From IMG/VR virus record IMGVR_UViG_3300021479_000044, positions 1-39,616 of that record: DNA of 39,616 bases, one strand, 5' to 3'. Below the pieces are notes generated by a model. That model was not told the DNA's origin. It did not search any database and saw only the letters and a program-made list of their open reading frames with translations. The DNA comes from a virus. Positions 1 through 39,616 of this stretch are shown here, in pieces. The translations under genes were made by a program, and so were the position numbers. The first letter of the stretch is position 1. The number at the start of each line of letters is the position of its first letter.

Positions 1-3000
1 ACGCAACTCGCCGATCCCACCATCGAGTCGGTGCTCGGCATGGGCAACGTGCCGGCCTGGCGCGGCCTCTCGTATATCGTGTATCCGAATCGCTTGCTGC
101 AGACCGGCCAGGCCTGGCGGCATCCGACGTTCCGCTTCGAGGTCACGGCCGGGGGCACCGGCGATTGCGAGACGGTCACCGAGTACTCGAATGATGTGCT
201 GTATCCCTGGAACAGCGACGGCACGCCCGACACGCGCGGCGGCTGCAGATTCCGAATCATCGGCGTCGACGTCCATGCGCCTGCCTACGACGCTTCGATC
301 TGGGGCGGTGTGGATTATCCGACGCTCGCTGGTGCGCTTGCGGTTGGCAGCGCGCAATACGGCGGCGGGTACGAAGTTCTCTACAGCTACGGGCTGCCGT
401 TCGGCGACGGCACCGGCGGCTCGTCGCTCGTCGGCGGCGGCGCGGCTCCCGGCGGCAACGGCGGCCTCGCCATCGCTGCGCAATATCACACGCCTGATCC
501 GAACGAGACCGAGCTGCACTTCAACTGGTGCTCACCGACCGATGGCATTTTCAACGCGCCGCTGGGGCCCTCTAGTGTTTTTGCGACGCCGGGCGCGCGC
601 TTTGCGAACGGTAGCGCGATGTATTTGATCACCGGCATCGTGAACACGGGCTATCCGATGCCGCCGCCGGCTACGGTCTCTCCCTGGTGCACAACGGGCG
701 GGAATGAGGCGTACGGCTATCCCTATTGGTGGTTCCAGTCGGGCGATCTCGTCATCAATGCGTATCGCACCCCTGCCGCACCGCCGCCGCCGTGCGCGGG
801 CCTGACCCGCTGGGTGGTCGACAGCGACTACGCGGTCCAATCGGACGGCACGCTCGTGCGCTGTACCGATGCCTGGGTCCGGGACACGAATAATTATTGG
901 GTGCTGCAGGTGTACAACGCGGGCGGCGCGAACGAAGCGATCGTCACGTGCAAGTATCCCTTGAATCCCTGCATCCCGCAGTTCGATCCGCGCGCCACCG
1001 ACGCGGCCTTCTGGGAAGCGGGCTACGCCGTCGCGGTGGCCTCGGGCGCGATGCCGCCCGGCATGACCTTCAACCCGGCAGGCGGCGACACCTGTTATCC
1101 GAAGCTGCAGAACTTTGCCTACAAGATCGACCGCACGATCTGCACCGGCACTGCTGCGGGTGCCACCGTCGCGAGCATCATCACCGCCGTGTGCGCCCGC
1201 GCGGGCCTGCTCACCGTCGATGTCGCCGACATGGCTTCGGTCAGTGTGCTCGGATATTCGGTGTCCGCGATCACCAGCGCGTCCGCGATCATTGCGCCGC
1301 TGCGCTCGGTCGGCTTCTTCGATGCGATCGAGAGTCAAGGGCAGATGCACTTCTTCGCGCGCGGCAAGCCGGTCGTCGCCACGCTGACCACCGACGATAT
1401 CGGCGCGTACGAAGAGACCGGCAACACGGTGCCACCGCCCTCGGTCGTCGCGGTGCGCGCCCAGGACGAAGACCTGCCGCGTAGCATCCGCTTCAAATAC
1501 AAAGCGGTGTCGCGCGACTATCAGGACGATGAACAGGACTCGCAGTTCCGCCTGGCCACGAAGGCCGTCAACGATGTCGATGTCGCGGTGCCGCTGTGCA
1601 TGGGCGACGTGCAGGCGGCGCAGTGCGCCGAAGTACTCTGGGCCGATGCCTGGGCCGCGCGCACCAGCTACCAGATCGCGGTCGATCAATCCTGGCTCGC
1701 GCTCGATTGCGCCGACTGCATCGCGGTGCCGGTCGATGGCGTGATCCAGCGCATGCGCATCGTGAGCGACACGATCAGTTCGGGCGTGCTGCGCAAGCTC
1801 TCGTGCGTGCGCGACGATGCGGGCGCGTACATTTCCTTTGCGGTGCCATCCGTGCCGCAGGTCCAGCCGCAGAAACTTTCGTTCATCGGGCCGGCCACGT
1901 TCGAGTTGCTGGACCTGCCCGCGCTGGTCGATGCCGACAGCGATCCCGGATTCTACGTCGCCGCGCAACGCCAATCGGGCGGCGGCCAGTGGAATGGCGC
2001 GATGATCTATCGCTCGCTCGACGGCGGCGCGACCTGGGTCGAACTGTTCGCCGCGACCAACGAGGCGACACTGGGCACGCTCAACGCCGTCGTTCCGGCG
2101 AGCGAGTCGTATGACTGGGACACGGCCACCACCATCGCGGTCAACGTGGCGAACAGCACCGTGACCTTCGAGAGCCGCACCGACGATGCCGTGATCGCGG
2201 GCGCGAATGCCGCTGCGATGGGCGCAGACGGTCGCTGGGAGGTCGTGCAGTTCGCCACGGCCACGCAGGTGTCCTCGACGCAATGGCATCTCTCGCGCCT
2301 GCTGCGGGGCCGCCGCGGTACCGAGCACGTCATGGGCTCCTCGGTCATCGGCGACAAGTTCGTGCTGCTCTCGACCGGGGATCTGGAGAGAGTCATCCTG
2401 GAATCCAGCCAGATTGGCACCGCGCTGCAGTACAAGGCCGTCGCGCTGGGCGCGCCCTATGCGAGCGGCATCGTGCAGACCTTCGCCGGGCACGCGCAGG
2501 CGCTGGTGCCCTTCTCGCCCGTCGAGCTCGCCGCGACCAAGCAATTGAACGGCGACCTGGTGCTGACCTGGATCCGCCGCGGCCGGCTCGGCCGCACGCT
2601 GATGTCGGGCGTGGACATTCCGCTCTCGGAAGCGACCGAGGCGTATTCGATCGACATCCTCTCGGGCTCGAGTCCGGAGACGGTCAAGCGCACGATCGCC
2701 GCCACCGCGCAGACCGCAACCTACACGCACGCGCAGCAGGTGACGGACTTCGGCACGCCGCCGGCGCCGAACATTCGGATCGCGGTGTACCAGCTGTCGG
2801 CCATCGTCGGCCGCGGCACACCCGCGATTCAGACGCTCACCATTGGCGGCGCGCTGGTGCCCTCGCTGGTGTCGATCGCCGTGACCAACCCGGGCAGCAG
2901 CAGCTTGACGGCGGCCGCCACGCGCCAGTTCAGCGCGACCGGCACCTACAGCGATGCCTCGACGGCTGACATCACTTCGACCGTGACCTGGCTGTCGAGT

Positions 3001-4158
3001 GCGCCGTCGTTCGCGACGGTGAGCAGCACCGGCCTGGTGACCGGCGTCGCGGCCGGCACGCTGAACATCAGCGCGAGCCTGGGCAGCATCCATTCGCCGA
3101 CCGATGCGCTGACCATCACCGGATCGCCGCCGCTCGCGACCGGCAATATTTCGGGCGCGACCACGAATCTGTTCGTGACCGTGAGCATGGTCGATGGCAT
3201 GAGTGGGCCGGTCTACACCTACTTCGATTCGACCGACGGCGTGACCTGGGCCAATCGCGGTGTGCCGACCGAGAGTCAGTTCCCCGGCACGCACCTGACC
3301 TCGCTCGCGCTGCTCTCCGGCCACTGGTACGCCAATCAGAACGCCACCGGGTGGTTCTGGAAATCGGGCGACGCCAACTGGTACGACACGCCCTGGACCG
3401 GGCACCAGCTGACGGTGCTGCCGACCGCGAGCGTCTCGGGCGGCTTCGACTTCCCGATTGTGCGTTACCTCAACGGCCAATGGGTGTCGTGGACCAGCGC
3501 GGGCCTGAACTACGAACCGATCGTCACCAGCGCAGACTATGTGACCTGGACCGACAAGGCCGCGCCCGCAGGCGTGCCGCACACCAGCACCGACTTCGTG
3601 GGCTACGCCGACCTCGTGTGGGACGCGACGCATGGCCGCTATCTCGCGTTCGCGATTGAAACGAACTCGGGCTCCGAGAGCGCGCGGCTGTACCACTCGA
3701 CCGACCTGGTGACGTTCTCCGAGATCGACGCATTCAACACGGCCGCGCTCGCCGGGCCGGTGGGGATCTCCGCCGTGGCGCAGAGCGGCGCGGATCTGAT
3801 CGCGGTCGGCTTCGGCACGGTCGCCGGTGTCAAGACGCCGATGATTTTGTATTCGGCGGATTCGGGCCTGACCTGGGCGCGCAGCGCGACCAGCTACCCG
3901 GGCTCGATCACCAACGGCCTCGCGGGCGCGGTGTTCGATGGGACGGATTTTGTCGTGACCGGCACGCAGCAGTTCGGGCACTCATCCGACGGCGGCGCGA
4001 CCTGGACCTGGAATGACACGGGCGTCGCGCTCGATTATCAGATGGTCACCAACGGCGCGGGCGCGATCGTCGTGCAGTCGATCGGCAGCTCGGTCGCGGC
4101 CGACGTGCAAACCTCCACCGATCACGGCGCAACGTTCGCGTCTAACTTTGTTCCATAG
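1..4158 (+). CDS. Tail tip / host-specificity protein (3' part; 5' part at 39120-39616)
   Basis: This is the C-terminal, about 1385-codon, part of the large tail-tip protein. The frame is open from base 1, so the ATG at 31 is not the true start; the start lies at 39120. The region up to about nt 2850 resembles the GTA-type tip protein (TIM-barrel-like and phage-tail domains), including the conserved stretch around RLLRGRRGTE (nt 2296-2325). An Ig-like BIg2 domain follows (about nt 2860-3120). From about 3140 to the end there are repeated sialidase/BNR-like blades with the pattern SxDxGxTW (SADSGLTW, SSDGGATW, STDHGATF). The last two parts are probably carbohydrate- or receptor-binding extensions exposed at the tail tip. 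The gene follows an NlpC/P60 gene across the contig ends, as in GTA tail modules. The role is inferred from domain look and gene order. Confidence 0.85.
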   Translation, partial: TQLADPTIESVLGMGNVPAWRGLSYIVYPNRLLQTGQAWRHPTFRFEVTAGGTGDCETVTEYSNDVLYPWNSDGTPDTRGGCRFRIIGVDVHAPAYDASIWGGVDYPTLAGALAVGSAQYGGGYEVLYSYGLPFGDGTGGSSLVGGGAAPGGNGGLAIAAQYHTPDPNETELHFNWCSPTDGIFNAPLGPSSVFATPGARFANGSAMYLITGIVNTGYPMPPPATVSPWCTTGGNEAYGYPYWWFQSGDLVINAYRTPAAPPPPCAGLTRWVVDSDYAVQSDGTLVRCTDAWVRDTNNYWVLQVYNAGGANEAIVTCKYPLNPCIPQFDPRATDAAFWEAGYAVAVASGAMPPGMTFNPAGGDTCYPKLQNFAYKIDRTICTGTAAGATVASIITAVCARAGLLTVDVADMASVSVLGYSVSAITSASAIIAPLRSVGFFDAIESQGQMHFFARGKPVVATLTTDDIGAYEETGNTVPPPSVVAVRAQDEDLPRSIRFKYKAVSRDYQDDEQDSQFRLATKAVNDVDVAVPLCMGDVQAAQCAEVLWADAWAARTSYQIAVDQSWLALDCADCIAVPVDGVIQRMRIVSDTISSGVLRKLSCVRDDAGAYISFAVPSVPQVQPQKLSFIGPATFELLDLPALVDADSDPGFYVAAQRQSGGGQWNGAMIYRSLDGGATWVELFAATNEATLGTLNAVVPASESYDWDTATTIAVNVANSTVTFESRTDDAVIAGANAAAMGADGRWEVVQFATATQVSSTQWHLSRLLRGRRGTEHVMGSSVIGDKFVLLSTGDLERVILESSQIGTALQYKAVALGAPYASGIVQTFAGHAQALVPFSPVELAATKQLNGDLVLTWIRRGRLGRTLMSGVDIPLSEATEAYSIDILSGSSPETVKRTIAATAQTATYTHAQQVTDFGTPPAPNIRIAVYQLSAIVGRGTPAIQTLTIGGALVPSLVSIAVTNPGSSSLTAAATRQFSATGTYSDASTADITSTVTWLSSAPSFATVSSTGLVTGVAAGTLNISASLGSIHSPTDALTITGSPPLATGNISGATTNLFVTVSMVDGMSGPVYTYFDSTDGVTWANRGVPTESQFPGTHLTSLALLSGHWYANQNATGWFWKSGDANWYDTPWTGHQLTVLPTASVSGGFDFPIVRYLNGQWVSWTSAGLNYEPIVTSADYVTWTDKAAPAGVPHTSTDFVGYADLVWDATHGRYLAFAIETNSGSESARLYHSTDLVTFSEIDAFNTAALAGPVGISAVAQSGADLIAVGFGTVAGVKTPMILYSADSGLTWARSATSYPGSITNGLAGAVFDGTDFVVTGTQQFGHSSDGGATWTWNDTGVALDYQMVTNGAGAIVVQSIGSSVAADVQTSTDHGATFASNFVP

Positions 4159-4166
4159 GGATACCC

Positions 4167-5063
4167 ATGCCGACAGAAACACCGAACCTGCTGCTCAAGT
4201 ACCTGGTGCCCTCGCAGAGCCAGCCAGAAGTTCCGGTCAATGATGCGTGGGACAAAATCGACGCGGCGGTGCATGCGCTCGGCGCGCCGGGCGGCGCACC
4301 GCTCACGGTGGGCACGGTCGCGAACGTCACGCAGATGAACATCACTGGCGCGACGGTCACCAGCGGCGGCACCGGGGTGGCGGACGTTGCAATCACCGGC
4401 GGCGGTGGTGGCGGCGGCGGTGGTGGTGGTGGTGTGCAGCTGATCGGTGATGTAGCACTGTCGCAATTACCGCACCTGTACTGGCGCATCAACATTACGG
4501 CTTCGGCGTTCGGCGGCAACACCGGGTTCGCCGAGATCTCAATGGCCGATACGAGCGGCGGCTCGAATCTGTGCACCGGCGGCACGCCGACCGCGATCGG
4601 TTCGGATTCCGGATACGGACCCGCGATGGCGCTCGACGGCAACGGGGCGACCAGTTGGAACTATGCGTCGACGACGGGATGGTGGCAGTATCTATTCGCC
4701 ACCGCTGTACAAATCACGCAGGTCAAAATCACGGCGCGCACCGATGCGCCGACGACCTCGCCGAGTTCCTTTCAACTCGAATTTTCCGACGACGGCGTGT
4801 CTTTCACACCGCTGCAGACTTTCGGCGCAACGCTGCCGTGGACGGCTGGAGAATTGCAGACCTTCACGGTCGCGAGCGTTTCCATCGGCGGCGCAAAAGT
4901 GTCGGGCGCATCGACCGTCGCCGGATTGCCAGGCTCGCCGACCGCGGGCGATCGCGCGTTCGTGACCGACGCGACAGCCACAACGTTCCTCTCGATCGTC
5001 GCGGGCGGCGGCGCAGACAACGTGCCGGTGGTGTATGACGGGACCCATTGGGTGATCGGCTAG
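4167..5063 (+). CDS. Putative receptor-binding tail protein with Gly linker and discoidin-like domain
   Basis: 298 aa, starting 8 bases after the tail-tip gene. The N-terminus (NLLLKYLVPSQSQPEVPVND, about residues 7-26) resembles the attachment segment of DUF2793-type tail proteins. It is followed by a run of 12 glycines (nt 4398-4433). Residues about 125-235 look like an F5/8 type C (discoidin, galactose-binding) fold: ALDGNGATSWNY, then WWQYLF and FQLEFSDDGVSF. The C-terminal end (GDRAFVTDATATTF, then VPVVYDGTHWVIG) is a tail-fibre tip motif common in phages. It probably binds a surface glycan. Position directly downstream of the tip protein and upstream of lysis genes supports a tail-fibre role. 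No chaperone gene is visible. Confidence 0.7.
   Translation: MPTETPNLLLKYLVPSQSQPEVPVNDAWDKIDAAVHALGAPGGAPLTVGTVANVTQMNITGATVTSGGTGVADVAITGGGGGGGGGGGGVQLIGDVALSQLPHLYWRINITASAFGGNTGFAEISMADTSGGSNLCTGGTPTAIGSDSGYGPAMALDGNGATSWNYASTTGWWQYLFATAVQITQVKITARTDAPTTSPSSFQLEFSDDGVSFTPLQTFGATLPWTAGELQTFTVASVSIGGAKVSGASTVAGLPGSPTAGDRAFVTDATATTFLSIVAGGGADNVPVVYDGTHWVIG
4398..4433 (+). repeat. (GGN)12 polyglycine tract inside the tail-fibre gene
   Basis: Twelve consecutive glycine codons (GGC/GGT) encode an uninterrupted Gly12 linker between the N-terminal attachment segment and the putative sugar-binding domain. The unit is 3 bp, so slippage would change linker length without breaking the frame. Confidence 0.9.
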
Positions 5064-5156
5064 GCCAGCAAATCTTTCTGCGACACGCATCGAGGACTTC
5101 GGGGGGAATGTGGCGCAGAGTGCGCCGCCGTCCCACTTCCGCCCACGGAGTCCCAC

Positions 5157-5375
5157 TTGCAAACGCCGAAAGAATTTCTCGACGCGGTGAGCGCCGCGCA
5201 CGCCGGGATCGCTGAGACGCCCAAGGTCACAGTGCTCGCGGAGCTCGAGCACGCCGCAATCCCGTCGCGCGTCGCGATCGTGTTCGGCAACTGCCTGCCG
5301 CTCGTCATCGCCTGCAGCGCCTCGGCCCTGGTCATCGGCACGGCGCTCGGCGTCTACATCGGCAAGCACGCATGA
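5157..5375 (+). CDS. Small membrane protein, candidate holin/antiholin
   Basis: 72 aa. The TTG start at 5157 is chosen because GGAG lies about 6 bases upstream (acGGAGtcccacTTG). Residues 1-40 are soluble and partly charged; residues about 45-68 form one hydrophobic segment (LPLVIACSASALVIGTALGV) ending in a short basic tail (GKHA). The gene overlaps the endolysin start by 4 bases (ATGA), which points to translational coupling in the lysis cassette. A single C-terminal transmembrane helix fits a class III holin or antiholin, but no family was recognised. It could instead be a cassette-associated membrane protein. Confidence 0.55.
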   Translation: MQTPKEFLDAVSAAHAGIAETPKVTVLAELEHAAIPSRVAIVFGNCLPLVIACSASALVIGTALGVYIGKHA

Positions 5376-5866
5376 ACGCGAACCTCGTGGCATTCATGGA
5401 TGTGATCGCGCACACCGAGGGCAGCGACCAGGCGCCGGACCAGTACCGGGTGTGCTTCGCGCGCAGGCACACGATACTCGACCTGAACTACCACCCCGCC
5501 GAGCCACGGCCGCCGGATGGGCTGATCGAGTGGAAGGGCGAGCCGCTCGATTTTTTGGGCGCGCAATACGAAGGCGAAGTTTCGACGGCAGCCGGGCGCT
5601 ATCAGATGCGGCTCAAGACCTGGCTCGGTTGCAAGAAGGTCTTGAGCCTGAGCGGCTTTACCGCGACCGCACAGGACGATTCCTGCGTCCTGCTCATCAA
5701 GCAGCGCGGCGCGCTGGCACTGGTCAACGCGGGGCTCATTCAGGAGGCGATCATCTGCTGCAAGGACGAATGGGCTAGCTTCCCGGGTGGGCACTCGCAC
5801 CAACCCGAGCACGACTTCGCCTACATGCTCGACTTCTACGGCCACGCGGGCGGCGCGCTGGCGTGA
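5372..5866 (+). CDS. Endolysin, lambda R-like lytic transglycosylase/lysozyme (GH104 type)
   Basis: 164 aa. It degrades peptidoglycan at lysis and has no signal peptide, so it needs a holin. The match to lambda gpR is visible along the protein: HTEGSD at 14-19 with the catalytic Glu16 (gpR has SEGTD), AGRYQM in place of AGRYQL, then QDDSC, IKQRGAL and DEWASFPG near the C-terminus, all in the same order as in gpR. Length is close to the 158 aa of gpR. The ATG overlaps the preceding gene by 4 bases, and the next gene begins at a GTG overlapping this stop (GTGA). Confidence 0.9.
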   Translation: MNANLVAFMDVIAHTEGSDQAPDQYRVCFARRHTILDLNYHPAEPRPPDGLIEWKGEPLDFLGAQYEGEVSTAAGRYQMRLKTWLGCKKVLSLSGFTATAQDDSCVLLIKQRGALALVNAGLIQEAIICCKDEWASFPGGHSHQPEHDFAYMLDFYGHAGGALA

Positions 5867-6165
5867 CCAAACAGGACTGGCTCGACGGGGCGGAAGTGTT
5901 CGACAGCTGGCGTGTCGTTCCCCGTCTCATCGTCTTCATTTACCTGACTTTGTTGGTCTGGCTGACCACCTACTTCGCGGTCAAGTTCTTCGACATCTCG
6001 GCGGCCGAACGCAACACCCAGCTAACCGCCTTTGCATCAATGCTGCTCACAGTGGCGTATGGTGCCTTTGGTTGGATCTACAAAATCTATGGGAACACCG
6101 GCCGCGATTGGGATGCGGCTGTGCGACCGCCGGTGGCGGTCACGCAGATCAACACCGCGACGTGA
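5863..6165 (+). CDS. Two-helix membrane protein of the lysis cassette, candidate holin
   Basis: 100 aa. The GTG start overlaps the endolysin stop (GTGA). Two hydrophobic segments are visible, about residues 20-42 (VVPRLIVFIYLTLLVWLTTY) and 54-74 (ASMLLTVAYGAFGWIYKIYG), separated by a short polar loop. The C-terminal tail is polar. Two helices next to an endolysin fit a class II holin. With the upstream one-helix protein it could form a holin/antiholin pair, but which one makes the lesion cannot be told from sequence. Confidence 0.6.
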   Translation: MTKQDWLDGAEVFDSWRVVPRLIVFIYLTLLVWLTTYFAVKFFDISAAERNTQLTAFASMLLTVAYGAFGWIYKIYGNTGRDWDAAVRPPVAVTQINTAT

Positions 6166-6169
6166 CCAC

Positions 6170-6580
6170 GTGGCAAAGCTCAATCGGTTTCCGACCAGCG
6201 CCGAGATGCGCGCGATGCGCGAACGCTGGGACCGCGAGGACGCCGACGACGTTCCGCTGAAGGATTTCGACACAACGCTCACCAGCACGATCGAGGGCAC
6301 GATCAATCAGCTGGTGAGTTTCAAGGGGCAGGGCGCGCCGTCCGTGGAGCGCGACAGCCTGCAGGCCCAGGCGCTCACGCAGCTGACAGGCGAAATCGTC
6401 AAGCTGCGCGAGGCGCACGCAGCCCTCGCCACCACGGTGAACCTGAAGGCCTCGAAGCAGGCGTTCATCCGATTCGAAGCCGCGCTCGCGGCCAAAGTGG
6501 ACAAGCGCATCGACAACATTTTCAAACTGGTCGCTGCACTCGGGGTGGTCCTCGGCGTGCTGATCGCGATCAAGAGGTAA
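6170..6580 (+). CDS. Coiled-coil protein with C-terminal membrane anchor
   Basis: 136 aa from the GTG at 6170, which lies just after the previous stop; an ATG at 6206 is an alternative. The N-terminal 110 residues are charged and helical (RDSLQAQALTQLTGEIVKLR, then KVDKRIDNIFK). The last 18 residues are hydrophobic (LVAALGVVLGVLIAIKR), a tail-anchored layout. This coiled coil plus C-terminal helix resembles XhlA-type lysis-associated proteins in architecture only; I saw no clear sequence match. It sits between a holin candidate and the spanins. Confidence 0.55.
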   Translation: MAKLNRFPTSAEMRAMRERWDREDADDVPLKDFDTTLTSTIEGTINQLVSFKGQGAPSVERDSLQAQALTQLTGEIVKLREAHAALATTVNLKASKQAFIRFEAALAAKVDKRIDNIFKLVAALGVVLGVLIAIKR

Positions 6581-6586
6581 CCCTAA

Positions 6587-6775
6587 ATGACGAAAATTAT
6601 TCTGACGAAGCCGCCGCCCATCCCGCCGCCGGCCACGAACGCGGAGCTCATCCAGGCGATCAATGGCTATCGGACCCACCTGGACGAATTTATCAAGCGC
6701 ACCGAGAGCAACCTGGCGTGGCTCACCGACCGGCTGCAGGCGCGGCTCGATGCCGTCTCGACGGAGCGGTCATGA
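6587..6775 (+). CDS. Small Pro-rich/helical protein of lysis region
   Basis: 62 aa. The N-terminus is proline-rich (KPPPIPPPATN) and the remainder is an amphipathic helix (AELIQAINGYRTHLDEFIKR). No signal peptide or transmembrane segment. The start is 6 bases after the previous stop, and its TGA overlaps the ATG of the Rz-like gene. Not recognised; membership of the lysis operon is the only clue. Confidence 0.5.
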   Translation: MTKIILTKPPPIPPPATNAELIQAINGYRTHLDEFIKRTESNLAWLTDRLQARLDAVSTERS

Positions 6776-7278
6776 TCGACCTCGAGCGGATCGCGTGGGA
6801 GATCGGCGGCGCGACGGTGCTGTGCGCGATCTTCGCGGGCTACTGGTTCACGCACAACCACACCGAGCAGGCGATCGGCGCGCAGCACTGCATCATGGAG
6901 ACGACCGACACCAAGGTCGAGGTCGTCGCGGATAATTCTCAACTCGTCGCCGCCCACGCGGCTCAACTCACGCAGGTGGTCGCCGTCTATGAACAGAAGC
7001 TCAAGGATTCCGCTGGCGCTAATGCTGACCTGGCTCGGCGGCTGCACGACAACGGCGTACGTCAAAGCGCCCTACCCGGTCCCCGATCCGCTGCCTGCGA
7101 CAGTGGCACCGACCGAGGACTATCCGACAGCCAAAGCGCAGCTGGCCCGGGACGTGTCGAAGCCGACACCGCAGCCGTCCTCGACGCCTGCGATGCCGAC
7201 CACGCCAAAGTGACGATCATCGCGAACGCCTACAACGATTGGCGCCAGAAGATGATCGACGCCAACGCGCACCGCTAG
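6772..7278 (+). CDS. Rz: Rz-like inner-membrane spanin (i-spanin)
   Basis: 168 aa. ATG overlaps the previous stop (ATGA). An N-terminal signal-anchor helix (about residues 10-27, IGGATVLCAIFAGYWF) is followed by a periplasmic, largely helical domain (VVADNSQLVAAHAAQLTQVV, then YEQKLKDSAGANADLARRL). This is the type II topology of Rz proteins, which link the inner membrane to an outer-membrane lipoprotein and disrupt the outer membrane after endolysin action. The assignment is strongly supported by the Rz1-type lipoprotein ORF lying wholly within it in another frame. It ends the rightward transcription unit and faces the leftward gene at 7275. Confidence 0.8.
   Translation: MIDLERIAWEIGGATVLCAIFAGYWFTHNHTEQAIGAQHCIMETTDTKVEVVADNSQLVAAHAAQLTQVVAVYEQKLKDSAGANADLARRLHDNGVRQSALPGPRSAACDSGTDRGLSDSQSAAGPGRVEADTAAVLDACDADHAKVTIIANAYNDWRQKMIDANAHR
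6989..7213 (+). CDS. Rz1: Rz1-like outer-membrane lipoprotein spanin (o-spanin), nested in Rz frame +1
   Basis: 74 aa, entirely inside the Rz-like gene in the +1 frame. It has a lipoprotein signal: basic N-region (MNRSSR), hydrophobic core (IPLALMLTW) and lipobox LGGC with Cys19. The mature part of 56 residues is proline-rich (YPVPDPLPATVAPTEDYP, then KPTPQPSSTPAMPTTP), as in lambda Rz1. Nested Rz1 genes are known from lambda-like phages. The signal peptide, lipobox and proline content together make chance unlikely. Confidence 0.85.
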   Translation: MNRSSRIPLALMLTWLGGCTTTAYVKAPYPVPDPLPATVAPTEDYPTAKAQLARDVSKPTPQPSSTPAMPTTPK

Positions 7279-7415
7279 TTGCGGCCGCGCCGCGCGCGAT
7301 TGGTCTTCGGCGCTGCGAGCTTGTTGCGTTTCTTATTTGCTGGCACCGGCACGCTGATGCTGGCCGGCCGCGAGCTCGCCTGGGTCCTCGTCGGTGTCGT
7401 CGTCGTGTTCCGCAT
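7275..7415 (-). CDS. Small Lys/Arg-rich protein
   Basis: 46 aa on the minus strand, overlapping the end of the gene at 7333-7689 in another frame. The start at 7415 is chosen for the strong Shine-Dalgarno GGAGGAGAGG about 3 bases upstream. The product is Thr/Ser/Pro-rich at the N-terminus and strongly basic at the C-terminus (KKRNKLAAPKTNRARRGRN). It could bind nucleic acid. It may also be a chance frame inside a GC-rich region; the ribosome-binding site is the main support. Confidence 0.4.
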   Translation of the reverse strand: MRNTTTTPTRTQASSRPASISVPVPANKKRNKLAAPKTNRARRGRN

Positions 7416-7689
7416 GGTCCTCTCCTCCAAGATGGGCGAATTCCATCGGCCGCCCGAACCGATCGCGCACCAATTTGCGCTTGTCAACAGCTTTGCCGTA
7501 GCAGCGCCGGAACGCTTCGCCGTAGGTCAACCCCGGCTCGATCTCGCAGGCCTCGCGCCGCTGCATCAGAATCGCGACGCGGATCCGCTCGCACTTATCC
7601 TCGGCCGACAGATTCCCGGAGAGCACCACGCCGTGCACGGACAGCGAACGCACGAACGCCATTTCGAGATCCGGATCGCGGGCGCTCAC
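7333..7689 (-). CDS. Hypothetical early protein
   Basis: 118 aa. GTG start overlaps the stop of the methyltransferase-like gene (GTGA). The first 80 residues look ordered (MAFVRSLSVHG, LSAEDKCERIRVAILMQRRE, LTYGEAFRRCYGKAVDK). The C-terminal 35 are acidic and low in complexity (EDHAEHDDDTDEDPGE). Not recognised. It is the next-to-last gene of the leftward early transcription unit. Confidence 0.6.
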   Translation of the reverse strand: MSARDPDLEMAFVRSLSVHGVVLSGNLSAEDKCERIRVAILMQRREACEIEPGLTYGEAFRRCYGKAVDKRKLVRDRFGRPMEFAHLGGEDHAEHDDDTDEDPGELAAGQHQRAGASK

Positions 7690-8285
7690 AGATCGAGGAC
7701 CGCCGCGTAGTGGGTCATGCAGTCACCGTGGCCGCAGTAGTAGCCCGCCCAGTCGGTGAGCCGATAGCCGCGCGTCGCGGTGATGCGCTCGAGGTTCCAG
7801 CGCGCCACCATCAAGTACTCGGGATACATCGCAGCGTTGCCGAACTGGCGCACGGCCGGGCGCAGGCTCACGCAATCCCACCCGCCGGTGAGCTTGCACT
7901 TCATGCGCAGGCCGTCGTTCACCACGATGCCGAGCCGCGTCGGCCAGGGCCGCTCCGATTCAAAGATCGCTTCGAGCGCCGCCCACGGCTCGCCGTACGG
8001 ATCAAGGTCGATGAAGTTTATTTTTAGGTGCGCCCCGATGCCGGCCCGGAGTGATTTTACGCAGTCCGCTTCGTAGACGGCCCACGTCGGGCGCTGGATC
8101 GCGAGCCGCTCCGCCTTCGCCGCCTTCTCCTCGAACACGATTCCCTGCGGCACTTCCGAGTACATCCTTTTCCAAATCTGGCCCACTCCGCCGTGCGTCT
8201 CGAGGATCACTGGGTTTGGGATCTTGCGCAGCAGGCTCAGGCGCAGCGCCGTTTTGCGGTCCAGCGTCGTGTTGTCTTTTTTCAC
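7686..8285 (-). CDS. Trm1-like SAM-dependent methyltransferase domain
   Basis: 199 aa. Class I methyltransferase motifs are visible: motif I VILETHGGVG (26-35), an acidic strand-2 end VFEEKAAKAE (50-59), YEADC (71-75), and motif IV FIDLDPYGEP (91-100). The DLDPYG form is typical of the Trm1 tRNA guanine methyltransferase group rather than of DNA methyltransferases (DPPY/NPPY), so an RNA or another unusual substrate is possible; no target domain is visible. The only start is a GTG at 8285 with a TGA two codons upstream and no spaced Shine-Dalgarno. The first 284 bases overlap the annotated end of the ParB-like gene in another frame, so it may be made as a fusion through a run of six A's. Confidence 0.65.
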   Translation of the reverse strand: MKKDNTTLDRKTALRLSLLRKIPNPVILETHGGVGQIWKRMYSEVPQGIVFEEKAAKAERLAIQRPTWAVYEADCVKSLRAGIGAHLKINFIDLDPYGEPWAALEAIFESERPWPTRLGIVVNDGLRMKCKLTGGWDCVSLRPAVRQFGNAAMYPEYLMVARWNLERITATRGYRLTDWAGYYCGHGDCMTHYAAVLDL

Positions 8286-8871
8286 CCTTCAAGTACTCCG
8301 TGCAGATCGTGAGCAGCGCCTCGCCCCGGCCGGGCTTCCCGGTCGCGGCCAGTGCCCGCTCGATCACGTTCATGTCCGTCACCGCGATCACCGCCTTGAC
8401 GACCGGCAGGCCTTTTGATAGCAGCCCCTCGCCGGTCTTCTCCGCGGACGCGAGTGTCGAGCCTTCGGCCTGTTCGCGCAAGTCATCGAACAGAGCATTC
8501 AACTCGCCGCCGCCCATCTCGAGATCGGTCAGGAGCTCAGTGAGCTTCGCGCCGTCCATCACCGCCATGCCCGCCATCGGATCAAGCGACGCGAGTGCGG
8601 CGCGCTCCTCGTCCTCGGTGAGCTCGACGTAGGTGACGGGCACGAAGGCCTCGCCGCGCGAGGCGGCCGACAGCACCCGCAGATGGCCGTCGATCAGGTG
8701 GCCGGTGGTGCGGTTGATGATCGGCTTCTGGATCCACCCGATCGTGCTCAGGCTGTCCTCGAGCGTCTCGCGCTGCAGCTTCGGATGCACGCGCCAGTTC
8801 AAGGGGTTCTCGGTGATCGCGGCCGGATCTTCCTGGCCCTCGCCGACGATCCGGTTGCGCCAGGTGCTCAT
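8002..8871 (-). CDS. ParB/sulfiredoxin-domain (ParB-N-like) protein
   Basis: 289 aa as an open frame; ATG overlaps the upstream stop (ATGA). Residues about 20-95 match the ParB N-terminal nuclease-like domain of phages: NPLNWRVHPKLQRETLEDSL, then INRTTGHLIDGHLRVLSAA. Phage proteins of this type often accompany, or are fused to, methyltransferases. Up to about residue 196 (EYLKGEKR) composition is protein-like. The last 90 residues are Gly/Pro/Arg/Asp-rich and overlap the methyltransferase gene, so they look like out-of-frame translation. The biological C-terminus is therefore uncertain. Confidence 0.7.
   Translation of the reverse strand: MSTWRNRIVGEGQEDPAAITENPLNWRVHPKLQRETLEDSLSTIGWIQKPIINRTTGHLIDGHLRVLSAASRGEAFVPVTYVELTEDEERAALASLDPMAGMAVMDGAKLTELLTDLEMGGGELNALFDDLREQAEGSTLASAEKTGEGLLSKGLPVVKAVIAVTDMNVIERALAATGKPGRGEALLTICTEYLKGEKRQHDAGPQNGAAPEPAAQDPKPSDPRDARRSGPDLEKDVLGSAAGNRVRGEGGEGGAARDPAPDVGRLRSGLRKITPGRHRGAPKNKLHRP
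8277..8282 (-). other. A6 homopolymer at the ParB / methyltransferase frame junction
   Basis: On the minus strand the junction reads GGTGAAAAAAGAC. The ParB frame reads GGT GAA AAA AGA; the methyltransferase frame reads GTG AAA AAA GAC. Removing one A from the run joins the two frames into one protein of about 395 residues. It does not fit the X XXY YYZ heptamer for -1 slippage in the ParB frame; +1 slippage, transcriptional slippage or a base error remain possible. Confidence 0.45.
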
Positions 8872-9119
8872 GCGCCCTCCACCGATGCGAGGGCGGTTTC
8901 CACCGTTTCAATCCGCGATCGCATTGCCTCTTTGTCGTCGTCCTCGTTGGCATAGCGCAGATCCAGGACGAGGCCGGGCCGGAGGACGGCAAGCGCCTCC
9001 CGCAGTTCATCAATGTGATTGAGCAACGGCCGCACCGGATAGGTCTCGGCGTAGGCCTCTCGGATGATCGGCCATTCTTGCGGACGCAGCCGCACCGCCG
9101 CGAAGTCTGGCCGACTCAC
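8868..9119 (-). CDS. Hypothetical early protein
   Basis: 83 aa. The GTG at 9119 is preferred over the GTG at 9128 because it overlaps the upstream stop as GTGA. Predicted helical and acidic, for example LLNHIDELREALAVLRPGL and KEAMRSRIETVETALASVE. Not recognised. It is coupled by 4-base overlaps to both neighbours. Confidence 0.6.
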   Translation of the reverse strand: MSRPDFAAVRLRPQEWPIIREAYAETYPVRPLLNHIDELREALAVLRPGLVLDLRYANEDDDKEAMRSRIETVETALASVEGA

Positions 9120-9316
9120 GGGTCCCACCCGGCATCGAAGTCCGCGTCGCCGCCGGTAATGTCATCGACCGAGACCAGCGCGATCTGCGCCTTCAGGCCG
9201 GTCCCCCACTCGCCGCTTTCGTTGAAGTGGCCGACGAGCAGAGCCAGGCGCGCGCGCAAAAAACTGATCTCGTCGTAGATGGTGCGCGGCACGAGATTCG
9301 TGGACTTATCCATTGA
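9116..9316 (-). CDS. Hypothetical small early protein
   Basis: 67 aa from the ATG at 9316, which lies inside the end of the metallopeptidase gene (ATGGATAA). A longer frame exists upstream but would be Arg/Ser-rich and read through the metallopeptidase gene, so it is rejected. The product (TIYDEISFLRARLALLVGHF) looks helical with an acidic C-terminus. Not recognised. Confidence 0.6.
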   Translation of the reverse strand, partial: SMDKSTNLVPRTIYDEISFLRARLALLVGHFNESGEWGTGLKAQIALVSVDDITGGDADFDAGWDP

Positions 9317-9863
9317 GGTCGGCTCGGTCGGCCACTTTGCGCTCGCGCTTCGTCGGCGCCGGCGGCGTGGAAAAATCGAAGTAGAGCTGGCCGCAAATCT
9401 CCACCAGCCGCCGCGCCTGCTGCACTTCGATCGAGTGCTCGCCGTGCCGCTCGGCAACCTCGTCGAACCAGCCGAACTGGTGATCGTGTTTGCGCAGGAT
9501 CAGCTTCGGCCGGTCGAGGGCGTCCGTCACCATCTCGCCGGTTTCCTTGTCGATCTTGCGCGTCAAGTGCGTGAGCTCGTGATCGACCAGGGCGTTGCGC
9601 TGGCGGGCGGAGTACTTCGTCCAGCAGGCGCGGTCGATCACGATCTGCGCGTCCGCGATGCCGAGCGCTCGATCCTTCAGCGGCGTGATGCGCATGGTCG
9701 CGGCCGCCCAATAGCCGCCGTGCTTCAACACCGACAGGCTCGACTCCTCGGAGTCGAACACGAACAGCGGCGCGATGGTCACGCCCTCCAATTCCTCATG
9801 GTGCGAGGCCCGCATCTTTTCGACGTGGCCCTCGGCATCTGGCGCTTGGCTATAGGTTTTCAT
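9306..9863 (-). CDS. Putative phage metallopeptidase
   Basis: 185 aa. It carries a zinc-protease HExxH motif, HELTHL (His95, Glu96, His99), preceded by RQRNALVD and followed by HDHQFGWFDEV (126-136). That order is typical of the 'putative phage metallopeptidase' family found in early regions of many proteobacterial phages. The substrate is unknown. ATG overlaps the previous stop (ATGA). The C-terminal 25 residues are Lys/Arg-rich. Confidence 0.8.
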   Translation of the reverse strand: MKTYSQAPDAEGHVEKMRASHHEELEGVTIAPLFVFDSEESSLSVLKHGGYWAAATMRITPLKDRALGIADAQIVIDRACWTKYSARQRNALVDHELTHLTRKIDKETGEMVTDALDRPKLILRKHDHQFGWFDEVAERHGEHSIEVQQARRLVEICGQLYFDFSTPPAPTKRERKVADRADLNG

Positions 9864-10129
9864 CGTCGCCCCTTGTGTGTGTCGGATTCCATCAGTGCGT
9901 GCTGCTCGGTGGCGGTCAAGGCCGGGAAAAGTATTTCAAAATACTTGGCGACCGCGAGGTCGGCGTATTCCGCATCGCTGCCGCCCGCGATCGCCGCCCG
10001 CCGCAGTCGTTGCGCTGCATCGAGCAACGCAGCCTCGAGCGCCTTGCTGCGCGCCTCGGCCACCTTCAGCCGATCGGCGAGGATCTGCAGCTGCTGCTCG
10101 AGGTCGCCGCGGGTGGCGCCGCGGTTCAT
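9860..10129 (-). CDS. Hypothetical coiled-coil protein
   Basis: 89 aa from the ATG at 10129, which overlaps the upstream stop (ATGA). An ATG at 10171 would overlap the upstream gene by 46 bases and is less likely. Residues 8-45 form a strong coiled coil (LEQQLQILADRLKVAEARSK, then LEAALLDAAQRLRR). Not recognised. Confidence 0.6.
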   Translation of the reverse strand: MNRGATRGDLEQQLQILADRLKVAEARSKALEAALLDAAQRLRRAAIAGGSDAEYADLAVAKYFEILFPALTATEQHALMESDTHKGRR

Positions 10130-10338
10130 TGATGCCGCCGCAGCAGCGCCTGCATCATTGGTTCCGCGCATTCGCTGCAGATCCCGACGCGCCGCTTGTG
10201 ATCGACGGCCACCCAGTAGCAGGCGCCACCGGCCGCCGTCTCGCAGGCGTGCAGGTCATCGCAGCCGCAGCCGACGCAGACCACGACGTGCACCGGCTGC
10301 TTGCGGTGGCGTACGAGGGCGAGGGCCGGGCGGCTCAT
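10126..10338 (-). CDS. Small cysteine-rich protein (zinc-finger-like)
   Basis: 70 aa from the ATG at 10338, overlapping the upstream stop. It contains CVGCGCDDLHAC in the middle and CSECAEPM near the C-terminus, so two Cys pairs could bind one zinc. Function unknown. Confidence 0.6.
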   Translation of the reverse strand: MSRPALALVRHRKQPVHVVVCVGCGCDDLHACETAAGGACYWVAVDHKRRVGICSECAEPMMQALLRRHQ

Positions 10339-10442
10339 TGCGGCCACACCACGAGCTCGCCGCCGCACTTGCAGCGACGACCGTGATTGAGAACGGCCGA
10401 CCACCACACCTGCGAGCAGATCCGGCACACCAGGCAGATCAC
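10335..10442 (-). CDS. 35-residue zinc-ribbon protein
   Basis: GTG start at 10442 overlapping the upstream stop (GTGA). It encodes 35 residues with two Cys knuckles: ICLVCRICSQVWW at the N-terminus and GRRCKCGGEL at the C-terminus, a minimal zinc ribbon. Both neighbours are coupled by 4-base overlaps and are also Cys-containing. Confidence 0.55.
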   Translation of the reverse strand: MICLVCRICSQVWWSAVLNHGRRCKCGGELVVWPQ

Positions 10443-10618
10443 GGCGTCACGGCCTTGCACGGCGGCGCGGTGCGGCTCGACTGCTGATCCATCGTCACGT
10501 AGGTCACGCTCGGGAACCCGTTCGGATTGGACTTCGAGGTCTTCACCGTGCCGCAGCGCTTGCACTGGTACTGCGTGATGTTCTGCGCGGTCGCTTTCAG
10601 ATTCCACGTGTGCCTCAT
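10439..10618 (-). CDS. Small zinc-binding-like protein
   Basis: 59 aa from the ATG at 10618, which overlaps the upstream stop (ATGA); an ATG three codons earlier is possible. A CKRCGT knuckle (residues about 19-24) is preceded by NITQYQ, the style of small zinc-finger phage proteins. Function unknown. Confidence 0.55.
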   Translation of the reverse strand: MRHTWNLKATAQNITQYQCKRCGTVKTSKSNPNGFPSVTYVTMDQQSSRTAPPCKAVTP

Positions 10619-10806
10619 GCGAGCCACCGCACGGCGAACTCGCGCAGCTGCTCGCGGGCCTCGAGCCAGCGCCAGCAGAAGCGCAGCCGGGTGAGGCGCG
10701 CGCGCACGACGATGCGGAGCATCTGGTCGGTCGTCGGATTCTCGCGCCGCCGCCGCGCGTGCTCGCGGCGCAGCGCCCGCACCAGATCCATGACCTCGCT
10801 AGCCAT
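10615..10806 (-). CDS. Small basic helical protein
   Basis: 63 aa, strongly basic (REHARRRREN, then IVVRARLTRLRFCWRWLEA). First gene of the leftward group that runs 10806 to 7275, on the far side of the attachment region from the integrase. Not recognised; possibly nucleic-acid binding by charge. Confidence 0.55.
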   Translation of the reverse strand: MASEVMDLVRALRREHARRRRENPTTDQMLRIVVRARLTRLRFCWRWLEAREQLREFAVRWLA

Positions 10807-10858
10807 CGAAACTGCACTCCGGGGGTGCAGATTGGCCGCACCTGTATGGATGAACAGT

Positions 10859-10878
10859 AACCCGGTTTAAACCGGGTT
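10859..10878. promoter_or_regulatory. Perfect 20-bp palindrome upstream of the leftward gene at 10806
   Basis: AACCCGGTTT joined directly to AAACCGGGTT is a perfect inverted repeat with no spacer, about 50 bases upstream of the start at 10806. It lies in the gene-free 10807-11307 region. It could be an operator for a dimeric regulator or, less likely, a bidirectional hairpin. Confidence 0.5.
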
Positions 10879-11031
10879 TGGCCCGGGTGGGTCTCCGGGT
10901 GAACGCAATAGGAAGCCCGTAGGGCCGAGATCTCCGCCGGGGCGGTAGGGTGGTAGGGGGGTGGTGGTGGGCGCCGGGTAGGGCAGCCCCGGAGGCGCTG
11001 GAATGTGCGCCGCTGGGGGTGGGTTCCGAGT

Positions 11032-11243
11032 CTCTAAGGGGGCCCTTGAGACTTAGAGGATTTGAAACCTCTGGCACCTGTAAGTGCCTGATTTGTGGCT
11101 CCCCGGGACGGATTCGAACCGCCGACCAACGGATTAACAGTCCGTGTAAATTGTGAGATTTTTGAAGGGTTTGAGCGCAATTCCCTCTAAGCCCGGAGCC
11201 CAACAAACGCCCGCCGATTGAGATTGACCCCCGGTGCTTAGAG
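11032..11243. repeat. Four CTTAGAG repeats flanking the attP core (candidate integrase arm sites)
   Basis: CTTAGAG or its complement CTCTAAG occurs at 11032-11038 (minus), 11052-11058 (plus), 11185-11191 (minus) and 11237-11243 (plus). In each copy, read as CTTAGAG, the next base is a purine. Two copies lie on each side of the tRNA-like core at 11096-11146, each pair in inverted orientation. Tyrosine integrases such as lambda Int bind short arm-type sites placed this way around the core. The interpretation is inference; the repeats are read directly. Confidence 0.6.
11096..11146 (-). other. attP: Candidate attP core: 3' half of a tRNA-Asn(GTT) gene
   Basis: Read on the minus strand, these 51 bases are the anticodon arm (stem ACGGA, loop CTGTTAA with anticodon GTT, stem TCCGT), variable loop, T arm (GGCGG, TTCGAAT, CCGTC) and 3' acceptor strand with GCCA end of a tRNA-Asn. 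The bases upstream have no D arm or 5' acceptor strand, so this is not a complete tRNA. A tRNA 3' half about 160 bases beyond an integrase gene is the usual form of attP for integration into that tRNA gene, because recombination restores the host tRNA. Confidence 0.85.
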
Positions 11244-11252
11244 ACGCGCCGC

Positions 11253-11273
11253 CAACGGATCAAAACTCCGTTG
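11253..11273. repeat. Hairpin resembling a degenerate copy of the tRNA anticodon arm
   Basis: CAACGGA, seven bases, TCCGTTG: a perfect 7-bp stem with a 7-base loop between attP and the integrase. On the minus strand it reads ACGGA-GTTTTGA-TCCGT followed by TGGCGGCG, close to the anticodon arm and following bases of the attP core. It may be an integrase/excisionase site or a remnant. Confidence 0.4.
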
Positions 11274-11307
11274 CTCCGCTGGGTCTGTGTGGGACTTTGG
11301 TAGGGCA

Positions 11308-12315
11308 TCAGCGCACCGGCTTGAGCGTCTGAGCACGCACGTAGGTCCGCAGCATCATGGCGTCATGGCCGAGCACGTTGTGCTCCGCATCCGAGGCAGC
11401 CTTCGGGCGGAGCTCGCGGAACTTGAACAGCGTCCCGCCGCACTGCGCCTTCAATCGCTTCATGGCGGACTGCAGACCGTCCATCGAGTAGGGCCTGCCG
11501 GCCTCGCCCACGAACACATGGTCACAGGTGCTGCGGGCGAGCGCCGAGTCGACGAAGTACTTCGTCGCCGGGGTCCACGAAATGATGCGGTGCTTGCCGT
11601 CCTTCGACTGGCGCAACTCGATGCCGCGCTCGGTGATGTTTTCACGTAGCAGGATCCGCAAGTCGCCCTGGCGCAGCCCGGTCAGGAACGCGATCGCGAG
11701 CAGATCGCGCAGGCAGATCGGCGCGCGGTCGATCACGTCCTTCAGTTGCGCGTCTTCCACGTACACCTTGCTCGGGGTCTCCTTGTTGCGGCGGACACCG
11801 TAGCAGGGATTGACCGTGCACCAGCCGAAGCGCATCCCCCAGCTGATGACCGAACTCAAGGTCGCGCGCTCGCGGTTGCCGCCCTTCGGTGCGCCCTCGG
11901 TTTTCCGCAGCTGCAGGTACTGCGCGATGTGGGTCGGCTCGATCGTGTTCAAAATCATGTGACCGAAGTGGTGCTGCAGGCGGCCGTTGATCTGGCGCAT
12001 GTACTCGGGCTGTGTCGCGGGCTTGAGCTCCGGCAGCGCGCGCGCCACGTATAGGATCATCAGCTGCCCGTAGGTCGCGGGCCGATCGCTGGTCCACTTC
12101 TGCAGGGCGGTGTACAGCGCCGATGCCCCCTCGTCGACGCGCGTCAATTTGTTCCATTTGTTTTTGTCGACGTAGTAGTACCGGCCGTCCTTCGCGTGCA
12201 CTTTCGGCGGCAGGTTCTTCACCGCAGGCTGTGCGATAGTCGCACAGGCCTTCGGCCGCTGCGGCGGCGGCTGCACCGGAAAGGCTATGACGTTGCTCTG
12301 GTCGTCGTCGTCCAT
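11308..12315 (-). CDS. int: Tyrosine-family site-specific integrase
   Basis: 335 aa. The C-terminal catalytic domain shows Arg215 (TGLRQGD), Lys241, Arg303 (FRELRPKAASD), His317 (LGH) and the nucleophile Tyr325 (LRTYVR). The usual HxxR has Arg at the first position here (R300-E-L-R303). Residues about 78-160 are the core-binding SAM-like domain. The gene points toward the adjacent tRNA-Asn-like attP core, as expected for tRNA-targeting phage integrases. Its ATG lies 2 bases after the stop of the upstream gene, with GGGAGA as ribosome-binding site. It catalyses integration and, with an excisionase not clearly identified here, excision. Confidence 0.93.
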   Translation of the reverse strand: MDDDDQSNVIAFPVQPPPQRPKACATIAQPAVKNLPPKVHAKDGRYYYVDKNKWNKLTRVDEGASALYTALQKWTSDRPATYGQLMILYVARALPELKPATQPEYMRQINGRLQHHFGHMILNTIEPTHIAQYLQLRKTEGAPKGGNRERATLSSVISWGMRFGWCTVNPCYGVRRNKETPSKVYVEDAQLKDVIDRAPICLRDLLAIAFLTGLRQGDLRILLRENITERGIELRQSKDGKHRIISWTPATKYFVDSALARSTCDHVFVGEAGRPYSMDGLQSAMKRLKAQCGGTLFKFRELRPKAASDAEHNVLGHDAMMLRTYVRAQTLKPVR

Positions 12316-12317
12316 GT

Positions 12318-12656
12318 TTAGGTTTCTCCCGTGATTTTTTCTTTCAGCATTTCGTTCACCACATCGAGCGCTTTCTGTGCCCGAGCGCGGGCGCGGGCGG
12401 TCGCCTTGATCTGTTTGACGGTGCGCGGCGGCGGGCCGCCGGCAATGACGATCTGGCCCTCGTGCGTGTCGGCCAGGCGGATCACGCCGAGTGAGATTGA
12501 TCCACTGCCGACCGCGCGCAGCATGGTCGCGGTCTTGGGCGGCAGGTGGATCATGAAGCGCTTACCCGCTTTGCCGGTGAGGGCAGGGCGGCCGCGCGGG
12601 CGTTTAGGGATCTCGGTCACTGATTGCTCCGTTGTTGTTGTATCGCGAGCAATCAT
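12318..12656 (-). CDS. AT-hook-containing small protein
   Basis: 112 aa. It contains KRPRGRPAL (residues about 18-26), the RGRP core of an AT-hook that binds the minor groove, and a long helical basic C-terminus (VKQIKATARARARAQKALDV). It sits immediately upstream of the integrase (2-base gap), so a role as a directionality or accessory factor, or a small regulator, is possible. No excisionase fold is evident. Confidence 0.6.
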   Translation of the reverse strand: MIARDTTTTEQSVTEIPKRPRGRPALTGKAGKRFMIHLPPKTATMLRAVGSGSISLGVIRLADTHEGQIVIAGGPPPRTVKQIKATARARARAQKALDVVNEMLKEKITGET

Positions 12657-12685
12657 TTTAGCACCGTTAATATATGCCTGTCGAA

Positions 12686-12958
12686 TCAGGTGCTTTTATT
12701 AGGCACGATCCTCGAGGCCGAGGGCAGCTGCGTCACCGCACGCTTAAGCCGTGGCTTACTCCCGGGCGGCGGCGAGAAGTCCGGCTTGTTGTACTTCGCG
12801 TTGCCGTGCATGGCGATATTGATCGCATCCATCGTCGTCACCGGATCACCGGAGGGCTGCACCATGAACGCAACCCCGTTCGCAGAGAGCCACCGGCGCA
12901 CATCCGAGCGACGCTTCAAGCCCGACAATTTCCGCAGGTCGGGGAGGTTCGCGATCAT
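12686..12958 (-). CDS. DUF4224-like protein
   Basis: 90 aa from the ATG at 12958, which overlaps the upstream stop. Residues 4-40 (LPDLRKLSGLKRRSDVRRWL, then SANGVAF) match the DUF4224 pattern, a short helix-turn-helix-like domain often found next to phage integrases. The C-terminus is basic (PRLKRAV). The function of DUF4224 is unknown; an excisionase-like role is possible from position only. Confidence 0.7.
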   Translation of the reverse strand: MIANLPDLRKLSGLKRRSDVRRWLSANGVAFMVQPSGDPVTTMDAINIAMHGNAKYNKPDFSPPPGSKPRLKRAVTQLPSASRIVPNKST

Positions 12959-13209
12959 ATGCGGATCCGCCGCACCTGGCCGCGCGGCTTGTAATTTTTC
13001 TCGGCGCGCGCGAGCGCTTTCGGGATCGAGCCGCCGCGCTGCCAAACGATCGCGCCAGCGGTTAGCACTTCAACCTTGACGGGATCTCGATGGGGCTCGG
13101 CGAGCTTTTCGAGCGCGCTGCGCTTGGCTTTGCGCAGGGTGCTTTCCTCCGTTTGGGTGACGGTGCCGCCGTCCGAGGCGATCACCCGAACGGTGTACAG
13201 GTCTTTCAT
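12955..13209 (-). CDS. Hypothetical small protein
   Basis: 84 aa. ATG overlaps the upstream stop (ATGA). Beta-rich N-terminus (LYTVRVIASDGGTVTQTEES) and a basic C-terminus (YKPRGQVRRIRI). Not recognised; one of a chain of coupled small leftward genes. Confidence 0.55.
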   Translation of the reverse strand: MKDLYTVRVIASDGGTVTQTEESTLRKAKRSALEKLAEPHRDPVKVEVLTAGAIVWQRGGSIPKALARAEKNYKPRGQVRRIRI

Positions 13210-13433
13210 CGCGGCGGACCCATCGGCATGCTGGCCCAGGCCGTGACCTCTTGCGGGATCTCGTTCTCATCCCCGTACCCCTCGCCGCCGACGGCGAACC
13301 AGAACACCCCATCGTAGTGGCCGAGCCATATGGGCTCATCGGACCCCGGCGCGCACACGAGCACGGTGGTATCGGCGTCGGGCACACTGTCGCTGACGGC
13401 GATCCATTGGATGGTTTCTTGATCGACGCTCAT
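13206..13433 (-). CDS. DUF551-like protein
   Basis: 75 aa from the ATG at 13433, overlapping the upstream stop. It follows the DUF551 layout: WIAVSDSVPDADTTVLVC, then IWLGHYDGVFWF, ending with TAWASMPMGPP (compare WIPVSERLP ... VTHWMPLPEPP). DUF551 proteins are frequent in early regions of temperate phages; their function is unknown. Confidence 0.75.
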   Translation of the reverse strand: MSVDQETIQWIAVSDSVPDADTTVLVCAPGSDEPIWLGHYDGVFWFAVGGEGYGDENEIPQEVTAWASMPMGPPR

Positions 13434-13708
13434 CGCGGCGCGAACCCGCACTCGGCGAGCGCCGTCTGCAACTTGTAGATCGCCGCGCGGATCTCATAGG
13501 CCTCGGCGTCGTCGATGGCATTCTCGCGGATCTCGCGCCAGCCGACGCGCTTGACGAACTGCGCGAGCGCGAGCGCCTCGGCGTCGGGCACCCGCATCAC
13601 GACGGTGACCGGCAGCATGTGAGCGGCGAGCTCGCGCGCCTGGCTGGTCTCGCCCAGGTCCGGCTCGCGCATCCCCGGGGGCATGTGGTTCAGGGCCTTC
13701 GCACTCAT
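13430..13708 (-). CDS. Small hypothetical protein (DUF7706-like)
   Basis: 92 aa from the ATG at 13708, overlapping the upstream stop. Residues 30-92 (LALAQFVKRVGWREIRENAI, then DDAEAYEIRAAIYKLQTAL) follow a pattern I associate tentatively with DUF7706 phage proteins: helical, with the DDAEAYE motif. Function unknown. Confidence 0.55.
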   Translation of the reverse strand: MSAKALNHMPPGMREPDLGETSQARELAAHMLPVTVVMRVPDAEALALAQFVKRVGWREIRENAIDDAEAYEIRAAIYKLQTALAECGFAPR

Positions 13709-13887
13709 GTGAGCTCCTTCTGCGGTGGCGAGCTCGCGGCCGAGCGCAGCGCCCCGCCCATGTACGCCATCACCAATTCCAGTTTGAACTCGGACCTCGG
13801 CACCATTTCTCCTTCGACCTTTTTGCATACCCGCTCTGCGTACCGTTGCGCTTCATCGGCTAGCGTTTTCGGCCGCCGGCGGCTCAC
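13705..13887 (-). CDS. Small basic hypothetical protein
   Basis: 60 aa. The GTG at 13887 is chosen because it overlaps the upstream stop as GTGA. Basic, helical product (RRRPKTLADEAQRYAERV, then EFKLELVMAYMGG). Not recognised. Confidence 0.5.
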   Translation of the reverse strand: MSRRRPKTLADEAQRYAERVCKKVEGEMVPRSEFKLELVMAYMGGALRSAASSPPQKELT

Positions 13888-14111
13888 GACTGCAGCATTC
13901 CGAAGTCCCATTCGTCGCCAAAAAACGGGCGCTCGAGCGGTTCGTCGCTCTGGCCGTTGAAGGCCTCGAGCAGCGCGACGTAGCAGGCATACGCCTCGGC
14001 CACCACGCAGGTGTTCGCGGTCTTCAACCAGCGCTTGCGGTCGCGCTCGCTGAGTCCGTTCCACCAGGCCATCCCGGCGCGCTCGTACGGCGTCGGCTCT
14101 CGTTCACTCAT
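13884..14111 (-). CDS. Small Trp-rich hypothetical protein
   Basis: 75 aa. Starts with SEREPTPYERAGMAWWNGLS and has a conserved-looking helix (RDRKRWLKTAN) followed by AEAYACYVALLEAF. Overlaps the upstream gene by 8 bases. Not recognised. Confidence 0.55.
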   Translation of the reverse strand: MSEREPTPYERAGMAWWNGLSERDRKRWLKTANTCVVAEAYACYVALLEAFNGQSDEPLERPFFGDEWDFGMLQS

Positions 14112-14469
14112 GTCGGACCTCGGGGTGTTTGCTCAGGTCGTGGCCGTGCGGCTCACGCGGGAATCCGTCGAGCGGGACTCGGATCCCCTGCGTAGCATAT
14201 TGGCCGCCCTGGATCCACTTCAAGCGTTCCGGCACTTCGTCCTCGTACTGGTCAACGCAGACATCGCACACGATCGCGGTGGCGCCGATCGCGGGCAGGT
14301 CGCACACCACGCAGCCCCATCCGATGAAACCGGGCGGCCCGCGGAAGTCGAGCATCACGATCGTACGCACGCTCGAGTCCTGCGCGCGGCCGCAGACGCA
14401 GCACGGTCCCATCAGGATCTCGGCCTCGGCGTCCAGGGTGTTCTCGAGATCGTCGTCCTCGTCGATCAT
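14104..14469 (-). CDS. Cysteine-rich zinc-binding-like protein
   Basis: 121 aa with an acidic N-terminus (MIDEDDDLENTLDAEAEILM). Three Cys pairs, CCVCGR, GCVVCD and CDVCVD, could bind zinc. The C-terminal part is polar. Function unknown. ATG overlaps the upstream stop. Confidence 0.6.
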   Translation of the reverse strand: MIDEDDDLENTLDAEAEILMGPCCVCGRAQDSSVRTIVMLDFRGPPGFIGWGCVVCDLPAIGATAIVCDVCVDQYEDEVPERLKWIQGGQYATQGIRVPLDGFPREPHGHDLSKHPEVRHE

Positions 14470-14654
14470 GGCTGACGGGCCTCGCGCGCGATGCGCCGCA
14501 TTTCCTCGTGCGTCGCGTCGCGCTGTTGCGGCTCGAGCTCCTCAATCCGTTTGAGTGCCGCTTCGAGTTTGATCTGGCGGTCGTGGCCCTGGCCGACCAG
14601 GCCGCTGAGTTCGTCGAGGATTTCGAGGGCGCGCTGCTGCTGTGTGGGGTTCAT
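14466..14654 (-). CDS. Small coiled-coil protein
   Basis: 62 aa from the ATG at 14654, overlapping the upstream stop (ATGA). Nearly all helical and coiled-coil-like (QQRALEILDELSGLVGQ, then LEAALKRIEELEPQQRD). The longer frame upstream is rejected because it is Arg/Gly-rich and overlaps other genes. Confidence 0.55.
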   Translation of the reverse strand: MNPTQQQRALEILDELSGLVGQGHDRQIKLEAALKRIEELEPQQRDATHEEMRRIAREARQP

Positions 14655-14935
14655 GGTTTGCACTCGTCGGCTTTGCGCAGCAGCAGCTTCGCCAGGTGCC
14701 GCGCCTGCGCGGGGCTGAACACGATATGCCCGACGCCGCGCGAGTCCGGCTGCAGATCCGGGTGATTGATCACGACCTCGCGCTCGTCCGGCGTCAGGCC
14801 GACCTCGAGATATTTTTCGGGCAGCAGCAGATCGGCCGAGGCGGCACGGCCAGCGCCGAGCGCATCGACCGCCAATTGCGCGGCTCGGCCGCGCTTCACG
14901 AACTCGGGCAGATTGGCGGCGGTGAGTTTTTTCAT
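14651..14935 (-). CDS. Hypothetical protein
   Basis: 94 aa. Ordered-looking: LTAANLPEFVKRGRAAQLAV, then EVGLTPDEREVVINHPDL and SPAQARHLAKLLLRKADE. Not recognised. It is coupled to both neighbours by 4-base overlaps. Confidence 0.6.
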   Translation of the reverse strand: MKKLTAANLPEFVKRGRAAQLAVDALGAGRAASADLLLPEKYLEVGLTPDEREVVINHPDLQPDSRGVGHIVFSPAQARHLAKLLLRKADECKP

Positions 14936-15120
14936 GGCTCCCCCGTATCGCGGCGGCGCTCGAACTCGTCGTCCCGCCGCTGCTGCTCTTGCCGCAGCCG
15001 CCGCCAGTCGGCCTCCTCGAGCAGCCGCTCGACGTCGCGCACGCGGATGAATCCGCTGTGCACACCGCCGCGTCTCATGCCACCGGGGGTCCAGTGCCAG
15101 ACTTCGGCGTCGACGATCAT
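14932..15120 (-). CDS. Small charged hypothetical protein
   Basis: 62 aa from the ATG at 15120, overlapping the upstream stop. N-terminus VDAEVWHWTPGGMRRGGVHS, C-terminal half a highly charged helix (RRLRQEQQRRDDEFERRRD). Not recognised. Confidence 0.55.
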   Translation of the reverse strand: MIVDAEVWHWTPGGMRRGGVHSGFIRVRDVERLLEEADWRRLRQEQQRRDDEFERRRDTGEP

Positions 15121-15323
15121 GGTGCCCCCTTGAGGGCGGCGCGGGCGGCGGCGCAGTCCGGGCACTTCACGAGCGGGGAGCCGCTGCTGACGTTCCAGCT
15201 GCTGATGGTTCCTCGGCCCTTGCAGGTGGCGCACTGCGCGATGACGGTTCGCAGCGCGTCCTCGAGCATCGCAATGCGCGCCTCGCGCGCCGTGGGCAGA
15301 TCGAGTCTGGCTTCGGTGGGCAT
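15117..15323 (-). CDS. Small DnaJ-type zinc-knuckle protein; first gene of the leftward early chain
   Basis: 68 aa from the ATG at 15323. It contains CATCKGRG (a CxxCxGxG DnaJ-like knuckle) and a second CPDC pair, a minimal DnaJ-type zinc-binding centre without a J domain. A longer open frame reaching 15479 is rejected because it runs through the 12-bp repeats. This is the promoter-proximal gene of the chain 15323 to 12686. Confidence 0.55.
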   Translation of the reverse strand: MPTEARLDLPTAREARIAMLEDALRTVIAQCATCKGRGTISSWNVSSGSPLVKCPDCAAARAALKGAP

Positions 15324-15422
15324 TTTTGCTGCACCCCGACGTGAATCGCCATTTAGGATAGTCCAATTCCAAAAAAGCACATCGCGCGCCGCCTCGCAAG
15401 TCCCTGTGATCATTAAGTTTCC

Positions 15423-15466
15423 TCGCGAATCACTTCGCGAATTTTTTCGCGAAACGTTTCGCGAAT
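15423..15466. repeat. Four TTCGCGAA-type palindromes at exact 12-bp spacing (iterons or operators)
   Basis: TCGCGAA starts at 15423, 15435, 15447 and 15459. The last three are full TTCGCGAA palindromes; the first has C in place of the first T. The four-base spacers differ (TCACT, TTTTT and ACGTT with the shared T). The array lies in the gene-free 15324-15659 region between the leftward chain (15323) and the rightward block (15660). It suits cooperative binding by a dimeric regulator or an iteron origin. The rest of this gap holds a GC-alternating stretch (15494-15516) and no gene I can support. Confidence 0.75.
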
Positions 15467-15659
15467 TTGTCCTACACAAGCTGATCAGAAGAACGGGCGC
15501 GCGCGCGCGGGCGCGTCGGAATCCCGGATCTAAGATCCCTGTTTTCGTAATCTTCGGGCGCGCGCGGCTAGCTCAAAAAAGTCGGGTTGATCTGTACGCC
15601 AACGCACAGTAGTCTTGAGGACCCCGCCTTCGCATTGGTCAGAGGACGACACCTTCCCG

Positions 15660-16046
15660 ATGAGTCGCAAGCGCCAGCTACCGCCGGATATTTCCCGTTG
15701 GGCTCGTTTCCAGAGTTTGACCCATGACGCGCGGTTGCTGTATCTGCTGCTCTACACGATCGCCGACGATGAAGGCCGGATGCGCGAGGACCCCGGCACG
15801 TTCGCGTTTACATTGTTTCCGGGGGAGACCGGCTTCGGCTTGAAGATCGAAGCCTGTTTGCGGGAGATGGATCGCGACGGGTTGATCGGGCGCTATGACG
15901 TCGGGCGCTCGCGCTACCTCGTGATCCTCGATTGGGACATCCAAAAAATAGATCACCCGACGCCATCAAAATTACCGCCGCCGCCCGCCTCGCGGCCGCT
16001 ACTATTCGACGAAGTGTCCGCAGCGCGCGCCAGACGCGACGGGTAG
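15660..16046 (+). CDS. Replication-initiator-like N-terminal domain protein
   Basis: 128 aa from the ATG at 15660. SRWARFQSLTHDARLLYLLL, then TIADDEGRMREDPGTF and LREMDRDGLIGRYDV, follow the winged-helix-like N-terminal domain of many phage replication proteins (pattern: SPLARLLYIATWCEADREGR ... LVVRY). Those proteins usually continue into a nuclease or helicase-loader domain. Here the protein stops after a Pro-rich segment, so it is short. DnaA-box-like sites begin 3 bases after its stop, which supports a role at a replication origin. A transcription factor is the main alternative. Confidence 0.6.
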   Translation: MSRKRQLPPDISRWARFQSLTHDARLLYLLLYTIADDEGRMREDPGTFAFTLFPGETGFGLKIEACLREMDRDGLIGRYDVGRSRYLVILDWDIQKIDHPTPSKLPPPPASRPLLFDEVSAARARRDG

Positions 16047-16048
16047 CT

Positions 16049-16103
16049 TGTGGATAAGCCTGTGGACAACCCGTGCAAAAACTGGGGGAATTGCTGTGGA
16101 CAA
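16049..16103. promoter_or_regulatory. Cluster of three DnaA-box-like 9-mers (candidate replication origin)
   Basis: TGTGGATAA at 16049-16057 is the exact complement of the DnaA box TTATCCACA. TGTGGACAA at 16061-16069 and 16095-16103 differ by one base. All have the same orientation, and the first two are 12 bp apart. The surrounding sequence (CGTGCAAAAACTGGGGGAATTG) is less GC-rich than its neighbours. Confidence 0.6.
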
Positions 16104-16134
16104 TCTAACGGCCGGGCTGCACTGGGTCGTCGCC

Positions 16135-16428
16135 ATGACGTTCTCGATCTTCGCGACCGGCAAAGGCAGCCGCGCGATCGGCGCGAAGGAGGCGCAGAAA
16201 CTGCAGATGGGCGCCGAGCATGTCAACGAAACGCTGGTCTGGACCGTCTACGGGTCGCCCGACAAATTCGTCGCGCGCCCCTGCATGACGGTCGGCGGCA
16301 CCACGCCGATGCCGGTGCACCTGGAGGCGCCGACGCTCGAGGAGCTCCGCGCGCTGCTACCACCCGGCCTCACGCGCGCCGATCGGCTGCCGGATGATCC
16401 GCCGGTCGTGGTCGAGACCTGGCAGTGA
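16135..16428 (+). CDS. Small hypothetical protein, paralogue of 16784-17068
   Basis: 97 aa from the ATG at 16135. A GTG at 16096 with GGGGGAA upstream is a plausible alternative start. The C-terminal 60 residues (LVWTVYGSPDKFVARP, then PMPVHLEAPTLEELRALLP and PGLTR) align with the leftward gene at 16784-17068. Family not recognised. The stop overlaps the GTG of the GIY-YIG gene (GTGA). Confidence 0.6.
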   Translation: MTFSIFATGKGSRAIGAKEAQKLQMGAEHVNETLVWTVYGSPDKFVARPCMTVGGTTPMPVHLEAPTLEELRALLPPGLTRADRLPDDPPVVVETWQ

Positions 16429-16769
16429 GAAGAGTCCCCGGACCGCTCTTGTTGCCCCCTCGAAGATACACGCACCTTTATCGGATTTTCGATGACCAGC
16501 ATCGGCTGCTGTATGTGGGCATGAGCCTTTCCACCATCGAGCGGCTTTCAAACCATGTGAAGGGCGGAGCTCCGTGGGCTGACGAAGTTGCGGTGATCGA
16601 AGTAGCTAAATATGAGCATCGATGGGCCGCGCGAGAGGCAGAGCTCGATGCGATCTATCGAGAGAAGCCGCTCTACAATGTGCAGGATCGCAATCACAAA
16701 CCTCGCCGACGCGCGAAGTCTGGGCCAATCGTTTTTCCTGCGGATTGGCCCGACGCCGAACCAATGTGA
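16425..16769 (+). CDS. GIY-YIG nuclease-domain protein
   Basis: 114 aa from GTG at 16425. The GIY-YIG layout is present: HLYRIF (17-22) for GIY, LLYVGMS (28-34) for YIG, then Arg40 in STIERLSNH, the conserved Glu in REAELDAI (about 71-73) and a final Asn in PLYNV (85). It is a stand-alone nuclease domain without a DNA-binding region. It could act as a homing endonuclease remnant or as a phage endonuclease on host or viral DNA. It ends 14 bases before the end of the convergent gene at 16784. Confidence 0.7.
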   Translation: MRRVPGPLLLPPRRYTHLYRIFDDQHRLLYVGMSLSTIERLSNHVKGGAPWADEVAVIEVAKYEHRWAAREAELDAIYREKPLYNVQDRNHKPRRRAKSGPIVFPADWPDAEPM

Positions 16770-16783
16770 AGAGGTCGCGCTGG

Positions 16784-17068
16784 CTAAACCCAGACCTCGA
16801 TGACCTGCGGGTCGTCCCACACGGCGGGCGTGAGGCGCGTCAAGCCATCGGGCAGCATGGCGCGCAACTTCTCGAGATCGTGCGCGATCAGGTGCATGGG
16901 AATCGGCCCCGAAGTTTTCGGCCGGACAATGGTGGGTCTCGCCACGAACCAGTCCGGATAGTCGGCCGGGTGATCGTAGATGCTCCAGATGAGCAGCTGT
17001 CCGAGCGAGAGCGCGGAGGCCTGCAGCTGCGCGGCATAGCGGATGTCGATTTCGACGCTGGCGTTCAT
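16784..17068 (-). CDS. Small hypothetical protein, paralogue of 16135-16428
   Basis: 94 aa. LLIWSIYDHPADYPDWFVARP, shown in part as WSIYDHP and WFVARP, then PIPMHLIAHDLEKLRAMLP and DGLTR, matches the rightward gene at 16135 nearly residue for residue. So two diverged copies lie convergently around the GIY-YIG gene. Function unknown. Confidence 0.6.
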   Translation of the reverse strand: MNASVEIDIRYAAQLQASALSLGQLLIWSIYDHPADYPDWFVARPTIVRPKTSGPIPMHLIAHDLEKLRAMLPDGLTRLTPAVWDDPQVIEVWV

Positions 17069-17079
17069 GGTGTACTCCC

Positions 17080-17559
17080 TTACATTTTGCTTTTCGTTTT
17101 GCGAGCCGCATTGGCCGCCGCCGTGGCGGCCGATTCGATCGACAGGGTGGAGTCAGTCAAGGATTTGAGCAGGCGCACCTGCGCGCCGGCGGCATCTGAC
17201 CACCACAACCCTCGCGCCATGAACTGCGCACCGAAGCCGTTCTGCATCGGCTGCTCTTGGGTCTCGGATGGCGTGCCGAACTTCTCGCGCGCCGCCTGTT
17301 CAATCGTCGCAAACTGAATTGAATCAAAGCTGGCGCTGATGCTCGAGACGCGGCCCGCCTTGTCCTTCCAGGTGTAGACCTTGACGGTGACGCCGGCGAT
17401 CTCCGTGAGGCACGCATCGCCAAACTCGCAGCGCGCGCCGAACGCGGCCTGCAACTGGGCGCGCGTCGCGGCCTTGCCGACCTCGACGCCTTTCAGATCG
17501 AACGCCTGGGCGCGGCTGAAGGCTGCGCTGGCGAGCAACGCCAATAGTAGGAATTTCAT
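17080..17559 (-). CDS. Secreted (periplasmic) protein of unknown function
   Basis: 159 aa. A Sec signal peptide is clear: MKFLLLALLASAAFSRAQAF, with likely cleavage after AQA. The mature part holds a close Cys pair (CEFGDAC) that could form a disulfide, and a DUF-like beta pattern (GVTVKVYTWKDKAGRVSSIS). It has the look of a bacterial envelope protein and could be a lysogenic-conversion (moron) gene. GAAGGA precedes the ATG by about 9 bases. Confidence 0.6.
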   Translation of the reverse strand: MKFLLLALLASAAFSRAQAFDLKGVEVGKAATRAQLQAAFGARCEFGDACLTEIAGVTVKVYTWKDKAGRVSSISASFDSIQFATIEQAAREKFGTPSETQEQPMQNGFGAQFMARGLWWSDAAGAQVRLLKSLTDSTLSIESAATAAANAARKTKSKM

Positions 17560-17561
17560 GT

Positions 17562-18434
17562 TTAGGTATCCTTCGTTGTGTGTGAACTTATCCGACCGAA
17601 ATCAGGGTACGCCTTCCAATCAAGACCATCCAATAGCGATCCGCCCTTGCCGACGGGGTCCATTTTCTCGACCCAGCCGTTGCCTGAATGCCCTGGCGGT
17701 GCTTCGGCAAACAGGGGGTTATTCGAGGCCTTGCCCCACTGCTTGAAGAACAGCGGCACGCGCTGCGCCTTGCATTGGTCGCGCACGTCGCGGGCCCAGT
17801 TGGCGGCCATCGGCCGCGCGCCGGGGCCGGACTCGCCGCCGAGAATGACCCAGTGAATGCCGTTCAAATCCATCGGTCCCACCGGCGCGATCAGCGGCTC
17901 GACCGAGAGAAACCGGATCGCGGCCGGCACGCTGCGCAGTGTATCGATCCGATGCACGACGTCGGCGCGCTCGACGGTGACGCCGATCCAGACGTTGTCC
18001 GTGAACGTCGCTTTGGTCCTGGCCAAATAGGGCGCGATCTGCTCGGGGCGTTTGGTGAGCACCTGGTACTGGTGCTTCGTATTCGCCATGATGTCGAGCG
18101 CTTCGTTGCGCCACTGATCCTTCGCGCTCTCGTGGAAAAAATCCGACATCGAGTTGACGAAGATCAGCGACGGCTTTTTGATCTTGAGCGGCTTGACGAA
18201 TGCGGCCATCGTCGCCCGGTTGACGCGGCCGGTCCAGACCGGCTGGCGACCGACCACCTTGACCACGCCATCGTAACTCTCGACGCCGAACTCCTGCAGC
18301 CGCAACGCGGTGCGCATGGCGTAGCAATTGGTACACCCGGCCGTGTGGATCGTGCAGCCCACGAACGGGTTCCACGTGTGCTCGGTCCATTCGATGCCGG
18401 TGCTGCGATTCTTGTCCATCGTGCTATTCTCCAT
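17562..18434 (-). CDS. DUF5131 family protein (phage Gp37/Gp68)
   Basis: 290 aa, the usual family length. Features: GIEWTEHTWNPFVGC (13-27), the Cys triad C-x6-C-x2-C at 27, 34 and 37 (CTIHTAGCTNCYA), FVNSMSDFFHE, QVLTKRPEQ, NVWIGVTVE, FLSVEPL, WVILGGESGPGARP and FFKQWG. This matches the Gp37/Gp68 (DUF5131) family, distantly related to radical SAM proteins. The biochemical role is unknown. Confidence 0.9.
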   Translation of the reverse strand: MENSTMDKNRSTGIEWTEHTWNPFVGCTIHTAGCTNCYAMRTALRLQEFGVESYDGVVKVVGRQPVWTGRVNRATMAAFVKPLKIKKPSLIFVNSMSDFFHESAKDQWRNEALDIMANTKHQYQVLTKRPEQIAPYLARTKATFTDNVWIGVTVERADVVHRIDTLRSVPAAIRFLSVEPLIAPVGPMDLNGIHWVILGGESGPGARPMAANWARDVRDQCKAQRVPLFFKQWGKASNNPLFAEAPPGHSGNGWVEKMDPVGKGGSLLDGLDWKAYPDFGRISSHTTKDT

Positions 18435-18454
18435 CTCGTTTAGGTAACTCGAAT

Positions 18455-18489
18455 GCCCCGCTGGTGCTACTCCAGTCGGGGCTTTTTTT
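18455..18489 (+). terminator. Rho-independent terminator (rightward)
   Basis: GCCCCGCTGG and its near-complement CCAGTCGGGGC form a stem (18455-18482) with a short loop, followed by seven T's. It would stop rightward transcription, for instance from the 15660-16769 block, before it enters the antisense of the clamp-like gene. On the minus strand no U tract follows the stem. Confidence 0.7.
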
Positions 18490-18498
18490 GGGCTCGAG

Positions 18499-19920
18499 TC
18501 AATTGATCGCGTTGCTGCCTACACCCTTGAGCGTCGAGACGATCGCGCTCGTGATTGCGTCCGTCGACGTGGGCGCTGCGCTCTTCGGGGCCTCGAGCGC
18601 TTTGCCGTGCATGGCCTGGACCACGGCCGCGATGCGCTGGTCGCGCTCCGCGATGACGGCCGCCATCTGCTTTTTCTCCGACTCGGACTTCGAGTCCGCC
18701 ATAGCCTTTTTCTGCCGCGTCTGCGTCGCCTTGAGCGCTGCCAGTGTGCCGAGCAGGCCCTTGCCCATCAAGGCCATCGTGGCGCTCGGCAGCTGCTCGG
18801 CCGAGGTCGTTCCCAAGGGCGCGATGATATACAGCGCATTCGGTACGCCCAGGAACGTGATGACCACCGGCGACTTGTCGTTGGTCCCGGCGAATGGCGT
18901 GATGCCCTTCGACTCGAACTTGGCGCCGATCGCCGCCGCCTGCTTGACGTAGGTCCCGTCCAAACTGGTTGCCGACATGGGTGCGCGCTCGCCGCCCTCG
19001 AGCACCGCGGCCGCGTCCTCGATCAGCTTGCGGTATTCCGGAAACTTGCCGTCGGCGACGCGCATCCGGAACGTCACCTGCTCCTCCGAATCTTTGATGA
19101 TCGCGTGGGCGTGACCCTTCGCATAGCCGACCATCAGCACCACCGGCGTCTCGTCGGCTTCGTCCTTGAGCTTCGCCACCGTTGCGAGTGCGAGCGCCAG
19201 GCCCTCACGCGGCAGGATCACTCCGGCCTCGAGCCAGCCGGGCAGCTTGTCGTCGACGCCCATCGGAGTCGAGTGCAGCAGCAGGCAGTGCCCGTTGGTC
19301 GCGACAGCGCGAATCGCCTGCTTTTCGGCCTGAATAAACACGCCATTCAAGTTCTGCCGCGCGTCGTCCTTCGGCGCGACCAACACGCAGGCCTCGAGCA
19401 CGTCCCGGGCCATCGGCAGCCACTGGATGTCCTTGGCGTTTTCCACCGTCGGCTTTGCGATCACCGTCGGCGGAGCGGGCAGCGCCTTGAACACCGGCGC
19501 GAGCAGACCGCCCTGCAGCTGGCCCAGGCGGATTTTGATGCTCGCGATCTCGCCGCGATGCTTGACCACGATTTCGCGCGCGTCCTCCAGTGCCTCGGTC
19601 AAGGCCTTCGCCACGGTGGTGTTGGTGACCGCGTAGTCCGAGAGCTTCGCGATGCCATCGCGGCGGAACCCTTCGTAGGACTGGTTGGCCAGGTGCACGC
19701 GCACGTCGAGGTCGGCCAGCATGCGCTGCAACTCGTCGATCTTCTCGAACGAGCCCAGCGACTTGACCGTCCCGGCCTCGAGCTCGGCGAGCGGCGGGAA
19801 GTTTTTGACGACGCCGGCGTGCATCGCGGTGGTCCAGGCCGCGCGCGCTTTGTCGGCTTTCTGCTGGATCACGGTGCGCGCGATCGGCTTCGCAATCGGT
19901 TTCTGTTTCTGTTTTTTCAT
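18499..19920 (-). CDS. DnaN-like (beta sliding clamp) protein
   Basis: 473 aa from the ATG at 19920; a GTG at 19959 is an alternative. The N-terminal 150 residues are helical, coiled-coil-like and basic at the start (MKKQKQKPIAKPIAR). The central part shows beta-clamp hallmarks: NLNGVFIQAEKQAIRAVATNG followed by HCLLL (compare ATDGHRLA), LPREGLALAL, and VADGKFPEYRKLI (compare DGKFPDYRRVIP). The C-terminal 80 residues are Lys/Ala-rich and unlike a clamp, so domain III may be altered. Clamps tether polymerases to DNA; this one might capture the host replisome. The assignment rests on motifs only. Confidence 0.6.
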   Translation of the reverse strand: MKKQKQKPIAKPIARTVIQQKADKARAAWTTAMHAGVVKNFPPLAELEAGTVKSLGSFEKIDELQRMLADLDVRVHLANQSYEGFRRDGIAKLSDYAVTNTTVAKALTEALEDAREIVVKHRGEIASIKIRLGQLQGGLLAPVFKALPAPPTVIAKPTVENAKDIQWLPMARDVLEACVLVAPKDDARQNLNGVFIQAEKQAIRAVATNGHCLLLHSTPMGVDDKLPGWLEAGVILPREGLALALATVAKLKDEADETPVVLMVGYAKGHAHAIIKDSEEQVTFRMRVADGKFPEYRKLIEDAAAVLEGGERAPMSATSLDGTYVKQAAAIGAKFESKGITPFAGTNDKSPVVITFLGVPNALYIIAPLGTTSAEQLPSATMALMGKGLLGTLAALKATQTRQKKAMADSKSESEKKQMAAVIAERDQRIAAVVQAMHGKALEAPKSAAPTSTDAITSAIVSTLKGVGSNAIN

Positions 19921-19993
19921 AGGTAACTCGGTCGTTATTGTTCGATGCGAAGTCCGCACCGCGCTGGCGTCTCTGACGCGCCACCGCCGTTGC

Positions 19994-20149
19994 CTACTTC
20001 AGCGCCATCACCGCGACTAGACCCCACGCGATCGCGGTCAGCACCCAGGGCACGACGCGCACGAACCAATCCGCCTGGGCGAGCTCGCGGTTATCGCTCT
20101 GCCGCTCGCGCCGCCGGTCGCGCGCTTCCTGTCGTTCGCGGTAGCTCAT
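19994..20149 (-). CDS. Small membrane protein
   Basis: 51 aa from the ATG at 20149. The N-terminal 25 residues are highly charged (YRERQEARDRRRERQSDN). A hydrophobic helix follows (WFVRVVPWVLTAIAWGLVAV). Probably a single-pass inner-membrane protein with a cytoplasmic basic domain. Its ATG overlaps the stop of the even smaller upstream gene (ATGA). Confidence 0.5.
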   Translation of the reverse strand: MSYRERQEARDRRRERQSDNRELAQADWFVRVVPWVLTAIAWGLVAVMALK

Positions 20150-20253
20150 GACTGCTCCACCGTGGCGCTGCGGGTGAATGCGTGCACCGCGTTGCTGGTC
20201 AGATACCAACCCGCTGCGGCCAGCAGGATCAACGCAAAAATTACAATTTTCAT
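20146..20253 (-). CDS. 35-residue membrane protein
   Basis: Encodes 35 residues starting MKIVIFALILLAAAGWYLTS, a signal-anchor or cleavable signal, then a polar tail. Coupled (ATGA) to the membrane protein at 20149. Together they form a tiny two-gene membrane unit of unknown function. Confidence 0.45.
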   Translation of the reverse strand: MKIVIFALILLAAAGWYLTSNAVHAFTRSATVEQS

Positions 20254-20325
20254 GGGGTCGTCTCGGTTCGGTTGCTCGATTCGTTCTCCGGAGGACCGCG
20301 CCGTCGCGGCCCTCGAGAGACCAAA

Positions 20326-20568
20326 TCAGGCGGCCTTCATGTTCGCCGTGATGGTCGCGATCGCGGCGCGCGCGTCCTTCTTCACCGCTGCCGACTTGCT
20401 GGCCTCGATGATCTGGTTCTGGCGGGTGATGTGCGCCTTGTACGCGGCCATCGAGCGGGTCGCCTGCTGTGCGCGGGTCGCGGGTTTCGCCGACTTCGCG
20501 ACGGTGACGGCCTTGGCGGCGGTCTTCGATTTGACGGTGGTCTTCGCGGTCTTTTTGCTGGTCTTCAT
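20326..20568 (-). CDS. Histone H1-like Lys/Ala-rich basic protein
   Basis: 80 aa. Composition is dominated by Lys, Ala and Thr (KTSKKTAKTTVKSKTAAKA), with an ordered-looking C-terminal helix (AYKAHITRQNQIIEASKSA). It resembles AlgP/histone H1-type basic repeats and may bind DNA nonspecifically. First gene of the leftward unit read from the AT-rich control region; a CGGAGA lies about 9 bases before the ATG. Confidence 0.6.
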   Translation of the reverse strand: MKTSKKTAKTTVKSKTAAKAVTVAKSAKPATRAQQATRSMAAYKAHITRQNQIIEASKSAAVKKDARAAIATITANMKAA

Positions 20569-20620
20569 GATGAGAATCTCCGGTTGCGTTTAGGTCAGTT
20601 AGAAGCTTGTTCCGAGGTTG

Positions 20621-20693
20621 AATAATAGCAGCATAAAGCATAAGAAACGTGAACAGATTCAACTATCTAGCTATTTATGCTGCTTTTATTATT
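20621..20693. promoter_or_regulatory. AT-rich divergent control region with a 10-bp inverted repeat
   Basis: AATAATA-GCAGCATAAA (20621-20637) recurs inverted at 20674-20693 as TTTATGCTGC-TTTTATTATT. The half sites are identical over the ten bases GCAGCATAAA, and the outer AATAATA is shifted by three bases. The enclosed 36 bases are AT-rich. The region lies between the leftward gene at 20568 and the rightward gene at 20850. It is a likely operator pair with promoters in both directions, but I cannot fix -35/-10 boxes with confidence. The gap from 20694 to 20849 shows no further gene. Confidence 0.65.
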
Positions 20694-20849
20694 GGGTGGC
20701 ACGACATAACGCCCCGATTAGCCGAAAACGGCCGGAGACGGCTTGAGAGCGGACGTCCGCAGGGGCGTGGGGTTTGGATTGCCAGGTCGCGGATCGCCTG
20801 ATGGGCGCCGTTGTGTGCCGTACACGCCAACGTGCTATAGGTTCGCGCC

Positions 20850-21047
20850 ATGCGCTGGGAAGCCGTGAATGCGATGACCTTCGAAAGCGCGACGCATCGA
20901 GTCCGCCGCGTCGGGAATGTATGGCACGCCGAGCGCAAGTGCATCGACAACGATCCCTGTGTAAAAATCGGCCGCAATTTTTCCACGCAGATCGAAGCGA
21001 CCGAAGCGTGTGAAGTGGACGCCTATCGAACTGCCAGCGGGAGGTAA
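20850..21047 (+). CDS. Small hypothetical protein, first rightward late-unit gene
   Basis: 65 aa. RVRRVGNVWHAERKCIDNDP, with two Cys. TATAGG lies 9 bases before the ATG, so the transcript may be nearly leaderless. Not recognised. Confidence 0.5.
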   Translation: MRWEAVNAMTFESATHRVRRVGNVWHAERKCIDNDPCVKIGRNFSTQIEATEACEVDAYRTASGR

Positions 21048-21053
21048 CGCCAG

Positions 21054-21290
21054 ATGACACCGATCACTTTTCCGGAACAGACCACGATCTTCGCGAAGGA
21101 TCAGCCGGAGTATCAGCCGCTGCCAGCGCACGTGAACGCCGCCGGCGTCGTCACCAGCTGCTGGGAATTGAGCGATGCGGAAATCGCCGAGCTCACCGAG
21201 ACGAAAAAACTCTGGCTTCAATCGCACACGTTTGGCCACGCGCTGCAGCCGCTGTTGCCATCGGTCGAGATTCCATTGGAACTCGGCTGA
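21054..21290 (+). CDS. Conserved phage hypothetical protein
   Basis: 78 aa. The layout DQPEYQPLPAHVN, TSCWELSDAEIAEL, KLWLQSHTFGHALQPLLPSV is one I recognise as a small conserved family near replication/recombination genes of many phages and prophages (W-x-L-T/S-x-x-E, then the LQPxLPSV end). No known function. Start 6 bases after the previous stop. Confidence 0.65.
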   Translation: MTPITFPEQTTIFAKDQPEYQPLPAHVNAAGVVTSCWELSDAEIAELTETKKLWLQSHTFGHALQPLLPSVEIPLELG

Positions 21291-21293
21291 AAA

Positions 21294-21752
21294 ATGCACG
21301 TAGTTTGCTCATTGCCGTGGCCGCCGTCGGCGAATCACGCCTGGCGACCGACGCGCGACGGCGGAAAAATTCTCACCGATGGCTACAAGTCCTTTATCAA
21401 AGCCGTCGGCGACTGCGTTCTCGAGCAGAGAATTCCGCGCTATTGGACGCGCGACAAATTGGTGATCGCGGTCGGTTGTCGACCACCGAATGCACGCAGC
21501 TTCGATATCGACAACCGCATCAAAACGCTGCTGGATGCGATGCAACGCGCTGGCGTCATTGAAGACGACAAGCACGTCGACACGTTGATCGTGCGACGTG
21601 CCTCTAGCGATCCCCCGCACGGCTCGGTGATCGTGCGCGTCGAAGAAGTCTCGAAGCTACCGCCATCGTTCGAAGCGATGTTTGCTGACTGGTTTACCAC
21701 CGACCAAGTTCCATCGTGCGCGCGCGGCGCGTATGCTGCGCGCCATGCATAG
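21294..21752 (+). CDS. rusA: RusA-family Holliday junction resolvase
   Basis: 152 aa. The RusA active site is visible: SFDIDNRIKTLLDAM with Asp71, Asp73, Asn74 and Lys77, and VIEDDKHVDTL with Asp91 and Asp92. The N-terminus (PWPPSANHAWR) is also typical. RusA enzymes cut Holliday junctions and branched DNA in recombination or before packaging; Mg-dependent and dimeric in the family. The C-terminal 30 residues are longer than the E. coli protein (120 aa). Confidence 0.9.
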   Translation: MHVVCSLPWPPSANHAWRPTRDGGKILTDGYKSFIKAVGDCVLEQRIPRYWTRDKLVIAVGCRPPNARSFDIDNRIKTLLDAMQRAGVIEDDKHVDTLIVRRASSDPPHGSVIVRVEEVSKLPPSFEAMFADWFTTDQVPSCARGAYAARHA

Positions 21753-21848
21753 TCTGCATCTATCGTTGTGCACTCATCGATCGATTCGATTGCTGTGGCA
21801 AACGGCGGCCGGTTGTTTGGCGTCGCTGCTGTTGATGACGATTGCAAC

Positions 21849-22382
21849 ATGCCATTGATGCCGAAGACTCATCGTCCGCTCGGCGCAGCAACGCCGACCG
21901 ACGTTGCGCGCGTTGATATCGAACGGCGCGGCACACGCACGCAGCGCGGCTACGATAACCGTTGGGGTCGCGCGCGCGCGCGATGGCTCGCTGAACATCC
22001 GCTGTGTGTGCTGTGCCGCGATCGTGGACGTGTGACGCCGGCTAACGTCGTCGACCACATCATCCCGCACCGTGGCGACCAGGCGCTGTTCTGGGATGAC
22101 GCGACGAACTGGCAGTCGCTGTGCTCGCCCTGTCACAACTCGGTCAAGCGGCGCATCGAAGCAGCAGAATCGCGGCGCGCTCTCGCTTCCTCGTCCTCGT
22201 CGACCCCTGCCACCCGGCCGCGCGCGGGTAGGGGGGGTGCAACTGGAAGGCCTCTGGTTGAGGAACCGCGCCATAGGCCGAATTTTTGCAGTCGCGAAAT
22301 GGGACACAGGGGGGGGTCCACCGGCGCGCCGGGGGCCATCGCACCGTTCGGCGGCGCGCAAACCCCGAGAAAACCCTTATGA
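21849..22382 (+). CDS. HNH endonuclease (terminase-associated)
   Basis: About 177 aa from the ATG at 21849 (next ATG 21858). The HNH core is clear: YDNRWGRARARWL, CVLC, VVDHIIPHRGD, then NWQSLCSPCHNSVK with the second Cys pair. HNH proteins directly upstream of P27-type terminases assist cos cleavage in HK97-like phages. After residue about 110 the product becomes Ser/Arg/Gly-rich and holds G7 and G8 runs in the DNA. That part may mark the cos region rather than a folded domain. The stop overlaps the ATG of the next gene. Confidence 0.85.
   Translation: MPLMPKTHRPLGAATPTDVARVDIERRGTRTQRGYDNRWGRARARWLAEHPLCVLCRDRGRVTPANVVDHIIPHRGDQALFWDDATNWQSLCSPCHNSVKRRIEAAESRRALASSSSSTPATRPRAGRGGATGRPLVEEPRHRPNFCSREMGHRGGSTGAPGAIAPFGGAQTPRKPL
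22231..22316. other. Candidate cos region (G7 and G8 runs upstream of terminase)
   Basis: Seven G's at 22231-22237 and eight G's at 22309-22316 lie in the 3' part of the HNH gene, upstream of the small terminase gene. In HK97-type phages with this gene order cos is often found at this place. The exact cut site cannot be read from sequence. Confidence 0.3.
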
Positions 22383-22546
22383 AACTGCGCGTCGATATCT
22401 GGATCGTTCTGCTCATCATTTTAATTCTGCTCGGCTTCGGCGGCGGCGGCTTCGGCTACTTCGATCGCGGCTACGGCTTCGGCGGCGGCTCGCTGCTGCT
22501 CGTGATTTTGCTGCTGCTGATCTTCGTTCCGCGCTGGCGACAATGA
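22379..22546 (+). CDS. Small two-helix membrane protein
   Basis: 55 aa. Two hydrophobic helices (IWIVLLIILILLGF at 8-21 and SLLLVILLLLIFV at about 38-50) flank a Gly/Phe/Tyr loop (GGGGFGYFDRGYGFGGG). ATG overlaps the HNH stop, and its TGA overlaps the small terminase ATG. Similar short Gly-loop membrane proteins occur in bacterial genomes; the role between HNH and terminase genes is unknown. Confidence 0.6.
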   Translation: MKLRVDIWIVLLIILILLGFGGGGFGYFDRGYGFGGGSLLLVILLLLIFVPRWRQ

Positions 22547-23034
22547 CCGCTGGGCGCAAACCGAAACCGACCTGGATGAAGCTGGTCACCGGCAACCCCG
22601 GCAAGCGCCCGCTCAATTCTAACGAGCCGATCCCGACGATGGGCATCGGCCCGCCGCCCGAAAAGTTCAAGACGATGAAGGACGGCGGCGCGGCCGCCAC
22701 CGAAGTGTGGCTCGATATGGTCAACGCAGCACCGGCCGGGCTGCTCACGATCCTCGACCGCTCACAACTCGAGATGTTTTGCCGGGCCAAAGTTCGCTGG
22801 CTCATGGCCTGCGACAAGCTCGACACCTATGGCGAGGTCATCAAATCGCCGGTCCAGGGGATCTGGCAGCAGTCCCCGTACTACTCGATCAAGAAGGCCG
22901 AAGAGAAAACCATGCAAACCTGCATGGTGGAAATGGGGTTCACACCGTCCTCGAGGTCACGTGTCAGCATCGCAGCGAAGCGGAAGGGGAAAGCAGAGAC
23001 GCCGTTCGACGATCTCAAGGAGCTCGGGGACTGA
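22543..23034 (+). CDS. terS: Terminase small subunit (P27 family)
   Basis: 163 aa. The N-terminus GRKPKPTWMKLVTGNPGKRP followed by LNSNEP is the hallmark of P27-type small terminases. The central helices (AAPAGLLTILDRSQLEMFCR) and C-terminal basic part complete the family pattern. It recognises the packaging site and works with the large subunit. It overlaps the preceding stop by 4 bases. Confidence 0.9.
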   Translation: MTAGRKPKPTWMKLVTGNPGKRPLNSNEPIPTMGIGPPPEKFKTMKDGGAAATEVWLDMVNAAPAGLLTILDRSQLEMFCRAKVRWLMACDKLDTYGEVIKSPVQGIWQQSPYYSIKKAEEKTMQTCMVEMGFTPSSRSRVSIAAKRKGKAETPFDDLKELGD

Positions 23035-24712
23035 CGACTACATCCTCACGGCGATCGCCTACGCCGAGGATGCCATCGCCGATACGCACGGGCTCACCTA
23101 CGGGATCTGGATCCGACTGGCCGCGCGCCGCTTCCTGCGCGACCTGAAAGCCTCGCAATCGAAGCGCCCGCCGTTCGTGTGGAGCTCGACCCAGGCAATC
23201 AAAGCCTGCAAATTCATCGAGCGGCTCCCGCACATCGAAGGCCAGTGGGACACGAAGACCATTACGCTCTCGCCGTGCCAGTGTTTTCTGCTGGTACAGC
23301 TGTTCGGATTTCGCCGCCACAACGGCGCCAGGCGCTTCTCCACGGTCCTGTTCGCGGTCGCTCGCAAGAATGCCAAGTCCACGCTGGCCGCGGCGATCCT
23401 GCTGTACGTCTTTTGCATGGAGGCGGAGCACGGTCCGCAGGTGCTGTCGGCCGCGACCACCGGCGACCAGGCCCGCATTGTGTTCAACATCGCGCGCCGC
23501 ATGGTGCTGCAGAACTCCGGCCTGCAGACCGCATTCACGCTCGAGGCTTTCGCCAACTCGATCGTGCGGTACGAGGCGGGCGGCGTGTTCCGGCCGATCA
23601 ATTCCAAGGCCTCGACCCAGGACGGGCTCAACCCCTCGGCGCTGTGCTTCGACGAGCTGCACGCGCACAAGACCCGCGACCTGTTCGACGTGCTGCGCTC
23701 GGCGGCCGGCTCGCGCGAGGACCCGCTGTTTTTGTACACCACCACCGAAGGCTATGAGACGCCGGGACCGTGGCCCGAGATCCGCCAGTTTGCCAAACAG
23801 GTTCTCGATCGAATCCTGGTCGCCGACTTCATGCTGGTGATCTATTACGCCCTCGACGACGACGACGACGACTTCGACGAGACCAAATGGATCAAGGCCA
23901 ACCCCATGCTCGGCGAGTCGGTGTCGCTCGAGAAGATGCAGGAGTACGCGACCGAGGCCAAAGCCCAACCCGGGGCGCTCTCCGAGTTCCAGATCAAGCG
24001 ATTGAACCGGCAGGCCGCGGCCGCGACGGGCTGGGTGGACCTGCGACGCTGGCGCAAGTGCGGCGGTCCGGTCCCGCTCGACGAGCTCGTCGGCCATCCG
24101 TGCTGGGGGGCGCTCGACCTCGCGAGCACCCGCGACATGAACGCCTGGCGGCTGCTCTGGCTCAAGGACGGGATCTATTACACCTGGGGTCGCTACTGGG
24201 TTCCGGCGCTGGCCGTGGCGCAGCGCACCGAGCGCCGATCGGTGCCCTATGCGGGCTGGGTTTCGGCCGGATTTTTGGAGCAGACCGAGGGCGATGTTGC
24301 CGACTACAGGGTCATTCGTGAGGCCATCGTCGGCGATTGGGAGCGATTCAACCCCTCAAAAGTAGCGTACGATCCGTGGAACGCCACGCAACTTGCACTC
24401 GAATTGATCGAGGCCGGGGTGCCAATGGAGCAATTTATCCAAGGTCCGCGGTCCTACCATCCGGGGATGCAGGCCTGCGAAATGGCTTACATCGCGGGCA
24501 ACCTGCGGCACGCGGGCAACCCCGTCCTCCTTTGGAACGCTGCCAACCTGGTGCCCCGCTATGACGTCAATCGCAACAGCGCCCCGGACAAGAAACGCAG
24601 CGCCGACAAGATCGACGGCATGTGCTCGCTCCTGATGGGCTTCGCGCTGGCCGCCGCCGAGGCGGGCAACGGGAACTCCTCGGGCTTCTTCGACGCTCCG
24701 GCGGTGGCGTGA
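22961..24712 (+). CDS. terL: Terminase large subunit
   Basis: About 583 aa. Walker A is ARKNAKST (near nt 23358-23381) and Walker B ALCFDELHAH (near 23639-23668); a nuclease Asp lies in GALDLAS near 24109. The C-terminus (KIDGMCSLLMGFALA) is typical of the HK97-like family. It powers DNA packaging and cuts concatemers. Homologous sequence begins at TDDYILTAIAYAEDA (nt 23030), right at the small-subunit stop, but no ATG, GTG or TTG lies in frame there. The closest upstream is GTG at 22961, used here, giving a 74-base overlap with terS. Confidence 0.88.
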   Translation: MSASQRSGRGKQRRRSTISRSSGTDDYILTAIAYAEDAIADTHGLTYGIWIRLAARRFLRDLKASQSKRPPFVWSSTQAIKACKFIERLPHIEGQWDTKTITLSPCQCFLLVQLFGFRRHNGARRFSTVLFAVARKNAKSTLAAAILLYVFCMEAEHGPQVLSAATTGDQARIVFNIARRMVLQNSGLQTAFTLEAFANSIVRYEAGGVFRPINSKASTQDGLNPSALCFDELHAHKTRDLFDVLRSAAGSREDPLFLYTTTEGYETPGPWPEIRQFAKQVLDRILVADFMLVIYYALDDDDDDFDETKWIKANPMLGESVSLEKMQEYATEAKAQPGALSEFQIKRLNRQAAAATGWVDLRRWRKCGGPVPLDELVGHPCWGALDLASTRDMNAWRLLWLKDGIYYTWGRYWVPALAVAQRTERRSVPYAGWVSAGFLEQTEGDVADYRVIREAIVGDWERFNPSKVAYDPWNATQLALELIEAGVPMEQFIQGPRSYHPGMQACEMAYIAGNLRHAGNPVLLWNAANLVPRYDVNRNSAPDKKRSADKIDGMCSLLMGFALAAAEAGNGNSSGFFDAPAVA

Positions 24713-26076
24713 TGGCCACCCGCTCGAGCTTGCGGAAAAAGACCGCGGAGTTCTTCAACAGCTTCTTCGACTACGGCTCGGGCTCGCTGTCGCGCGGCTT
24801 CTATCCGGTCGCCGCCGGCGGCCAGGCGCGGCCACCGATCAACGCCGCCCGCGCCGGTACCGGAACCATCGTCACGCCCAACACCGCGATGGCGCTCTCG
24901 ACCGTGTGGGGGTGCGTGTGGCTGATGGCGAACGCGGTCTCCTCGCTGCCGTTCATCCTGAACAAGCGCAGCGGGCCGAACCTGACCTACGGCGCACCGG
25001 CCTTCGATGTGCCGCTGTACACCGTCCTCAACACCCAGCCGAACCAGCAAATGTCGGCCGTGTCGTTCTGGAAGTTTCTGATCGTGAGCGAGGAACTGTG
25101 GGGCAACGGCTTCGCGCTCAAGACCCTCAACAGCCAAAATAATTTGATCGCGCTCGATCCGATCCGCCCTGAGTACATGGTGCCGTATCGCAAGCTGATC
25201 CCGAACACCATGCCGAAGCAGTACGAGATCCGCTATCGCTACTACTCGCCGCTCGAGGACACCGACTTCTCCGCGGACCAAATCTTCCACTGGAAGGATC
25301 GAACGCTCGACGGGCTGGTCGGGCTGTCGCGCATCGAGTACGCGCGCCACTCGATGGGCATCGCGCGCGCCGCCGAGGACGCGACCTCGGAGACGTTCAA
25401 GAATGGGCTGCGCGCCGGTGGCTTCATCAGGTACGGCGGCGTCGGCCAGTATCTCAATGACAAAAACCGCGAGCAGATCCGCGAGTCGACGCGCAAGTTC
25501 GTGACCGGCGGCCCGGAGTCGGGCGGCATCATGGTTCTCGAGGGCGGCATGGACTTCAAGTCCATCACCATGAATCCGCAGGACGTGCAGCTGCTCGCCT
25601 CGCGCCAGTTCTCCGTCGAGGACATTTGTCGTTGGTTCCAGGTGCCGCCGGTGCTGGTCGGGCACGCGGCCGCCGGTGTTACGGCCTGGGGCTCCGGCAT
25701 CGAGCAGCTGTTGCTCGGCTGGTCCGCGCTCTCGCTGCGCTCGTACGTGCGCGGCATCGAGCAGGAAGTGCAGCGCTCACTGGTCGCACCGAAGGATCGG
25801 CCGAGCCAGTACCTCACGATCGACTTGGACGATCTGCTCGCCGCCGATTCCGCGGCGCGCTCCGCGCTCTATTCGACCTTCGCGCAGAACGGCGTGATGA
25901 CCCGCAACGAGATCCGCGCGCGCGAGGATCTGGCACCGGCTGACGGCGGCGACAAGCTCACCGTCCAATCGAACCTGATCCCGATCGAGAAATTGGGCGA
26001 GACCCCGCCCGCGCCGCCGCCCACGCAGCACGTATTTTTGCCACCGCCGGTCCCGGCGAAGGAACCCGCACCATGA
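24712..26076 (+). CDS. Portal protein (HK97 family)
   Basis: 454 aa. ATG overlaps the terminase stop (TGATG). Family features: ALSTVWGCVWLMANAVSSLP near the N-terminus, FWKFLIVSEELWGNGFAL, HWKDRTLDGLVGLSRI, then GGIMVLEGGMDFKSITMNP, QFSVEDICRWFQVPPVLVG, and a C-terminal Pro-rich tail. It forms the dodecameric ring through which DNA enters and to which connector proteins attach. Confidence 0.95.
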   Translation: MATRSSLRKKTAEFFNSFFDYGSGSLSRGFYPVAAGGQARPPINAARAGTGTIVTPNTAMALSTVWGCVWLMANAVSSLPFILNKRSGPNLTYGAPAFDVPLYTVLNTQPNQQMSAVSFWKFLIVSEELWGNGFALKTLNSQNNLIALDPIRPEYMVPYRKLIPNTMPKQYEIRYRYYSPLEDTDFSADQIFHWKDRTLDGLVGLSRIEYARHSMGIARAAEDATSETFKNGLRAGGFIRYGGVGQYLNDKNREQIRESTRKFVTGGPESGGIMVLEGGMDFKSITMNPQDVQLLASRQFSVEDICRWFQVPPVLVGHAAAGVTAWGSGIEQLLLGWSALSLRSYVRGIEQEVQRSLVAPKDRPSQYLTIDLDDLLAADSAARSALYSTFAQNGVMTRNEIRAREDLAPADGGDKLTVQSNLIPIEKLGETPPAPPPTQHVFLPPPVPAKEPAP

Positions 26077-26753
26077 AACTGAAACACCGTCAAGTCCCGT
26101 TCTCCATCAAAGCCACCAAGGACGATGGCACCTTCGAGGGCTACGCGAGCGTGTTCGGTAACACCGACTCGTACCGCGATGTCGTGATGCCCGGCGCATT
26201 CGCCAAATCGCTCGCGAAGTGGAAGCAGCAGGACGCGATGCCGCCGGTGCTGTGGCAACACCGCAGCGATCAGCCGATCGGCTACACCACCGATATCGCC
26301 GAGGACGGCAAGGGCCTGGCGGTCGCCGGGCAACTGCTCATCAAGGACGTGCAGCAGGCCAAAGAGGCCTTCGCGTTCGCCAAGGCGAAAGTGGTGCGCG
26401 GCCTCTCGATCGGCTACGACCCGATGGACGAAGAGTACGACGGCACCACCAACGTGAACCGCATCCTCGAGGTCGATCTGTGGGAGTACTCGTTCGCGAC
26501 GTTCCCGGCGAACACCGAGGCGACGATCACCCAGGTCAAATCATTACTGGCGGGCGGCGATCTGCCCTCGCTATCCGAATTCGAAGACTTCCTGCGCGAG
26601 GCCGGAAGTTTCTCACGATCCCAAGCCAAGGCGATTGCCGGCCACGGTTTGGTGCGACTGCTAGAACAGCGTGATGCTGACAAGAGCAACCTCGACAGCA
26701 CGGAGGTCGAGTCGATCCTGGCACTGTTCAAAGAGCACCCCATCAAACTGTAG
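26073..26753 (+). CDS. HK97-family prohead protease (peptidase S78)
   Basis: 226 aa. FEGYASVFGNTDSYRDVVMP (21-40), GAFAKSL, LWQHRSDQPIG with His63, RGLSIGY with Ser112 and EVDLWEYSF near Glu133 give the serine protease centre. It removes the capsid scaffolding delta domain during maturation. ATG overlaps the portal stop (ATGA); order portal-protease-capsid is conserved. Confidence 0.95.
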   Translation: MKLKHRQVPFSIKATKDDGTFEGYASVFGNTDSYRDVVMPGAFAKSLAKWKQQDAMPPVLWQHRSDQPIGYTTDIAEDGKGLAVAGQLLIKDVQQAKEAFAFAKAKVVRGLSIGYDPMDEEYDGTTNVNRILEVDLWEYSFATFPANTEATITQVKSLLAGGDLPSLSEFEDFLREAGSFSRSQAKAIAGHGLVRLLEQRDADKSNLDSTEVESILALFKEHPIKL

Positions 26754-26765
26754 GAGAATTTCCGC

Positions 26766-28115
26766 ATGAACATTCGAACCATGCGCCGCATCATCACGCG
26801 CGGCGTGATTGATATGGCAACGTCCCGGATCCTGGAATCCGAGGGCTATCTGTACTCAGGTCCGCTCGCGCTCGCCGACGGGCCGACCAGCGAAGCGCTG
26901 CGGCTCGCGATCAAAGCCGCGATCGAGGAGCACGGCAAAAAGGTAGCCGACGTCATGAAGGAGGTACAGGACAGCGTGAAAGCCAACGGCACCGTCGCCG
27001 AGGGCCTGAAATCTGCCGTCGCCAAACTCAACGAAGACGGCGCGAAGATGATCGCCGAGCACGAAAAATTGAAGGCGGAGAAGGCCGCGAACGACCAGCG
27101 CATCCTCGACCTCGAGCAGAAGATCCTGACGCGCGGCGGCCTCGGCGGTCCCGGCGGCGCGCAGAAGACGCTCGGCCAGCAGGTGATCGAGTCGGAGCAG
27201 TGGAAGGAGTTCGCGAAGCGCGCTGGCTCGCTGCGCTGTTCGATGATGCCGTTCAAGCTCAAGAACATCACCACCGTCACCGGCGGCGCGGGCGCGTTCC
27301 CTGAGTTCCTGCCGACTCCGGTCATTCCGCCGTTCCAGCCGCTGGTGATTCGCGATCTGCTGGACCACGGCACGACCGAGAGCAACCTGATCGAGTGGGT
27401 GAAGGAGACTCTGTTCACCAACGCCGCGGCGCCGGTCTCCGAGGGTGCGTTGAAGCCGCAGTCGGACATCACCTACGATCGTGTCAGCATTCCGGTGCGC
27501 ACCATCGCGCACTGGATCAAGGCCTCGAAGCAGATCCTCGCCGACTTCAAACAGCTGATGACGCTCATCGACGGGCGCATGAATTTCGGTTTGAAGCTGG
27601 TGGAGGAACGGCAAATTCTGTACGGAGATGGCACCGGCGACAACCTGCTCGGACTGATCCCGCAGGCCACGGCCTATTCGAGCGCGTTTCATCGGCCAAC
27701 CGACACGCGCATCGACGTGATCCGCCACGCGATGCTGCAGGTGAACCTGGCGTTCTACCCGTCGACCGGGATCGCCATGAGCCCGACCGACTGGCACGAC
27801 CTCGAGCTCACCAAGGACAGCCTGGGGCGCTACATGATCGCCAACCCCACGCAATCGACGCCGGGCATGTTGTGGGGGCTGCCGGTGGCGCAGGCCTACA
27901 GCATGGCACCGGGCGAATTCCTGGTGGGAGCGCTGAAGCTCGCGTGCACCCTCTTCGATCGCGAAGAGGCGCAGCTGCTGGTCAGCAATGAGGACCAGGA
28001 CAACTTCGTGCGCAACTTGGTCACCGTGCTCGAGGAGGAACGGATCGCGCTCGCGGTCTCGCGGCCGCAGGCGATCATCCACGGCTTCATCCCGTCGGGC
28101 GAGTCCACGCACTAA
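26766..28115 (+). CDS. Major capsid protein (HK97 fold)
   Basis: 449 aa from ATG at 26766, with AGGAGA about 8 bases upstream. The N-terminal about 125 residues are coiled-coil-like (delta/scaffold domain: AIEEHGKKVADVMKEVQDSV). The rest is the HK97 fold: TPVIPPFQPLVIRDLLDHGT, KPQSDITYDRVSIPVRTIAH, LADFKQLMTLIDGRM, and GDGTGDNLLGLIPQA. The protease upstream should cleave near residues 125-145. A hairpin terminator follows 20 bases after its stop. Confidence 0.95.
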   Translation: MNIRTMRRIITRGVIDMATSRILESEGYLYSGPLALADGPTSEALRLAIKAAIEEHGKKVADVMKEVQDSVKANGTVAEGLKSAVAKLNEDGAKMIAEHEKLKAEKAANDQRILDLEQKILTRGGLGGPGGAQKTLGQQVIESEQWKEFAKRAGSLRCSMMPFKLKNITTVTGGAGAFPEFLPTPVIPPFQPLVIRDLLDHGTTESNLIEWVKETLFTNAAAPVSEGALKPQSDITYDRVSIPVRTIAHWIKASKQILADFKQLMTLIDGRMNFGLKLVEERQILYGDGTGDNLLGLIPQATAYSSAFHRPTDTRIDVIRHAMLQVNLAFYPSTGIAMSPTDWHDLELTKDSLGRYMIANPTQSTPGMLWGLPVAQAYSMAPGEFLVGALKLACTLFDREEAQLLVSNEDQDNFVRNLVTVLEEERIALAVSRPQAIIHGFIPSGESTH

Positions 28116-28135
28116 CCGTAGTCGGGTGAAGGACA

Positions 28136-28167
28136 TTGGTCGGGGGACACCCACCCCGGCCAATTTT
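28136..28167 (+). terminator. Hairpin terminator directly after the capsid gene
   Basis: TTGGTCGGGG (28136-28145) pairs with CCCCGGCCAA (28154-28163) over ten bases with one G-U pair and an 8-base loop, followed by four T's. The short T run suggests partial termination, which would lower expression of downstream genes relative to capsid. Confidence 0.65.
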
Positions 28168-28191
28168 CCCCGAAAACTGGAGAACCACAAA

Positions 28192-28524
28192 ATGCCACAG
28201 TGCAAAGCGTTGAAGACCTTCGACAGCCGCTACGGCAAGGTCCGCTTGGGCGAGACGTTCGCGGCCGAGCAGGGCTACGCCGTTGATCTCAAGAGCAATG
28301 GCCTGGTCGAGATCCTGGGCGAGAAAAAGGCCGATCGCGAGCCGCAGCGAACTCAAGCCTTCGTCGGCGCGCCGCTCAACAAAGGCACGGACACGCTGGT
28401 GGGAAAAGGTACGGCGGACCCGTCGGGCGCTGGCGGGGGGAAACCGTTTGCGTCATCGCGAGCGGACCCAGCCTCACGCCGGGAGATTGCGCCGCCGTCC
28501 AAGCCGCCCAGTGCAAAACGATAG
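28192..28524 (+). CDS. Small post-capsid protein; frame ends out of register with the next gene
   Basis: 110 aa as an open frame. Residues 1-45 (KALKTFDSRYGKVRLGETF, then YAVDLKSNGLVEILGEK) look like a small beta domain found after phage capsid genes. A polar linker follows. After residue 83 (GAGGG, nt 28440) the sequence becomes Ser/Arg/Pro-rich and overlaps a conserved sequence in another frame, so the true C-terminus is doubtful. ATG preceded by CTGGAGAACC. Confidence 0.6.
   Translation: MPQCKALKTFDSRYGKVRLGETFAAEQGYAVDLKSNGLVEILGEKKADREPQRTQAFVGAPLNKGTDTLVGKGTADPSGAGGGKPFASSRADPASRREIAPPSKPPSAKR
28435..28443 (+). other. G6A3 tract at a frame junction
   Basis: The sequence GGCGGGGGGAAACCG lies where the reading frame of the 28192 gene must move by -1 (or gain one G) to continue into the conserved MptE-like frame that begins ETVCVIASGPSL at 28440. 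It may be a programmed slippage site or a base-count error in the run. Confidence 0.5.
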
Positions 28525-28562
28525 CCGTCAACACGAGCTTCCGCCTGGCCCTCTGGGCCGAC

Positions 28563-29036
28563 GTGCTGTACGCGTGTGACGACGCTTGGTGGATCGCCTA
28601 CTTCCCCGAGGTCGCCCGCGCCTTCCACGGCGAGCTGTGGACCATCAACCAAAACGCGCGCGATCGCTTCGACCTCAACTGGCTCCTCGGACTCGACAAA
28701 GCCGGCCTGTCGCGCGCTACGGGCGTCATCCACCAGGGCCAAAACTCGGGCTATCAAGCTGTCAGTCTGGCCCATCTATTCGGCGCTGCCCGAATCCTAC
28801 TGCTCGGTTTTGATTTCGGCCGCACGCACGGCCGCGCTCACTGGCACCGCGACCATCCCCCGGGTATGGGCAACGGCGGATCGTTTGCGGCCTGGATTGC
28901 GCACATGAACGTGCTCGCCGCCGAGCTCGCGGCCGCCGGCGTCGAGGTCATCAACTGCAGTCGCTACACCGCGCTGACCTGTTTCCCGCGCATGTCGATC
29001 GAGGAGGCCCTGTGCAAATCATCTTGTCGCCCTTGA
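28563..29036 (+). CDS. MptE/DUF115-like glycosyl-modification protein (conserved frame extends to 28440)
   Basis: The first start codon in frame is GTG at 28563, but conserved sequence continues upstream to 28440 without any ATG, GTG or TTG: VCVIASGPSLTPGDCAAV, then KTIAVNTSFRLALWADVLY. With it the protein is about 198 aa. The start motif ASGPSL and ADVLYACDDAWW are typical of phage proteins related to the MptE/DUF115 group, which often lie with glycosyltransferases. Later motifs: NSGYQAVSLAHLFGA, LLLGFDFG, HWHRDHPPGMGN. So it is probably fused to, or frameshifted from, the 28192 gene. Part of a cassette of sugar-transfer-like genes to 31240. Confidence 0.65.
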   Translation: MLYACDDAWWIAYFPEVARAFHGELWTINQNARDRFDLNWLLGLDKAGLSRATGVIHQGQNSGYQAVSLAHLFGAARILLLGFDFGRTHGRAHWHRDHPPGMGNGGSFAAWIAHMNVLAAELAAAGVEVINCSRYTALTCFPRMSIEEALCKSSCRP

Positions 29037-29239
29037 CGCTGCTGGCCTGCGTGGCGCTCGGCATCGCGCTCGGCAAACGACGCCCGGCCGACCCGCTCGA
29101 GCACGGCTTCGATACGATCGTGATGCGGATCGACCTCGGGCGCGTGTTCGTGTTTCGGATCTGGCTCGGCCGCGCGTTGATGAAGCTCTCGCTGTGGGTG
29201 ATCGGCGGCCGCGCGATCGTCCTCGAGTTCCCGGATTAA
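29012..29239 (+). CDS. Small membrane-associated protein of the glycosyltransferase cassette
   Basis: 75 aa from GTG at 29012, overlapping the upstream gene by 25 bases. An N-terminal hydrophobic helix (ILSPLTLLACVALGIALG) and a less hydrophobic second stretch (VFVFRIWLGRALMKLSLWVI). Could anchor the cassette's enzymes; not recognised. Confidence 0.5.
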   Translation: MQIILSPLTLLACVALGIALGKRRPADPLEHGFDTIVMRIDLGRVFVFRIWLGRALMKLSLWVIGGRAIVLEFPD

Positions 29240-29244
29240 TTGCA

Positions 29245-29871
29245 ATGCAAATAATCCCGACGCGCGGCCGGCCCTCTCTGATGCAGCGTTTTTTCTCGCT
29301 GGGCCAGCCGCAGGAACCCGGTGTGGTCGTGATCGACTCGGACCAGCTGGTGCTGTACCAGAGCCTGAAAATTCCGCGCAACTGGGAGCGGCTGATCGTG
29401 CCGCCGATGCTCGGCTTCGTGGCGAAGACCAATCGCGCGTTCGCCAAATATCCCGACCGCGCCTGGTACGCGTTCGGCGGCGACGATGCGATCGGCCGCA
29501 CGCCCTACTGGGACAGCCAACTCGCGACGCAAGCGCTCAAGGGCAAAATCGCCTGGGGCAATGACCTGATGGCCGGGCACTGCACGCACCCGTTCATCCC
29601 CGGAGACCTGGTGCGCGCGATGGGCTGGGTCTGCCACCCGGCCTTCAAACACCTGTACACCGATTCGATTTGGGAGCACATCGCGATCAAGGTCGGGATC
29701 GACTGCTACTGCCCGGAGATCATTCAAGAGGCGCACCACTACACGAACGGCAAACTGGAGCGCGATCGCACCAGCTTGGAACGCATGGAGCAGCTCGACG
29801 CAGCGACCTTCAAAACCATCGACCTCGAGGATCTCGAGACGAGGGCGCGGGCGTGCGTCTCCTCGCGGTGA
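29245..29871 (+). CDS. Putative glycosyltransferase
   Basis: 208 aa from ATG at 29245. IIPTRGRP at the N-terminus (compare the start of GT-A family proteins), VVIDSDQ at about 28-34, and AWYAFGGDDAIGRTPYWDSQ at about 74-93 with a GDD triplet resembling the metal-binding DxD of GT-A enzymes. Later CHPAFKHLYTDSIWEHIAIK. Overlaps the next gene by 19 bases. Donor and acceptor unknown. Confidence 0.6.
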   Translation: MQIIPTRGRPSLMQRFFSLGQPQEPGVVVIDSDQLVLYQSLKIPRNWERLIVPPMLGFVAKTNRAFAKYPDRAWYAFGGDDAIGRTPYWDSQLATQALKGKIAWGNDLMAGHCTHPFIPGDLVRAMGWVCHPAFKHLYTDSIWEHIAIKVGIDCYCPEIIQEAHHYTNGKLERDRTSLERMEQLDAATFKTIDLEDLETRARACVSSR

Positions 29872-30599
29872 TCGCCACCTATTGCATCGCGCACCGCGAC
29901 GCGAAGCTCTCGGCGCACCTGTACGACGCGCTGATCCATACACCACCGCGGGCCGACTATCAGGCGCTCGTCTCCGTGGTCGCGCATCCGGTGCTCGCGC
30001 TGCTGGCGCCGGCCGGTGCGCTCATGAACATCTGCGGCTGGCGCAAGATCATCACGCGCGGCGAGACCTCGCACCGCACCGTCACTCCGCTGCAGTCGAT
30101 GCAGATCCGGCGTACCGACTCGGAGCCGCATCCGGGCTTCGACTTCCTGCTCTGCCTGCACGATTTTTTCCAGGTTGGCCGACGCCACAAAAACGTGCGC
30201 GAGCAGTGGAACTCGAGCCACCATCAAGAGGATTTGCGCGAGTGCCTGAACCTCGCGCTCAAGATGGGCGTGATGACACCGGGTGAGCGCAGCGCGCTCG
30301 AGGCCGAGCCGGCGCTGATCGAGGGCGGCTGTTCGATGGGCGTCTACCCGGGCGACTTCGTGCGCGCGACGCTCGAGAAAGTCTGGCCGCTGTATCAGGA
30401 GTTCGCGCGCCTGCATCGCGGGCGGTTCATGCGCTATGACCCGGTGCAACGGCGCTGCGTCGCGTTCCTGGCCGAGCGCATCGAGACCCACTTCATCCTG
30501 AAGGAATTGCGGCGACGCTATTCGATCCCGCTGCCGCGCGAACTGTTCGGCTGTCTCACCGCCTGCTGGGAAGGTCCGTGGGAAGCGGGGCGGATCTGA
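29853..30599 (+). CDS. DUF4422-like glycosyltransferase-associated protein
   Basis: 248 aa from GTG at 29853. The C-terminal half follows DUF4422 (capsule/LPS synthesis) closely: REQWNSSHHQEDLRECLNLA, then GCSMGVYPGDFVRATLEKVW, RYDPVQRRCVAFLAERIETH. The N-terminus LLAVIATYCIAHRDAKLSAH is also of this type. Proteins of this family transfer or modify sugars of surface polysaccharides. Stop and next ATG overlap (TGATG). Confidence 0.65.
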   Translation: MRLLAVIATYCIAHRDAKLSAHLYDALIHTPPRADYQALVSVVAHPVLALLAPAGALMNICGWRKIITRGETSHRTVTPLQSMQIRRTDSEPHPGFDFLLCLHDFFQVGRRHKNVREQWNSSHHQEDLRECLNLALKMGVMTPGERSALEAEPALIEGGCSMGVYPGDFVRATLEKVWPLYQEFARLHRGRFMRYDPVQRRCVAFLAERIETHFILKELRRRYSIPLPRELFGCLTACWEGPWEAGRI

Positions 30600-31240
30600 T
30601 GCGCATTTTCACGGTCCTCAAATCGGGACGCGAATATCTGCCGTTGCACGTTCGGGCCCTCAAGCGCCAGATCGAGCAGCACAGCGCAACGCCGCACGAG
30701 TTCGTCTGCCTGACCGACATCCCGGTCGCCGGCGTCGAGTGCATCCGGCTCGATCACGACTGGCCCGGCTGGTGGGCGAAGATGGAACTGTTCCGGCCGG
30801 ACCTGCGCGGCTCGATCCTGTACTTCGATCTCGACACCGTGATCACCGGCTCGATCGAGCCGCTGTGTCAGGTCGCAGGCCTCACGCTGCTCAGGGACTT
30901 CTATCGCGACGGTGCGCCGGGCCACCAGCCCGAGGGCCTGGGGTCCGGCCTCATGCTGCTCCCCGAGGCCGATCGCATGACTCCGTGGCTCTCCTTCAGC
31001 CGTAACCCCAAACTGCTCATGAATCAGTTTCCGGGCGGCGATCAGCGCTTCCTCGAGATGCACTACCAACACCGGGCGGCGCGCTGGCAGGATCTCGTCC
31101 CGGGGGTCGTCAGTTGGAAAGTGCACTGCGCGCAGCGGGGCACCGTGCCGAAGGCCGCCGCGGTCGTCTGCTTCCACGGCCAGCCGCGCCCCTGGGCCGT
31201 CCCGCGCTTCCAAAATCTGTACCAGGAAGCCGCGCCGTGA
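30599..31240 (+). CDS. Putative glycosyltransferase (GT8-like, DxD motif)
   Basis: 213 aa. MRIFTVLKSGREYLPLHVRA, EFVCLTDIPVAGVECIRL, WWAKMELFRPDLRGSILYFD followed by LDTVITG: the FDLDT is a DxD metal/nucleotide-sugar site in the right place (about residue 80). Then GLGSGLMLLP and DQRFLEMHYQ. Similar proteins occur as glycosyltransferases in phage and bacterial genomes. Last gene of the cassette; 91 bases separate it from the head-tail connector. Confidence 0.7.
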   Translation: MRIFTVLKSGREYLPLHVRALKRQIEQHSATPHEFVCLTDIPVAGVECIRLDHDWPGWWAKMELFRPDLRGSILYFDLDTVITGSIEPLCQVAGLTLLRDFYRDGAPGHQPEGLGSGLMLLPEADRMTPWLSFSRNPKLLMNQFPGGDQRFLEMHYQHRAARWQDLVPGVVSWKVHCAQRGTVPKAAAVVCFHGQPRPWAVPRFQNLYQEAAP

Positions 31241-31331
31241 GGGTGTTCCACGTGGAGACATGGCCGCTCTTTCCCGGAGGATCGCCGACAAAAGCGTATA
31301 TTCCGAGCGCAATCCACTCACCGGAGGCCCT

Positions 31332-31829
31332 ATGAGCAGCCCGTCGCCCCCGCCACCGTATCTGTCCTACATCACGCTGGCCGACGCCAAGGGCCAGCTG
31401 TCGATCGACGACGGCCTGACCATCCATGACGCGAAGGTCACGCGCCTGATCGGCTCGGCGATCGACTGGGCAGAGAACTTTTGCGGCCGCTCGCTCGGCC
31501 AGCTGCTCGAGCTCAACAGCCCGGGCGACTCGCCCACCACGCCGCTGCCGGAGCCGCTGGACTCGCCCCACTACACTTCGCCGCCGATGCCCGAGGGCGT
31601 GCTCGCGGTCGAGGGCTGGTCGGAGGGATGGACGCTGCAGGACTGGCAGGATTACTACAAAAACAATCCGCTGAACACGAACTATGCTGCACCGCTGCGG
31701 CGCGACATCAAGGAGGCGATCCTGCTCAAGATCGAGCAGCTGTTCGACCGCAACACCGACAACTGGGAGCTCCTTGAGACGACCTCGCAGCAGATGCTCC
31801 TGCCGTACCGCGTGGGGATGGGCGTATGA
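31332..31829 (+). CDS. Head-tail connector protein (gp6-like)
   Basis: 165 aa from ATG at 31332, chosen for GGAGG 5 bases upstream. YITLADAKGQLSIDDGLTIH, then DAKVTRLIGSAIDWAENFCG, is the N-terminal signature of HK97 gp6-like connectors; the C-terminal helix (RRDIKEAILLKIEQLFDRNT) is also present. It binds beneath the portal. A 45-residue Pro-rich insertion (PGDSPTTPLPEPLDSPHYTS) lies between the two. Confidence 0.85.
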   Translation: MSSPSPPPPYLSYITLADAKGQLSIDDGLTIHDAKVTRLIGSAIDWAENFCGRSLGQLLELNSPGDSPTTPLPEPLDSPHYTSPPMPEGVLAVEGWSEGWTLQDWQDYYKNNPLNTNYAAPLRRDIKEAILLKIEQLFDRNTDNWELLETTSQQMLLPYRVGMGV

Positions 31830-32113
31830 GTTGCGGAGTGTGCGGCAGGATCCGCGCCCATCTGCCCGCAGCGATCCGCGCGCGGCTCGCCCAAGTTGAA
31901 GCTAGAATGCGCCATACACCACCGCCGCGACCGCCGGCGCCTACGGGCGCACCGTCGCCACGACACTTGCCGGAAATCCCTCCGGGTGGCGACGGCGGAG
32001 CGACCATCGCGCAGACCCAGGCCGAGCATCGTTATCCGCCGACCAGCTATCCGTCGATGCCGCACGGTCCGGGTTGCTGCTGTGTTGGCTGCTTGCAGGA
32101 TCGCGCGTCATGA
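31826..32113 (+). CDS. Small cysteine-rich protein in head-tail module
   Basis: 95 aa; ATG overlaps the previous stop (ATGA). CGVCGRIRAHL at the N-terminus and GCCCVGCLQD at the C-terminus enclose a Pro-rich disordered middle. The Cys clusters suggest metal binding or disulfides. The N-terminal CGVCGRIR motif occurs in other small phage proteins, function unknown. Confidence 0.6.
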   Translation: MSCGVCGRIRAHLPAAIRARLAQVEARMRHTPPPRPPAPTGAPSPRHLPEIPPGGDGGATIAQTQAEHRYPPTSYPSMPHGPGCCCVGCLQDRAS

Positions 32114-32523
32114 GGCGGCGCGAGATCCGGCCGACGCAATCGGGCGAGCTCCGCCACGTCTGCAACATCGAGCAGCGCATTCCCGGTACCGACTCGACCG
32201 GCGCACCGTCCACCGCCTACACGCTGTTCGCGGAAAATGTGTACTTCGCGATCGACGACTGGAAACCCTACGAAAGCCAGCAGGCCAATGCGGTCGAGCG
32301 CACGATCGCGACCCGCATCCGGATCCGCTACCGGCCGGGCATGTCGGGCGCAGCCTCGGGGACGTTCCGCCTCGTGTACCAGACCAACCCCGGGAGCTCG
32401 CCGCCGGTCTACGAAATTTACGACGTGCTCGGTGCGATCCGCGATATCAACCTGCGCGTTGAAATGCAGCTGACGTGCGCGATGCGCGACGCGGCGGGCT
32501 ACCGCGCCGGATCTCCACCGTGA
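32110..32523 (+). CDS. Phage head-tail joining (head closure) protein
   Basis: 137 aa; ATG overlaps previous stop. LRHVCNIEQRIPGTDSTGAP, then FAENVYFAIDDWKPYESQQA and RIRYRPGMSG, match the SPP1 gp16/HK97 gp7-type head closure family. It sits between connector and tail completion protein in the canonical order. Confidence 0.85.
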   Translation: MRRREIRPTQSGELRHVCNIEQRIPGTDSTGAPSTAYTLFAENVYFAIDDWKPYESQQANAVERTIATRIRIRYRPGMSGAASGTFRLVYQTNPGSSPPVYEIYDVLGAIRDINLRVEMQLTCAMRDAAGYRAGSPP

Positions 32524-32957
32524 GCGATACCGTCGTCATCGAAGGCCTGGCGCTGCTCACCAAGCAGCTGAACGCGCTGGCCTCGCTCGAGGAAGGCCAG
32601 GCGCTCAAGCGCGCGGTCAAGGCCGGGATCAAACAGGCGCTGCTGCGGGCGCAGCAGATCATCCCCGTCGGCACGCTGCCGCATCGCACCTACAAGGGGT
32701 TGCTGGTCGCGCCGGGCTTCGCGCGCGACTCACTGCGCACGATCTCGACCATCAACCCGGAAAAAAATATAGCGAGCGGCCTCCTCGGTGTGCGCAAGGA
32801 GGCGTTCTACATCCTGCAGTTCATTGAGCTCGGCACGCGCTTCTATCCGGGCGAACCGTGGATCCGCCGCGCCCTCGAGGAAGCGCGCAGCGATTGCGAG
32901 GCCGAATTCGTGGCGAGCATTGCACGCTCGATCGAGCGGGCGGCGGCAACGACATGA
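32520..32957 (+). CDS. HK97 gp10-like tail completion protein
   Basis: 145 aa from GTG at 32520, overlapping the previous stop (GTGA). EGLALLTKQLNALASLEEGQ, then GIKQALLRAQQIIPVGT, GVRKEAFYILQFIELGTRFY and PWIRRALEE are the gp10 pattern. It contributes to the neck/tail-completion complex. Confidence 0.88.
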   Translation: MSDTVVIEGLALLTKQLNALASLEEGQALKRAVKAGIKQALLRAQQIIPVGTLPHRTYKGLLVAPGFARDSLRTISTINPEKNIASGLLGVRKEAFYILQFIELGTRFYPGEPWIRRALEEARSDCEAEFVASIARSIERAAATT

Positions 32958-33346
32958 GACTCGAAACGGATTTCCGCACCTGGCTGCTGGATGAGCCGAC
33001 CGTCGCGGCGCTGGTCGCCGGGCGCATCTTCGGCCTGGTGCGCGAGCCGCAGGCGCTGCTGCCGGCGATCAACATCCAGCGCATTTTCACGCGGCGCGGG
33101 CAGACGTTCTGCGGGGTCGTGCCCTTGGTCTCGGCGGACCTGCAGGTCGATTCGTTTGCGATCGACGGCGACGGCGCGTGGGCGCTCGCGGCGACGCTGC
33201 GGCTCGCGCTCAAGAATTTTTCCGGGCCGATGGGCGCGACCCAGGTCGATAAAGTTTTCTTGGTGAACGAGTTCCCGTTAGTCGATCCCGATCCCGGGAT
33301 CATTCGAGTGGTGCAGACCTACAACTTCTGGTACGTGGAGGATTGA
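32954..33346 (+). CDS. Tail terminator-like protein (DUF3168 type)
   Basis: 130 aa; ATG overlaps the previous stop. DFRTWLLDEPTVAALVAGRI followed by FGLVR, then PAINIQRIFTRRG and LKNFSGPMGATQV, typical of DUF3168/gpU-type tail terminators by layout and position. Confidence 0.75.
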   Translation: MRLETDFRTWLLDEPTVAALVAGRIFGLVREPQALLPAINIQRIFTRRGQTFCGVVPLVSADLQVDSFAIDGDGAWALAATLRLALKNFSGPMGATQVDKVFLVNEFPLVDPDPGIIRVVQTYNFWYVED

Positions 33347-33348
33347 CG

Positions 33349-33786
33349 ATGACTACAGCATCTCCCTTGGAAACGCCGTTTGTCGGCGGGATTTTTTGGG
33401 CGGTCGGCGACGGCGCCTCGCCCGAAACGTTCACGCGCTACTGCGCGGTCGATGCGATGTCCGGCATCGGCTCGGCCAACTCGCTGATCGACGTGACCAC
33501 CTTCTGCTCGATGGGCGTGAAGGAATACATCGCGGGCCTGGCCGACGGCAAACAGGTGACGATCGGCGCGAACTATTTGATGGGCGACTCGATCCAGGAA
33601 GGCCTGATCCTCGACGTCGAGAACAAGGTCAAGCGTAATTTCGAGGTTCAGGTCGATGGCGTCTCGCCGTTCCGCCTGTTCCATCTGACGCTCGCCATGC
33701 TCGACTGGGAACTGGATCCGCAGGTCGCCAAGCAGAACGTCATCAAGTTCATCGGCAAAATCAGCGGCAAGATCCTGCGGTCATGA
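33349..33786 (+). CDS. Major tail tube protein
   Basis: 145 aa from ATG at 33349. Located between tail terminator and tail assembly chaperones. SLIDVTTFCSMGVKEYIAGL, then DGKQVTIGANYLMGD, the beta-sandwich pattern of siphovirus tail tube subunits (compare ..VTTFDSEGVKEFIPGL..). Forms stacked hexamers around the tape measure. Confidence 0.85.
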   Translation: MTTASPLETPFVGGIFWAVGDGASPETFTRYCAVDAMSGIGSANSLIDVTTFCSMGVKEYIAGLADGKQVTIGANYLMGDSIQEGLILDVENKVKRNFEVQVDGVSPFRLFHLTLAMLDWELDPQVAKQNVIKFIGKISGKILRS

Positions 33787-34055
33787 GTCTGCTCGAGGGC
33801 AGCGTGGAGATTCGCGGCGTCACCTACACGGTGCGCGAGATCAGCGGGCGACACATGCGCGAGGTCCGAAAGCGCTTGAAGGATTCGCCCGAGACCGTCG
33901 AGGCCTATCTCGCCTGGGCCTGCACGATCGAGCCGAAGTTCGCATCCGAATCGGTCGCCGCCGATGAATCGCACCTGGTCTTGAAGACCCTGAGCGAGAA
34001 GGCTTTCGCACTCTCGCAGGCACCTGTAGCCGAGGAGGAACCAAAAAACGACTGA
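33783..34055 (+). CDS. Tail assembly chaperone, short form (gpG-like)
   Basis: 90 aa; ATG overlaps tail tube stop. EIRGVTYTVREISGRHMREV is the common start of this family. Near the end the frame passes through A AAA AAC at 34043-34049 and stops 4 bases later (TGA 34053-34055). A fraction of ribosomes should shift -1 to make the longer gpGT form. It chaperones the tape measure protein. Confidence 0.85.
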   Translation: MSLLEGSVEIRGVTYTVREISGRHMREVRKRLKDSPETVEAYLAWACTIEPKFASESVAADESHLVLKTLSEKAFALSQAPVAEEEPKND

Positions 34056-34387
34056 CGCCTGAGCAGCTATTCGAGCACCGGCTCGCTGCGCTGCTCGGGC
34101 GTTCGTTGGGGGAACTCGATGAGCTCGGAGTCACTGAGCTCGCACGCTGGGCGCAGTATTGGATCGAGGAACCCTGGGGTAGCGTGCGCGACAACATGCA
34201 CGCGGGCCTGATTATCACGGAGCTCATGAAACCGCATCTGCCAGAGGGCGCAACGATGTCGATCGACCAGTTCATGCTCAAGTCGAAAGCCGAACTTGAC
34301 GAGGCCGCGCGCGCGCGCATCGTCGCCGCGCTCTCGGCAATGGCCGCCGCCGGTGAACGCGCCGCGCGCCGCGAGAAAAAGCCATGA
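33783..34387 (+). CDS. Tail assembly chaperone, frameshift product (gpGT-like)
   Basis: 201 aa formed by -1 frameshifting at 34043-34049 (reading CCA AAA AAC in frame 0), continuing from 34049 as KKRLTPEQLFEHRLAALLG and on to GELDELGVTELARWAQYW and ERAARREKKP. The downstream frame has no good own start; its first is a TTG at 34106 inside the homologous sequence. gpG/gpGT frameshifting is a conserved feature of siphoviruses. The stop overlaps the tape measure ATG. Confidence 0.85.
34043..34049 (+). promoter_or_regulatory. -1 ribosomal frameshift site A AAA AAC
   Basis: A perfect X XXY YYZ heptamer in the chaperone frame (..CCA AAA AAC GAC TGA), one codon before the zero-frame stop. The -1 frame continues open for 112 codons into the next ORF. 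Confidence 0.9.
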
Positions 34388-36960
34388 CCGATTTAGCCGC
34401 CCTCGTCGTTCGGATGCAGGCTGACAACAGCCAGTACCAAAAAGCGCTCGAGCAGGCCACCAGCAAACTCGCTCGATTCGGAAAGGATCAGCAGAGCCTG
34501 GTCAAAGACATCGGCGATAAATTCAAGGAATTTGCCGGGCAGTTCGCCGCCGCCTTCACCATCGACAAGATCGTGGAGTTCTCCGCCTCGGCGATCGAGG
34601 GCGCGGCATCGCTCGAAAAATTCTCGCAGATCAGCGGCGTCTCGGTCGAGGAATTGGGATCGCTGCAGATCGCGATGGCGGGTAGCGGCGTCGATGTGGA
34701 CGGGCTCTCGCAGGCGTTCAAGAAACTGAACGTCGCGGCTTCTACTGCAGCGGGCGACGGCAACAGCAAAGCCGCGATCGCCTTCAAGCTGCTCGGGATC
34801 AACGTGCGCGATTCGAGCGGCAACATCAAGGATGCCGCGACGCTCAACGATGAAGTTGCCGATTCGTTCTCGAAGACCGCTGACGGGGCGAACAAGGTCG
34901 CGATCGCCGTGGCGCTCTATGGCAAGCAAGGCCAGCAGATGATCCCGGTATTGGATCAGGGCTCGGTCGCGATGAAGGCGCAGCAGCAGGCCGCGATCGA
35001 CGCGGGCGCGGTGCTCTCAGGTCCAGCTGCGGAGGCTGCCGAGGCCGCCGAGAAAAAATTTGCGCAGCTGGCCGCCACCACCAAAGGGCAGCTGTCGGTC
35101 GCGATCGTCACAGCGTTGACGCCAGCGCTCAATGACGTCGCCACCGCTTTTACGGGTGCGTACAACAACTCGGATCTGTTCCGCCTCGCAGGCGACGGCA
35201 TTGCCCTCGTCTTCCGCACGGTCGCCTCGATCGTGGCGGAGGTCGGCCGCGAAGCCGAGACCGTGATCGTCACCTTCAAGGGTGTGGGAGCCTACGCGGC
35301 GGCCGCCGTCCAGTTAGCCAAGGGCAATTTGAGCGAGGCCAAAGCGATCATCGCGGACTTCGATGCCGAGAACGCGGCCACGCAACAGAAGTGGGCCGAC
35401 GTCCAAAAGCGGATTTGGGGCGAGCAGACGCAGGCGCAGATCGACGCGGCGAAGAAGGGCGCGGCAGGCGCGGCGGAGGCGGCCAAGCCGCAGACCGGCA
35501 ATCTCGAGGAGGCCGTCAAAACGAACGCGGCCGATCAGGCGCTCAAAAAATTCTCGGAGGGATTGAAGGAACAGGCCGATGCCTTCGGCTTAGGCGGCGC
35601 GGCGGCGGTGCGCTTCAAGCTCACGGTCGGCCAGCTCGGCGAGGATATGAAGATCGCCAGCGACCAGGGCAAAGAGTTTGCCGCGAGCGCCATCAAGGCC
35701 GCCGAGGCGCTCGAGCAGAAAAAAGACACGAAGACGGTGACGGACTACACCCAAAACCTGGTGAAGCAAATCGCTGCGCTCGACCAAGGCGCGCTCGCCG
35801 CTGAAAATTACGCGCTGCATTCCGGCGCGCTCGGCCTGGCGCTCGATGGTCTCGGCAAGAAGGGCGACGCCTATCGCGAATCGATCATGAAAGCGAAGGC
35901 CATCCTCGTCGATGAGGCGGATGCGAAGGCCGTGCAGGCGCTCGCCGACAAAGCCGACGTGCTCGCGGGGAGACTCAACAAAGCCGCCCTCGCGGCGTTC
36001 GATCTGCAGAATGCGCTGCTGAAAAAGAATCTCGAGGCACAGAACAACGTCGCGGGCCAGGCCGGGCTCGAGCAGCTGGCGACCGAGCGGGCCCACGTCG
36101 ATGCCCTCTCGAAGATCCAGGAACTGAACCTGCAGGCGGCGCAGATCAATTCGGTGCTCGCGGATCAGGAAGCGAAAATTGCGCTCGCCCGCTCGGCCGG
36201 GCAGATCACCGATATCGACGCGATGAATCAGCAGGCCGCACTGCGCGCCAAAGCGATCACCGACTTGAACGGGATTTACACGGCCGAGCAGGGCATCGCT
36301 GCCACCGCCAACGATCCCGCGATGTCCGACGGCGTGCGCAAGTTCGGCGTCCAGATCGACGCGCTCAAAGTGCAGATGAACACCTTCGATACGCAGATCC
36401 GCACCGGCCTCGAGGGCGCGTTCGCGCACAACTTCTCGGATCTGATCACCGGGGCGAAGTCCTTCAAGCAGGTGATCATCGGGTTCCTGCAGGACATCGA
36501 CAAGCAGTTCGTCGACATGATCGCGAAGCAGTACGCGCAGAAACTGTTTGCTGCACCGGGCGCGGACGGCAGCGGCGGCGGCGCTTTGGGCGGCCTGGTC
36601 GGATTGCTGGGAGGTCTGGCGGGCGGCGGCGGCGCGGCGACTTCGATCGCCTCGACAGGCGCCGCCGCGGCCGGCACCGACACCGGCGCACTCGCGAGCA
36701 CCATCATGCCGTTCGCCTCCGGCGGCACGCTCGACGCGGGCAAGGTCGGCTTGGTCGGCGAGGCGGGACCCGAGCTCGTCTACTCGGGCTCGCAGAACAT
36801 GAACGTCATTCCGGCAGGCGTCGGCGGCAAGCAGGTGAGCGTCACGAACCACTTCACCATCCAGGCGCCGGGCGGCACGATCAGCCGCGCCTCGCAAATG
36901 CAAACGGCCGCGGCCGCGGCGCGCTCACTCTCGCAGGCCAATCGGCGCAACAACTCATGA
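34384..36960 (+). CDS. Tape measure protein
   Basis: 858 aa; ATG overlaps chaperone stop. TDLAALVVRMQADNSQYQKA is the usual N-terminus. Long Ala/Gln/Lys-rich helices follow; a C-terminal lambda gpH-like segment shows GLEGAFAHNFSDLITGAKSF, then FKQVIIGFLQDIDKQF. The C-terminal third has a Gly/Ala-rich hinge and the motif FASGGTLDAGKVGLVGEAGP followed by ELV, common at tape measure ends. It sets tail length, about 1.5 angstrom per residue in the family, so a tail of roughly 130 nm (inference). Confidence 0.92.
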   Translation: MTDLAALVVRMQADNSQYQKALEQATSKLARFGKDQQSLVKDIGDKFKEFAGQFAAAFTIDKIVEFSASAIEGAASLEKFSQISGVSVEELGSLQIAMAGSGVDVDGLSQAFKKLNVAASTAAGDGNSKAAIAFKLLGINVRDSSGNIKDAATLNDEVADSFSKTADGANKVAIAVALYGKQGQQMIPVLDQGSVAMKAQQQAAIDAGAVLSGPAAEAAEAAEKKFAQLAATTKGQLSVAIVTALTPALNDVATAFTGAYNNSDLFRLAGDGIALVFRTVASIVAEVGREAETVIVTFKGVGAYAAAAVQLAKGNLSEAKAIIADFDAENAATQQKWADVQKRIWGEQTQAQIDAAKKGAAGAAEAAKPQTGNLEEAVKTNAADQALKKFSEGLKEQADAFGLGGAAAVRFKLTVGQLGEDMKIASDQGKEFAASAIKAAEALEQKKDTKTVTDYTQNLVKQIAALDQGALAAENYALHSGALGLALDGLGKKGDAYRESIMKAKAILVDEADAKAVQALADKADVLAGRLNKAALAAFDLQNALLKKNLEAQNNVAGQAGLEQLATERAHVDALSKIQELNLQAAQINSVLADQEAKIALARSAGQITDIDAMNQQAALRAKAITDLNGIYTAEQGIAATANDPAMSDGVRKFGVQIDALKVQMNTFDTQIRTGLEGAFAHNFSDLITGAKSFKQVIIGFLQDIDKQFVDMIAKQYAQKLFAAPGADGSGGGALGGLVGLLGGLAGGGGAATSIASTGAAAAGTDTGALASTIMPFASGGTLDAGKVGLVGEAGPELVYSGSQNMNVIPAGVGGKQVSVTNHFTIQAPGGTISRASQMQTAAAAARSLSQANRRNNS

Positions 36961-37604
36961 GCACCATCACGCCGGATCTGGCCGAGACCTTTCCCAACTG
37001 CCCGACCTACGGCTTTATCTCGGAGCCGAATTACCTGGTCAAAATCACGGCGCGCGAGGGCGGCTTCGAACGGGTGCAGCGCGTGTGGGCGCGGCCGCTC
37101 TTGAAGTTCACCGGCGTACCGTTCGGTGATCAGCCGTTCGATGACATCGAAGACATCTTGGATTTCTGGCACGCGATGGGCGGCTTCTCGACGCCGTTCC
37201 GCTTTCGCGACTGGACCGATTACAAGTCCTGCCGATTGCAGGCCACACCGGCCGCGACCGACCAGCCGCTAATCGCCTCCGGAGACTCGCCGCCCTCCTG
37301 GCGCCTGGTCAAGCAGTACGTCACCAAAAGCGGCCGCACCATCCAGCAGCGCGAGATCACGCGGCCGATCGGATCCACCATCCTGATCGCGAACAACCTG
37401 GGCGCGCCGCAGACCGATTGGACGCTCAACGAATCGACAGGCCTGCTGGTCGCGGGCGGCACGTTCACCGGCACGCCGCACAGCTGGGGCGGCGAGTTCG
37501 ATGTGTGGTCCCGGTTCGATGCGATCTTCAATCCGTCGATCTCCGAGCACCAGGTGATGAACGTCACGGTGCAGATCGCGCAGAAGCGTGAGCCGCTCGC
37601 GTGA
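36957..37604 (+). CDS. DUF2460 family tail protein (GTA gp12-like)
   Basis: 215 aa; ATG overlaps the tape measure stop. ETFPNCPTYGFISEPNYLVK, then DDIEDILDFWHAMGGFSTPF and RFRDWTDYKS, and C-terminal GGEFDVWSRFDAIFNPSISE, match DUF2460, the distal tail protein of GTA-type tails. Here the usual order (gp12, gp13, gp14, gp15) is interrupted by two micro-ORFs before gp13. Confidence 0.9.
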   Translation: MSTITPDLAETFPNCPTYGFISEPNYLVKITAREGGFERVQRVWARPLLKFTGVPFGDQPFDDIEDILDFWHAMGGFSTPFRFRDWTDYKSCRLQATPAATDQPLIASGDSPPSWRLVKQYVTKSGRTIQQREITRPIGSTILIANNLGAPQTDWTLNESTGLLVAGGTFTGTPHSWGGEFDVWSRFDAIFNPSISEHQVMNVTVQIAQKREPLA

Positions 37605-37687
37605 ACTTCTACACCATGCCGCTGCCGGTGCTCGCGCTGATCCTTGCCGCGCTGATCTGGGCGCTGTGCGTAAGGGAGCGAAAGTGA
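37601..37687 (+). CDS. 28-residue membrane micro-protein
   Basis: GTG start overlapping the previous stop (GTGA). 28 residues with one hydrophobic helix (MPLPVLALILAALIWALCV) and a basic end (RERK). Its stop overlaps the GTG of the next micro-ORF. Whether it is made is unknown; a start-coupled pair of helices is unusual in this module. Confidence 0.4.
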   Translation: MNFYTMPLPVLALILAALIWALCVRERK

Positions 37688-37779
37688 GCTGGCTGTGGTG
37701 GATCGTCGGCGGCGTGGTCGGGGTCGGGGTGATCGCGCTCGCCGTCGTGCTGCTGTTCTTCACGGACTATTCGAAGTGA
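37684..37779 (+). CDS. 31-residue membrane micro-protein
   Basis: GTG start overlapping the previous stop (GTGA); about 31 residues forming one long hydrophobic helix (WIVGGVVGVGVIALAVVLLF). Its stop overlaps the GTG of the DUF2163 gene. With the preceding micro-ORF it fills the gap between DUF2460 and DUF2163 genes exactly, both by 4-base overlaps. Confidence 0.4.
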   Translation: MSWLWWIVGGVVGVGVIALAVVLLFFTDYSK

Positions 37780-38714
37780 AGACGATTCCGCCGCTGCTGC
37801 TTGCGGACCTGAAGCTGCAGACCACCACCCTCGCGTTCCTGTGGTCGATCACCATGCTGAACGGTCGGGTGATTCGCGGCACCGAGCATGACCTCGATAT
37901 CGACATGCCGGTGGACGGTGCGCACTCGCCGCCGCAATGGCCGCCGGAGTCCGCCGGCCTTTACTACGCGATCGCCAACGTCACCGCCGGCGATATCGCC
38001 AACAACTCCGATATGTCGGTCGACAATCTCTCGGTCGACGGCGCGGTGCCGCAGGCTCCCTACACCGAGATCCTGGACGTCACGGTCGATGAAATCGAAG
38101 CAGGCCTCCTCGACATGGCGCCGGTTGCGGTCTACGTCTGCAACTGGATGGCACCGGCGCACGGTTGCTTCGAAATCAAGTCCGGATTCCTGGGTGCGAT
38201 CACCAGCGACTCGGACGGCAAATACACCACCGAGGTCCGCGGCCTCTCGCAGCTGCTCCAGCAGATCGTCATCCAGACGCACAGCGCGACCTGCAACGTC
38301 GTCAAATTCGGCGACGCGCGCTGCAAGTTCAACGTGGCCGCGATCACCATCACCGGCACGGTCGCGACCGCGATCAATGGCATTTCCTTCGATGCCGATC
38401 TCGCGCAGGCCTCGCCGCGGCCGCCCTACAGTTATGTCGGCGGCACGCTCACCTTCACGAGCGGAGCGAACACCGGCTTTGCGCGCGAAGTGAAACTGGA
38501 TCCGAACACCAACGCGGGCGTGCTCGAGGTCTGGGAGGCCTTTCCGGAAGTGATCGCGAATGGCGATGCCTACACGCTCTCGCCGGGCTGCGACCGGCAA
38601 TATCTGACCTGCAAAAATATCTACAACAACCTGGTCAACAACCGCGCCTACGGCATCTTCATTCCCGGGACCGATGCGATCCTCGCCGGTCCGACCGCGG
38701 TCGCCGCTCTGTGA
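37776..38714 (+). CDS. DUF2163 family tail hub protein (GTA gp13-like)
   Basis: 312 aa from GTG at 37776 (GTGA). LKLQTTTLAFLWSITMLNGR, then GLYYAIANVTAGDIANNSDM, SVDNLSVDGA, VYVCNWMAPAHG, GLSQLLQQIVIQTHSATCNV, KFGDARCKFN, GCDRQYLTCKNIYNN match DUF2163/baseplate hub of the GTA group. The Cys residues near the C-terminus may bind an iron-sulfur or zinc site, as suggested for this family. Confidence 0.9.
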   Translation: MKTIPPLLLADLKLQTTTLAFLWSITMLNGRVIRGTEHDLDIDMPVDGAHSPPQWPPESAGLYYAIANVTAGDIANNSDMSVDNLSVDGAVPQAPYTEILDVTVDEIEAGLLDMAPVAVYVCNWMAPAHGCFEIKSGFLGAITSDSDGKYTTEVRGLSQLLQQIVIQTHSATCNVVKFGDARCKFNVAAITITGTVATAINGISFDADLAQASPRPPYSYVGGTLTFTSGANTGFAREVKLDPNTNAGVLEVWEAFPEVIANGDAYTLSPGCDRQYLTCKNIYNNLVNNRAYGIFIPGTDAILAGPTAVAAL

Positions 38715-39127
38715 TCGCGCCCGCGACACTCACGACCAAGGCGCGCGAGTGGCTCGGCGTGCGCTTCGTGCACCAGGGCCGCACCCGCTTCGGCTGCGAT
38801 TGTTTGGGATTCATCGCGGGCGTCCTGGGCGAGCTCGGCGAGCCGCTGGCGCTGAAGCTCCTGCCATCGAACTACGGGCGCGAGCCGCAAGGCCTGCTGC
38901 TCGAGACCCTGACGAAGAACTGCAAGCAGATCCCGCTGCAGCCGGGCGCGCTGCTCTTGATCGAGTGGCCGCTGTCGAACTTCCCGTCGCACGCCGCGCT
39001 CTTTACCGGCGCGTCCATGATCCATTCGTATGAGGCGGCCGCGCATGTGGTCGAGCACGGCTATCGCGCGCCCTGGCTTACCCGCACCGTGAGCACCTGG
39101 GCACTGCCCGGGGTGACCTATGAGTAA
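38711..39127 (+). CDS. NlpC/P60 family cell-wall peptidase of the tail tip (GTA gp14-like)
   Basis: 138 aa from GTG at 38711 (GTGA). Catalytic Cys31 in FGCDCLGF, His94 in FPSHAALFTG, with MIHSYEAAAHVVEHGY after it. NlpC/P60 enzymes cut peptide crosslinks of peptidoglycan and here probably help the tail pass the wall at infection. Stop overlaps the ATG of the tip gene by 8 bases. Confidence 0.92.
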   Translation: MIAPATLTTKAREWLGVRFVHQGRTRFGCDCLGFIAGVLGELGEPLALKLLPSNYGREPQGLLLETLTKNCKQIPLQPGALLLIEWPLSNFPSHAALFTGASMIHSYEAAAHVVEHGYRAPWLTRTVSTWALPGVTYE

Positions 39128-39616
39128 TCTCGGCCAGGCCGCCCTCATCGTCGTCGGCACCGTCGTCGGCGCGTACTTCGGTGCGCCGCAGCTGGGCTTC
39201 GTCTTGGGCTCGCTCGCGGGCTCGGTGCTGTTCCCGACGCAGCTACCGCGCGGCCCGCAGATGACCGACAACCGCACAACCACCGCAACCATCGGCGGCC
39301 CGGTGCCGATCGTGTTCGGCACGGCGGATGTGGCGGGCACCGTGATCTGGCTCGCGCCCTATGTGCAGACCACCAATCACTCGAGCGCCAAGGGCGGCCC
39401 GCAGCAGACGACCTACCAGTACAACCAGTCGATTGCGATCAGCCTGTGCGAAGGGCCGGTCGGCACCATCCTGCGCATCTGGGAGAACGGCACGATCGTG
39501 TACGACATTCGCCCGCAGCAGGTGGCGAATACCGATTTGAATTTGCTGGCCGAGACCGATCTCGAGTACGCCAACCGCTTGACGGTGAGCGCGCTGTATG
39601 CCGAGACCTTCGTGTT
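39120..39616 (+). CDS. Tail tip / host-specificity protein (5' part; continues at 1-4158)
   Basis: The first 165 codons plus two bases of the tip protein gene. N-terminus: a Gly/Ala-rich hydrophobic helix (ALIVVGTVVGAYFGAPQLGF), then the conserved TIGGPVPIVFGTADVAGTVI and YNQSIAISLCEGPVGTILRI followed by WENG, the typical start of GTA gp15-like proteins. The gene runs off the end. Adding the open frame from base 1 gives a protein of about 1550 residues, but the joint is short of at least one base. Confidence 0.9.
   Translation, partial: MSNLGQAALIVVGTVVGAYFGAPQLGFVLGSLAGSVLFPTQLPRGPQMTDNRTTTATIGGPVPIVFGTADVAGTVIWLAPYVQTTNHSSAKGGPQQTTYQYNQSIAISLCEGPVGTILRIWENGTIVYDIRPQQVANTDLNLLAETDLEYANRLTVSALYAETFV

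Follow-up and report, generated by a model that had tools for sequence, protein, structure and literature searches.

A start-less glycosyltransferase-like frame behind a phage capsid gene, with strong support for its expression by −1 frameshifting

How can a conserved protein domain be made from a reading frame that offers the ribosome no start codon? The question is raised by a gene pair behind the major capsid protein gene of a tailed phage, found in a 39,616-nt stretch of DNA from an IMG/VR virus record (the whole stretch analysed is called the window here). A sequence-only reading of the window had suggested that the two genes are expressed as one fusion of a capsid-adjacent protein with a sugar-modifying protein. 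We evaluated this idea in the window and in relatives, and the frameshift-fused gene looks real, widespread and overlooked by annotation. The features of the locus are listed in Table 1.

Table 1. Features of the head-gene region in the window
Feature	Position	Strand	Remarks
Terminase gene	22829		head-gene order
Portal gene	24622		head-gene order
Prohead protease gene	26073		head-gene order
Major capsid protein gene	26766..28115	+	HK97 fold, PF05065 Phage_capsid
Zero-frame gene	28192..28524	+	110 aa, 11.6 kDa; N-domain (residues 1 to ~45) and unstructured tail
Slippery heptamer G_GGA_AAA	28401..28407	+	zero frame GTG GGA AAA GGT; identical in L002
Predicted 8-bp hairpin, candidate stimulator	28419..28437	+	11 nt 3′ of the heptamer
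−1 frame read after a slip	28407..29036	+	209 codons
Glycosyltransferase-like domain, start-less	28437..29033	+	phrog_4603; Maf / GT42 Cst-II / MptE-like fold (predicted)
G6A3 tract (slip site of the sequence-only reading)	28435..28443	+	varies among relatives; unlikely to be where the slip occurs

The start-less frame and its conservation

The frame of the glycosyltransferase-like (GT) domain is open from 28287 to 29036, is bounded on its 5′ side by an in-frame TGA at 28284-28286, and stands in the −1 relation to the zero-frame gene. We observed no ATG, GTG or TTG in this frame in the 92 codons from the 28284 stop to 28563. The first such codon is the GTG at 28563, 42 codons past the start of GT-domain homology (at about 28437, with GETVCVIASGPSL). 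This confirmed the start-less conserved frame beside a capsid gene that had been described from the window. A start at this GTG would delete residues 1-42 of the GT domain, which in the structural model include the GPSL loop and two strands (2-7 and 27-31). As these residues form the first strands and the loop, such a product would be broken. Entry in frame from farther upstream was rejected, since the 28284 stop blocks it, and near-cognate start codons were also rejected, as the window's GT frame has no CTG, ATT, ATC, ATA or ACG five or more codons ahead of the GPS motif.

The nearest relatives, L002, L003 and L004 (86%, 82% and 65% identity), had the same −1 overlap with no nearby start. Two collection scans further yielded 116 usable loci encoding the GT domain (84 clusters at 75% identity). 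In 68 of these loci (42 of the 84 clusters) the GT frame had no start back to its in-frame stop, and the count, along with the three independent relatives, indicated that the arrangement is not due to chance. Among the 70 loci having no start within 60 codons, 67 showed a −1 overlap with a small upstream ORF. In L005, L064, L068, L079 and phage S20 the GT frame opens just 11-20 codons before the motif, so that the domain would be reachable by a frame change alone. A gene resembling that of the major capsid protein lay directly upstream in 61 of the 68 start-less loci versus 17 of the 48 others (Fisher P ~1e-9). A tblastn search of phage records with the zero-frame protein gave no significant match.

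GT homologues placed elsewhere (PAJU2 and P1 among them) had ordinary starts. In L055 and L058, where a separate N-domain gene lies about 255 codons off, an ATG of its own is available to the GT gene at most 19 codons from the motif. Relatives with an ATG and no fusion, which had been named as evidence against the fusion idea, were thus seen where the GT gene is not next to the small one (PAJU2, P1, L055/L058), and not in the capsid-adjacent group. Relatives carrying a fused gene, which had also been suggested as a check, were found as well. In L061 the N-domain (hmmsearch E 0.0037) and the GT domain share a single unbroken frame, and L025, L057 and L074 looked by eye like the same in-frame fusion, with profile support that was weaker or none. 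Judged from these sequences, at least one relative (L061), and probably four in all, encode the fusion in a single frame.

A single metagenomic contig with a frame that has no start codon might carry a decaying pseudogene, or a shift introduced by an assembly or sequencing error. However, the same arrangement recurred dozens of times, across independent contigs, genomes of bacteria and phage isolates, and relatives sharing it ruled out the sequencing error that the sequence-only reading had raised as a cause. The dN/dS of the GT domain was roughly 0.2-0.3 beyond the overlap (estimated for the window, L002, L003, L004 and L015), a ratio indicating that the domain is under purifying selection, and the catalytic-fold motifs of the family were nearly invariant. 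The pseudogene reading was rejected on the dN/dS of about 0.2, and decay or error is hardly conceivable as an explanation. Within the overlap, taken from 14 codons ahead of the GPS motif onward, constraint was seen in the −1 frame (pN < pS) but not in the zero frame, whose pN was mostly at or above pS. The zero-frame tail would therefore be largely a by-product of coding in the −1 frame.

The GT domain could also be translated separately, from a non-canonical start or through translational coupling within the overlap. Overlap and coupling are common among phage genes, in D3-type phages a GTG or TTG stands about 20 codons ahead of the motif, and some loci have an ATA, ATC or ATT. However, 17 of the 68 start-less loci (the window included) had no CTG, ATT, ATC, ATA or ACG five or more codons ahead of the motif, and no start position was common across loci. 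The near-uniform −1 relation also argues against separate translation, which leaves both the in-frame fusions and the enrichment of slippery heptamers (described below) unexplained. We regard it as quite unlikely.

The isolated phages carry the pair as two annotated genes, the second of them truncated. In the deposited D3 (orf7), S20, Psp6 and phPA-G the gene callers dropped the first strand and the GPSL motif. For this reason the enzyme is annotated wrongly and has probably been missed in functional work. The D3 pair orf6.5/orf7 and its relatives show the same gene pair, with the −1 overlap after the capsid gene and a C_CCA_AAG heptamer; they differ in being annotated as separate genes, with orf7 shortened, and in having a possible GTG or TTG start.

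The position of the slip

Canonical X_XXY_YYZ heptamers were present in the zero phase of the overlap at 35 of 46 loci, while the other two phases had them at 10 and 2 loci. Codon shuffling gave an expected mean of 10.1 loci (sd 2.8) for the zero phase, and 0 of 2000 shuffles reached 35. When the heptamers were limited to Y = A/T, they were seen at 26 loci against 3.2 expected, and after clustering at 52% identity a heptamer was present in 17 of 22 (5.1 expected, sd 2.0). The heptamers varied by lineage (G_GGA_AAA, G_GGA_AAG, A_AAA_AAG, C_CCA_AAG, C_CCT_TTC, A_AAC_CCN and T_TTT_TTG). Such variety would be expected of lineages that each maintain a slip site instead of inheriting a single motif. 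The isolates D3, PMG1, phPA-G and D14C had C_CCA_AAG in common, and S20, which has no start, had C_CCT_TTG. The G_GGA_AAG of L006 is also the slip site of lambda G/GT. The tail assembly chaperone pair G/GT of dsDNA phages uses the same −1 slip on X_XXY_YYZ, but its genes, their position and their products differ from those described here.

A canonical heptamer was absent in 11 of the 46 loci. One group of loci (L022, L035, L040, L080 and L095), to which a Candidatus Omnitrophota contig belongs, lacks canonical heptamers but keeps a TTTT run in the overlap, which is perhaps a single-codon slip site.

The only zero-phase heptamer of the window is G_GGA_AAA, which is shared with L002 and lies 28 bases 5′ of the G6 tract. 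We consider it probable that this is the exact slip codon in this phage. The heptamer is missing at the aligned position in the close relatives L003, L004 and L017, so the slip codon may be a different one; another candidate is single-codon slippage on C_CCG at 28421-28424. A 50-nt run over the slip site is identical between the window and L002, and lends weak support (for the longest such run within the two genes, permutation P 0.034). The longest identical run between the two measures 57 nt (28526-28582) and lies in the GT domain just past the overlap, not at the slip site. The region 28408-28475 had a predicted folding energy of −34.6 kcal/mol (z −1.69), and across the group the downstream structure showed a modest enrichment over shuffles (mean z −1.16 vs −0.18). 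These values are only suggestive of a role for the downstream hairpin as a frameshift stimulator.

The sequence-only reading had instead placed the event on the G6A3 tract, as a −1 shift or as a one-base gain in transcripts; in the latter version, slippage of RNA polymerase on a homopolymer would yield edited mRNAs. The GGGGGGAAA tract is indeed present, but its zero-frame reading GGG GGG AAA does not fit X_XXY_YYZ. At the same position the relatives have GGGGAGAAA (L002), GAGGCGAAA (L003) and GAGGTGAAA (L004), the counterparts of the G6 being GGGGAG, GAGGCG and GAGGTG, respectively. With neither a tandem-slip phase nor conservation, the tract is probably the wrong site, and G_GGA_AAA is the better candidate. 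Runs long enough for polymerase slippage do occur in L005 and L064 (A9) and in L062/L063 (T9-10). However, the G6 of the window is short and not conserved, and most relatives show heptamers only (GGGAAAA, CCCAAAG and CCCTTTC, for example) and no long run. Slippage by the polymerase is thus very unlikely as the explanation. Where runs of 9-10 A or T stand at the overlap (L005, L062, L063 and L064), transcriptional slippage could replace ribosomal slippage.

Strong support for the proposed fusion, although not for G6A3 as its site and mechanism, comes from the start-less frames, the phase-specific slippery heptamers, the purifying selection and the in-frame fusion found in one or more relatives. 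A programmed −1 frameshift that fuses the zero-frame protein to the GT domain is, in our judgement, highly probable. The two frames would then be one gene. The majority of ribosomes would complete the zero-frame protein (a small domain with a disposable tail), and a minority would slip back by one base, most likely at G_GGA_AAA, possibly aided by the hairpin. A slip at 28407 would give a product of 281 aa and 30.5 kDa, in agreement with the fusion of about 280 residues and 30 kDa foreseen from the window, in which the N-domain bears the glycosyltransferase-like domain.

Predicted folds and possible function

The strong support is for the frameshift; the function we infer from predicted folds and gene position. 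When we examined the GT domain with profiles, it matched phrog_4603 (annotated as alpha-2,3-sialyltransferase) with an E of 1e-52 over profile positions 1-175 of 178. The match to the MptE-like family PF01973 reached 26.1 bits, under the gathering cut-off of 34.6. This family gave a weak match in 49 of 63 family members, the best being 3.4e-07. The GT-domain model had a pLDDT of 95.7. A plain Foldseek search with it returned mostly Rossmann folds, which a second look resolved to the Maf flagellin glycosyltransferase (5mu5; Z 16.7 over 177 residues), the sialyltransferase Cst-II (Z 12.3) and an archaeal MptE-type HPPK (Z 11.2). Against the sequences of solved structures, the GT profile found a chance match only. 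The GT domain is predicted to fold like the Maf and Cst-II transferases. The fold predicted to be common to it, Maf (5mu5), GT42 Cst-II and MptE-type HPPK extends over 140-177 residues (Z 11-17), without a sequence match to a solved structure.

For the N-domain, the model reached about 95 for residues 1-40, and the top Foldseek match was Bacillus YqbF (2hjq). The C-terminal domain of lambda gpFI (2lsm) superposed with an rmsd of 0.8 over 42 residues (Z 4.9, a low value, on a domain of 45 residues). GINS and L9 folds also matched, and other small folds scored alike. A match of the N-domain profile to archaeal GINS (E 4e-4) was taken as fold resemblance. The N-domain is tentatively predicted to fold like the gpFI C-terminal domain and YqbF. 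This likeness is one of predicted fold, with Z of only about 4-5 and no significant sequence match, and the terminase-binding helical domain of gpFI was not seen in the N-domain. The gpFI gene of lambda follows the major capsid gene, as the N-domain gene does here. The gpFI protein binds the gpE lattice (PMC4856287).

Like gpFI in lambda, the N-domain may dock on the capsid lattice, and the Maf/Cst-II-like transferase that it carries, present in low copy, would glycosylate the procapsid or capsid. A capsid-docking glycosyltransferase is a tentative assignment, and so are its putative activity and substrate. It is possible, though we lean slightly away from so broad a claim, that many tailed phages and prophages form an unrecognised class that uses −1 frameshifting to attach such a transferase to a protein docking on the capsid; a fixed minority of these subunits would then glycosylate the particle (procapsid or virion) while seated on its surface.

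The fusion could also be real while the GT domain acts on host surface sugars, or serves as a binding domain displayed on the virion. The P1 homologue pmgO stands alone, is annotated as a sialyltransferase and was non-essential in a CRISPRi screen (PMC10695390), and the extensions that frameshifting adds to capsid proteins are in many cases domains for display, for example Ig-like (PMC5009743). Against both possibilities stand the place of the N-domain behind the capsid gene, its gpFI/YqbF-like predicted fold and two further glycosyltransferase-type genes just downstream in the window (starting at 29227 and 30578). We hold either to be possible, but less likely than not.

Extension of phage capsid proteins by frameshifting is established, and one and the same extension is encoded in frame by some phages but out of frame by others (PMC5009743). 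In T7/T3 gene 10, Lactobacillus A2 and Listeria A118/PSA, a minority of the capsid-gene product likewise gains a C-terminal domain by a +1 or −1 shift (PMC5009743). The present case differs from these in its base, which is a small post-capsid gene and not the major capsid protein, and in the added domain, which is enzyme-like (a glycosyltransferase) and not Ig-like. FlmG is a modular flagellin glycosyltransferase, in which a separate binding domain recruits the structural protein to the GT domain (PMC7591256). It resembles the predicted fusion in joining a binding domain to a GT domain; however, FlmG consists of TPR and GT-B parts, is made from one ordinary ORF and acts on the bacterial flagellum (PMC7591256).

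In the open-licence literature that we searched, we found no report of a glycosyltransferase joined by frameshifting to a small post-capsid gene, and the gene pair is absent from the papers on GeneTack and PRFect. Glycosylation of phage virions has been reported, but to our knowledge little is known of how the glycosylating enzymes find the phage particle. If our proposal is true, the ratio of bare to enzyme-bearing docking proteins, which we suppose to be set by the frameshift, would be a simple targeting device. The locus would also be a third common place of frameshifting in tailed phages, besides the tail chaperones and the Ig extensions of capsid and tail proteins.

Three further observations concern the neighbouring DNA. 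A small hydrophobic ORF with a GTG start (29012-29239) overlaps the end of the GT frame. The stretch 29227-31240, between the fusion and a head-tail connector at 31260, holds the two glycosyltransferase-type genes, assigned to phrog_14945 and phrog_1962, together with an ORF for which no match was seen. Finally, a probable tail assembly chaperone pair of the G/GT type (33787-34387) precedes the tape measure gene and would give this phage a second frameshift, of the ordinary kind; its zero frame ends in EEEPKND at 34055, its −1 frame covers 33968-34387, and its candidate slip site is A_AAA_AAC, in CCA AAA AAC near 34040.

Follow-up and report, generated by a model that had tools for sequence, protein, structure and literature searches.

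The first of the five rightward open reading frames located between the capsid and connector genes of the viral record IMGVR_UViG_3300021479_000044 (Table 1), which was analysed as a single window of 39,616 nucleotides, is probably not a free-standing gene: judging from the sequence, -1 programmed ribosomal frameshifting very likely yields a 281-aa S-D fusion alongside the 110-aa product of a small post-capsid gene, S, with D being an extension of this head-region protein. The original prediction correctly placed five open reading frames here (28440-31240), but it described a cassette separated from the capsid gene by a terminator, overlooking gene S between the hairpin and the cassette, and it started the first open reading frame, which has no possible start codon, at 28440. 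The conserved body of D, which includes an ASGPSLT motif, extends from 28440. Its frame is free of stop codons from 28287 onwards, and the conserved part starts within S, in the -1 frame. From the upstream stop codon to ASGPSLT, the D frame of the window contains no ATG, GTG, TTG, CTG or ATH codon, and the stop codon of S lies 85 nt past the D anchor.

The S protein consists of an N-domain (KALKTF..RYG..R.GE.F....YA..L...GLVEI), a Pro/Ala-rich linker, and a tail. The possibility that S is an inert artefact was rejected because the N-domain is conserved in an alignment of 29 loci. No named phage was matched by S in tblastn searches, a sequence search of solved structures gave no useful match to the N-domain, and the N-domain part of the model for locus L075 is of low confidence (pLDDT 52-72).

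Table 1. Features of the window from the capsid gene to the connector gene.
Feature	Position	Strand	Evidence or remarks
HK97-type major capsid protein, upstream neighbour	26766..28115	+	Pfam Phage_capsid 2.2e-46; phrog_10 major head protein 2e-65
Hairpin 3' of capsid gene (11-bp stem, 8-nt loop, short T tail)	28135..28164	+	fold z -3.5
Gene S, 110-aa zero-frame post-capsid protein	28192..28524	+	phrog_2616 1e-4; N-domain alignment of 29 loci
Candidate -1 slippery heptamer G_GGA_AAA in S reading frame	28401..28407	+	enrichment and substitution-phase tests
D, probable -1 frame extension (MptE/DUF115-like fold), C-terminal part of predicted 281-aa S-D fusion	28407..29036	+	without start codon; phrog_4603 5e-53
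75-aa hydrophobic (probably membrane) peptide	29012..29239	+	conserved among several relatives; tblastn matches in L002, L003, L039, L041, L045, L065
g3, glycosyltransferase-like, GDD motif	29245..29871	+	phrog_14945 glycosyltransferase 5.3e-20
g4, uncharacterised	29868..30599	+	relatives L039, L041, L116-L119
g5, GT8-like glycosyltransferase, FDLDT motif	30599..31240	+	phrog_1962 1.7e-50; family of phage P1 pmgQ
gp6-like head-tail connector, downstream border of slot	31332..31829	+	Pfam Phage_connect_1 6.9e-5

The overlapping arrangement, in which D has no near start and is read in the -1 frame relative to a longer S open reading frame, was found in 77 loci (loci are cited here by L numbers), with a capsid homologue just upstream in 56 of the first 61. 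Viral contigs yielded about 500 relatives. Genome contigs yielded nothing when scanned with the D sequence of the window alone, and 28 loci when scanned with alignment A6. The overlap occurs in prophages of sequenced isolates (e.g., Solimonas fluminis, Pandoraea, Lysobacter, and Halomonas) and in Pseudomonas phage D3, which was reportedly sequenced long ago, as orf6.5 and orf7: the annotated start of orf7 falls 3' of the conserved motif, and translation from orf6.5 would reach that motif through the heptamer C_CCA_AAG, a frameshift that is unannotated. A single in-frame open reading frame encodes both the N-domain and D at L075, L084, L097, L099, and L106, with L096 being a weaker case.

Strong slippery heptamers are concentrated in the S frame. 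Among 48 representatives with less than 80% identity, there are 41 in the S frame versus 8 and 6 in the other two frames, compared with a codon permutation expectation of 4.0 (maximum 12); 34 loci have a strong S-frame heptamer versus 3.7 expected, and heptamer density is ~16-fold lower in the remainder of the S open reading frame. At loci without a heptamer, -1 tetramers active in E. coli (motif set from PMC4066793) number 22 versus 9.3 expected, with a maximum of 18 in 3000 permutations; enrichment of C_CCN with any third base is marginal (P 0.02), and in approximately 38% of the overlap loci, a tetramer is the only motif present or none is recognised. Evolutionary constraint changes from the S frame to the D frame at the heptamer: of the substitutions counted over 13 related pairs, 455 lie upstream of the heptamer, with 52% of them at the third codon position of S, and 178 lie between the heptamer and the motif, with 55% of them at the third codon position of D. 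The position of the heptamer varies along the Pro/Ala-rich linker among loci, and because the close relatives L003 and L004 lack G_GGA_AAA at the position that it occupies in the window, their exact shift site is not fixed. A downstream RNA stimulator is weakly indicated by folding (z -2.1 in the window; mean z -0.9 over 22 loci), and no constant SD-like sequence was seen upstream. A shift at the GGGGGGAAAC run (28435-28444), which is not conserved, was rejected, the D frame being already constrained upstream of it (RYGGPxGRWRG).

Independent translation of D appears highly improbable, whether ribosomes would start internally on a non-standard codon or reinitiate once S is complete. Homologues located elsewhere in genomes carry a start of their own immediately ahead of the motif (ATG in PAJU2, P1 pmgO, and Eowyn; also L010-L014), but most relatives of the window share its lack of a usual start; reinitiation would need a long backward scan because the stop codon of S is well downstream of the required start; at L108 and L126, no more than one codon separates a D-frame stop codon from the C_CCT motif that follows it; and both the frame-specific heptamers and the switch in substitution phase would be left unexplained. 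Transcriptional rather than ribosomal slippage might also produce the fusion, as A7 or T7 runs are present in a minority of loci (L050, L051, L054, L057, L058, L100), but the chance of this is slight: the window and most loci have mixed heptamers (GGGAAAA, CCCAAAG, CCCTTTG), not long homopolymers, and mixed heptamers fit tandem tRNA re-pairing. A frame broken by sequencing error or by decay into a pseudogene is hardly credible. The window is a metagenomic virus record with a G6 run at 28435-28440, but this run has no role in the proposed shift, the same frame relation is present in 77 loci including D3 and isolate prophages, and both flanks of the shift are under coding constraint.

D matches nearly the full length of phrog_4603 (profile positions 1-175 of 178), which is annotated as alpha-2,3-sialyltransferase. 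Its similarity to the Pfam MptE-like family (PF01973) extends over only 38 residues (E 2e-5) and scores 24.9 bits, below the gathering cut-off of 34.6, and a sequence search of solved structures gave no useful match to D. The predicted fold of a D-family member resembles M. jannaschii HPPK/MptE (8sd5) with a Foldseek probability of 1.00 (E 2e-4) and a low TM-score (0.35-0.47). D may share an MptE-like fold with the MptE and DUF115 proteins and perhaps with Maf, the DUF115-family transferases that act on flagellin; the sub-cut-off Pfam score, the low TM-score, and nearly invariant motifs of its own (ASGPSL, D..WW, NSGYQA, HWHGDHP) distinguish it from MptE. The resemblance of D to MptE, a pterin diphosphokinase, is no weaker than that to a glycosyltransferase, so homology does not settle the chemistry of D, with the balance tipping slightly towards a sugar transferase.

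The GTG start of the 75-aa peptide overlaps the end of D, and there are start-stop overlaps between g3 and g4 (GTGA, 29868-29871) and between g4 and g5 (TGATG, 30597-30601). The latter two confirm the start-stop overlaps noted originally. A plain operon in which all five genes are separate is not supported, D being the probable frameshift extension of a head-region protein. The GDD motif of g3 and the FDLDT motif of g5 were both found as predicted, but the assignment of g4 as DUF4422-like was not borne out: Pfam gave no DUF4422 match up to E 1, and there was no significant family match to g4 in Pfam, PHROGs or NCBIfam. Homologues of g4 turned up in a few related phages only, and its AlphaFold model (mean pLDDT 48) was set aside. 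The slot between D and the connector gene varies from nothing in D3 to ~5 kb, and in relatives it contains GT-D, GT2, and GT8 glycosyltransferases, FkbM methyltransferases, and UDP-glucose/GDP-mannose dehydrogenase, along with a weak match to GT9. The five genes are not one fixed cassette: D stays constant, and what follows it differs among phages. The glycosylation function originally proposed is favoured by the membership of g3 and g5 in PHROG glycosyltransferase families and by the sugar enzymes in the slots of relatives, but not with D as a separate gene; the sequence evidence supports a putative glycosylation island made up of D and the variable slot.

In the proposed mechanism, ribosomes translating S would reach G_GGA_AAA, from which some would continue to the S stop codon to give the 110-aa protein, and a fraction would slip back one base into the -1 frame to give the 281-aa protein, comprising the first 72 residues of S and the MptE/DUF115-like D. 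Together with the two glycosyltransferases, the membrane peptide, and one uncharacterised gene, D would constitute the local form of a glycosylation island of variable content, which many HK97-type phages may keep between the capsid and connector genes. The N-domain of S, encoded beside the capsid, may bring D to the head or to a head-assembly intermediate, with the ratio of S to S-D set by the frameshift; D might then initiate glycosylation of a phage structural protein, much as Maf does with flagellin, with the glycan being extended by the downstream glycosyltransferases.

A virion protein is a plausible target of D, at somewhat less than an even chance. Modification of the host surface instead (LPS/capsule, superinfection exclusion), which would be compatible with the frameshift, is rather unlikely. 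The set encodes a hydrophobic peptide, and phage glycosyltransferases frequently act in seroconversion; on the other hand, the set lies 3' of the capsid gene within the late head module, and either frameshift or gene fusion connects D physically to a head-region protein. The host surface would also suit the observation that pmgO and pmgQ of phage P1 are non-essential for lytic growth (PMC10695390), from which their product is accessory in P1. With the virion as the target, an arrangement resembling Gag-Pol of retroviruses is conceivable but doubtful: S and the rarer S-D would both bind the assembling head, and therefore a fixed small number of enzyme domains in or on each particle would glycosylate the capsid in place.

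Frameshifting in phage structural genes is already known from lambda G/GT, A2, and T3. The lambda G/GT tail assembly chaperone likewise comes from a small gene of the late structural module that contains X_XXY_YYZ in frame and gives a short and a -1 extended product, but it precedes the tape measure gene and its extension is the tail-chaperone T domain, whereas S/D sits between the capsid and connector genes and its extension would be a globular MptE/DUF115-like enzyme-type domain. The window also carries the usual G/GT-like pair (33783-34387), with the heptamer A_AAA_AAC at 34043. In Lactobacillus phage A2 and phage T3, a -1 frameshift in the head module leads to an extended minor capsid form (PMC5009743); in these phages it is the capsid protein that carries the extension, an Ig-like domain, whereas here a separate post-capsid gene would gain a whole enzyme-like domain. 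Phage D3 matches the window in its capsid-S-D order and frame relation, but has no cassette between D and the connector gene. In phage P1, pmgO is a homologue of D and pmgQ belongs to phrog_1962 like g5, but pmgO starts at an ATG of its own and lacks this kind of overlap. Because pmgO, pmgQ, and D3 orf7 belong to the same families, the view that such a gene set is not well described is only partly true.

The open-access papers searched describe phage frameshifts in tail chaperones and in capsid Ig-like extensions, but none for the S/D gene; the three new prophage clusters mentioned by Sharma et al. 2014 lie outside this search. Within the open literature the S-D frameshift family appears to be undescribed so far. 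The recoding has apparently been left unannotated in well-studied phages (D3 orf7, as annotated, lacks the first of its conserved motifs), and the same holds for many prophages and environmental phages. Because gene prediction programs cut off or miss the beginning of the enzyme, databases contain broken proteins. If the frameshift is real, a tailed phage would tie an enzyme-like domain to a head-region protein, with the ribosome setting the ratio, and S-D would mark a head-module glycosylation island of variable content that is open to mining.

The terminator originally placed after the capsid gene corresponds to a strong hairpin, but its U-tract in the window is short and it is absent from the terminator-scan list. 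It is possibly an attenuating terminator, and hairpins with T-rich tails occupy the equivalent post-capsid place in L062, L064, L067, and D3.

The phage represented by the window, a complete IMG/VR virus record, is temperate and siphovirus-like, with an integrase-like gene, a terminase, portal, protease, HK97 capsid, connectors and a tape measure encoded in its 39,616 bases. The five closely packed ORFs of the original prediction, a glycosylation-like cassette, are present between the capsid and connector genes and are packed as it had described, and a small gene that it missed, here designated S, sits between the cassette and a strong post-capsid hairpin, which may act as an attenuator and reduce the expression of downstream genes. 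T-rich tails are found at the same hairpin place in Pseudomonas phage D3 (L028) and in three other relatives (L062, L064 and L067). S overlaps the first cassette ORF, the MptE/DUF115-like D, which lies in the -1 frame of S. The open frame of D extends from 28287, and the conserved body starts at ETVCVIASGPSLT (28440 onward; phrog_4603, 5e-53); this frame contains no ATG, GTG, TTG, CTG or ATH codon between the upstream stop and this motif. A -1 slip at the heptamer G_GGA_AAA reads on as RYGGPVGRWRGETVCVIASGPSLT, giving a product of 281 aa (S-D).

Features of the studied region of the window
Feature	Coordinates	Remarks
Capsid gene	26766-28115	upstream border
Strong hairpin	28135-28164	directly 3' of capsid gene; z -3.5
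Gene S	28192-28524	110 aa; conserved N-domain of 40 residues
Slippery heptamer G_GGA_AAA	28401-28407	in reading frame of S
Connector	31332-31829	downstream border

Among relatives gathered from viral contigs, named phages and bacterial genomes, there are 77 loci at which D lacks a near start and is placed in the -1 frame of a longer S ORF, and a capsid homologue is just upstream in 56 of the first 61; judged from these sequences, the frame arrangement is a rule rather than an accident. It extends to phage D3, in which orf6.5 leads to the conserved motif via C_CCA_AAG, and to prophages of Solimonas, Roseicyclus, Pandoraea, Lysobacter and Halomonas, by which an error of metagenome assembly is ruled out. 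In D3 (L028; orf6.5/orf7 at 2828-3546), the GenBank start of orf7 lies past the conserved ASGPSLT, and this motif, the first conserved one, is thus missing from the database protein.

Slippery heptamers were counted in 48 representatives of <80% identity, in only the stretch of S over which the D frame is open, and were considered strong if YYY is AAA or TTT. The S frame contains 41 strong heptamers, whereas the two alternative frames have 8 and 6, and permutation of the S codons gives a mean of 4.0 (maximum 12 in 2000 permutations); at least one is present in 34 loci (3.7 expected), and their density is ~16-fold lower in the remainder of the S ORF. In loci with no strong heptamer, C_CCU or C_CCC is frequent just 5' of a conserved GRW, and -1 tetramers active in E. 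coli (motif set from PMC4066793) number 22 versus 9.3 expected (maximum 18 of 3000). The shift site is pinned in the related loci L108 and L126, because a D-frame stop lies immediately or one codon 5' of the C_CCU/C_CCC-type motif.

Comparison of substitution phase in 13 pairs of related loci placed 237 of 455 substitutions upstream of the heptamer at S codon position 3, and 98 of 178 in the heptamer-to-motif interval at D codon position 3; the switch of constrained frame coincides with the proposed ribosome shift point. An S-like N-domain and D form one unbroken ORF in five relatives (L075, L084, L097, L099 and L106) and, less clearly, in L096. Such in-frame fusions fall at more than one point of the D tree, among relatives with the frameshift, and the fusion therefore seems to be the product kept by selection. 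At other genome positions (PAJU2, P1, Eowyn), D has its own ATG. We infer that the S-D frameshift is ribosomal.

Among phage structural genes, programmed -1 frameshifting is established for those of tail chaperones and of certain capsid proteins (PMC5009743). The window appears to have the usual lambda-type (G/GT) tail assembly chaperone frameshift (33783-34387) in addition to S-D: A_AAA_AAC at 34043, close to the 3' end of an ORF (33783-34055), is followed by a long -1 ORF heading to the tape measure gene. No description of frameshifting at a post-capsid gene, or of an MptE/DUF115 frameshift extension, was found in the open-access main texts searched, against which this site and its extension are apparently new.

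In the predicted structure of the in-frame fusion L075, D is confident (block means mostly 96-98) and the N-domain weak. The best solved fold for the D model is M. jannaschii MptE/HPPK (8sd5, probability 1.00), and MptE-like phage proteins are among the viral matches. The motifs ASGPSL, D..WW, NSGYQA and HWHGDHP are specific to D and nearly invariant. The PHROG family of D is named sialyltransferase and DUF115 is related to the Maf flagellin transferases, making it plausible that D transfers sugar to protein.

The connector directly follows D in D3 and in the related locus L006, and inserts of up to ~5 kb occupy this slot in other relatives, encoding GT-D, GT2, GT8 and weak GT9 glycosyltransferases, FkbM and other methyltransferases. 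The slot of the window encodes a membrane-type peptide, two PHROG glycosyltransferases and one protein of no assigned function. Because the contents vary among relatives, the predicted cassette represents this phage's own version of a variable glycosylation island, of which the frameshifted D is the fixed first element. A UDP-glucose/GDP-mannose dehydrogenase gene in the slot of another relative (L005, 6619-7443) implies that some phages supply nucleotide-sugar synthesis besides transferases.

S may carry D to the head, where D would act on a virion protein and the enzymes encoded downstream would extend the glycan; a host-surface target for these enzymes is possible. The pmgO-pmgP-ppp-pmgQ genes of phage P1 (L032) encode a D homologue (PmgO), its distant relative (PmgP, phrog_2111) and a GT8-like protein (PmgQ, phrog_1962); together they form a related set for sugar modification, which also encloses a phosphatase gene. 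An essential role is counted against by the dispensability of P1 pmgO and pmgQ for lytic growth (PMC10695390). Tetraselmis viridis virus S20 (L031) has two D-family genes (3998-4720 and 5874-6551), one at the post-capsid frameshift position and the other farther down, and matches in named phages include distant D homologues in large-genome Caulobacter, Brevundimonas and Xanthomonas phages.
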